DNA from: Deltaproteobacteria bacterium
GTDB taxonomy: Bacteria; Myxococcota; Myxococcia; Myxococcales; 40CM-4-68-19
Assembly: GCA_005879535.1 (NCBI GenBank)
Contig: VBKI01000084.1
Location: 1-36,467, forward strand
Length of the DNA stretch: 36,467 bases
Reading direction: 5' to 3'
The position numbers were made by a program, and so were the translations under genes. The notes under the pieces were generated by a model. That model was not told where the DNA came from. It made no database searches and saw nothing but the letters and a program-made list of their open reading frames with translations. Positions 1-36,467 of this stretch are shown here, in pieces; position 1 is the first letter of the stretch; every line of letters begins with the position of its first letter.

Positions 1-743
<743 letters not shown>

Positions 744-764
744 CGTTCGCGTCGTCTGGGCAGT

Positions 765-1544
765 GTGATGGGAGGACCTGTAGAGGCATCAGAGTCGCAG
801 GTCCTCGACCGACGAGCCATCCGACGCTGGCTGCCGCGGGTCGGCGTCACCCTTGCGTTGCTGGTCGTTACGCCGACGTGTGCGGTGGAAGCCGCGTACC
901 GGATCGAATTGCTGAATGTTCCGCGCCCGGTGCGACCCCGGCGCGAACTAGCGAAAATGGCTGCGGAAGCACTCTCGCTCGACTTGACGGGCTCGCCGGT
1001 CGCCGAGATCCGGCCAATCTGGCCTTGGCACGTTGCCGGCTTCCTCGCGGTGGCGTTCGGCAACGAATTTTTCCCTCTTGGGTCCCGGACCAGTCAGCAA
1101 ACGCTCAAAAGCAGCAGCCTTCAACGAGCGCGAGCGGTTCCTACAACCACGCTTGTGTATGACACGTTGATTGCCGCCGGGATACCGCCGGACTTTTACC
1201 GGCGGTTTGCCCTCCAGATGTGGATTAGCCGCAACTGGACCGGCGCCGAGGCACTCGCCGCGTGGGCGGATTCCAATCGCATGGCCGAACGAGCCCGCCT
1301 CCTTTACGGGAAGGAATTGTCCTCACTCGACGCGGTGGAGTTGGCGGGTCTGGTCAGCTTCCTCCGTGCTCCCTTCCGGATGCGAAAGTCAGCCGGGGCC
1401 TGGTTCGCCGCACGCCGGGATCTGTTGCAGCGCATGGCCGATACCCAGCTCATCACCGAGTCCGCTCGGGCGGCCGCGGATCGCCTTCCCCTGCCTGCGC
1501 CTCCGTTGACCACACCCGCCTCCGATGCTGTAGATGGCCCTTGA
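765..1544 (+). CDS. Membrane protein resembling a degenerate GT51 (penicillin-binding-protein-type) transglycosylase
   Basis: This 259-residue protein begins GTG (765) or ATG (768), 21 bp after prkA. A short basic N-terminus is followed by one membrane segment (about 26-46, [20 protein letters not shown]), as in peptidoglycan transglycosylases. Residues about 155-245 follow the order of the C-terminal half of a GT51 domain: [17 protein letters not shown] resembles the E...LE..LSK.EIL segment, [20 protein letters not shown] resembles AA..YFGK...LS..EAALLAGL, then RAPFRM, a Arg-rich helix, and [10 protein letters not shown] at the end. The GT51 catalytic Glu motif (EDxxFxxHxG) and the GGST motif are not visible, so glycosyltransferase activity is unlikely. 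Codons are less GC-biased than in the neighbours, and the gene splits the normally adjacent prkA and yeaH, which suggests a late insertion. The fold assignment is my inference from motif order. Confidence 0.6.
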
Positions 1545-1786
1545 TTGGGCCTCCCGGCTTCGCCGTCGAGTGTCGAGGCACCTTCCGTAGGCCGAGGCAC
1601 GCTGAATTTCATTGGCGGATGCTCCCTGCGTGCGTCCGTTCCGGCGAGGGGTCGGTCATGCGCGTGTGTCTTCAATGCATGAAGGACCGGGGCAGGCTTC
1701 CCGTCCCGTGAGCTGCTGCGCAACGCTCGGTACAACAACTTTGATCGGCCGCACTTGGGGGCTACACTGACCTGTGGAGGCCCCGG
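1545..1786 (+). other. Intergenic region upstream of yeaH
   Basis: These 242 bases hold no convincing gene. They contain a short inverted repeat (1670-1684, CTTCA-atgca-TGAAG) of doubtful meaning, the predicted yeaH promoter at 1741-1768, and a strong Shine-Dalgarno GGAGG at 1776-1780, six bases before the GTG start of yeaH. Confidence 0.5.
1741..1768 (+). promoter_or_regulatory. Predicted sigma-70-type promoter for yeaH-spoVR-psiE
   Basis: TTGATC (1741-1746) and TACACT (1763-1768) are separated by 16 bp, each matching 4 of 6 consensus bases. Transcription would start near 1775, giving a short leader before GTG 1787. This would let yeaH-spoVR be expressed apart from prkA. It is a pattern match only. 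Confidence 0.4.
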
Positions 1787-2896
1787 GTGCCGCTGAAGAT
1801 CAAACAGGACCACAGCCGGTTTCGCGAGATCATCCGCGGGCGGATCAAGGAGAACCTTCGCAAGTACATCCAGAAGGGGGAGATGATCGGGAAGAAGGGG
1901 AAGGACCTGATCACCATCCCCGTCCCGTCCATCGACATCCCGCACTTCCGATACGGCCACAAGGACCAGGGCGGCGTCGGCCAAGGCGACGGCCAGCCCG
2001 GCACCGTGCTCGCTCCCGGAGCCGTGGAAGGCGACGGCAAGGGCAAGGCGGGGCAGGGCGAAGGACAGCACTCGCTGGAAGTCGATCTCTCGCTCGACGA
2101 GCTCGCCGACATCCTGGGCGAGGAGCTGGCGCTCCCGCGCATCCAGAGCAAGGGCAAGAAGAACCTCACCACGCCCAAGGTGAAGTACACGGGCGTGCAC
2201 ACGACCGGCCCCGAATCGCTTCGACACTTCAAGCGCACCTACAAGCAGGCGCTGAAGCGGAGCATCGCGTCCGGGACGTACAACCCGCTGATCCCGATCG
2301 TCATTCCGACCCGCGAGGACAAGAGGTACCGGAGCTGGCGGCTCACCGAGCTGCCGCAGTCCAATGCGGTAGTGATCTACATGATGGACGTCTCCGGCTC
2401 GATGGGCGACGAGCAGAAGGAGATCGTCCGCATCGAGAGCTTCTGGATCGACACCTGGCTGCGCGCCAACTACAAGGGCCTCGAGACCCGCTACATCATC
2501 CACGACGCGGTGGCGCGCGAGGTGGATCGCGAGACGTTCTTCCATACCCGCGAGTCCGGCGGGACGATGATCAGCTCCGCCTACAAGCTCTGCCGCGACA
2601 TCATGGACGGGGAATACGATTCCGGCTCCTGGAACATCTACCCGTTCCATTTCTCCGACGGCGACAACTGGAGCGCAGACGACACGCGGACCTGCGTCTC
2701 GCTGCTCAAGGGCGAGATCCTGCCCAAGGTGAACCAGTTCGCGTACGGGCAGGTGGAGAGCCCCTACGGCAGCGGCCAGTTCATCAAGGATCTGCGCGAG
2801 GCCTTCGACGCGGTCGAGAACGTCGCGCTTTCCGAGATCGCCAACAAGGACGCCATCTACAACTCCATCAAGGACTTCCTCGGGAAGGGCTCTTAG
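1787..2896 (+). CDS. yeaH: YeaH/DUF444 family protein (VWA-like partner of PrkA)
   Basis: This 369-residue protein starts at GTG 1787, chosen because GGAGG lies six bases upstream and the N-terminus [19 protein letters not shown] is typical of DUF444. A VWA-like metal site is visible around residue 200 ([14 protein letters not shown], the DxSxS pattern), followed by the characteristic [10 protein letters not shown] and [14 protein letters not shown] segments. A Gly/Lys/Gln-rich low-complexity stretch spans about 65-95. DUF444 proteins are cytoplasmic and co-occur with PrkA and SpoVR in stress and sporulation regulons; their biochemical role is not settled. The TAG stop shares one base with the GTG start of spoVR, so the two are translationally coupled. 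Confidence 0.93.
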
Positions 2897-5598
2897 TGAA
2901 CGAGAACAAGGACACCCGCCTTCCACCGCACCTGAGTGACATCCAGCGCGAGATCGAGGGGTACGCGAAGGGGTTCGGGCTCGACTTCTACGAGACCATC
3001 TTCGAGGTCCTCGGCTACGACGAGATCAACATGGTGGCCGCCTACGGCGGCTTCCCCAACCGCTACCCGCACTGGCGGTTCGGGATGGAGTACGAGCAGC
3101 TCTCCAAGGGATACGAGTACGGCCTCTCGAAGATCTACGAGATGGTGATCAACAACAATCCCTCGTACGCATACCTGCTCGAGTCCAACATGGACGTGGA
3201 CCAGAAGCTGGTGATGGCCCACGTCTACGGCCACGTCGACTTCTTCAAGAACAACTACTCGTTCCAGCACACCAACCGGAAGATGATGGACGAGATGGCG
3301 AACCACGCCACCAGGCTTCGCCGCATCATCGACAAGGTGGGTATCGAGCCGGTGGAGACGTTCATCGACCGGTGCTTCTCGCTGGAGAACCTGATCAATC
3401 AGCACGCGCCGCACTTTCCCGCCAAGAGCCGCGACGAGGTGGTCGAGCAGCCGATCGAGGTTCGCGGGTTCAAGACGGACCGCGAGTACATGTCGCACTT
3501 CATCAACCCGCAGGCCTTCCTCGACGAGCAGCGCAAGAAGCTCGAGGACGAGCGGGCACAGAAGAAGAAGTTTCCCGAGAAGCCGGAGCGCGACGTGCTG
3601 GCGTTCCTGATCGAGCACGCGCCGCTGGAGCGCTGGGAAGCGGACGTGCTCTCCGTGATTCGCGAGGAGGCGTATTACTTCGCGCCGCAAGGGCAGACGA
3701 AGATAGCAAACGAAGGCTGGGCATGTATCGAGAAACACTCGCGAATTTTCACTTCGCGAGGTCTGGTGACGATGGGCGAGTTGGTCGACGGACTGGCCGA
3801 CAAGGTTTCGGACGGCGAGTGCGCGCGACGCGTATGCGACCGCAACATCATAAAGGACCATGCGACCGTCTCGATCCGCACGCGACGTGGCCTCAAGCTC
3901 ACTGGCTCGAACAATCACCGCATCGTCGCGACCAATGGGTCGTGGGTTCGGCTTGATGAGCTTTCTATCGGCGCGCGAGTCCGGGTTTCGGGAGGCGCCG
4001 GCATCTGGCCGCACGACCGCATACCGCTGAGCTGGCGCCCTCCGCGGCGAATGACGCAAAAGGATGTCGCCGATCGCGCCGGCGTGTCACATCAGACCGT
4101 TGCTCGTGCGCTCTCGGGTCTGCGTATTCGCAAGAATCCCGAGCGCGTGGCGACCGCGCTGGCGCTCTATTCCAGCGCTGAGAACGTGGCTCTGCAGGAG
4201 CAGTTGCCTTCCAAACGTGAAGCGATCGCCGTGCCGGATGAGGTAAGCCCCGACCTGGGCGCATTCCTTGGGTACCTGGTCGGAGACGGCCACATCAGCC
4301 GGGTCAAACACCATCTCGGACTCACCACTGCGGACGTCGAGTGCATCGAGCACTTCGCATCTCTGGTCCACGGACTCTTCGGACTGCGTTGCATCGTGAA
4401 GTGGGATGATGGCCGGTACCGCGTGCTGGTTCATTCGGAGAATGTTTCTGACCTCCTCGTCGAGGAATTGGGTCTGACTCACGGCCCGAGTGCACGTCAC
4501 AAGCAGGTCCCAGAGGCCGTTCTTCGGTCCCCAAAGGAAGTCGTCGCTCCGTTCCTTCGCGCGTACTTCGATTGCGATGGCTACGCCGGAAGGCAGGGCG
4601 TCATCCTCGGCACCTCCAGCGAGGTGATGAGCGAGCAAGTGCAACTCATCCTGTTGAACTTCGGCATTCTCAGCCGGCGCAGGCCACAGCAGGACGGGTG
4701 CTGGCACGTGGTGATCGTGGGCGCATCGGCCGAGAAGTTCCTCAACGAGATTGGCTTCGGTCTGTCCCGCAAGCAGCAGGCGCTCACCGACTACGTCCAC
4801 CAGCGGAAGTGGTTCAAGGAAGAGAAGTGGGAAGACGAGATCGTCGAGATCACCCACGGTCGCGCGGACGTCTACGACATCTCCGTTGAGGAAACGCACC
4901 GCTACGCCGCCTGCGGGTTCATCAACCACAACTCGTACTGGCACTCGACGATCATGACCACCCGCGCCCTCAAGGACAGCGAGATCGTCGACTACGCCGA
5001 CCACCACTCGGGCACCATGGGCACGCGCCCCGGCGCCATCAATCCGTACAAGCTTGGCATAGAGCTCTGGCGTTTCATCGAGGATCGCTGGAACAAGGGC
5101 CGCTTCGGCAAGGAATACGACGAGTGCGACGATCTCCGCGCCCGCCGGGCCTGGGACAAGAAGCTGGGCCTGGGCCGCCAGAAGATCTTCGAGGTCCGCA
5201 AGCACTACAACGACGTCACCTTCATCGACGAATTCCTCACCGCTGACTTCGCCGCCGAGCAGAAGCTGTTCGTCTACGGGTTCAACGAGAAGGCGAACCG
5301 CTGGGAGATCCTCGACCGCGAGTTCCAGAAGGTGAAGAAGAAGCTGCTCCAGCAGCTGACCAACTTCGGCCAGCCGATCATCGAGGTGATCGACGGCAAT
5401 TTCGAGAACCGCGGCGAGCTCCTCCTCGCGCACCGCCACGACGGCGTCGATCTGCGCATCGACTACGCGAAGGACACGCTGGTCAACCTGCAGGCGATGT
5501 GGCGCCGGCCGGTAGGCATCGTCACCCGCGTCGACGGCAAGGGCGTGCTCATGCGCTTCGACGGCCGCGACCATACCGACCGCAAGGTCGAGCTCTGA
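2896..5598 (+). CDS. spoVR: SpoVR family protein interrupted by an in-frame intein
   Basis: The precursor is 900 residues, far longer than the usual roughly 500. It starts at GTG 2896, overlapping the yeaH stop; the N-terminus (LPPHLSDIQREIEGYAKGFG) is typical SpoVR. Residues 1-276 are the N-extein, 277-679 an intein, and 680-900 the C-extein. Removing the intein restores QTKIANEGWA/SYWHS, the most conserved His-containing SpoVR motif, and a normal 497-residue protein. SpoVR (YcgB in E. coli) works with PrkA and YeaH in stationary-phase or spore-cortex functions; its reaction is not known. The last N-extein codons before the intein (ATA, GCA, GAA, GCA) are atypical for this GC-rich gene. Without protein splicing the SpoVR core would be disrupted, so function depends on the intein being active. 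Confidence 0.95.
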   Translation: MNENKDTRLPPHLSDIQREIEGYAKGFGLDFYETIFEVLGYDEINMVAAYGGFPNRYPHWRFGMEYEQLSKGYEYGLSKIYEMVINNNPSYAYLLESNMDVDQKLVMAHVYGHVDFFKNNYSFQHTNRKMMDEMANHATRLRRIIDKVGIEPVETFIDRCFSLENLINQHAPHFPAKSRDEVVEQPIEVRGFKTDREYMSHFINPQAFLDEQRKKLEDERAQKKKFPEKPERDVLAFLIEHAPLERWEADVLSVIREEAYYFAPQGQTKIANEGWACIEKHSRIFTSRGLVTMGELVDGLADKVSDGECARRVCDRNIIKDHATVSIRTRRGLKLTGSNNHRIVATNGSWVRLDELSIGARVRVSGGAGIWPHDRIPLSWRPPRRMTQKDVADRAGVSHQTVARALSGLRIRKNPERVATALALYSSAENVALQEQLPSKREAIAVPDEVSPDLGAFLGYLVGDGHISRVKHHLGLTTADVECIEHFASLVHGLFGLRCIVKWDDGRYRVLVHSENVSDLLVEELGLTHGPSARHKQVPEAVLRSPKEVVAPFLRAYFDCDGYAGRQGVILGTSSEVMSEQVQLILLNFGILSRRRPQQDGCWHVVIVGASAEKFLNEIGFGLSRKQQALTDYVHQRKWFKEEKWEDEIVEITHGRADVYDISVEETHRYAACGFINHNSYWHSTIMTTRALKDSEIVDYADHHSGTMGTRPGAINPYKLGIELWRFIEDRWNKGRFGKEYDECDDLRARRAWDKKLGLGRQKIFEVRKHYNDVTFIDEFLTADFAAEQKLFVYGFNEKANRWEILDREFQKVKKKLLQQLTNFGQPIIEVIDGNFENRGELLLAHRHDGVDLRIDYAKDTLVNLQAMWRRPVGIVTRVDGKGVLMRFDGRDHTDRKVEL
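3724..4932 (+). mobile_element. SpoVR intein with LAGLIDADG homing endonuclease (403 residues)
   Basis: The borders are clear: the intein begins with Cys1 (TGT 3724) after EGWA and ends in GFINHN with Ser+1 (TCG 4933), the His-Asn/Ser arrangement of class 1 inteins. Block A is CIEKHSRIFTSRGLVTMGEL. Block B is LTGSNNHRIVATNG, with Ser in the usual Thr position of TxxH and the His present. The C-terminal blocks are VYDISVEETHRYAACGFINHN without gaps. The endonuclease has both LAGLIDADG helices, LGAFLGYLVGDGHIS (Asp at intein residue 188) and FLRAYFDCDGYAG (Asp at 285), 97 residues apart. All splicing and endonuclease residues I can check are present, so both activities look intact. Codons are less GC-rich at third positions than in the exteins, consistent with lateral arrival. 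Confidence 0.93.
4051..4170 (+). other. LacI-like helix-turn-helix embedded in the intein
   Basis: Intein residues 110-149 read MTQKDVADRAGVSHQTVARA and then LSGLRI..NPERVATAL. This is the pattern of a LacI-family DNA-binding headpiece (T..DVA..AGVS..TVSRAL) ending in a hinge-like helix. It sits between splicing block B and the first LAGLIDADG helix, where some inteins carry a DNA-recognition insert. A role in target-site binding by the endonuclease, or in controlling transcription, is inference. Confidence 0.75.
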
Positions 5599-6095
5599 TG
5601 GAAGGGACCGGCCCCGTGATCGAGAAGGGGCTGCGGGGAGGCGTTGCCCGGGCGTTCAGCCTCACCGAGGACGTCGTCTACGCCGGCATGGGTATCCTGC
5701 TCGCATTCAGCGCGGCGGCGCTGCTCGTCTCCGGCGCCATCGAGCTCTGGCGCGCCACGATGGAGGGCGCGCCGCTCAAGGCCGTGATTGGGCTGCTCGA
5801 CAGGACGCTGCTGGTGCTAATGCTCGTCGAGCTGCTCTACACCGTACGCGTCTCCTTCCGGCAGCATGCGCTGTTGCCGGAGCCGTTCCTGATTGTGGGT
5901 CTGATCGCGGCGACGCGCAGGATCCTCGTGGTCACGGCGGAGTTCTCGGTGAAGGGCGAGGCACAGCCCGGACGCTTTCGGGAAGGAATGGTGGAGATCG
6001 GCTTACTCACCGTGATGGTGGTGGCGCTGGTCGGATCCCTCCTGATGCTCCGCCGCCGCGAGCAAGCGGCAAGGCCTGTCGTCGTCGAGAGCTGA
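5598..6095 (+). CDS. PsiE-family (phosphate-starvation-inducible E) membrane protein
   Basis: This 165-residue protein starts at ATG 5598, which overlaps the TGA stop of spoVR (TGATG), so coupled translation is likely. Four hydrophobic segments are visible at roughly 28-48, 62-82, 92-112 and 132-152. The middle signature LVLMLVELLYTVRVSFRQH, then LPEPFLIVGLIAATRRILV, is diagnostic of the PsiE family. The soluble tail is short. PsiE proteins are inner-membrane proteins of unknown biochemical role, induced by phosphate starvation in E. coli. Its place behind spoVR suggests stationary-phase co-expression here. The next gene is convergent, six bases away, with no room for a terminator. Confidence 0.85.
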   Translation: MEGTGPVIEKGLRGGVARAFSLTEDVVYAGMGILLAFSAAALLVSGAIELWRATMEGAPLKAVIGLLDRTLLVLMLVELLYTVRVSFRQHALLPEPFLIVGLIAATRRILVVTAEFSVKGEAQPGRFREGMVEIGLLTVMVVALVGSLLMLRRREQAARPVVVES

Positions 6096-6101
6096 TCGCA
6101 G

Positions 6102-7142
6102 TCACCTCCAGCGGAACACGCGCAACGCCGCGAAGAACGTGACCGCCGCGGTCAGCGCCAGAAGCCCGAGCTGCCCGGCGACGGCGACCACACCCGCGCC
6201 ATCGATCATCACTGCCCTGACCGCGTCATTCAGGGCGGTCAGCGGCAACACCCGCAGGAAGGGCTGTACGGCGTCCGGAAAGCGCGCGGTGGAGAAGAAG
6301 ACGCCGGAGCCCACGAACATCGGCAGCATCACCAGGTTGATGAGCCCGCTGACCGTCTGCGTATTCTGCGCCCGCGAGGCGACGAGCAAGCCGATCCCCG
6401 CGAACGCCAGCGCGCCCACGAGCGAGATCCCGAGCAGCAGAGGGATCGACCCGGCGACGCCCACGCGGAAGACGAGCCAGGCGAATCCCAGCAGGACCGG
6501 CAGCTCCAACAAGAGGAACAGCGCGCGCATCACCACGAACGACCAGAGAAACTGCGCGCGCGACATGGGCGTCGCCACCAGCCGCTTGAGCAGCTTCTTC
6601 GTCCGCATCTCCGTGACCACGTAACCGATGCCCCACATCCCCGCCGACATGAGGTTCATCCCGAGCAGCCCCGGGATGAGGAAGTCGATGTAGCGCGAGC
6701 CCGGCTCGGTCACCGGCTTGTCGATCGTCGCGGGAGACCCAGGTGGATGCAGCGCCGCGTCGGCGAGAGCGCGGGCCAGGCGGCTCTCTGGCCGCGCGGG
6801 ATCGTAGAGATACGAGATCGGCGGGCCGGGCAGCACGACGAGGTCCACCTTGCCGGTGCGCAGCGCCTCCCGCGCCGCCGGTTCGTCGAGAGGGCGCGAA
6901 CGGAGCTGCGGGTCGGAACGGAGGGCGCGGTCGAGCTCGGCGGACGCCACCGCGATGGCCGCCGGTTCGGCGGGACGGTTCCGGAACGCGATCCCCAGCG
7001 CGATGGAGAGCAGCAAGGGAAAGCCGAATGTCCAGAACACCGCTCCCGGCTCGCGGAAGAAGAGCCGCAGGCGGGCCAGGGTCAGCTCCCACAGGGCGGG
7101 GCTGATCGAGGCGGACCTCAAGCCGGCGGTCGGAGCGTTCAT
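6102..7142 (-). CDS. ABC-2 type transporter permease
   Basis: This 346-residue integral membrane protein starts at ATG 7142, overlapping the stop of the ATPase gene by four bases (ATGA). One N-terminal membrane helix (about 38-55, FWTFGFPLLLSIALGIAF) precedes a periplasmic domain (about 60-165). Five helices follow, with the ABC-2 signature region IPGLLGMNLMSAGMWGIGYV and GSGVFFSTARFP. This is the layout of drug, antibiotic or polysaccharide exporters of the DrrB/YhhJ class. With the upstream ATPase it forms a complete half-transporter that would work as a dimer of each subunit. The substrate cannot be deduced. Confidence 0.9.
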   Translation of the reverse strand: MNAPTAGLRSASISPALWELTLARLRLFFREPGAVFWTFGFPLLLSIALGIAFRNRPAEPAAIAVASAELDRALRSDPQLRSRPLDEPAAREALRTGKVDLVVLPGPPISYLYDPARPESRLARALADAALHPPGSPATIDKPVTEPGSRYIDFLIPGLLGMNLMSAGMWGIGYVVTEMRTKKLLKRLVATPMSRAQFLWSFVVMRALFLLLELPVLLGFAWLVFRVGVAGSIPLLLGISLVGALAFAGIGLLVASRAQNTQTVSGLINLVMLPMFVGSGVFFSTARFPDAVQPFLRVLPLTALNDAVRAVMIDGAGVVAVAGQLGLLALTAAVTFFAALRVFRWR

Positions 7143-8050
7143 TCGCGCAGGCGCCTTCCGGTCAGGTGGACGAAGACGTCCTCGAGCGTCGCATGGTGCG
7201 TAGAGAGCCGCGTCAACCCGAGCGGCTCCGCGCGGGCGAGGATGGCCGGGAGCGCGACGTGGAGCTGCTCCACGGTGAGCGCCACGCCATCCGCGCTCCG
7301 CCGGGCGCTGCGCACGGAGGGGAGTCCGCTCCAGCCGTCGGTCTGCGTCGGACTCTCGGTAGCGAACTCGACGACCTGCTGGCCTCCGAGAGAAGCGATC
7401 AACTCTTGTGGCGTTCCGAGCGCGATCACCTTGCCCTTGTCGACGATGGCGACGCGGTCGCAGAGCCGCTCGGCCTCGTCCATGTAATGCGTCGTGAGCA
7501 GCACCGTCCTGCCGCGCGAGCGGAACCCGAGGACGACGTCCCAGAGCTGCCGCCGCGACTGCGGGTCCAGGCCCGTGGTGGGCTCGTCGAGGAAGAGCAG
7601 CTCCGGATCGCTGACCAGCGCACAGGCGACGGCGAGGCGCTGCTTCTGCCCGCCCGAGAGCCGTTCCGTCCACGATGCGCGCTTGTCGGACAATCCGACC
7701 AGCTCGAGCACTTCGTCGAGCGGGCGCCCGCGCAGATAGAACGAGCGGAACATGCGCAGGTTCTCCTCCACCGTCAGCTTGTCCGGCAGGTGCGTCTCCT
7801 GGAGGGAGACGCCCAGCCTCTGCCGGAGCGCGCGCTCGTCGCGCTCCCAGCGCATCCCCAGCACCTCGACGCTGCCTGCGGTGGGCTCGTTGAGGCCTTC
7901 GAGGATCTCCACCGTGGTCGTTTTTCCGGCGCCGTTGGGGCCGAGCAGGCCGAAGCACTCGCCGGCGCGCACTTCCAGATCGAGCCCGTCCACGGCAACG
8001 AGATCGCCGTACTTCTTCACCAGCCGTTCACAGCGGAGCGCGGACGCCAC
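7139..8050 (-). CDS. ABC transporter ATP-binding protein (ABC-2 exporter ATPase)
   Basis: This 303-residue ATPase starts at GTG 8050, three bases after the helicase stop; an upstream extension would run into helicase coding sequence. Walker A (GPNGAGKTTT) is near residue 38, the Q-loop at LQETHLPDKLTVEENL, the signature LSGGQKQRLAVA near 135, Walker B with catalytic Glu (LLFLDEPTTGLDP) near 155, and the H-loop TTHYMDEAE near 190. A C-terminal domain of about 90 residues (TLEDVFVHLTGR) is typical of DrrA-type exporter ATPases. It energises the overlapping permease gene downstream. It may also be co-transcribed with the damaged helicase gene upstream. Confidence 0.95.
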   Translation of the reverse strand: MASALRCERLVKKYGDLVAVDGLDLEVRAGECFGLLGPNGAGKTTTVEILEGLNEPTAGSVEVLGMRWERDERALRQRLGVSLQETHLPDKLTVEENLRMFRSFYLRGRPLDEVLELVGLSDKRASWTERLSGGQKQRLAVACALVSDPELLFLDEPTTGLDPQSRRQLWDVVLGFRSRGRTVLLTTHYMDEAERLCDRVAIVDKGKVIALGTPQELIASLGGQQVVEFATESPTQTDGWSGLPSVRSARRSADGVALTVEQLHVALPAILARAEPLGLTRLSTHHATLEDVFVHLTGRRLRE

Positions 8051-8052
8051 AG

Positions 8053-8894
<842 letters not shown>

Positions 8895-8907
<13 letters not shown>

Positions 8908-9728
8908 GCGTCGAGCCCGTTGCGGTTCAGCACGTTGGCGATGAGCTCGGTGTCGGTGCGCAGGTTGCAGAAGATGATCGCGCTCTCCGGGTCCTCGCGC
9001 TCGATCAGGTAGAGGAGGTTGCGCGGCTTCGGGTACTGGTCGACCAGGTGGTACAGCACGTTGTGGATGTGCTCCACCGTGAAGACGTCTCCCGAAAGCA
9101 GGATCGTCTCGGGGTTGCGCAGGTACTTCTGCGCGAGCTGGTCGATGTCCGGCGGAACGGTTGCGGAGAAGAGCAGCGTCTGGCGGTCGGACGGCAGCCG
9201 GTCGAGGATGCGCGTGACCTCCTCGTAGAAGCCGGCGGAGAGCATCTCGTCGGCTTCGTCCAGCACTGCGATGCGCGCAGTGTCCAGCTTGAGGTTCCCC
9301 CGGCGGATGTGGTCGTAGACCCGCCCGGGCGTTCCCACGATGACCTCTGCTCCCTCCGTCAGCGCGTCGGTCTGGGCGCCCATCCCGGCGCCCCCGTAGA
9401 TGGCGACGACACGGAGGTCCTTGTACTTGCCCAGCGCTTCGATCTCCTGCGCGACTTGCAGCGCCAGCTCGCGCGTGTTGCAGAGCACCAGGGCCGACGC
9501 CTTGCGGGTGGCCGAGGGGATGCGCTCGAGCAACGGAATCCCGAACGCGGCCGTCTTCCCGGTGCCCGTCTTGCTTCGGCAGATCAGGTCGCGGCCGGCG
9601 AGGATCGGACCGAACACGGCCACCTGCACCGGCGTGGGGGTGGTGTATCCCCGTTCGGCGATTCCCTTGCGCAGCTCTTCGGAGATTGGAAGATCAGCGA
9701 AGCTTGTAGTGGCGACGTAATCGCTCAT
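8895..9728 (-). CDS. DEAD-box helicase, N-terminal fragment
   Basis: The frame runs from ATG 9728 (MSDYVATTSFADLPIS) to TGA 8895, 277 residues. It holds the Q motif (TPTPVQ), Walker A (SKTGTGKT), GG, TPGR, DEAD, SAT, and the start of the second RecA domain (SAIIFCNLRTDTELIA). It ends with three residues (WPR) that do not belong to the family. On its own it lacks motifs V and VI, which are needed for ATP hydrolysis. Confidence 0.75.
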
Positions 9729-9735
9729 CGTCTGC

Positions 9736-9764
9736 TTGAAGAGGAAAAAGTTAGCCTGTATAGC
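9736..9764 (+). promoter_or_regulatory. Predicted rpoH promoter, overlapping heat-shock-like -35
   Basis: TTGAAG (9736-9741) and TATAGC (9759-9764) are 17 bp apart, a fair sigma-70-type match, predicting a start near 9771 and a leader of about 16 bases before ATG 9787. The same -35 extended by one base reads CTTGAA (9735-9740), the consensus -35 of sigma-32 promoters, though the -10 is not a good CCCCAT match. The -10 is nearly palindromic and could also serve the divergent helicase gene. Confidence 0.4.
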
Positions 9765-9786
9765 ACCGCACCTTCTCGGAATACAG

Positions 9787-10893
9787 ATGAGTCCCAAGGC
9801 GAAAGCGCCGAAATCGAAGAGGCCCGGAAAGCCGCCAAAGGCTCGCGCGCCGCGAAAGGCGCGGAACGACCGGCAGGACAAGAAGCCGCAGGAGAAGGGG
9901 CCGCTCGAGCCGGAAGTCCTGGAGCCCGAAGCGGTCGAGGCCGAGCCCCCCGACGAAGGGCCGGCTGCAGAGAACACGCTGCCCGTTCCCGTCGAGCGCG
10001 ACCTCGCGCGCGCCGACGCGCTGCAGAGATACATGGCGGAGGTGGCGAAGCACGCGCTGCTTTCGCGCGAGGAGGAGCACGAGCTGGCGGTGAAGTTCCA
10101 GCGCACGCACGACCCGGAGATCGCTTACCGGCTGGTGACCGCGAACCTGCGCCTGGTGGTGAAGATCGCCCACGAGTACCGGCGGGCGGCATTCAGCCTC
10201 CTGGACCTCATCCAGGAAGGAAATGTGGGCCTGATGCAAGCCGTACAGAAGTACGATCCCTTTCGCGGCGTGAAGCTCTCGTCGTACGCGGCGTGGTGGA
10301 TTCGCGCCTACATCCTGCGATACCTGATGGACAACTGGCGCATGGTGAAGCTCGGGACCACGCAGGCGCAGCGCAAGCTCTTCTTCAACCTGCGCAAGGA
10401 GCAGGAGAAGCTGCTGGCGCAAGGGTTCGAGGCCGCTCCCAAGCTCCTCGCCGAAAGGCTCGACGTGACCGAGCAGGACGTGCGCGAGATGGACCAGCGG
10501 CTGTCGAACGACGAGTTCTCCATCGACGCGCCGGTGGCGGTGGGCGGGCAGGACGAAGGCCGTCAGACGCACGGCGACCGGCTGGTGCAAACGGCGCCTC
10601 CGGTCGACGAGCAGCTGGCCGACGAGGAGCTGCGGCGGATCTTCAAGGAGAAGCTGGCCGAGTTCGGCAAGACGCTCACCGCCGACAAGGACAGGTTCCT
10701 CTTCGAGAATCGCATCGCTCCGCCCGACGATCGCGAACCGATGACGCTGCAGCAGATCGGCGATCTCTGGGGCGTCACCCGCGAGCGCGCGCGGCAGCTG
10801 GAGGCGCGCCTGACGGACAGGCTGCGCGACTACCTTCGCCGCGAGCTGCCCGACTTCGCCCAGCTCTCGGTCACGCCCGCGGAGGAGTCATGA
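9787..10893 (+). CDS. rpoH: RNA polymerase sigma factor RpoH (sigma-32 family)
   Basis: This 368-residue sigma-70 family protein carries the RpoH box (TTQAQRKLFFNLRK, about residues 192-206). Region 2 is intact (LLDLIQEGNVGLMQAVQKYD, WWIRAYILRY), as is region 4 with an HTH (TLQQIGDLWGVTRERARQLE). ATG 9787 is preferred to an in-frame TTG at 9736, because the TTG overlaps the predicted -35. Residues 1-75 are a Lys/Pro/Ala-rich, probably disordered tail not found in E. coli RpoH (284 residues). RpoH directs polymerase to heat-shock promoters. The stop overlaps the start of the next gene (ATGA). The divergent neighbour is the broken RNA helicase. Confidence 0.93.
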   Translation: MSPKAKAPKSKRPGKPPKARAPRKARNDRQDKKPQEKGPLEPEVLEPEAVEAEPPDEGPAAENTLPVPVERDLARADALQRYMAEVAKHALLSREEEHELAVKFQRTHDPEIAYRLVTANLRLVVKIAHEYRRAAFSLLDLIQEGNVGLMQAVQKYDPFRGVKLSSYAAWWIRAYILRYLMDNWRMVKLGTTQAQRKLFFNLRKEQEKLLAQGFEAAPKLLAERLDVTEQDVREMDQRLSNDEFSIDAPVAVGGQDEGRQTHGDRLVQTAPPVDEQLADEELRRIFKEKLAEFGKTLTADKDRFLFENRIAPPDDREPMTLQQIGDLWGVTRERARQLEARLTDRLRDYLRRELPDFAQLSVTPAEES

Positions 10894-11795
10894 GCCCGGA
10901 GCGGGCGGGCCTCAAGCCCATGGCTGCCGTCAAACCCGCGGGAGAGCCACCGCCGTCCAAGGCACCCGCTGCGGCCGCGCGGAGGAGCTTGTCGGCCCGG
11001 CATCCATGGCTCGCTCCGCGGATCGCCATTCCCGTCGCCGCCGTCATCGTCGCCGTCCAGCTTCCTTTCCTCCACGCCGTTCTGCGCGGCGCCGCGCCGG
11101 TGGCGGTCGCCGTTCCCTACAAGGACAACTTCGACCGGGCGACTCTCGGCGATGCCTGGTGGTCCAACGGTGGTCTCTGGCGCATCGCCGACGGCCGCGT
11201 CTACTCTCCGGGCGTCGGCAACAATCCGCTCTGGCTGAAGGCCAGGCTGCCTCCGGACGTGCGCGTCGAATTCGACGTGCGCAGCGAAGGGCCCGACGGC
11301 GACATCAAGTGGGAGATGTACGGCGACGGCCGAAACCACTCCACGGGCTACATCTTCCTCTTCGGAGCCTGGCGCAACCGCGAGTCGCGGATCTGCAAGC
11401 TCGACGAGCATGCGCTGACGCAGGACGAGGCCCGGGCCCAGCTCGCGGCTACGGCGCGGCCATATCCGCGGCAGCGGGAGCTCATGGAAGCGATCCAGCA
11501 GCCCTTCGTCCAGTGGAGCGCGCGCAGGGACCTTACGCAGATGGAAAAGGGCGAGTACTGGCAGCGCGACACGCCGTTTGTCGTGAAGCGCGGCGACCTC
11601 AAGGTGGAGCGCGGCCGCACCTACCACGTCGTGGTCACCAAGCACGGCGGGAAGCTTCGGTGGGAGATGGACGGCCAGCTCGCGCTGGAGATGGACGACC
11701 CGGCTCCGCTCTCCGGAACGGGCCACGACCGCTTCGGCTTTTCGAGCTGGGCGAACGATACCTACTTCGACAACCTGAGCATCACGCCGCTCTGA
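10890..11795 (+). CDS. Membrane-anchored concanavalin-like (jelly-roll) protein of unknown function
   Basis: This 301-residue protein starts at ATG 10890 inside the rpoH stop codon, so it is co-translated with rpoH. A Pro/Ala-rich cytoplasmic N-terminus (1-40) leads into one membrane helix (about 43-62, IAIPVAAVIVAVQLPFLHAV). The rest is predicted to be outside. The exported domain reads as a laminin-G/ConA-like beta sandwich: NFDRATLGDAWWSNGGLWRI near the start, GDIKWEMYGDG in the middle, and FGFSSWANDTYFDNLSI at the end. Such domains bind sugars or act as glycan hydrolases, but I see no recognisable catalytic pair. The fold is inferred from the pattern, and the function is unknown. Coupling to a heat-shock sigma factor suggests envelope stress, which is speculative. 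Confidence 0.75.
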   Translation: MSPERAGLKPMAAVKPAGEPPPSKAPAAAARRSLSARHPWLAPRIAIPVAAVIVAVQLPFLHAVLRGAAPVAVAVPYKDNFDRATLGDAWWSNGGLWRIADGRVYSPGVGNNPLWLKARLPPDVRVEFDVRSEGPDGDIKWEMYGDGRNHSTGYIFLFGAWRNRESRICKLDEHALTQDEARAQLAATARPYPRQRELMEAIQQPFVQWSARRDLTQMEKGEYWQRDTPFVVKRGDLKVERGRTYHVVVTKHGGKLRWEMDGQLALEMDDPAPLSGTGHDRFGFSSWANDTYFDNLSITPL

Positions 11796-11798
11796 TGA

Positions 11799-12527
11799 TC
11801 ACTCCGGTTCGGGCAGTCCTTCTGCCGGGTCGGCGGCGGCGGCGCTTTCCGCTTGTGCCGCGCGCTCGTATACCGGCTGCCGCGCCGCGAGCGCCTTCTT
11901 CAGATCCTCGTCGTCCATCTCCCGCGTGCGCCCCTCCAGCTTCCTCCGTCTCCACTTCTCGCGCTGCAGGGCAAGGACGACGAGCGGAATGGCCAACGCC
12001 GCGATCAGCCCGAGCACCCAGCGGACGTCGTTCAGTCGCCAGAGGATCGCGCCGCGCTGATGAGGAGCCCAGCCGATGGTCGCGCCGAGGGCGGCGCAGC
12101 CCGCCGCGAAGAGCGGGGGGAGCAGGATCTCGATCTTGCGCTGCCGGGTGATCCCCAGGAACAGGCCGATGCTGCCCGCGACCGCCGCGACGGGAACCCA
12201 GGGCCCCTTCAGTGCGGCGACGCCGGCCCCCGCCGCAGCCGCGAAGAGTCCTCCGAGCAGCGCCGCCGTTCCCCACGCGTCTGCGACCACGCCGAAGAGC
12301 GCGGCGAGCACCGCGGCGATGACGGCCGTGACCGGTGCGACCCACGCATGTCCGACGCCTCGCAGCCCGAAGAACGCGCAAACAAAGACGCCCGCGGAGA
12401 GCATGGCCGCGTTCACAGCCCGTTGCCCGCGCGGCCCGAGAACGGTCGCGACCAGCGCCAACCCGAGCAGCACGTAGGCAACCCACGCTGGCGCACGCAT
12501 CGCCGTGTCGGCGGCAGACTGGAGCAT
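11799..12527 (-). CDS. Polytopic membrane protein of unknown function
   Basis: This 242-residue protein has about six or seven hydrophobic helices between residues 13 and 185, rich in Ala/Gly/Val (for example VAYVLLGLALVATVLGP and LLGGLFAAAAGAGVAAL). A charged cytoplasmic C-terminal tail (190-242) contains REKWRRRKLEGR and MDDEDLKKALAARQ. I do not recognise a family. It is 20 bp downstream of, and on the same strand as, a tail-anchored protein gene, so the two probably form an operon. It converges on the concanavalin-like gene with only three bases between the stops. Confidence 0.75.
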   Translation of the reverse strand: MLQSAADTAMRAPAWVAYVLLGLALVATVLGPRGQRAVNAAMLSAGVFVCAFFGLRGVGHAWVAPVTAVIAAVLAALFGVVADAWGTAALLGGLFAAAAGAGVAALKGPWVPVAAVAGSIGLFLGITRQRKIEILLPPLFAAGCAALGATIGWAPHQRGAILWRLNDVRWVLGLIAALAIPLVVLALQREKWRRRKLEGRTREMDDEDLKKALAARQPVYERAAQAESAAAADPAEGLPEPE

Positions 12528-12547
12528 CTCCTGCAGCGCGTGCGTGG

Positions 12548-12925
12548 CTATTTCCCGTTGGTCGCGAAAAACATCAACATCAGCCCGAGCAGGATGACGA
12601 ACGCCACCGCGGCGGCGATGGGACCGTGATCGATCTCGGTCCGGTCTAGCAGATCGCCCGCTTCCATCCGCGCCTGCGGCGTCGCGTCCTTGCTCTTCGC
12701 CACGCGCTTCGCTTCCGTCCGCGCTCCCTGGTAATCGCCGTCGGCGAACAGCTCGCGCGCCTTGGCCAGCTCCGGCGCCAGGGTTCCGTCCCCCACCCGC
12801 TTCGCGTCGGGAATGTAGTCGCGCTTCGGGGCCTCGGTGAACAGCGGCGGCGCCACCGGCGCGTCGTTGGCCGTTCCCGGGACCGTATTGCGCGTGGCGG
12901 TGACGGACTGGGTATTCTGTGCCAT
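12548..12925 (-). CDS. Small tail-anchored membrane protein of unknown function
   Basis: This 125-residue protein starts at ATG 12925 (MAQNTQSVTATRN), chosen over a longer frame that would read antisense through the divergent DUF4159 gene. Residues 45-95 form a soluble helical region (ELAKARELFADGDYQGARTE) that looks like a single TPR-type helix pair. A C-terminal helix (about 101-121, IAAAVAFVILLGLMLMFFAT) would anchor it in the membrane. No enzymatic motif is visible. It probably acts with the downstream membrane protein. The promoter region is shared with the divergent gene at 13034. Confidence 0.75.
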   Translation of the reverse strand: MAQNTQSVTATRNTVPGTANDAPVAPPLFTEAPKRDYIPDAKRVGDGTLAPELAKARELFADGDYQGARTEAKRVAKSKDATPQARMEAGDLLDRTEIDHGPIAAAVAFVILLGLMLMFFATNGK

Positions 12926-13033
12926 GTCACTCGAAGGTACCCGAGCATGCCTCTGGTCGCAAGGCGGGAATGCCGGTGAAATTGACCGGTTCTTGCAGTG
13001 ATCCCGCGCGAATGCGGTTACCCTGCTCCATCG

Positions 13034-13774
13034 ATGGCGAGCCGCCGGACATTGCTCGGACTTGGGCTTCTCCTGGCGGCGCGCCGCGTGCTCGCGTTCG
13101 GCGACGCCGCGCGGCTCACCTTCGCCCAGCTCCGCCACGGCGGTAGATGGGACCCGCGGCCCGACGGCCTTTCGCGGCTGTCCTGGGAGATTTCGAAGCG
13201 CACCAGCATCGAGACGTCTCCCGCCGTCAAGTCCATCGCCCTCGCCGATCCGGAGCTGTTCCGTTTCCCGTTCGCGGTCCTCTCCTCCGACCAGGCCTTT
13301 CCCGCGCCCGCCGACAACGAGATCGCCGAGCTGCGCAGATATCTCAGCTACGGCGGCTTCCTGATGATGGACGACGCGAGCGGTACGCGCGGTGGGGCAT
13401 TCGAGCAATCCGCCCGCCAGCTCGTCTCGCGCATCGTTCCCGGCGCGCAGCTCGGCCGCGTCGCACGCGACCACGTCCTCTACAAGTCCTTCTACCTCCT
13501 CGATGGGCCTGCAGGCCGCGTCGCCACCACGGCCGACCTGGAGGCGCTCGAGCTGGGAGGACGGCTCGCCATCCTCTACTCCGGCAACGACCTGATCGGC
13601 GCGCTCGCGCGCGACTCGCTGGGCACCTGGGAATTCGAGATCACGCCGGGCGGTGAGCTGCAGCGCGAGAAGTCCATCCGCCTGGGCGTCAATATCGCCA
13701 TGTATGCCCTCTGCCTCGACTACAAGGAAGACCAGGTGCACATCCCGTTCATCATGAAGCGGCGGAGGATCTGA
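13034..13774 (+). CDS. DUF4159 domain-containing exported protein
   Basis: This 246-residue protein starts at ATG 13034. The N-terminus ASRRTLLGLGLLLAARRVLA is a signal sequence with a twin-arginine-like SRRxxL pattern. The domain (about 25-240) shows the DUF4159 features LTFAQLRHGG, ELRRYLSYGGFLMMDD and KEDQVHIPF near the C-terminus. It is built like a class-I amidotransferase/ThuA-type alpha/beta fold, without a visible catalytic Cys. DUF4159 genes usually neighbour MoxR ATPase, DUF58 and VWA/BatA-like genes. Here only the VWA partner follows, joined by a stop/start overlap. The call is domain-level only; the role, probably a membrane or envelope complex, is inferred. Confidence 0.85.
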   Translation: MASRRTLLGLGLLLAARRVLAFGDAARLTFAQLRHGGRWDPRPDGLSRLSWEISKRTSIETSPAVKSIALADPELFRFPFAVLSSDQAFPAPADNEIAELRRYLSYGGFLMMDDASGTRGGAFEQSARQLVSRIVPGAQLGRVARDHVLYKSFYLLDGPAGRVATTADLEALELGGRLAILYSGNDLIGALARDSLGTWEFEITPGGELQREKSIRLGVNIAMYALCLDYKEDQVHIPFIMKRRRI

Positions 13775-16041
13775 TCCCGGACACCGCCTACAACGCCTGG
13801 CGCATCACGTCTCTCTCCACGCTGCCGGGCTGGCTCCTCGCCTTGGCGATGATCGCGCTGGCCGGCGGAGTCTGGCTGTCGTTCCGCGGCTTTCGCAGCG
13901 AGCCTGCCGGCTACCGGCGCGTTGCGCTCCTCTCCTTCCGGCTGACGGCGGCGCTGCTCGTGCTCATCCTGCTTCTCGAGCCGGGCATCGAGCTGCGCGC
14001 GGAGAGCCGTGTCCGTGCGCGCGTCGCGCTCCTCTTCGACACCAGCCGGTCGATGAAGTTTCCCGCTTCTCCCGCGGGTCCGACGCGTGCCGAGGAGCTG
14101 CGGCGCTGGGCCGCGCAGCACGAGGCGGACCTGGCGCAGCTCGGTTCCCGGTTCCAGGTGGACGTCTACGGATTCGACAAGGAGCTGCAGCCCGCCGACC
14201 CGGGCAGGCTTCCGGCCGATCCGCAGGGTCCTTCTACCGACATTCTCGGGGGTCTGATCGCGGCGGCCTCGGGGGGCAGCGGAGGCCGGCCGCTCGCGGG
14301 TCTGTTCGTTGCCAGCGACGGGGCGGACAACGCGGAGTTGTCCCAGGGCGTCACGCAGACCGCAGGCGCGGAGCTGCGCCGGCTGAACGTTCCGGTCTTC
14401 GCGCTCCCGGTCGGGGCGCAGGCTCTCAAGGACCTGGCGGTGGAGAGGATCGCCGTCGACGACTTCGCCTTCGTGCGCAACCAGGTGACCGTCGACGTCG
14501 TGGTCACCGCGCGCGGTTTCGGGTCCACCGACGTGCCGATCGTGCTGCGCCGCGAGGGCCAGGTGGTCGCTCAAAAGACGGTGCACGTCGACGGCAGCCG
14601 CACGCGGTACGAGGTCAAGCTGGCGTTCGTTCCCGACCGCACCGGCAAGTTCGCGTTCACCGTCAGCGCTCCGGTCTACGAGGGCGAGGCCATCGCGCAG
14701 AACAACTCGCGCTCGTTCGTCCTCAAGGTGATTCGCGACCGCGTGCGCGTCCTGCTGGTGGTCGGCCGGCCCTCGTGGGACGTGCGCTTTCTCCGGCAGC
14801 TCTTGAAGAAGAACCCGAACGTGGACCTGATCAGCTTCTTCATCCTCCGGACGCCCGGAGACGATCCGCACAGCTCGCAGGACGAGCTCTCGCTCATTCC
14901 CTTCCCCACGCAGGAGATCTTCCAGGAGCAGCTCAAGACGTTCGACCTGGTGATCTTCCAGAACTTCAACCATCGCCCGTACCGGATGTCGCAGTACCTC
15001 GACGGAATCGCCGCCTACGTCCGCGACGGCGGCGCATTCGCGATGATCGGCGGCGATCAGAGCTTCTCCGCCGGCGACTACGCCGGAACGCCCATCGAGG
15101 ACGTGCTGCCGATCACCTTGCTTCCTTCGGGACCGACGGCCGTCGACGAGACGCCGGCGCAGGTGCGCTTGACCGATGCCGGCCGGCGCCATCCCGTCAC
15201 CGAGCTCGCCACCAGCGGCGCGCAGAACGAGTTGGTCTGGGCCGCGCTGCCCAGGTTGCCCGGCCTGAACACCATCGGCCCGCTCAAGGGCGGCGCACAG
15301 ACGCTGCTGCAATCGGCAGAGGGGCGGCCCGTGCTCGTCGTCGGAGAAGCCGGGCGCGGCCGGGTGCTGGCGCTGCTCTCCGACTCCTCGTGGTTCTGGA
15401 GCTTCGTCGCCGCCGGCGCCCAGCAGGGACCGCGCGCGTACGAAACGTTCTGGCACTCGGCGATCCGCTGGTTGGTGCGCGACCCGGCGCTGACGCCCAT
15501 GCGGGTGACCGCGGAGCGCCTCTCGTTCGAGCCGGGAAGCGAGCCGCCCGCCCTCGACGTGCAAGTGCGGGGCAGCGATTACGGAGCGGCCGCGGGCGCA
15601 CAGATCGCGGTGGTGACGTCCTCGGCGACGGACCCTTCGCCGCGTCCGATGGGCGCCGCGCTCGCCGGCCCGGACGGAAGCGCGCGGGTCGTCCTGCCCC
15701 CGCTGCCGCCGGGCGCGTACAAGGCGACGGCGACCGCCAAGCGCGGCGACGGCACCGCCATCGGCGAAGCGGAGGACGCGTTCGTGGTGGCACCCGCGTC
15801 GCGCGAGCTGGTCGAGGCCGCTCCTCGGCCGGACGTCCTGCAAGCCCTGGCGGCGGCGACCAAGGGGCGCGTGCTCGCTGCCTCCGATGCGCTCGCCACG
15901 TTGCCCTGGCGCGACCCCGAGCGCGTCGAGGTCGGACAGCGCACCAGCAAGCCGCTCTGGGACAACTGGAAGGTCCTTGCGCTGCTCTGCCTCGTGGTTG
16001 GGGCGGAGTGGACGCTTCGCCGCCGCTGGGGCTACGCGTAG
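13774..16041 (+). CDS. Membrane protein with VWA-like and class-I-amidotransferase-like domains (BatA-type)
   Basis: The protein has about 755 residues. Two N-terminal helices (about 20-40 and 50-67) lead to a VWA domain with a DTSRS metal site near residue 89. Beta-sandwich repeats follow, then an amidotransferase-like domain (about 322-450: VRVLLVVGRPSWDVRFL, VRDGGAFAMIGGDQSF) without a catalytic Cys, and a C-terminal helix (about 730-748). The start is unclear. ATG or GTG is absent in frame; TTG 13843 would cut the first helix; ATC 13774 sits five bases after GGAGG and overlaps the previous TGA exactly as an ATG would. I take 13774. It likely forms an envelope complex with the upstream DUF4159 protein. 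Confidence 0.82.
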   Translation: MPDTAYNAWRITSLSTLPGWLLALAMIALAGGVWLSFRGFRSEPAGYRRVALLSFRLTAALLVLILLLEPGIELRAESRVRARVALLFDTSRSMKFPASPAGPTRAEELRRWAAQHEADLAQLGSRFQVDVYGFDKELQPADPGRLPADPQGPSTDILGGLIAAASGGSGGRPLAGLFVASDGADNAELSQGVTQTAGAELRRLNVPVFALPVGAQALKDLAVERIAVDDFAFVRNQVTVDVVVTARGFGSTDVPIVLRREGQVVAQKTVHVDGSRTRYEVKLAFVPDRTGKFAFTVSAPVYEGEAIAQNNSRSFVLKVIRDRVRVLLVVGRPSWDVRFLRQLLKKNPNVDLISFFILRTPGDDPHSSQDELSLIPFPTQEIFQEQLKTFDLVIFQNFNHRPYRMSQYLDGIAAYVRDGGAFAMIGGDQSFSAGDYAGTPIEDVLPITLLPSGPTAVDETPAQVRLTDAGRRHPVTELATSGAQNELVWAALPRLPGLNTIGPLKGGAQTLLQSAEGRPVLVVGEAGRGRVLALLSDSSWFWSFVAAGAQQGPRAYETFWHSAIRWLVRDPALTPMRVTAERLSFEPGSEPPALDVQVRGSDYGAAAGAQIAVVTSSATDPSPRPMGAALAGPDGSARVVLPPLPPGAYKATATAKRGDGTAIGEAEDAFVVAPASRELVEAAPRPDVLQALAAATKGRVLAASDALATLPWRDPERVEVGQRTSKPLWDNWKVLALLCLVVGAEWTLRRRWGYA

Positions 16042-16090
16042 CCGGCGGTCGTGCAAACAATCCGGAAGGCTTCCGCCGGAGGTCTCCCGC

Positions 16091-17668
16091 ATGCAGAAGG
16101 CGCTCCTCCTTGCCATCGGGCTCGCCGCATTGCCCGTCCGCGCCCAGCACGCCTGCCCGCAGGACCTGGAAGCGTGGCGCCAGCTGCTCGGCGCGGAGTG
16201 GATCGACTGTCATGCCGTCGCCGATCTCACCACCACCAACAATCCGTACACCGATCCGCAGAGCCTGACCGGCATGGGCTATCCGCCGCCTGGTTCCGGC
16301 ACCTTGAACTCGAAGTACACGGCGCCGACTTCACCGCCGGTGGGTGGAATCCAGATCGACGGCTACTTCCCCGACGCCTGCGACGCCTTCCAGCAGGAGC
16401 CCGCCCTGACCGCGAAGAATGGCGCGCCTTTCATCCAGGGGTGCACGCCCCCGCCGACGGTCGGCCAGACCTGCTTTGCCGACTGTCATCACGACGCGCA
16501 GTTCGTGATCCGCATTCCCGACGGCTGGGACGGACATCTGCTCACGGCGGGAACCCCGGGCATCCGCGACGCCTTTGCCAGCGACTTCATCCTCTCCGAC
16601 TACGCCTTGGAGAAGAGCTGGGCGTACGTGTCGCAGGACAAGGGGAACATGGGCGCGAACTTCTTCCGTCAAGGCGGAGGCGCGCCGTGGCAGCCTGGGG
16701 CCGCGATTCAGGAGTGGACGTCGCGCATGCGGCAGGCGACCGCGGCCGCTCGCGCGCTGCTGACCTCGATCGCGCCGCAGTATGGCGTCTCTGGCGTCAC
16801 CCGCTCGTACGCCGCCGGAATCTCCAACGGTGGCTACCAGACGCGGCGCGCGATCGAGACTGACGGCAACGGCAAGGACCGCCTCTACGACGGCGGAGTC
16901 GACTGGGAGGGCACGCTGTTCCTCTCCTCGCTTCCCGCGGCGATCCAGACGCAGACGCCGACGACCGGCTTCAACTTGTTCACCTACCTGCCGACCTCGC
17001 TCGCGCAGTACCCGGGCGACATCCTCGGCGTGCCCGCGGCTGTCGACGCGCTCGCGGCGGTTGGCTTCAATCCGGAATCCCAGCCCCTCTGGGCCTATCA
17101 CTGGGGCATCTACTGGGGCCTGACGCAGAAGATCTACCGGTTGGAGTTCGATCCCGAGTTCACCGCGTACACCTGCTCGGGCGTCGGGACGCCGTGCGTG
17201 ATGCCGCCCGCGCAGGCGGTTGGCCCCACCGACCCCGACGCGTCCTACGACTACCGCCAGCGCGTTCTGCAGAATCCTGCGCTCGCGCAGCGGGTCCAGG
17301 CGGTCGCCAACACGGGCGATCTGCAGCATCCGCTCATCACGCTTCACGGCGATCAGGACGCGCTCTTGCCCATCGCCACCGACTCCGACCTGTACGTGCA
17401 GCTCGTTGCACAGAAACGCCGCTCGCAGCGGCATCGCTACTACGTCGTGCGGGGCGGGAACCACGTCGACCCGCAATACGACGATCATGCCGGAGTGGAT
17501 GCGTACGGCGACACCGTGCTGCGGCCGATCCTGCCGTGTGCGCGCGCCGCCGTCGATGCGCTCACCGCGTGGGTGGAGAAGGGCGTCTCGCCCCCTGCGA
17601 GCCACACCATCGCGAGGCCACAGGGCGCGACTCCGGATCAGCTCGCCAACGAGTGCTCGCTGCAGTAA
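16091..17668 (+). CDS. Secreted alpha/beta hydrolase (tannase/hydroxybutyrate-oligomer-hydrolase-like)
   Basis: This 525-residue protein starts at ATG 16091. The signal peptide MQKALLLAIGLAALPVRAQ ends with a clear cleavage site. A catalytic triad can be proposed: nucleophile Ser in AAGISNGGYQTRRA (about 244), Asp in LHGDQDALLPI (about 420), and His in RGGNHVDPQYDD (about 457). Several Cys pairs (CDAF, CTPP, CFADCHH, CSGVGTPC) point to disulfides in an exported enzyme. The layout resembles tannase/feruloyl esterase and 3-hydroxybutyrate oligomer hydrolase families. The substrate is not determined; an ester-linked polymer or oligomer is the likely class. The gene follows 50 bp after the VWA gene and converges with the next operon. 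Confidence 0.8.
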   Translation: MQKALLLAIGLAALPVRAQHACPQDLEAWRQLLGAEWIDCHAVADLTTTNNPYTDPQSLTGMGYPPPGSGTLNSKYTAPTSPPVGGIQIDGYFPDACDAFQQEPALTAKNGAPFIQGCTPPPTVGQTCFADCHHDAQFVIRIPDGWDGHLLTAGTPGIRDAFASDFILSDYALEKSWAYVSQDKGNMGANFFRQGGGAPWQPGAAIQEWTSRMRQATAAARALLTSIAPQYGVSGVTRSYAAGISNGGYQTRRAIETDGNGKDRLYDGGVDWEGTLFLSSLPAAIQTQTPTTGFNLFTYLPTSLAQYPGDILGVPAAVDALAAVGFNPESQPLWAYHWGIYWGLTQKIYRLEFDPEFTAYTCSGVGTPCVMPPAQAVGPTDPDASYDYRQRVLQNPALAQRVQAVANTGDLQHPLITLHGDQDALLPIATDSDLYVQLVAQKRRSQRHRYYVVRGGNHVDPQYDDHAGVDAYGDTVLRPILPCARAAVDALTAWVEKGVSPPASHTIARPQGATPDQLANECSLQ

Positions 17669-17671
17669 CCG

Positions 17672-18193
17672 CTACCGCTTCTGCTCGACCTTCAGGCCGA
17701 CCCGACCCGGAGGCGGCTGCGGGGTCCCAGCGGCCTGCCGGCGCAGGAGCTCGACCCAGCTCTCCGGCAGCCCGCGCTCCTGGGCGCCCTCGATCAGGTA
17801 CTCGAGGAGCCTTCCGCTGGCGGGTCCTTCCTCGCCCCGCTTCTCCGGCCGCGCGACGTACGCCTTCGCTGCGATGCGCTTTCCCTCCGCCTCGACGAAG
17901 ACGTCGATCTCCTCGGAGAGGCCGGTCGAGACGCCTTCCTTGCGCAGCACTGCTTCCTTTGCCGGCAGCGGGATCTCGAACAGGACGCCGTGGACCTCGC
18001 CGTCCTTGTCCTCGGCCAGGTTGGCGACCCGGCCGCCCCAGAACCGGCTCTCGACGTCGAACGCGAGGCGGTACCCGCGCAGAACCGCAGCGACGCCGCG
18101 CGCGAACAGGCGCGCATCGACGCCGTGCTCCGCCGCCCATTCGCCGATGTGTCGTTTCGACAGAGCGGAGCCGTAGGCGAAGTACCGGTGCAT
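17672..18193 (-). CDS. Gamma-glutamylcyclotransferase-like (AIG2/GGCT fold) protein
   Basis: This 173-residue protein starts at ATG 18193 (MHRYFAYGSALSKRHI). FAYGSAL is the family's substrate-binding YGS motif, though the usual YGSNL Asn is Ala here. The GVLFEIPLPAKEAVLRKEG segment supplies the expected acidic residue (Glu in RKEG) in the catalytic position. GGCT enzymes release 5-oxoproline from gamma-glutamyl amino acids or glutathione; the precise substrate here is open. A charged tail (140-173) is extra. It is the last gene of the ino1-tolC-mlaC-GGCT run, 13 bp behind mlaC. Confidence 0.82.
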   Translation of the reverse strand: MHRYFAYGSALSKRHIGEWAAEHGVDARLFARGVAAVLRGYRLAFDVESRFWGGRVANLAEDKDGEVHGVLFEIPLPAKEAVLRKEGVSTGLSEEIDVFVEAEGKRIAAKAYVARPEKRGEEGPASGRLLEYLIEGAQERGLPESWVELLRRQAAGTPQPPPGRVGLKVEQKR

Positions 18194-18206
18194 GACCGAC
18201 AGTCTA

Positions 18207-18821
18207 CTACCCGGAGGCCGGCTTCGTCTCCTCGGCCTCGAGCGCCTTGCGCTTGCGGTCCAGCGCGGCAATCACGTCGTTGAGGGTCTTCTTGGCAAGA
18301 ATCTTCGCGACCTGCTCGCGGTACGTCTCGACCAGCGACACCCCCTCGGTGATCACGTCCACCGCCCGCCACCCCTTCGGGCGCTTCTCCATCACGTAGT
18401 CGATCGCCGCGGTGTCCTCGCCGGAGTTGACCTTGGTGTGCACCACGGTCTTGCCGCCCTGCACGTCCTCGCCGGTGACCTCGCTGCGGATGCGATCGAC
18501 GTCGGTGCTCTTGCCCTGGCGCATCTTCGCCAGGTAGTTCGCCTCCATCGCTCCCTTCAGCGCGGCGGTGTAGCGGCTGCGATCGGCGGGCTTGATCTCG
18601 TCCCACTTCTTGCCCAGCGTCGACCTGGCGAGCGCGTCGAAGTCGATCAGCTCGCTCACCGCCTTGCGCGCCTGCTCGCGGGCCCGTGTGCGCGCCTGCC
18701 CTTCGGACTTGAACCAGGTGCTGAGCGCCGACCGCACCTTGTCCTGCGTTCTCTGTACGGCCGCGCTGGCGGAGCCGGGGGGCACGGCGGCGACGATGAG
18801 GGCGATGGCGAGCGACGTCAC
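18207..18821 (-). CDS. mlaC: MlaC/Ttg2D-family periplasmic phospholipid-binding protein
   Basis: This 204-residue protein starts at GTG 18821, preceded by a strong GGAGGAGG about six bases upstream. The N-terminus (about 1-20, SLAIALIVAAVPPGSASA) looks like a signal peptide with an unusually uncharged n-region. The mature part has the MlaC pattern IDFDALARSTLGKKWDEIKP, then ALKGAMEANYLAKM, and KGWRAVDVITEGVSLVETYR near the end. MlaC shuttles phospholipids between outer and inner membranes. Its usual partners MlaD/E/F are absent from the window. Here it follows a tolC-type gene by 54 bp, so it may serve a different export or lipid-transport complex. The family call is good; the role is inferred. 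Confidence 0.87.
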   Translation of the reverse strand: MTSLAIALIVAAVPPGSASAAVQRTQDKVRSALSTWFKSEGQARTRAREQARKAVSELIDFDALARSTLGKKWDEIKPADRSRYTAALKGAMEANYLAKMRQGKSTDVDRIRSEVTGEDVQGGKTVVHTKVNSGEDTAAIDYVMEKRPKGWRAVDVITEGVSLVETYREQVAKILAKKTLNDVIAALDRKRKALEAEETKPASG

Positions 18822-18875
18822 GATGGCCTCCTCCGACCTTCGACGGGCTCCAAATCTAAACCTTCAATGCCTGGC

Positions 18876-20225
18876 TCAGGGTCCGAGCGGAGCCCCGACC
18901 GCCTTTTCCAGCGCTGCCCAGGCGAGTTGCGCGTCGTAGAGCGCCTTCAGCCGCTCGCCGTCGGCGCGCGTGTAGAGCAGCGTTCCTTCGAGAAGCTCCC
19001 GGGCGTCCCCTAGTCCCGAGTCGAAGGCGACTCCGGCCTGCGTCGAGAGTTGCTTTCCGATGTCCGTCTCCTTCGAGTACCGCTGCACGCGGACGCGCGC
19101 TTCCGCCAGGTCGCCGAAGGCCTGTTGCATCTCGAGGCGCACGAGCTGCTGCGATCCCAACTGCATCGCGACCGCCTCCTGCAGATCGGCTTGCGCCTGG
19201 CGGAGGCGGGCGAGCTTCTGCGGCACGTCGAAGGTGCCCTGCATACCTAGCGCGATGTAACCCGATGACTCGTGGTACGGGTTGTAGACGAATGGCGACG
19301 ACGGATTGCTCGCGTTGGTCGTCTCGGTGAGCCGGAACCCGCCCACCAAGCCAACGTCCGGCCACATCCGCGCCTTTTCAAGGTCGACGAGAGCCTGCCG
19401 CGCCCCGACGCCCTCGTTCGCGGCGCGCGTCTCCGGGCGCTGTTGCAGCGCGCGGCGCAGAAGCTCGTCCGGATTCGGAGTCTGCGGAGCGTCGGGAAGA
19501 TCCTGCTGCGCGATGGCCAGTTCTTCCGCCGGCTGTGCGCCGACCAGTAGCCGCAGCCCCGTCAGCGCCAAGTCGCGGTTCTTCAACGCCGAGGCGTGCT
19601 GCGCCTCGATCTCCTCAGCGAGGTAATCAAGCTTCATGGCATCGGCGCGACTGATCTGCTCGCTCTTCGCCGCCAGCAGCTTCTGCGCCGTCTTCTGCGC
19701 GTCCTTGACCCGGTCGCGGACCTTCTGGACCGCCGTGTCCGCGTTGCGCGCGGTCTGGTAACCCCAGTACGCGCGCGCGACGTCGTAGACGGACTGGTCG
19801 CGCGCCCGCTGCACCAGCGCTTCGTTGGCGTTGACGAGGTGGCCCGCCGCCGACTTGCCCGCGGTCCACTTCCCGAATGTCCAGAGCGGCAGGATGGCCT
19901 GCACCTCCGCGTGCGCCGTGATGCCCTGCTCGCCGTGGAACCAGCCGCCAGTGCTGCCCGGGGTCAGGTTGCCGGGATCAGTTGCGTTGTCCGAGTCGCG
20001 GGCGAGCCGCCGCTCCGGCGTGGGACCGGCGACGTACGCCGTGGTCTGGAAGTTGGGAAAGAACGCCCAAGCCGCTTCGTCGCGCTTCCCCCGCGCGTTC
20101 TCCAGCTGCGCCACGGCCTGCATCGCGCGGGGATCGTTCTTGCGCGCGCGCTCCTGGAGCTCGCGCAGCGTCAGCCCCCTGGGAGCCGCTGCCTGCGCGA
20201 CCAGCAGGACCATGAGCGAGATCAT
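18876..20225 (-). CDS. TolC-family outer-membrane efflux protein
   Basis: This 449-residue protein starts at ATG 20225, the codon right after the in-frame TAG stop of ino1, so no longer version is possible. A short signal-like N-terminus (MISLMVLLVAQAAA) is followed by the two-fold repeated outer-membrane efflux domain: LTLRELQERARKNDP begins the first half, and PDELLRRALQQRPETRAA begins the second. Long coiled helices (about 125-215 and 340-430) form the periplasmic tunnel. TolC proteins trimerise as channels for RND, ABC or type I systems. No fusion protein or pump is next to it. The nearby ABC-2 exporter lies far upstream and is not adjacent. Confidence 0.92.
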   Translation of the reverse strand: MISLMVLLVAQAAAPRGLTLRELQERARKNDPRAMQAVAQLENARGKRDEAAWAFFPNFQTTAYVAGPTPERRLARDSDNATDPGNLTPGSTGGWFHGEQGITAHAEVQAILPLWTFGKWTAGKSAAGHLVNANEALVQRARDQSVYDVARAYWGYQTARNADTAVQKVRDRVKDAQKTAQKLLAAKSEQISRADAMKLDYLAEEIEAQHASALKNRDLALTGLRLLVGAQPAEELAIAQQDLPDAPQTPNPDELLRRALQQRPETRAANEGVGARQALVDLEKARMWPDVGLVGGFRLTETTNASNPSSPFVYNPYHESSGYIALGMQGTFDVPQKLARLRQAQADLQEAVAMQLGSQQLVRLEMQQAFGDLAEARVRVQRYSKETDIGKQLSTQAGVAFDSGLGDARELLEGTLLYTRADGERLKALYDAQLAWAALEKAVGAPLGP

Positions 20226-21542
20226 CTACTCGTTCGTGTAGTCCGAGCCGAGGTAGTTGATCAACTCTTCGCCCACCAGGTATCGCAGGTTGTTCTCTAG
20301 CCGGACCTTCTGCACGAAGAGATCGTGCTCGGGGTACACGCTCGCGGCGTGCTGCGGGCTCTTGAAGTAGAAGCTGAGCCACTCCTGGATGCCCTTCATC
20401 CCGGCGCGGGCGGCCAGGTCACCGAAGAGAGCGAGGTCGAGCACGATGGGCGCCGCGAGAATCGAGTCGCGGCAGAGGAAGTTCACCTTGATCTGCATCG
20501 GGTAGCCCATCCACCCGACGATGTCGATGTTGTCCCAGCCCTCTTTGTTGTCGCCGCGCGGCTTGTAGTAATGGATCGACACCTTGTGTTGCAGGTCCTT
20601 GTAGAGCTCCGGGTAGCGCTCCGGCTCGAGGATCTGCTCCAGCACGGAGAGCTTCGAGACTTCCTTGGTCTTGAAGTTCGCCGGATCGTCCAGCACCTCG
20701 CCGTCGCGATTGCCGAGGATGTTGGTCGAGAACCAACCCTCCATCCCCAGCATGCGCGCCTTGAGACCCGGGGCGATGATGGTCTTCATCAGCGTCTGAC
20801 CGGTCTTGAAGTCCTTGCCGCCGACGGCGACTCCGCGCTTCTCGGCCAGCTCGACCAGGGCGGGAAAGTCGCAGGACATGTTCGGGGCGCCGTTCAGGTA
20901 CGGCACGCCAGCCGAGATCGCCGCGTACGCATAGATCTGCGACGGGTAGATGTTCGGATGGTCCGCGTCCAGCGCCTTCTCGAACGCGGCGATGCTCTGA
21001 TGCTCGGATCCGGCCTCCTGGTACGCCTCGGTCGACGCGCACCACACCATCACCGCGCGGGTGCACTTGTTCTTGTCCATGAAGCCGCGGATGTCCTGGA
21101 TGAGCTGGTTCGCGAGCTCGCGCTTCGTGCCGCGCTTGACGTTCGCGCCTTCCAGCCGCTTCACCACGTTCTTGTCGAACACCGCCGGCATGGGCCGGAT
21201 CTTCGAAAGCGTCGGCTGCAGTTGCGCGAGATGCTCGGGCGAGAGCACCTTCGCCTTCACCGCCGCCGTGTACGCGTCGTCCGGAATCGGGTCCCAGCCG
21301 CCGAACACCAGATCCTGCAGGCGCGCGAGCGGGACCAGGTCCTTGATCATCGCCCAGCGCTTCTCGCTGCGCTTGCCGAGGCGGACGTGCGCCATCTGGG
21401 TCAGCGATCCGATGGGCTTGCCCAGTCCCGCCTTGACGGCCTCGACGCCGGCGATGAATGTCGTGGCCACGGCGCCCATGCCCGGCAAGAGGACCGCGAG
21501 CTTGCCGTCCGCAGGGGCCACCTTCGACTTGAACTGATCCAT
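20226..21542 (-). CDS. ino1: Inositol-3-phosphate synthase (myo-inositol-1-phosphate synthase)
   Basis: This 438-residue enzyme converts glucose 6-phosphate to inositol 3-phosphate using NAD. ATG 21542 is chosen over ATG 21551, because GGAG lies nine bases before it and directly abuts the other. The Rossmann segment is KLAVLLPGMGAVATTFIAGV (about 17-36). Family hallmarks include YPSQIYAYAAISAGVPYLNG, KDFKTGQTLMKTIIAPGL, WFSTNILGNRDGEVL and DIVGWMGYPMQIKVNFLCRDS. The length is normal for the bacterial type. Inositol phosphate feeds phosphatidylinositol-type lipids or compatible solutes. It heads an apparent operon with tolC, mlaC and a GGCT gene. Confidence 0.95.
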   Translation of the reverse strand: MDQFKSKVAPADGKLAVLLPGMGAVATTFIAGVEAVKAGLGKPIGSLTQMAHVRLGKRSEKRWAMIKDLVPLARLQDLVFGGWDPIPDDAYTAAVKAKVLSPEHLAQLQPTLSKIRPMPAVFDKNVVKRLEGANVKRGTKRELANQLIQDIRGFMDKNKCTRAVMVWCASTEAYQEAGSEHQSIAAFEKALDADHPNIYPSQIYAYAAISAGVPYLNGAPNMSCDFPALVELAEKRGVAVGGKDFKTGQTLMKTIIAPGLKARMLGMEGWFSTNILGNRDGEVLDDPANFKTKEVSKLSVLEQILEPERYPELYKDLQHKVSIHYYKPRGDNKEGWDNIDIVGWMGYPMQIKVNFLCRDSILAAPIVLDLALFGDLAARAGMKGIQEWLSFYFKSPQHAASVYPEHDLFVQKVRLENNLRYLVGEELINYLGSDYTNE

Positions 21543-21564
21543 CCGCTTCATCTCCGGAGCAGGG

Positions 21565-21582
21565 CCGCGCCGCTTGGCGCGG
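21565..21582 (-). repeat. Perfect hairpin in the ino1 leader
   Basis: CCGCGCC and GGCGCGG flank a four-base loop, a 7-4-7 perfect inverted repeat. It lies just after the predicted transcription start and about 22 bases before the ino1 start codon. It could stabilise the message 5' end or influence translation. It is not followed by a T-run, so it is not a typical terminator. Confidence 0.5.
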
Positions 21583-21590
21583 TGCGGCGC

Positions 21591-21619
21591 ACCATAAGGG
21601 CGCGACGCGAGGGTGTAAA
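21591..21619 (-). promoter_or_regulatory. Predicted promoter of the ino1-tolC-mlaC-GGCT operon
   Basis: On the minus strand TTTACA (21619-21614) and TATGGT (21596-21591) are separated by 17 bp, matching 5/6 and 4/6 of the sigma-70 consensus. Transcription would begin near 21584, about 42 bases before ATG 21542. Confidence 0.5.
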
Positions 21620-21699
21620 GGGCTTTCTCGCCCGTCTGTGGGCCGGTCTCGCGATCGGGACCGATGCATCCGGCGCGCGGCCACGGCATCATGCGTGCC

Positions 21700-21957
21700 A
21701 TGGCAAAGAAAAAGCTGCCGCGCATCGAAGTCGGGTTCCAGGCGTTCGAAAAAGGAGCCGAAGAGGAGTTCGGCGCCGTGCGGCAGGTGCGCCCGCAGGA
21801 GCTCGTCATCTACATCGAAGACGCCGGCGATACCGTGATTCCGCTGTCGGCGGTCAGCGAGGTCATCGAGGGGAAGGTCATCGTCGACCCGCAGAAGCTC
21901 GACGATGGCGTCCGCCGCGCGATCGCCGCCGCGCACCGCGACGAAGACTACCCGTAG
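21700..21957 (+). CDS. Small PRC-barrel-like/DUF2171-like protein
   Basis: This 85-residue protein starts at ATG 21700 (MAKKKLPRIEVGFQAF). The core (about 18-62) reads like a PRC-barrel-type strand set: GAVRQVRPQELVIYIED, then TVIPLSAVSEVIEGKVIVD, where the IPL..V....G.V.V order is typical. The tail is helical (DDGVRRAIAAAHRDED). PRC-barrel proteins are small beta-barrels that bind other proteins or RNA; DUF2171 members are uncharacterised. The assignment is tentative. It is 109 bp ahead of the first ferritin-like gene, on the same strand, so a shared transcript is possible. Confidence 0.55.
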   Translation: MAKKKLPRIEVGFQAFEKGAEEEFGAVRQVRPQELVIYIEDAGDTVIPLSAVSEVIEGKVIVDPQKLDDGVRRAIAAAHRDEDYP

Positions 21958-22066
21958 AAGCCCGCCCGCTCCGCGTCCCGCCGGGTGAAGCGCAGGGCGT
22001 CGGGTTGCGCGCGCCGATCGGCGTCCACACGGTACGGGCCCGCTGCATTCCCACAGGAGCCCACCC

Positions 22067-23263
22067 GTGACCCTCGACCTCGTCAAGGAACGTGGCATCC
22101 CGCTCGACGACCAATCCTTGAGCTGGAAGGAGATGGTCGGCCGTCCCTACAGCAAGCTCGACGTCGACGCCTTCACGCGCGTCCGCGTCATCCTCATGAA
22201 CGGAATCGAGAGCGAGCAGCTCCGGTTCCTGCATGTCGCCGCGCGCATGAACCGCGAGCTGCGCGAGCCGCTGGCGCGGATCCGGCGGATCGAGCAGCAA
22301 CAGCAGACGCTGGTGAACTGGCTCCATCCAGCGGACCAGTCGCCCCTCGAGACCACGCTGGGCTACGAGCAGGTCGCCATCGAGCTCACCGCCGACATCG
22401 CGCAGAAGGAACCGGATCCGTATCTGGCGCAGACGCACCGATTCGGGCTCCTCGAAGACTTCGACCATCTGTACCGATACGCAGCGCTCTACGACCGCCT
22501 GGAAGGCGGCGATGCGAACAACATCACGCAGTCGTACACGGACATTCGACCCGGCCGGCCGACGATGGTCGAGCACCGGCATCCGCTCGACGACCTGCGC
22601 AGGCCGTACGATCCGGCCACGGCGCATCCCCTCTCCAAGCTGCACGCCTATACCCTGGTCGCGGCCGAGCACCAGACGCACGACTACTACATGCACGTCG
22701 GGCCGCTCTTCAGCGACCCGATCGCCCGTCAGCTCTACGCCGAGATCGCCTCGATCGAGGAGCAGCACGTCACCCAGTACGAGTCGCTGATTCCTCCCGA
22801 GGAGAGCTGGCTCACCAAGTGGCTCCTCCATGAGGCCACCGAGGTCTACACCTACTGGAGCTGCCTCGGACAGGAGACCCATCCGCGGATCAAGCTGATC
22901 TGGGAGCGGATGCTGCAGTTCGAGCTGGGGCAGCTGCGCTTCGTCCGCGAGCTCTTCGAGTCGCGGGAGCGGCGCGATGCAAGTGAAGTGATCCCCAACC
23001 AGCTTCCCTCCCCGATCCGCTGGACGGAGCACCGCGCGTTCATCCGCGAGACGTTGAAGCAGGAGGTCAACCTGCGTGCTTCCGGGGCGGACTACGTGCA
23101 GGCTGCGGAGGAGCCGCGGCGGAGCCTCGAGCGGCGCGAGCGGCTGAACAAGGACGGCAGTCCTTCCGAAGCGGTCGCCAACGGCTACGTCTGGCGTCCC
23201 GGAACGGAGCTGTCGCCTCGGGCGCGCGACCTGGCGCAGTCCCAGCAAAGGAGCCTGCAATGA
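22067..23263 (+). CDS. Ferritin-like diiron protein, long form
   Basis: This 398-residue protein starts at GTG 22067, eight bases after AGGAG. It has helices with metal-ligand spacing typical of ferritin-like or diiron oxidase proteins: E48 in NGIESEQLRFLH, E201/H202/H205 in AEHQTHDYYMH, E226, E231/E232/H234 in IEEQHVTQYES, and E256 in WLLHEATEVYTYW. A long charged, probably unstructured tail follows residue 310. I do not recognise a named family member, and the product is likely an oxidase, iron-binding or O2/peroxide-handling protein. Its stop overlaps the next ferritin-like gene (ATGA), suggesting a heteromeric partner. The function is inferred. Confidence 0.7.
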   Translation: MTLDLVKERGIPLDDQSLSWKEMVGRPYSKLDVDAFTRVRVILMNGIESEQLRFLHVAARMNRELREPLARIRRIEQQQQTLVNWLHPADQSPLETTLGYEQVAIELTADIAQKEPDPYLAQTHRFGLLEDFDHLYRYAALYDRLEGGDANNITQSYTDIRPGRPTMVEHRHPLDDLRRPYDPATAHPLSKLHAYTLVAAEHQTHDYYMHVGPLFSDPIARQLYAEIASIEEQHVTQYESLIPPEESWLTKWLLHEATEVYTYWSCLGQETHPRIKLIWERMLQFELGQLRFVRELFESRERRDASEVIPNQLPSPIRWTEHRAFIRETLKQEVNLRASGADYVQAAEEPRRSLERRERLNKDGSPSEAVANGYVWRPGTELSPRARDLAQSQQRSLQ

Positions 23264-24018
23264 GCGACGCATTCGACACGGGCATGAACCGAACGGGGAT
23301 CGCGACCTCGCCGATCGAAGCTCCGAAGACCATCCAGGGAGCGGTGGAGGGTAGGGGTCCGGCCGTGGACGGAGCGGCCGCGGCGCTGATGCGGTCCACT
23401 TGCGCCCGGGAAGCCGAGCCCATCGGTACGGTCCCGCCGCCGGCTTCGCTCAAGGGCGCGGCGAAGACCGTGCTCAAGGCGCTGCAGGGAGAGAAGGCCA
23501 GCGTGTTCATCGACAAGCTCGGCGAGCGCCTCGCGTTCGAACGGATCGGCGCGCGGCTCTACGAGGTCGTGCTGATCAAGGCGGAAGCGTACCCCACGTG
23601 GCCCGGGGGGCCGAGCCGGGAGGAGTTGCTGGAAATCCAGCGCGACGAGCTCTCTCACTTCGGCCTCTTGCAGAGTTGCATCGAGAAGCTGGGCGCGGAT
23701 CCCACCGCCATGACGCCATCCGCCGACATCGCCGCGAATCTCTCGAAGGGCATTCCCCAGGTCCTGGCGGATCCGCGCACCGATTTGCGCCAGTGTCTCG
23801 AAGGCCTCCTCGTGGCAGAGCTCGCCGACAACGCCTGCTGGGAGTCGCTGATCGAGCTCGCGCAGGAGGCGGGACAGGACGAGATGGTGCGCGCCTTCGA
23901 GGCCGCCCTGCAGCGCGAAGAGCTGCACCTCGGCCGCGTCAAGGGATGGCTCAAGCAGGGCGTCGCTGCGGCCCTCGGCGCGAAACGATCGCCGGACCAA
24001 CCCGCGGCGCGGCACTGA
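23260..24018 (+). CDS. Ferritin-like diiron protein, short form
   Basis: This 252-residue protein starts at ATG 23260, overlapping the previous stop. A low-complexity N-terminus (1-65) leads into a four-helix ferritin-like domain (about 65-235). Candidate iron ligands are E94 (LAFERIGARLYE), E130 and H133 (QRDELSHFGLL), E187 (LLVAELADNACWE), and E220/E221 with H223 (QREELHLGRV), the E..ExxH..E..ExxH order of ferritin-like and rubrerythrin folds. It is coupled to the longer ferritin-like gene before it. No transporter or encapsulin gene is adjacent. The fold is well supported; the role in iron storage or oxidative defence is inferred. Confidence 0.78.
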   Translation: MSDAFDTGMNRTGIATSPIEAPKTIQGAVEGRGPAVDGAAAALMRSTCAREAEPIGTVPPPASLKGAAKTVLKALQGEKASVFIDKLGERLAFERIGARLYEVVLIKAEAYPTWPGGPSREELLEIQRDELSHFGLLQSCIEKLGADPTAMTPSADIAANLSKGIPQVLADPRTDLRQCLEGLLVAELADNACWESLIELAQEAGQDEMVRAFEAALQREELHLGRVKGWLKQGVAAALGAKRSPDQPAARH

Positions 24019-24021
24019 TCG

Positions 24022-25080
24022 TCAGCGAACCGCTTCCGCGATGGCCTTTCCCATCTCGGAGGTGCTCGCCTTCCCGCCCATGTCGCGGGTGCGCGGGCCT
24101 TCGCGGATGACGGTCTCGATCGCCCGCACTACGGCGTCGCCGGCCTGCTTGTGGCCGAGGTGCTCGAGCATCATCGCGCCCGACCAGATCTGCCCGACCG
24201 GATTCGCGATTCCCTGGCCGGCGATGTCGGGTGCGGAGCCATGCACGGGCTCGAACATCGACGGGTACTCGCCCTCGGGATTGAGGTTGGCGGATGGGGC
24301 GATCCCGATGGTTCCGGTCACCCCCGGTCCCAGGTCGGAGAGGATGTCGCCGAACAGGTTGGAGCCGACCACCACGTCGAAGCGATCCGGCCTTTGCACG
24401 AAATGCGCGCAGAGGATGTCGATGTGGAACTGGTCGACGCGCACGTCGGGGTAGTGCGCCGACATCGCTTTCACCCTCTCGTCCCAGAACGGCATCGTGA
24501 TGGCGATCCCGTTCGACTTCGTCGCCGAGGTGAGGTGCTTCTTCGGGCGCGAGCGGGCCAGCTCGAAGGCGTAGCGCAGGATCCGGTCGACGCCCCTGCG
24601 GGTGAACACGGATTCCTGGATCACCGTCTCGTTCTCGGTACCCTCGAACATCCGGCCGCCGACCGACGAGTACTCGCCCTCGTTGTTCTCGCGCACCACC
24701 CAGAAGTCGATGTCGCCAGGTTTGCGATCGCGCAGCGGGGAAGGGACGCCGTCCATCAGCCGGACCGGACGGACGTTCGCGTACTGGTGGAAGCTGCGAC
24801 GGATGGGGATGAGCAGACCCCAGAGGGAGACGTGATCGGGCACGCCCGGGAACCCGACCGCTCCGAGGAAGATCGCATCGTGCTTGCGGATCTGCGCGAT
24901 GCCGTCCTCCGGCATCATCTTCCCATGCTTCTGGTACCACTCGCAGCTCCAGGGAAACTGGTCCCAGCGGAACTCGATGCCGTACTTCGACGCGGCGGCG
25001 TCCAGCACGCGAATGCCCTCGGGCACGACCTCGTTGCCGATCCCGTCTCCGGGAATGACCGCGATGCGATGCTTCGCCAT
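24022..25080 (-). CDS. Tartrate dehydrogenase/D-malate dehydrogenase (isopropylmalate dehydrogenase superfamily)
   Basis: This 352-residue enzyme starts at ATG 25080 (MAKHRIAVIPGDGIGNEVVP). It belongs to the Mg/NAD-dependent beta-decarboxylating dehydrogenases: substrate residues lie in the helix around IRRSFHQYANVRPVRL, followed by DFWVVRENNEGEYSSVGG, the catalytic Lys region TSATKSNGI, metal Asp residues in SNLFGDILSDLG, and the NAD loop EPVHGSAPDIAG. The WGLLIPIRRSFHQY segment is typical of the tartrate/D-malate group (TtuC/DmlA) rather than LeuB or Icd. It oxidises and decarboxylates D-malate or tartrate to pyruvate or related products in the cytoplasm. It follows the U32 gene by 18 bp. 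Confidence 0.9.
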   Translation of the reverse strand: MAKHRIAVIPGDGIGNEVVPEGIRVLDAAASKYGIEFRWDQFPWSCEWYQKHGKMMPEDGIAQIRKHDAIFLGAVGFPGVPDHVSLWGLLIPIRRSFHQYANVRPVRLMDGVPSPLRDRKPGDIDFWVVRENNEGEYSSVGGRMFEGTENETVIQESVFTRRGVDRILRYAFELARSRPKKHLTSATKSNGIAITMPFWDERVKAMSAHYPDVRVDQFHIDILCAHFVQRPDRFDVVVGSNLFGDILSDLGPGVTGTIGIAPSANLNPEGEYPSMFEPVHGSAPDIAGQGIANPVGQIWSGAMMLEHLGHKQAGDAVVRAIETVIREGPRTRDMGGKASTSEMGKAIAEAVR

Positions 25081-25098
25081 CTGTCTCTCCCTCTGGCT

Positions 25099-27603
25099 TC
25101 AAACGTGCGGCTGGGTGACGACCACCAGCGTTCCCGCCGAGACGCCATACTTCTCGAGCGCCCCGACCTGCGCGATCACCTGCGGGCCGGTCCGTTTGCC
25201 GGCCAGCAGCGCCGCGTAGGCGCGCAGCACCCGCTCGGTCTCCGCCTCGCTCTCGCGGACGAGCTCGACCCGGAACCGGCGCACTCCCGCGGCGAGGAGC
25301 TGCGGCAGACATGCAGCGGCGCTTTGCGCCCGCGCGTTGAATACGGTGTTCCGGCATCCTACGTCGACGATCACCGGGTGCTCCATGCCGAGGCCGTCGC
25401 GGAGGCGGATCAGGTGCTTCTCACAAGGACGGCCGCAGTCGCGGTAGTCGTGACCGTTGGAGAGCAGGTGCGAGTAGACGCAGTGCTCGTTGTGAAACAG
25501 CGGCAGATGCTGATGGATGGTCACTTCCAGGCGCTCCGCCGGAACGCCGGAGGCGAGATCGAGAAGCTGGGCGAGATCGAGATCGTACGCCGGCGTCAGC
25601 GTCGACAGTCCCAGCCCGAGCAGGGTCCGCGCGGTCAGCGCGTTGGTGGCGTTCAGGGAGAAGTCACCGTGCACCGTTTCGGTGTGCGGATTGCGGCGGA
25701 AGTGCTCGACCGCGCCGAGATGGCGGGCGAGGATGCCGTCCGGGCGCAGCCGTTCGAATCGGCGGTCGTAGCCCTCCTCACCCGGCTTCTGCACGCGTGG
25801 GGTGGCGACGATGACCTTGGCGCCCCTGGCGCGCGCCCGTTCTACGGCCACGCCCAGGCCGACCAGCTCCATGAAATCGAGTTGCAGCTCGTCGAAACCG
25901 AGGCGCAGCGCGACCTCAACCTGGCCGAGGGTGCGGAGCAAGGGGATCAGCTTCGGGGCACCAGAAGAGCCGTTTGCGGAAAGCGGTGCGACCACGGCGT
26001 CCGGATCCAGTCCGGTCCGCACGTGGCGCGCCGGTTGCGGCGGCGGGCTGCCCACGAGAGCTTGCACGACGGCGCGGCGCAACCGCTTCAGCTCCGACGG
26101 CGGCATCGCGAGCGCGCCCTCCAGCTCGAGCTCGAGGCGGCGCAGCTCGAACCCGGTCTCGCCGAATGCACAGAGCTTCTCGCGCACGAGCCCCTCGTGG
26201 AGGGGGTTGACTCGCGCGAGCTGCAGAGGCATCGCGCTCTCGACGCGGGCGGCGCGGCCGAGATCGTCGCGAGCGGTGACGATCAGCGCGGTCCCTGCCG
26301 CTCCGCGTACGCTCAGCGTGAGGCCGACTTTTCTTTCCCGAGCCGCGACGCGCTTCATCTTCCGCGTCACTTCGGCGTCCTTGGCCTTCCAGACGACGTC
26401 GCCGGCCTTCACCAGTCGCAGATCGAGAGAACCCTGGTCGGGGCCGCCGAAGAGCATCCGCAGCAGTCCAGGCGCCACCACGTCGCACGCATGCAGTCCG
26501 CCGCGAGGCTCGTCGTCCTCCGGCTTTCCCTGGTCGAAAAGGATGCGATCGCCGGCCTTCAGCTCCGGTGCGTCCGGTTCCGCACGCACGACCACGCGAC
26601 CCGCCCGGGCGTGGACCTCCTCGACGCGCCCGACGAGCACGCCGCGGTGCCCGGGATAGAGGCCGTGCACCAGCGCCTGGTGGTCGGAGCCGCGGAAAAA
26701 GCCGTGCGAGAAGCTGCGCGAGAAGCTGTAGCGAAGCTCCTCCTCGTCCCTCTTCTGCAGCGGATATGGGCGGTGCTCGAGGGCGGCATCGAGGGCGCGG
26801 CGGTACTTGTCCACCGCGTTCGCGACGTACTCCGGCCCCTTCATCCGGCCTTCGATCTTGAAGCAGCAGACTCCAGCGTCGATCAGCTGGGGAAGTAGAT
26901 CGTACGCGGCGAGATCCCGAGGCGAGAGCAGGTACTTGAGCTGCTCGTCGCCGCGCGCCGTCTCCACCTTGCCGTCGACGACGAGGTCGTACGGCATCCG
27001 GCAGCTCTGGGCGCATTGGCCGCGATTCGCGCTCCGGTGCTGGAGCGCCTCGCTCGTCAGGCACTGGCCGCTCCAGCTCACGCAGAGCGCTCCGTGGACG
27101 AAGCATTCGAGCTCGAGGTCGGTGCCCATGGCCATCGTCCGGATCTCATCGATGGACAGCTCGCGCGGAAGGACCACGCGGGTGACGCCGAGCGACTTCG
27201 CGATCGCCGCCGCTTCCGCCGACGAGACCGTCATCTGGGTCGAAGCGTGGAGCGGCAGCTCCGGGCAGACCTCGTGCGCGAGACGCGCGATGCCGAGATC
27301 CTGGACGAGGATCGCGTCGGCGCCGGCGCGGGCGATGTCCGCGAGGGCCGCCTCCGCCACGGGCAGCTCGCGATCGAACACCAAAGTGTTGAACGTGACG
27401 AAGCCCTTCACGCCCCGCGCGCGCAAAAAATCGAAGATGCGCGGGAGGTCCGCGACGGCGAAGTTGTCGGCGCGGGCGCGAGCGTTGAAGCCGCCGCGCA
27501 GCCCGAAGTAGACGGCGTCGGCCCCGGCCGCCACCGCCGCTCGCAGGCTCTCTTCGTCGCCGGCGGGTGCGAGCAACTCGGGTCTTGGAGGTGCTTTCGT
27601 CAT
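25099..27603 (-). CDS. U32 peptidase family protein (RlhA/YhbU-type, with DUF3656-like middle)
   Basis: This 834-residue protein is set to start at ATG 27603 (MTKAPPRPELLAPAGDEESL), since PELLAPAG is the usual N-terminus; two upstream ATGs (27627, 27660) are possible. The TIM-barrel U32 domain spans about 1-290, with the Cys signature in SGQCLTSEALQ, ANRGQCAQSCRMPYDL and CCFKIEGRMKGPEYVA. A beta-rich middle part and a second C-terminal barrel with Cys-rich NEHCVYSHL and YRDCGRPCEKHL follow. The family includes RlhA, which hydroxylates 23S rRNA C2501, and UbiU/V and TrhP types, so an Fe-S dependent RNA or quinone hydroxylation role is more likely than proteolysis. The exact subtype is not certain. 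Confidence 0.85.
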   Translation of the reverse strand: MTKAPPRPELLAPAGDEESLRAAVAAGADAVYFGLRGGFNARARADNFAVADLPRIFDFLRARGVKGFVTFNTLVFDRELPVAEAALADIARAGADAILVQDLGIARLAHEVCPELPLHASTQMTVSSAEAAAIAKSLGVTRVVLPRELSIDEIRTMAMGTDLELECFVHGALCVSWSGQCLTSEALQHRSANRGQCAQSCRMPYDLVVDGKVETARGDEQLKYLLSPRDLAAYDLLPQLIDAGVCCFKIEGRMKGPEYVANAVDKYRRALDAALEHRPYPLQKRDEEELRYSFSRSFSHGFFRGSDHQALVHGLYPGHRGVLVGRVEEVHARAGRVVVRAEPDAPELKAGDRILFDQGKPEDDEPRGGLHACDVVAPGLLRMLFGGPDQGSLDLRLVKAGDVVWKAKDAEVTRKMKRVAARERKVGLTLSVRGAAGTALIVTARDDLGRAARVESAMPLQLARVNPLHEGLVREKLCAFGETGFELRRLELELEGALAMPPSELKRLRRAVVQALVGSPPPQPARHVRTGLDPDAVVAPLSANGSSGAPKLIPLLRTLGQVEVALRLGFDELQLDFMELVGLGVAVERARARGAKVIVATPRVQKPGEEGYDRRFERLRPDGILARHLGAVEHFRRNPHTETVHGDFSLNATNALTARTLLGLGLSTLTPAYDLDLAQLLDLASGVPAERLEVTIHQHLPLFHNEHCVYSHLLSNGHDYRDCGRPCEKHLIRLRDGLGMEHPVIVDVGCRNTVFNARAQSAAACLPQLLAAGVRRFRVELVRESEAETERVLRAYAALLAGKRTGPQVIAQVGALEKYGVSAGTLVVVTQPHV

Positions 27604-27794
27604 CTGCGCGGGGGCCTTTCTTCTCATCGCGCGAGTGCCATGGAACAACCCAAACATCAAGCCGGCAGGCGGGCTTGCGCGGTGCGGCTTGCCTGCCCGG
27701 CTGCTTGCTGGGAAACAGGACGGGGACGGAAACCGGCGCTCTTCTCCAGCAATGGTTATGGTTTTTCAGAGGCGCCAGCCGGCGCGGGTGGAAC
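27604..27794. other. Divergent intergenic region between the U32 gene and a zinc-ribbon gene
   Basis: These 191 bases hold no supported gene beyond possible upstream starts of the U32 protein (to 27660). They contain an imperfect inverted repeat at 27661-27701. I could not identify convincing promoters on either strand. Confidence 0.4.
27661..27701. repeat. Imperfect inverted repeat upstream of the U32 gene
   Basis: GCCGGCAGGC (27661-27670) pairs with GCCTGCCCGGC (27691-27701) except for one bulged base, with a 20-base loop. On the minus strand it would lie in the leader of the U32 gene. There is no T-run, so a terminator is unlikely. Confidence 0.4.
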
Positions 27795-28112
27795 ATGGCG
27801 GATGTTGAAAACGAGAACGAAGAGACCCTGACTTGTGGTGTTTGCCGCAAGGTGGGTCAGTTCACCGCGCCCGTGTCCGTGATCCTCGTGTTCGCGCCCG
27901 CAATGGCGAAGCCGTATCCGCTGATCCCTGCCGAGGACTACCGCGTCTGCAGCGCCTGCGACGCGATCTTCACGCTGGTGAATCGCGCCGTGGATGCGCA
28001 TCCGACGACGCGCGCCGCGGGGCCGTGGTCGCGTGCCATCGTCGTCTTCAGCGACGGACATGGCGTGGACGTCAAGGCCAAGCGCCAAGGCCAGCAAGTC
28101 GCCCTCGCTTAA
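27795..28112 (+). CDS. Small zinc-ribbon-like protein of unknown function
   Basis: This 105-residue protein starts at ATG 27795. Two CxxC knuckles (TCGVCRK near residue 14 and VCSACDAIF near 52) are about 35 residues apart, the spacing of a zinc ribbon. Between them is a strand-rich hydrophobic segment (TAPVSVILVFAPAM). The rest is hydrophilic. I do not recognise the family; a nucleic-acid or protein-binding zinc ribbon is plausible. The TAA stop at 28110-28112 shares bases with the opposing stop of the large oxidoreductase gene (TTAA), so the two genes converge with no space between them. Confidence 0.65.
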   Translation: MADVENENEETLTCGVCRKVGQFTAPVSVILVFAPAMAKPYPLIPAEDYRVCSACDAIFTLVNRAVDAHPTTRAAGPWSRAIVVFSDGHGVDVKAKRQGQQVALA

Positions 28113-31100
28113 ACCCTGCGCAGGTTGGTTTGCTCGAGCAGGTAGTCCAGCCAGAGCGCGGAGAGCTTTTCGTGGAGGGAGTTTCCGCGCAGGCGCATGC
28201 GGAGGTTGTCCCAGTCCATCAGGTCCATGGGCTGGTCCTGATCGAAGCAGGAGAAGACGAAGGATTCCTTGCCGGTTTGCGGGTCGCGGTGCTTGCACAG
28301 GCACTGCGCGCAGATCTCCTTCATCATGCACTGCATCGGCGAGTTGATCGACGCGATCCCCACGTGGTCGGCCGGCAATAGCGTCTTGACCTCGTTGTGC
28401 CGGGCCCGTGCTACCGCCGCCATCATCCGGTCCGAGCCGATGGCGATGATCCGGCGGACGTTGGTGAACGGGATCGGCGGGTCGCCCAGGGCGCCGGTGG
28501 CGTAGGCCACCATCGCTTCCACCATGTTGCCGGAGAAGGCGCGGTCCTGCGCGCGACGGGCCTTGGGAGGCTTGCTCCCCTTGTCGACGGACCAGACGAC
28601 GACGTCGGTGGCTTCCTCGATCTCGTCGCGCTTGAACACGTCCTGCGCGTGGCGGTAGCCGGCGAAGTACACCACGCGGCAGCCGTTGGCGCGCAGGGCC
28701 TTCGAGATGCTGAACAGGACCGCGTTGCCCAAGCCGCCGCCGCAGAGCACGACGTCCTCGCCCTTCGGGATGGTTGAAGGCGCTCCGGTCGGGCCCATCA
28801 CCACCACCGGCTCGCCGGGCCTGAGGGCCGCGACCAACCGCGAAGACGATCCCATCTCCAGCACGATCAACGAGAGAAGGCCTCGCGCGCGGTCGACCCA
28901 GGCGCCGGTGAGCGCAAGGCCTTCCATCTGCAGCCGGGTCCCGTCCACTACGGGCGCCAGGGTCTCGAAGTCCTGCAGCCGGTAGAACTGGCCCGGCTGG
29001 AACCCGCGCGCAGCCGCCGGAGCGCGGACGATCACTTCCACGATGGTCGGCGTCAGGCGCTTGATCTCGTGCACCCGGGCCCGCAGATCGCTGTCGAGGC
29101 GCGCGGTCAGCGCGGCCCAGACCGGCTGCGCGCTTCCGTCCGCGCGCTCGAGCTGGTGCGCGAAGAGCCGGGCGATGTGCGGATAGCCGTCCTTCGCCGA
29201 CGCCATCGCCTTCACCACGCTGCCCGCGTAGGCGGGATGGTTGTCGCCGAAGAAGCTGACGTAGCGTCCGCCGCTCGAATGGCTGGTGAAGAACCCGATC
29301 GCGCCGGTCAGGTCGTCGGTCACTTCGGCGGGAACGAGCTTTCCATTCTCGATCCGGAACGAGCTGAAGGCCGAGTGCTCCGGGTCCACCTCGAATCGGC
29401 CTGGCGCCTCCTTCTCCACGGTGGTGTTCGGGCCCGTGCCCGCCGCGACGCAGACCGTCCGCGCAGGAAGCGTCACCTCCGCGCCGGAGCGCAGCGTGAA
29501 CTTGACCGCCTCGACCGCGCCGTGGGAGTCGGGTACGGCCTCGACCGGCGAGAGTCCCTCGGCGAAGGCGATGCCTTCCTCGAGGGCCTTGATCACCTCC
29601 TCGTGGTTCAGCCGGTACGCGGGAGAATCGTTCAGCGTCTTGCGGTACGCGATGGTGACGCCGCCCCACGCCTTCACCAGCCTCGCAAAGTCGGGCTCGT
29701 CGTTCGCCGCGGCGGCGCGCTCGCGCTCGCGCCGGACCTCGCGGCCGTGCTCCAGCGCTTCGGCGTAGATGTGCCGCTCTTCCGGATCGAGCACGGAGAA
29801 GACCATCTCCTCGCCGGCCGACTCGCAGAGCTTCTCGTGCCGATCGAGGAGCTTCTCCACCTGGATGGGGTAGTACGCCGCGAGCTCGGTGGCCGCGTCG
29901 ATCGCCGTCAAGCCTCCGCCGATGACCACGGCCGGCAGCCTTACTTGAAGACTCGCCAGCGACCCCTTCTTGAACGCGCCCGTCAGCTGCAGCGCCATGA
30001 GGAAGTCGCTCGCCTTGCGCACCCCGCGGATCAGGTTGTTCTTCAGCCCGATGACCGTGGGCTTGCCGGCGCCGGCAGCGAGGGCGATGTGGTGGAACCC
30101 GTACCGATCGAACGCGTCCTCCAGCGTGACGGTGCCGCCGAACCGCGTCCCGCCGTAGAGGCGGAAGTGCGTCCGTCGCGCCAGGTTCAGGTGCAGGATG
30201 TCGAGGAACGTCTTGTCCCAGCGCACGGTGATGCCGTACTCGGAGACGCCGCCGAATCCGGACGTCACCCGCTCGTCGAGCGCCGTACCGAACGCGTCGT
30301 CGATCCGCTCGATGGGACCGGCGATCAGGTGCTCCGCGATCGGCTCGATCTTGAGCCCGTCGATGCCGACGACGCCGAACCCCTCGTTCAGGAGATGGTG
30401 CGCGAGCGTGTAGCCGGCGGGGCCCATGCCGACCACCAGCACGTTCACGCCGGAGTAGGGCCGCGGGTGCTGCCGCTCGAACCGCAGCGGGTTCCACCGG
30501 GTGAGCAGGCTCCAGATCTCGAATCCCCAGCGGATGCGCAGGACGTCGCTCAGGACGCGCGTCTCGATCTGCGGAATGTTCACCGGATCCTGCTTCTGGT
30601 ACACGCAGGCCTTCATGCAGTCGTTGCAGATGCGGTGCCCCGTCCCTGGCGCCATCGGATTGTCGATGCAGACCAGCGCCAGCGCGGAGAGGAAATCGCC
30701 CTCCCGGGCCGCGGTGTGCATTTCGGAGATGCGCTCCTCGAGCGGGCACCCGGTCAGCGGCGTTCCCAGCGGGTTCTTGCGGTAGCGGGGTGAATCCTTC
30801 TCCGCGAAACCCTTCGCGCAGGAGTCCTTCTCGCGCTCGTGACAGTAGATGCAGTAGTCGATCTCGCTGCGGACCTCGCGGGCGGACATGCGCGGGTCGG
30901 TGAGGCGGAACCCATCCCGCCGGCGCTGGTGCTCCTCATGGCCGGCGAGGATCTCGGGCCGGTCGGCGCGCGGCCGCCGCAGCGGGACCAGCTGCTGGAA
31001 GTCGAGCGGGCGAGGAAGTCGGAGGAACACCCAATCCGGCCGCTCCTCTTGCAGCGAGAGCGCGTAGAGCCAGCGGTCGAACAAGTCGAGCAGCTTGCGC

Positions 31101-31750
31101 GCGAGTCCGACGTCCTCGCCCGCGTATTTCGCGCCGGGCAGCCCCGCGTCGGCGAGGCCGCGGTGCAGTGCGCCGCAGAGGTCATGCCAGGCGAGGAGCT
31201 GCGGCGACCCAGGCTGCGCGCTCTCCACCTCGAGCAGCGTCTCGATGACGATCGCGACCAGGAGCTCCGCGTCGTTCCTGGCGAACGACGCGCGCGGATC
31301 GCGGCAGGCCGCGGCGGCGAGCAGCGGGCGGACTTCCGCATCGAGAGCGGAGAAATCGGAGGCTCGAGGCCGGTCCTTGGGCCCTTTCCTGAACACCCGC
31401 CGCTGGACGAAGTCGCGCTTGACCCGGAAGAGCGGTGCTTCGCGGCCGGCGGCCTCGCGCAGCCTCTTCAGATCCCTTTCTACGCCGAAGAGCCGTCCGA
31501 GAAACCGCGACACCTGCGCGCCGGTCTCGAGGAGCAGGGCACTCTCCTCGGGCCCGCGCAGCGGCACGCTTCCCTCGCGATGCGCCCGGTAGCGTGCGAA
31601 CAGGGCGGAGTCCGCTTCCTGCAGGAAGTCGTCGAACGCGCGTGTCAGGTCGGCCAGGCGTCTGGTGTCGTGCAGGTCGGCAGAACGGAACCCCGGGATC
31701 CCGAGCTGCAGGTCCGGGGTCTCAGGATTTGCGAACAGGGCTCTTTCCAT
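28109..31750 (-). CDS. Large NfnB-NfnA-like fused flavin/iron-sulfur oxidoreductase with extra N-terminal domain
   Basis: This 1213-residue protein starts at ATG 31750. Residues 1-295 are an unassigned, mostly helical domain. A ferredoxin-like Cys region follows: C300 in DYCIYCHEREKDSC, GCPLEERISEMH, and ICNDCMKACVYQ. Then comes a GltD/NfnB-like part with FAD motif VLVVGMGPAGYTLAHH (about 439) and pyridine-nucleotide motif AVVIGGGLTAIDAATELA (about 605). From about 893 an FNR/PyrK-like part carries QPGQFYRLQDFE and VVLCGGGLGNAVLF (about 997), ending in a Cys cluster near 1138 (MQCMMKEICAQCLCKHRD). NfnAB/SudAB normally are two subunits that shuttle electrons between NAD(P)H and ferredoxin. This single chain likely does related electron transfer. 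It may supply the peroxide-defence genes upstream, which is inference. Confidence 0.85.
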   Translation of the reverse strand: MERALFANPETPDLQLGIPGFRSADLHDTRRLADLTRAFDDFLQEADSALFARYRAHREGSVPLRGPEESALLLETGAQVSRFLGRLFGVERDLKRLREAAGREAPLFRVKRDFVQRRVFRKGPKDRPRASDFSALDAEVRPLLAAAACRDPRASFARNDAELLVAIVIETLLEVESAQPGSPQLLAWHDLCGALHRGLADAGLPGAKYAGEDVGLARKLLDLFDRWLYALSLQEERPDWVFLRLPRPLDFQQLVPLRRPRADRPEILAGHEEHQRRRDGFRLTDPRMSAREVRSEIDYCIYCHEREKDSCAKGFAEKDSPRYRKNPLGTPLTGCPLEERISEMHTAAREGDFLSALALVCIDNPMAPGTGHRICNDCMKACVYQKQDPVNIPQIETRVLSDVLRIRWGFEIWSLLTRWNPLRFERQHPRPYSGVNVLVVGMGPAGYTLAHHLLNEGFGVVGIDGLKIEPIAEHLIAGPIERIDDAFGTALDERVTSGFGGVSEYGITVRWDKTFLDILHLNLARRTHFRLYGGTRFGGTVTLEDAFDRYGFHHIALAAGAGKPTVIGLKNNLIRGVRKASDFLMALQLTGAFKKGSLASLQVRLPAVVIGGGLTAIDAATELAAYYPIQVEKLLDRHEKLCESAGEEMVFSVLDPEERHIYAEALEHGREVRRERERAAAANDEPDFARLVKAWGGVTIAYRKTLNDSPAYRLNHEEVIKALEEGIAFAEGLSPVEAVPDSHGAVEAVKFTLRSGAEVTLPARTVCVAAGTGPNTTVEKEAPGRFEVDPEHSAFSSFRIENGKLVPAEVTDDLTGAIGFFTSHSSGGRYVSFFGDNHPAYAGSVVKAMASAKDGYPHIARLFAHQLERADGSAQPVWAALTARLDSDLRARVHEIKRLTPTIVEVIVRAPAAARGFQPGQFYRLQDFETLAPVVDGTRLQMEGLALTGAWVDRARGLLSLIVLEMGSSSRLVAALRPGEPVVVMGPTGAPSTIPKGEDVVLCGGGLGNAVLFSISKALRANGCRVVYFAGYRHAQDVFKRDEIEEATDVVVWSVDKGSKPPKARRAQDRAFSGNMVEAMVAYATGALGDPPIPFTNVRRIIAIGSDRMMAAVARARHNEVKTLLPADHVGIASINSPMQCMMKEICAQCLCKHRDPQTGKESFVFSCFDQDQPMDLMDWDNLRMRLRGNSLHEKLSALWLDYLLEQTNLRRV

Positions 31751-31846
31751 CGGGCGAAGCGATCTTGCCAGAACCCGTCGCTCGGTCGCATCGGGAAAGT
31801 GGCCACACTCCGCCGCCGCGTACCCGATGTGCTCTGGCCGCTTACA

Positions 31847-32083
31847 TCAGCGCTTCTGCGGCTGGCACCGCGTGGCCGCTGCGATGTCCGTGACCGCGAC
31901 CCGCTCGTGGGTCCGAAACACGGCGTAGTCCTCGTGGTTCTCCGTCACCACGTCGGTGACCACGTCGATGAACCTTTCGCCGTCGCGCAGCGCGACTGCC
32001 ACCGGCCGATGCACGAGGACCGCTTCTTCCAGGACGTCGATGAAGCTGCAGCGCCCGACGGAGTCCTGGCAGATGACGGCCAC
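31847..32083 (-). CDS. Small Rof/Sm-like protein (tentative)
   Basis: This 78-residue frame starts at ATG 32083, 27 bp after perR on the same strand. The pattern RCSFIDVLEEAVLVHRPVAV, then LRDGERFIDVVTDVVTEN and YAVFRTHERVAVTDIAAA resembles the order of Rof/YaeO-type small beta-barrels (C-D-x-hydrophobic, DG turn, repeated strands). Rof binds and inhibits Rho. The similarity is my reading of pattern and spacing, not a search, and the protein could be another Sm-like barrel. Codon use and position inside the redox block support a real gene. Confidence 0.5.
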   Translation of the reverse strand: MAVICQDSVGRCSFIDVLEEAVLVHRPVAVALRDGERFIDVVTDVVTENHEDYAVFRTHERVAVTDIAAATRCQPQKR

Positions 32084-32110
32084 GCTTCGAAGATAAGCGA
32101 TCCGACCCGT

Positions 32111-32569
32111 TCACGCCCGCGGGCGGCGTCCCTGGCAGTCGGGGCAGAGGCCCTCCGCCTGCACGCGGACGGCGCGGACGTCGAACCCTTGCGCGTCGCG
32201 CACCCGGAGGCGGTCCAGCTCGCTGTCGTGGAGGTCGCGCACCTTCTTGCAGGAGGTGCAGACCAGGTGGTGGTGCGGATGTCCTGCCCCGCTGCCAGGC
32301 AGCGCGGATTCGTACCGGGCTTGCTCGTGCAACGGATTCACGTCGACGACGGCGCCGATGGCCTTGAGCGCCTCCAGGTTCTTGTAGACCGTGGCGAGCG
32401 AGAGCGTGGGAATCCGCCGTTGCACGGCCTTGTGCAGCTGCTCGGCGCTCGGGTGCTCCCGCGAGGAGGCGAGCGCCTCGAAGATCGCAAGCCGCTGGTG
32501 CGTCACGGAGAGCCCGTGCGTCCGGCAGTACTGGGCGAACGTCTCGACGTCGTTCCGCTGCTTCTTCAC
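32111..32569 (-). CDS. perR: PerR-type Fur family peroxide/metal-responsive repressor
   Basis: This 152-residue regulator starts at GTG 32569, overlapping the DUF3501 stop (GTGA). The winged helix ends with TLSLATVYKNLEALKAIG. Metal-site residues match PerR: H39 (REHPSAEQL), H97/H99 (GHPHHHLVC), structural zinc pairs C104/C107 and C142/C145. D112 in CTSCKKVRDL is the Asp that marks PerR; Fur has Glu there. In B. subtilis PerR this Asp and the His equivalent to H39 make the iron site peroxide-oxidisable. It closes the four-gene set behind rubrerythrin, whose promoter carries a Fur/PerR-like palindrome, so negative autoregulation is likely. A Fur-type iron role is less likely, but not excluded. 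Confidence 0.88.
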   Translation of the reverse strand: MKKQRNDVETFAQYCRTHGLSVTHQRLAIFEALASSREHPSAEQLHKAVQRRIPTLSLATVYKNLEALKAIGAVVDVNPLHEQARYESALPGSGAGHPHHHLVCTSCKKVRDLHDSELDRLRVRDAQGFDVRAVRVQAEGLCPDCQGRRPRA

Positions 32570-33132
32570 GTCAGATCCTGGGCCAGCGAACGCCGCACCG
32601 CATCGGGCAGCGTGGCGCGATGGCCATACGAGGGATGGTCAATCACCAGAGCGGCCGGTCCGCGCAAGAGCGCGGGGGCGTCGGGCACCTTGAAGCGCAC
32701 GTACTGCACCGACGAGACGCGCCCTGGCTCCTCGCGATTCGGCTCCAGCTCACCCTTCACGCGGGTGTCGCCGACCTCCAGCCAGACGTGGTCGCGCAGC
32801 CCGAAGAGCCGGGCAAGCCGCTCCTTCACGTCGGCGTCGCTGCCGGTCAGCTCGATCATCAGCGTCGCCGACAACTCGCCGGCGCCGGGCAGCATGCTGT
32901 TGAACCCCTCCACCTCCTCGGCCACCTGGGCGGCGTCGGTGATGCGCTCGATCCGGAGGATCTCCTGCACCTGGAACTTCACGGTGATCCGATTCTCGAA
33001 GACGAACGTCATCTCCGGACCGACCTGGACGCGCCGATCCTTCTTGGCGGCGATCACCTCCTTGCGGAAGCGGTCGCGTACGCCTTCGTAGACGGGAAGG
33101 GGCCAGAGATCCTTCGGATTCAGCGGTTGCAT
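32566..33132 (-). CDS. DUF3501 family protein
   Basis: This 188-residue protein starts at ATG 33132, sharing a base with the preceding stop (TGATG). The DUF3501 pattern is seen in EVIAAKKDRRVQVGPEMTFV, NRITVKFQVQEILRIERI, EEVEGFNSMLPGAGELSATL and VQYVRFKVPDAPALL. It is a small soluble protein with no Cys cluster or signal peptide and no known reaction. It is repeatedly found beside rubrerythrin and HdrD-like Fe-S proteins, so it is probably an accessory of that electron path. The four genes here overlap or nearly abut, which supports one transcript. Confidence 0.85.
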   Translation of the reverse strand: MQPLNPKDLWPLPVYEGVRDRFRKEVIAAKKDRRVQVGPEMTFVFENRITVKFQVQEILRIERITDAAQVAEEVEGFNSMLPGAGELSATLMIELTGSDADVKERLARLFGLRDHVWLEVGDTRVKGELEPNREEPGRVSSVQYVRFKVPDAPALLRGPAALVIDHPSYGHRATLPDAVRRSLAQDLT

Positions 33133-34592
33133 CAGGTGGGTTTCGCTCCGGGCAGGTCGCCCTGTTTCGGGTTGTCGGTCCGCGGCGAGCGCAGCGGCTC
33201 GCCGGCATAGGCGGCGCTCAGGATCCGCACCGGGTGGTACGAAGGCCGCCCCGTCTTCTGCTTCAACTGCAGTCCCGCCAGAGGGCAGTCGCTGGAGACG
33301 ACTTCCGGCTCGGCGTTCTCCACCCGCTGCGCGGCGCCCTCGGCCACCTTCAGGCTGTCGGCAAAGAACTCGCTCTTCATCCCCCATGTCCCGTCCATGC
33401 CGCAGCAGCGGTCGACGAGCGTCACGTCGCCTCCGGCCCACTTGAGCAGGTCCCGGCCGCGGTAGCCGAAGTTCTGCACGCGGTTGTGGCAGGCGACGTG
33501 AAAGGCGACCTTTCCGACCGCGCCCGGCGGCGGCTTCGGCAGCTTCTTCGCGCGCGCCTGCTGCAGGACGAAATCGCTCAGATCCATCACTGCGGCCGCC
33601 ACCTCGCGCCCCTCGGCCGTGGGCACCAACTCGGGATACTCGGTGCGCAGCATCAGGGTGCAGGACGGACCCGGCGTTACGATCTTGCGGCCGGCGCGGA
33701 CGGAGGGAAGCAGCGATTCCACGTTCCGGCGGGCGAGCGTGCGCGCTCCTTCCAGATCGCCGCCATCGATCTTCGGCATTCCGCAGCAGACCTGTTCGGG
33801 GCACTCGACGTCGCAACCTGCCCTCTCCAGGACGTCGACGGCCGCCTTGGCGATGGCCGGATCGTTGTAGTTCACGTAGCAGGTCGCGAAGAGGGCCACC
33901 GGCGTCTCGCCGGAAGCGACGGGCGCGCGGCGCGCCCACCAGGTGGCGAACGTCTCCTCGGCGTAGGTGGGGAGCTGACGCTCCCTGGCGATGCCGATGG
34001 TCTTGTCCATCAGCATCCGGTTGAAGGCATTGTGCGCGGCGGCGTTCGCGAGCGGCGCGATCTTCGTCATCACGCTTCCGACCAGGTCGGTCGCGCCGAG
34101 GAAACGCTCGCGGAGCGCGATGCCCTCGTCCTTTGCCCAGAGCATCTTCGCCCGCAGCATCAGTTTGGGAAAATCGACGGCGAACTCGTGCGGCGGCACA
34201 TACGGGCACTTCGGGAAACAGAGCTTGCACTCGTAGCAGAGCTCCACCACCCGCCGGTGGTCCTTGTCCCCGAGAAGGTTCACCGGGTTCTCGGTGGACA
34301 CCGTCACGTGCTTGAGGAGCTCCGCGGCCTCGTGCTCCTCGATGATCTTGCCACCCTCGATGTGCTTGCCTTCCGCCTCCTCGCGATGCGGATCGAGCTC
34401 GTCGACGCGCCGGAAGAGGACGTCGAACGAGGGGCAGAGGTTGAAGCACAACCGGCAGCCGTTGCAGATCTCGAACACGCGATGGAGCTCGGACTCCATG
34501 TGCGTGCCGTCCCAGAACTGTGGGTTGTCGTACGCCATCCCGTGGGGGTCGGCGGCGGGCCAGTCCTGCTGGCCGGCGATCGGCAGCCTCAT
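33132..34592 (-). CDS. HdrD/GlpC-type Fe-S oxidoreductase (two 4Fe-4S plus CCG domains)
   Basis: This 486-residue protein starts at ATG 34592. Two [4Fe-4S] ferredoxin motifs (CNGCRLCFNLCP near residue 43 and CYECKLCFPKCP near 118) precede two cysteine-rich CCG domains (CCGMPKIDGGD near 273 and CCGMDGTWG near 397), the layout of heterodisulfide-reductase D, GlpC and LldE-type electron carriers. No transmembrane helices are obvious. It probably takes electrons from a soluble or membrane donor. Sitting 18 bp behind a rubrerythrin that lacks its own rubredoxin domain, it is a plausible electron donor for peroxide reduction; this is inference. Confidence 0.9.
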   Translation of the reverse strand: MRLPIAGQQDWPAADPHGMAYDNPQFWDGTHMESELHRVFEICNGCRLCFNLCPSFDVLFRRVDELDPHREEAEGKHIEGGKIIEEHEAAELLKHVTVSTENPVNLLGDKDHRRVVELCYECKLCFPKCPYVPPHEFAVDFPKLMLRAKMLWAKDEGIALRERFLGATDLVGSVMTKIAPLANAAAHNAFNRMLMDKTIGIARERQLPTYAEETFATWWARRAPVASGETPVALFATCYVNYNDPAIAKAAVDVLERAGCDVECPEQVCCGMPKIDGGDLEGARTLARRNVESLLPSVRAGRKIVTPGPSCTLMLRTEYPELVPTAEGREVAAAVMDLSDFVLQQARAKKLPKPPPGAVGKVAFHVACHNRVQNFGYRGRDLLKWAGGDVTLVDRCCGMDGTWGMKSEFFADSLKVAEGAAQRVENAEPEVVSSDCPLAGLQLKQKTGRPSYHPVRILSAAYAGEPLRSPRTDNPKQGDLPGAKPT

Positions 34593-34610
34593 CCGGTGCC
34601 CCTCGAGGAC

Positions 34611-35039
34611 TTATCCCTCGGCCTTGACCTGCTGCAGGCCCTTGGCGAAGCGCCCGGCGTGAGCCTTCTCGGCCTTGGCGAGCGTCTCGAACCACTCGGC
34701 GATCTCGGCGAAGCCTTCCTCCCGCGCCTGCTTGGCGAATCCCGGGTACATCTGCGTGTACTCGTACGTCTCACCCGCCACGGCAGCCTTCAGGTTCTTC
34801 TCGGTGTCGCCGATAGGCTCTCCGGTCGCCGGATCGCCGACCTCCTGCAGGTACTCGAGATGGCCGTGGGCGTGGCCGGTCTCGCCTTCGGCGGTGTCCC
34901 GGAAGAGACCGGCGAGGTCCGGACGGCCTTCGACGTCGGCCTGCTTGGCGAAGTAGATATAGCGGCGGTTCGCCTGGCTCTCGCCGGCGAAAGCGGCCTT
35001 GAGGTTCTCGTGCGTCTTGCTGTTCCTCAAATTGGGCAT
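34611..35039 (-). CDS. rbr: Rubrerythrin, ferritin-like domain only
   Basis: This 142-residue protein starts at ATG 35039. Diiron ligands fit E20 ([16 protein letters not shown]), E53 and H56 ([10 protein letters not shown]), E90 and E93 ([13 protein letters not shown]), and E124 with H127 (AEKAHAGRF), the usual rubrerythrin set. The C-terminal rubredoxin-like [Fe(SCys)4] domain of the classical form (about 190 residues) is missing, so electrons must come from another protein. Rubrerythrin reduces hydrogen peroxide in the cytoplasm. It heads the operon with the HdrD-like protein, DUF3501 and PerR. Confidence 0.93.
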
Positions 35040-35073
35040 GCGTGGATCCCTCTGTGCAGGAGAAGTTGTGGAG

Positions 35074-35092
35074 TTGGAGAATCATTCTCCAA
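35074..35092 (-). promoter_or_regulatory. Perfect 19-bp Fur/PerR-like operator
   Basis: TTGGAGAATCATTCTCCAA is a perfect palindrome around a central C. Against the PerR consensus TTATAATNATTATAA, the AxAAT-N-ATTxT core matches. It overlaps the predicted -10 of the rbr promoter, so a bound repressor would block polymerase. The regulator is likely the PerR encoded at the end of the same operon. Confidence 0.75.
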
Positions 35093-35111
35093 AAAGGATT
35101 CGCACCGTCAA
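35084..35111 (-). promoter_or_regulatory. Predicted promoter of the rbr-HdrD-DUF3501-perR operon
   Basis: On the minus strand TTGACG (35111-35106) and GAGAAT (35089-35084) lie 16 bp apart, matching 5/6 and 4/6 of the sigma-70 consensus. The -10 lies within the operator. The leader to ATG 35039 would be about 38 bases. Confidence 0.55.
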
Positions 35112-35168
35112 GGCAAAATCGTTCTTGAAGGTGGACCGTAGCGTCCGCCTGGTTACACACTGATCGCG

Positions 35169-36467
35169 ATGGCGGACGAGAGCGCGAACCGACGCCTCAA
35201 GATCGAAGCCCATGACGCGAGCCGCGTCGAGTGGTCGATGTACATTCCGCTGCCCCGGGATCGGGAGATCAGCGAGGCCGAGGTTTCCTTCCGGCTCGAG
35301 TTTCCCGAGAACGTCTACGTCCCGCACGACGGATGGGAACAGCTGCAGATCCTCGCCCGCCTCTCCAGCCCCGACGAGGAATCCGCAGCTCCCGAGCCCC
35401 TCACCGTCGACGGCCTGCGCCGCTCGGCGCTGGGCGTCGCCCGCCGCCTCAAGCTCTTGCGCGAGAGCATCCCCCGCGCGGCTGTGGCGCACTCGCTCAA
35501 TCCGATACCCGTCGCGCCGTCGCTCGCCGGGGAGCTGGAGCACATCCTCGACCAGGCCGTCGGCACCCTCGGGCATGCGCGCGCCATCTTCGGTCCGCGG
35601 GCTGACGACCCGCCCGAGCTCGGCCGCGAGCGGGCTCTCGCCGACGAGTTCCTCTCCGGCCAGCTCCTGGAGCTGCTCACCGTCGCCGAGGAAACCTGCG
35701 CCCGCATGCTCGCGCCGGCCGGCCTGCCCGGCTATCGGGCGGTGGCGCAGAAGCTGCGTGGGCGGGTGGCGGACACCCTCTCCGCCGAGCTCCACGAGCG
35801 GGAGCGGAGGGGCGAGATGCTCCCCGACGGCGAGGACGTGGAGGCGCTCGCGCTCTTCCTCGACCGCGCGGCCCAGCTCAAGAAGCATTTCCAGGAAGTG
35901 CTCTTCCTCGAGCCCGAGACGAAGATGATCGACGAAGCGGTGCGCAATTGGGTGGGACTCTCGGGCGCCGCGACTGCCTTCATCATCTACTTCGGGCTGC
36001 AGGCGCTCCAGACCAGCGCCGCCGCGGGCCTCGGGCTCTGGACGCTGATGACCGTGGGCGCGGTCGCCTACGCTCTCAAGGACCGGGCCAAGGAGCTGAC
36101 GCGGCAGTGGCTGGCCGGGAAGCTCTCCCATCTCTACGCCAACCGCGTCCTGGCGCTGCGGGAACCGCAGAAGTTCGACCGCAGCCGCAACGTCGTGCTG
36201 CGGGCGCGCGAATCGCTGGCGCAGGCGCGCGTCGCCCGCCCCGACCCGCTCAACCCGGGCGGCGGCGCGGTGCAACGGCTGGTGACGCTCGACTACAGGC
36301 AGCGGGCGCGGGTGACGCGCCTCAAGGGTCCTTCGGCGCCGGCGTTCGAGCGGCTCAAGATCGTCTTCCGCTACGATCTCGCGCCCATCCTCACTCGCCT
36401 CGATGACTCGGTGAAGCGGGTGCCGGTCCCCGCCGGCGAGGGCGTCAGGTTCGCGGACGCCCCCAGG
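35169..36467 (+). CDS. Unassigned membrane protein, 3' truncated by window edge
   Basis: The frame runs from ATG 35169 (MADESANRRLKIEAHDASRV) to the window end without a stop, at least 433 codons. Residues 1-60 read as a beta-rich segment (VEWSMYIPLPRDREI, then VSFRLEFPENVYVPH). A helical region follows (about 75-250), with many Leu/Arg/Glu heptads (LRRSALGVARRLKLLRE, LDRAAQLKKHFQEVLFLE). Two membrane helices lie near 260-300 (GLSGAATAFIIYFGLQAL and GLWTLMTVGAVAYALKD), then a cytoplasmic domain that continues off the window. I do not recognise a family. It diverges from the peroxide-defence operon, and shares its 129-bp promoter region. The operator lies 77 bp from this start, so co-regulation is possible but not shown. 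Confidence 0.8.
   Translation, partial: MADESANRRLKIEAHDASRVEWSMYIPLPRDREISEAEVSFRLEFPENVYVPHDGWEQLQILARLSSPDEESAAPEPLTVDGLRRSALGVARRLKLLRESIPRAAVAHSLNPIPVAPSLAGELEHILDQAVGTLGHARAIFGPRADDPPELGRERALADEFLSGQLLELLTVAEETCARMLAPAGLPGYRAVAQKLRGRVADTLSAELHERERRGEMLPDGEDVEALALFLDRAAQLKKHFQEVLFLEPETKMIDEAVRNWVGLSGAATAFIIYFGLQALQTSAAAGLGLWTLMTVGAVAYALKDRAKELTRQWLAGKLSHLYANRVLALREPQKFDRSRNVVLRARESLAQARVARPDPLNPGGGAVQRLVTLDYRQRARVTRLKGPSAPAFERLKIVFRYDLAPILTRLDDSVKRVPVPAGEGVRFADAPR

Follow-up and report, generated by a model that had tools for sequence, protein, structure and literature searches.

A putative mobile class-1 intein in SpoVR that keeps its splicing residues while its homing endonuclease decays

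The spoVR gene in the DNA analyzed here (the window, a stretch of 36,467 nucleotides) is almost certainly interrupted by a mobile class-1 intein of a spoVR-specific lineage, predicted to excise itself from its host protein, to home into intein-less alleles, and to cross between phyla, with an endonuclease that decays while splicing is maintained. Inteins are more usual in proteins of DNA metabolism than in a stress/sporulation protein such as SpoVR. Below, G000 designates the window genome, other G numbers designate compared genomes, and L numbers designate loci.

The precursor frame is open throughout, from a GTG start to a stop codon at 5596 to 5598, and encodes 900 amino acids. The Pfam model PF04293 (SpoVR) matches the precursor on both flanks of an insert, in two stretches (435 bits; gathering score, 27), which places the protein in the family, and PF24755 (SpoVR_C) matches it with 27.8 bits. 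The SpoVR equivalog model NF008737 (PRK11767.1) gives 169 bits for the intein-split precursor, below the curated cutoff of 679, a score that says little because the interruption lowers it. A sequence search of the PDB found no relatives of SpoVR, and an AF2 model of an empty SpoVR allele (24 relatives) reached a pLDDT of only 51. The gene order in the window is PrkA, DUF444, and then spoVR, the Escherichia coli counterpart of which is ycgB. Between the PrkA and DUF444 genes (744 to 1786, approximately 1 kb) lies an open frame of 259 amino acids (765 to 1544) with no Pfam match, and a PsiE-like (phosphate-starvation-inducible) gene lies directly 3' of spoVR (5598 to 6095). The features are as follows.

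42 to 743, + strand: PrkA C-terminal domain (PF06798, 260.6 bits), conserved context; the gene is probably truncated by the contig start
1787 to 2896, + strand: DUF444 (YeaH-like) gene (PF04285, 302 bits), immediately 5' of spoVR; conserved context outside the intein
2896 to 5598, + strand: spoVR gene with intein (PF04293, PF24755), the only copy in the source genome at E ≤ 1e-10
2896 to 3723, + strand: N-extein, SpoVR residues 1 to 276, ending in NEGWA (translation, alignment to relatives)
3724 to 4932, + strand: predicted intein of 403 amino acids, Cys1 to His402-Asn403, class 1 with LAGLIDADG endonuclease (Pfam/NCBIfam, 32-member alignment, AF2 and PDB comparison)
3724 to 4023, + strand: N-terminal splicing half, residues ~1 to 100, with Cys1, Thr48, Ser62, and His65 (HINT fold; Z of ~20 to the Mtu RecA splicing domain)
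4045 to 4170, + strand: LacI-type helix-turn-helix, residues 108 to 149, in the probable DNA-recognition region of the endonuclease (PF00356, PF01381, model helices)
4234 to 4803, + strand: LAGLIDADG homing endonuclease core, residues ~171 to 360, with D188 and D285 (PF14528, 70 bits; I-DmoI-like, Z of ~17)
4804 to 4932, + strand: C-terminal splicing half, residues 361 to 403, with D385, H392, H402, and N403 (60/60 conserved; TIGR01443)
4933 to 5598, + strand: C-extein, beginning Ser+1-Tyr-Trp-His, SpoVR residues 277 to 497 and stop (translation, alignment to relatives)

The in-frame insert corresponds to precursor residues 277 to 679. An earlier note, made from the sequence of the window, had placed a full-size intein there, and its borders are exact to the base, with Pfam, NCBIfam, and AF2 in agreement. 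Its reconstruction was also correct, as removal of the insert gives a 497-residue SpoVR joined as NEGWA/SYWHS. The computed masses are 103.6 kDa for the precursor, 44.9 kDa for the intein, as anticipated (45 kDa), and 58.6 kDa for the spliced SpoVR, which the note had put at roughly 57 kDa. Every residue that the note had named is present: Cys1, block B His65 (in S-N-N-H), His402-Asn403, and Ser+1 for splicing and both endonuclease aspartates, D188 (GYLVGDG) and D285 (FDCDG); block F contributes Asp385 and His392. The block B TxxH motif is recognizable, with Ser at the Thr position, which counts against the intein reading. The profile search that the note had proposed finds three models above their cutoffs: PF14528 (LAGLIDADG_3) at 70.0 bits (cutoff, 22.5), TIGR01443 (intein_Cterm) at 19.7 bits (cutoff, 15.6), and PF14890 (Intein_splicing) at 36.3 bits, only just over its cutoff of 35.8, which also counts against the reading. 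Several NCBIfam models built on host proteins that contain inteins (RFC, DnaB, GyrA, and V-ATPase) also match the insert, through their intein segments. With a nucleophile at position 1, blocks B and F/G, a HINT fold, intein-less alleles, and two LAGLIDADG motifs with catalytic Asp, the insert is, as far as sequence and model can identify it, a class-1 intein with a LAGLIDADG homing endonuclease. A class-3 intein, which has a WCT motif and no position-1 nucleophile, was rejected, as Cys1 is present and invariant.

The AF2 model of the intein (32 relatives) has a pLDDT of 92 and a pTM of 0.89. Residues 108 to 149 match PF00356 (2.1e-5; 24.7 bits, under the cutoff of 27) and PF01381 (1.2e-4), the LacI-type match is common to 11 of 32 intein members, and the model places helices in this region at 112 to 119, 123 to 130, and 139 to 149. 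This segment is likely a DNA-recognition module of the endonuclease.

When 462 ten-column windows were ranked by conservation over 80 SpoVR exteins, a sample rich in occupied alleles, the insertion site came first, as the earlier note had supposed, and NEGWASYWHS is thereby marked as the most constrained part of the protein. In one occupied allele (L079 in G616), the residues preceding the intein read NEGHA instead of NEGWA. A bacterial intein-like (BIL) domain, a kind of element found at variable-region sites, was rejected on account of this conservation rank. Insertion into conserved motifs is the rule for inteins (PMC2814812), so the position by itself is no evidence of regulation.

The intein is patchily distributed. 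Within the genus, it is present in G003 and G006, and SpoVR is uninterrupted in G001, G002, and G004; among family-level relatives, G008 carries it and G007 is empty. The orthologue comparison suggested earlier thus yields intein-less alleles at the same codon boundary, and these four and many more empty alleles are continuous exactly at residue 276/277. In the window's phylum, 4 of 195 genomes have the intein, all of them in the window's family. A genome-collection scan recovered the same intein in a Myxococcales metagenome-assembled genome (MAG) and in Oscillochloris sp. ZM17-4, a Chloroflexota isolate genome; this recurrence at one codon boundary in independent assemblies excludes an assembly error at the borders, which had been named as a possible objection. 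Intein matches occur in 43 of 400 sampled Chloroflexota genomes, most of the stronger ones being SpoVR at the same site, and in 35 of the 82 genomes from the order of Oscillochloris. SpoVR inteins were also found in 13 of 284 genomes from the phylum of the Myxococcales MAG and in four of the five genomes of a small separate phylum. We recovered 60 SpoVR inteins at NEGWA/SYWHS (one per genome) from four phylum-level groups. The only carrier outside the window's family in a domain-wide draw of 384 genomes was G765, of the small phylum, and the element therefore looks rare outside the four groups.

A viral origin was considered and rejected, as two scans of viral contigs contained no SpoVR intein; in phage and plasmid collections, the matches were confined to parts of the endonuclease and were distant (<33% identity among the matches listed). 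A LAGLIDADG intein-like gene was observed on Escherichia, Klebsiella, and Enterobacter plasmids of ~100 kb, and some records annotate it as recombinase RecA. Inteins of other host proteins were also encountered. The Chloroflexota genome G269 has a MutS P-loop intein (L074; GPNMSGK/C...HN/STYL) with an endonuclease part unusually near those of SpoVR inteins (1e-36), and in an Oscillochloris genome (G195) inteins also interrupt DnaB and a ribonucleotide-reductase-like protein, which seems to contain two of them (L044 and L046).

Splicing and endonuclease functions appear to have had different fates. Cys1, His65, Asp385, His392, His402, and Asn403 are invariant in all 60 SpoVR inteins, and the N-half splicing residues are conserved in 58 to 60 of them, except Ser62 (49/60), the block B Thr position, where the other 11 have Ala. 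In contrast, both endonuclease Asp-Gly pairs are kept in only 34 of the 60, which indicates that splicing is kept and homing is dispensable. Lengths range from 409 down to 264 residues, and some of the inteins are mini-inteins of 264 to 279 residues. This is the decay expected at the end of a homing cycle. A snapshot of such decay is L067 (G549; 1501 to 2694), near full length with a clearly dead endonuclease (DCDG changed to AGHS). In L066 (G409), the intein frame diverges and stops early in the C-terminal part, through a frameshift that is either true or an assembly error. The window copy itself is probably still an active endonuclease, or has only recently ceased to be one, since dN/dS between G000 and G006 is 0.045 for the endonuclease core (residues 171 to 360), compared with 0.075 for the intein as a whole and 0.026 for the C-terminal splicing half.

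The invariance of the splicing residues is, short of an experimental demonstration, the best evidence that these inteins splice, as failure to do so would leave SpoVR cut in its most conserved motif. We consider it extremely unlikely that the element is an inactive remnant and that the SpoVR gene is broken in the source organism. Splicing here is predicted from sequence, which leaves room for that reading, but every splicing residue is intact and under purifying selection, the frame is open in about 60 loci, and extein dN/dS for the occupied pair G000-G006 (0.046) is no higher than for empty pairs (0.10 to 0.14). Purifying selection on the exteins of occupied alleles is thus at least as strong as on those of empty ones. 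Together with the conservation of the site and the single-copy status of the gene, this suggests that active SpoVR very probably needs splicing, a dependence that the earlier note had proposed.

Four lines of evidence (trees, distance ratios, GC3, and a serine-codon signature) suggest that the SpoVR intein lineage has spread laterally by homing. The alternative is that old vertical inheritance with repeated loss produced the patchiness; it accords with the single intein clade formed by the window's family and by each of two Chloroflexota subgroups, and counts of changes cannot separate losses from gains. We nevertheless regard it as improbable, on several grounds. The median ratio of intein to extein distance is 4.0 in the window's family and 2.5, 1.8, and 1.2 in the other multipair groups, but drops to about 1.0 to 1.45 between groups, where saturation may lower the values. 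For a divergent SpoVR group within Chloroflexota, the exteins lie 4.05 changes per site away but the inteins 1.2. The mini-inteins of the small phylum nest with the full inteins of another phylum with support of 97/91, in a tree whose deep nodes are partly unresolved. Finally, the Ser+1 codon, whose p-values are nominal because related rows are not independent, differs with occupancy: in the window's family it is TCN in all four occupied alleles and AGY in all five empty ones (Fisher P = 0.008), and in the phylum of G196 it is TCN in 13 of 13 occupied alleles, the Ser-coding empties having 10 TCN and 13 AGY (P = 0.0007). In Chloroflexota the codon is AGY in each of the 40 copies. Such a pattern could arise if flanking DNA is co-converted during homing, or if the endonuclease prefers certain target sites, and it suggests that the window copy derived from TCN lineages and not directly from Chloroflexota. 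Mismatch density near the junction gave no clear signal of a co-conversion tract; only the Ser+1 codon stands out.

Consistent with lateral homing, GC3 is 0.76 in the intein and 0.93 in the exteins. The empty G002 (L009) and the occupied G003 (L008) are nearest extein neighbors (97.8%). Between the congeners G000 and G003, exteins are 92.6% identical with a dS of 0.68, versus 69.8% and 2.2 for inteins, an excess that might have arisen because a newer copy replaced an older one, not through separate gains.

We envisage a cycle in which the precursor would be translated and the intein would excise by the standard pathway: Cys1 would undergo an N-S acyl shift, transesterification onto Ser+1 would follow, and Asn403 would cyclize, leaving the exteins ligated as a normal SpoVR of 497 residues. 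The endonuclease would be expected to cut intein-less spoVR at the codons for NEGWA/SYWHS, and repair would copy the intein, plus some flanking extein DNA, into the cut allele. The element could so move between species and phyla as a spoVR-specific lineage; in many hosts the endonuclease would then decay, and splicing would be kept, with SpoVR presumably depending on it.

The earlier note had gone further in suggesting that redox, starvation, or temperature might hold back or trigger splicing and thereby gate SpoVR in the stress response. The host protein does belong to a PrkA-DUF444-SpoVR stress set, in which yeaG and yeaH, the E. coli counterparts of PrkA and DUF444, have a role in the nitrogen-starvation response (PMC4664914). 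Moreover, many lineages retain splicing after loss of the endonuclease, and the mycobacterial DnaB intein sets a stress-responsive precedent (PMC6195587). That system, the oxidative-stress intein DnaBi1 of M. smegmatis, is the model for the idea, but it belongs to class 3 and has a cysteine toggle, whereas the SpoVR intein belongs to class 1. The 32-member alignment shows no invariant cysteine besides Cys1, and the N-extein has none beside the junction, which leaves no conserved residue pair for a redox trap. The intein is also missing from some congeners, and the need for intact SpoVR fully explains why splicing is retained. Conditional gating is thus unsupported and, we think, very unlikely, and we give equally little credence to the related idea that the intein is retained because slow or stress-dependent splicing serves as a posttranslational timer in the starvation or sporulation response.

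With the spoVR-specific mobile intein as the preferred reading, the 60 loci and their empty counterparts offer a well-sampled natural series at one site (empty, full-size, endonuclease-dead, and mini forms in four phylum-level groups), which indicates selection on splicing and not on homing. The matched occupied and empty SpoVR pairs within one genus are material for asking whether inteins affect host stress physiology.

This kind of intein is known; its distribution and decay series we have not seen described before, and in the literature library searched no paper joins inteins with SpoVR or stage V sporulation. InBase presumably lists one such element, "Cau SpoVR" of Chloroflexus aurantiacus J-10-fl. 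The best PDB relatives of the model are inteins with homing endonucleases, namely TliVMA (7qsu/7qss; for 7qsu, Z of 33.6 and rmsd of 2.8 over 311 residues), PI-PfuI (1dq3), and PhoVMA. TliVMA and PI-PfuI likewise combine HINT and LAGLIDADG domains in one chain, but they are archaeal, reside in other host proteins, share 22 to 27% identity with the window copy, and differ in the DNA-recognition region. The middle part of the intein resembles I-DmoI (Z of ~17 over residues 171 to 356). The splicing part has the HINT fold of the Mtu RecA splicing domain (2in0; Z of 20.0, rmsd of 1.9 over 130 residues), which comes from another host protein and site and was solved as the splicing domain alone. The SpoVR inteins of Chloroflexota share the host protein, the NEGWA/SYWHS site, and the splicing residues, and two genomes of that phylum, G315 (5.3 Mb) and G435 (4.7 Mb), have SpoVR inteins of 276 to 277 amino acids. 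The window copy differs from the Chloroflexota mini forms, to which it is ~40% identical, in having a full LAGLIDADG endonuclease.
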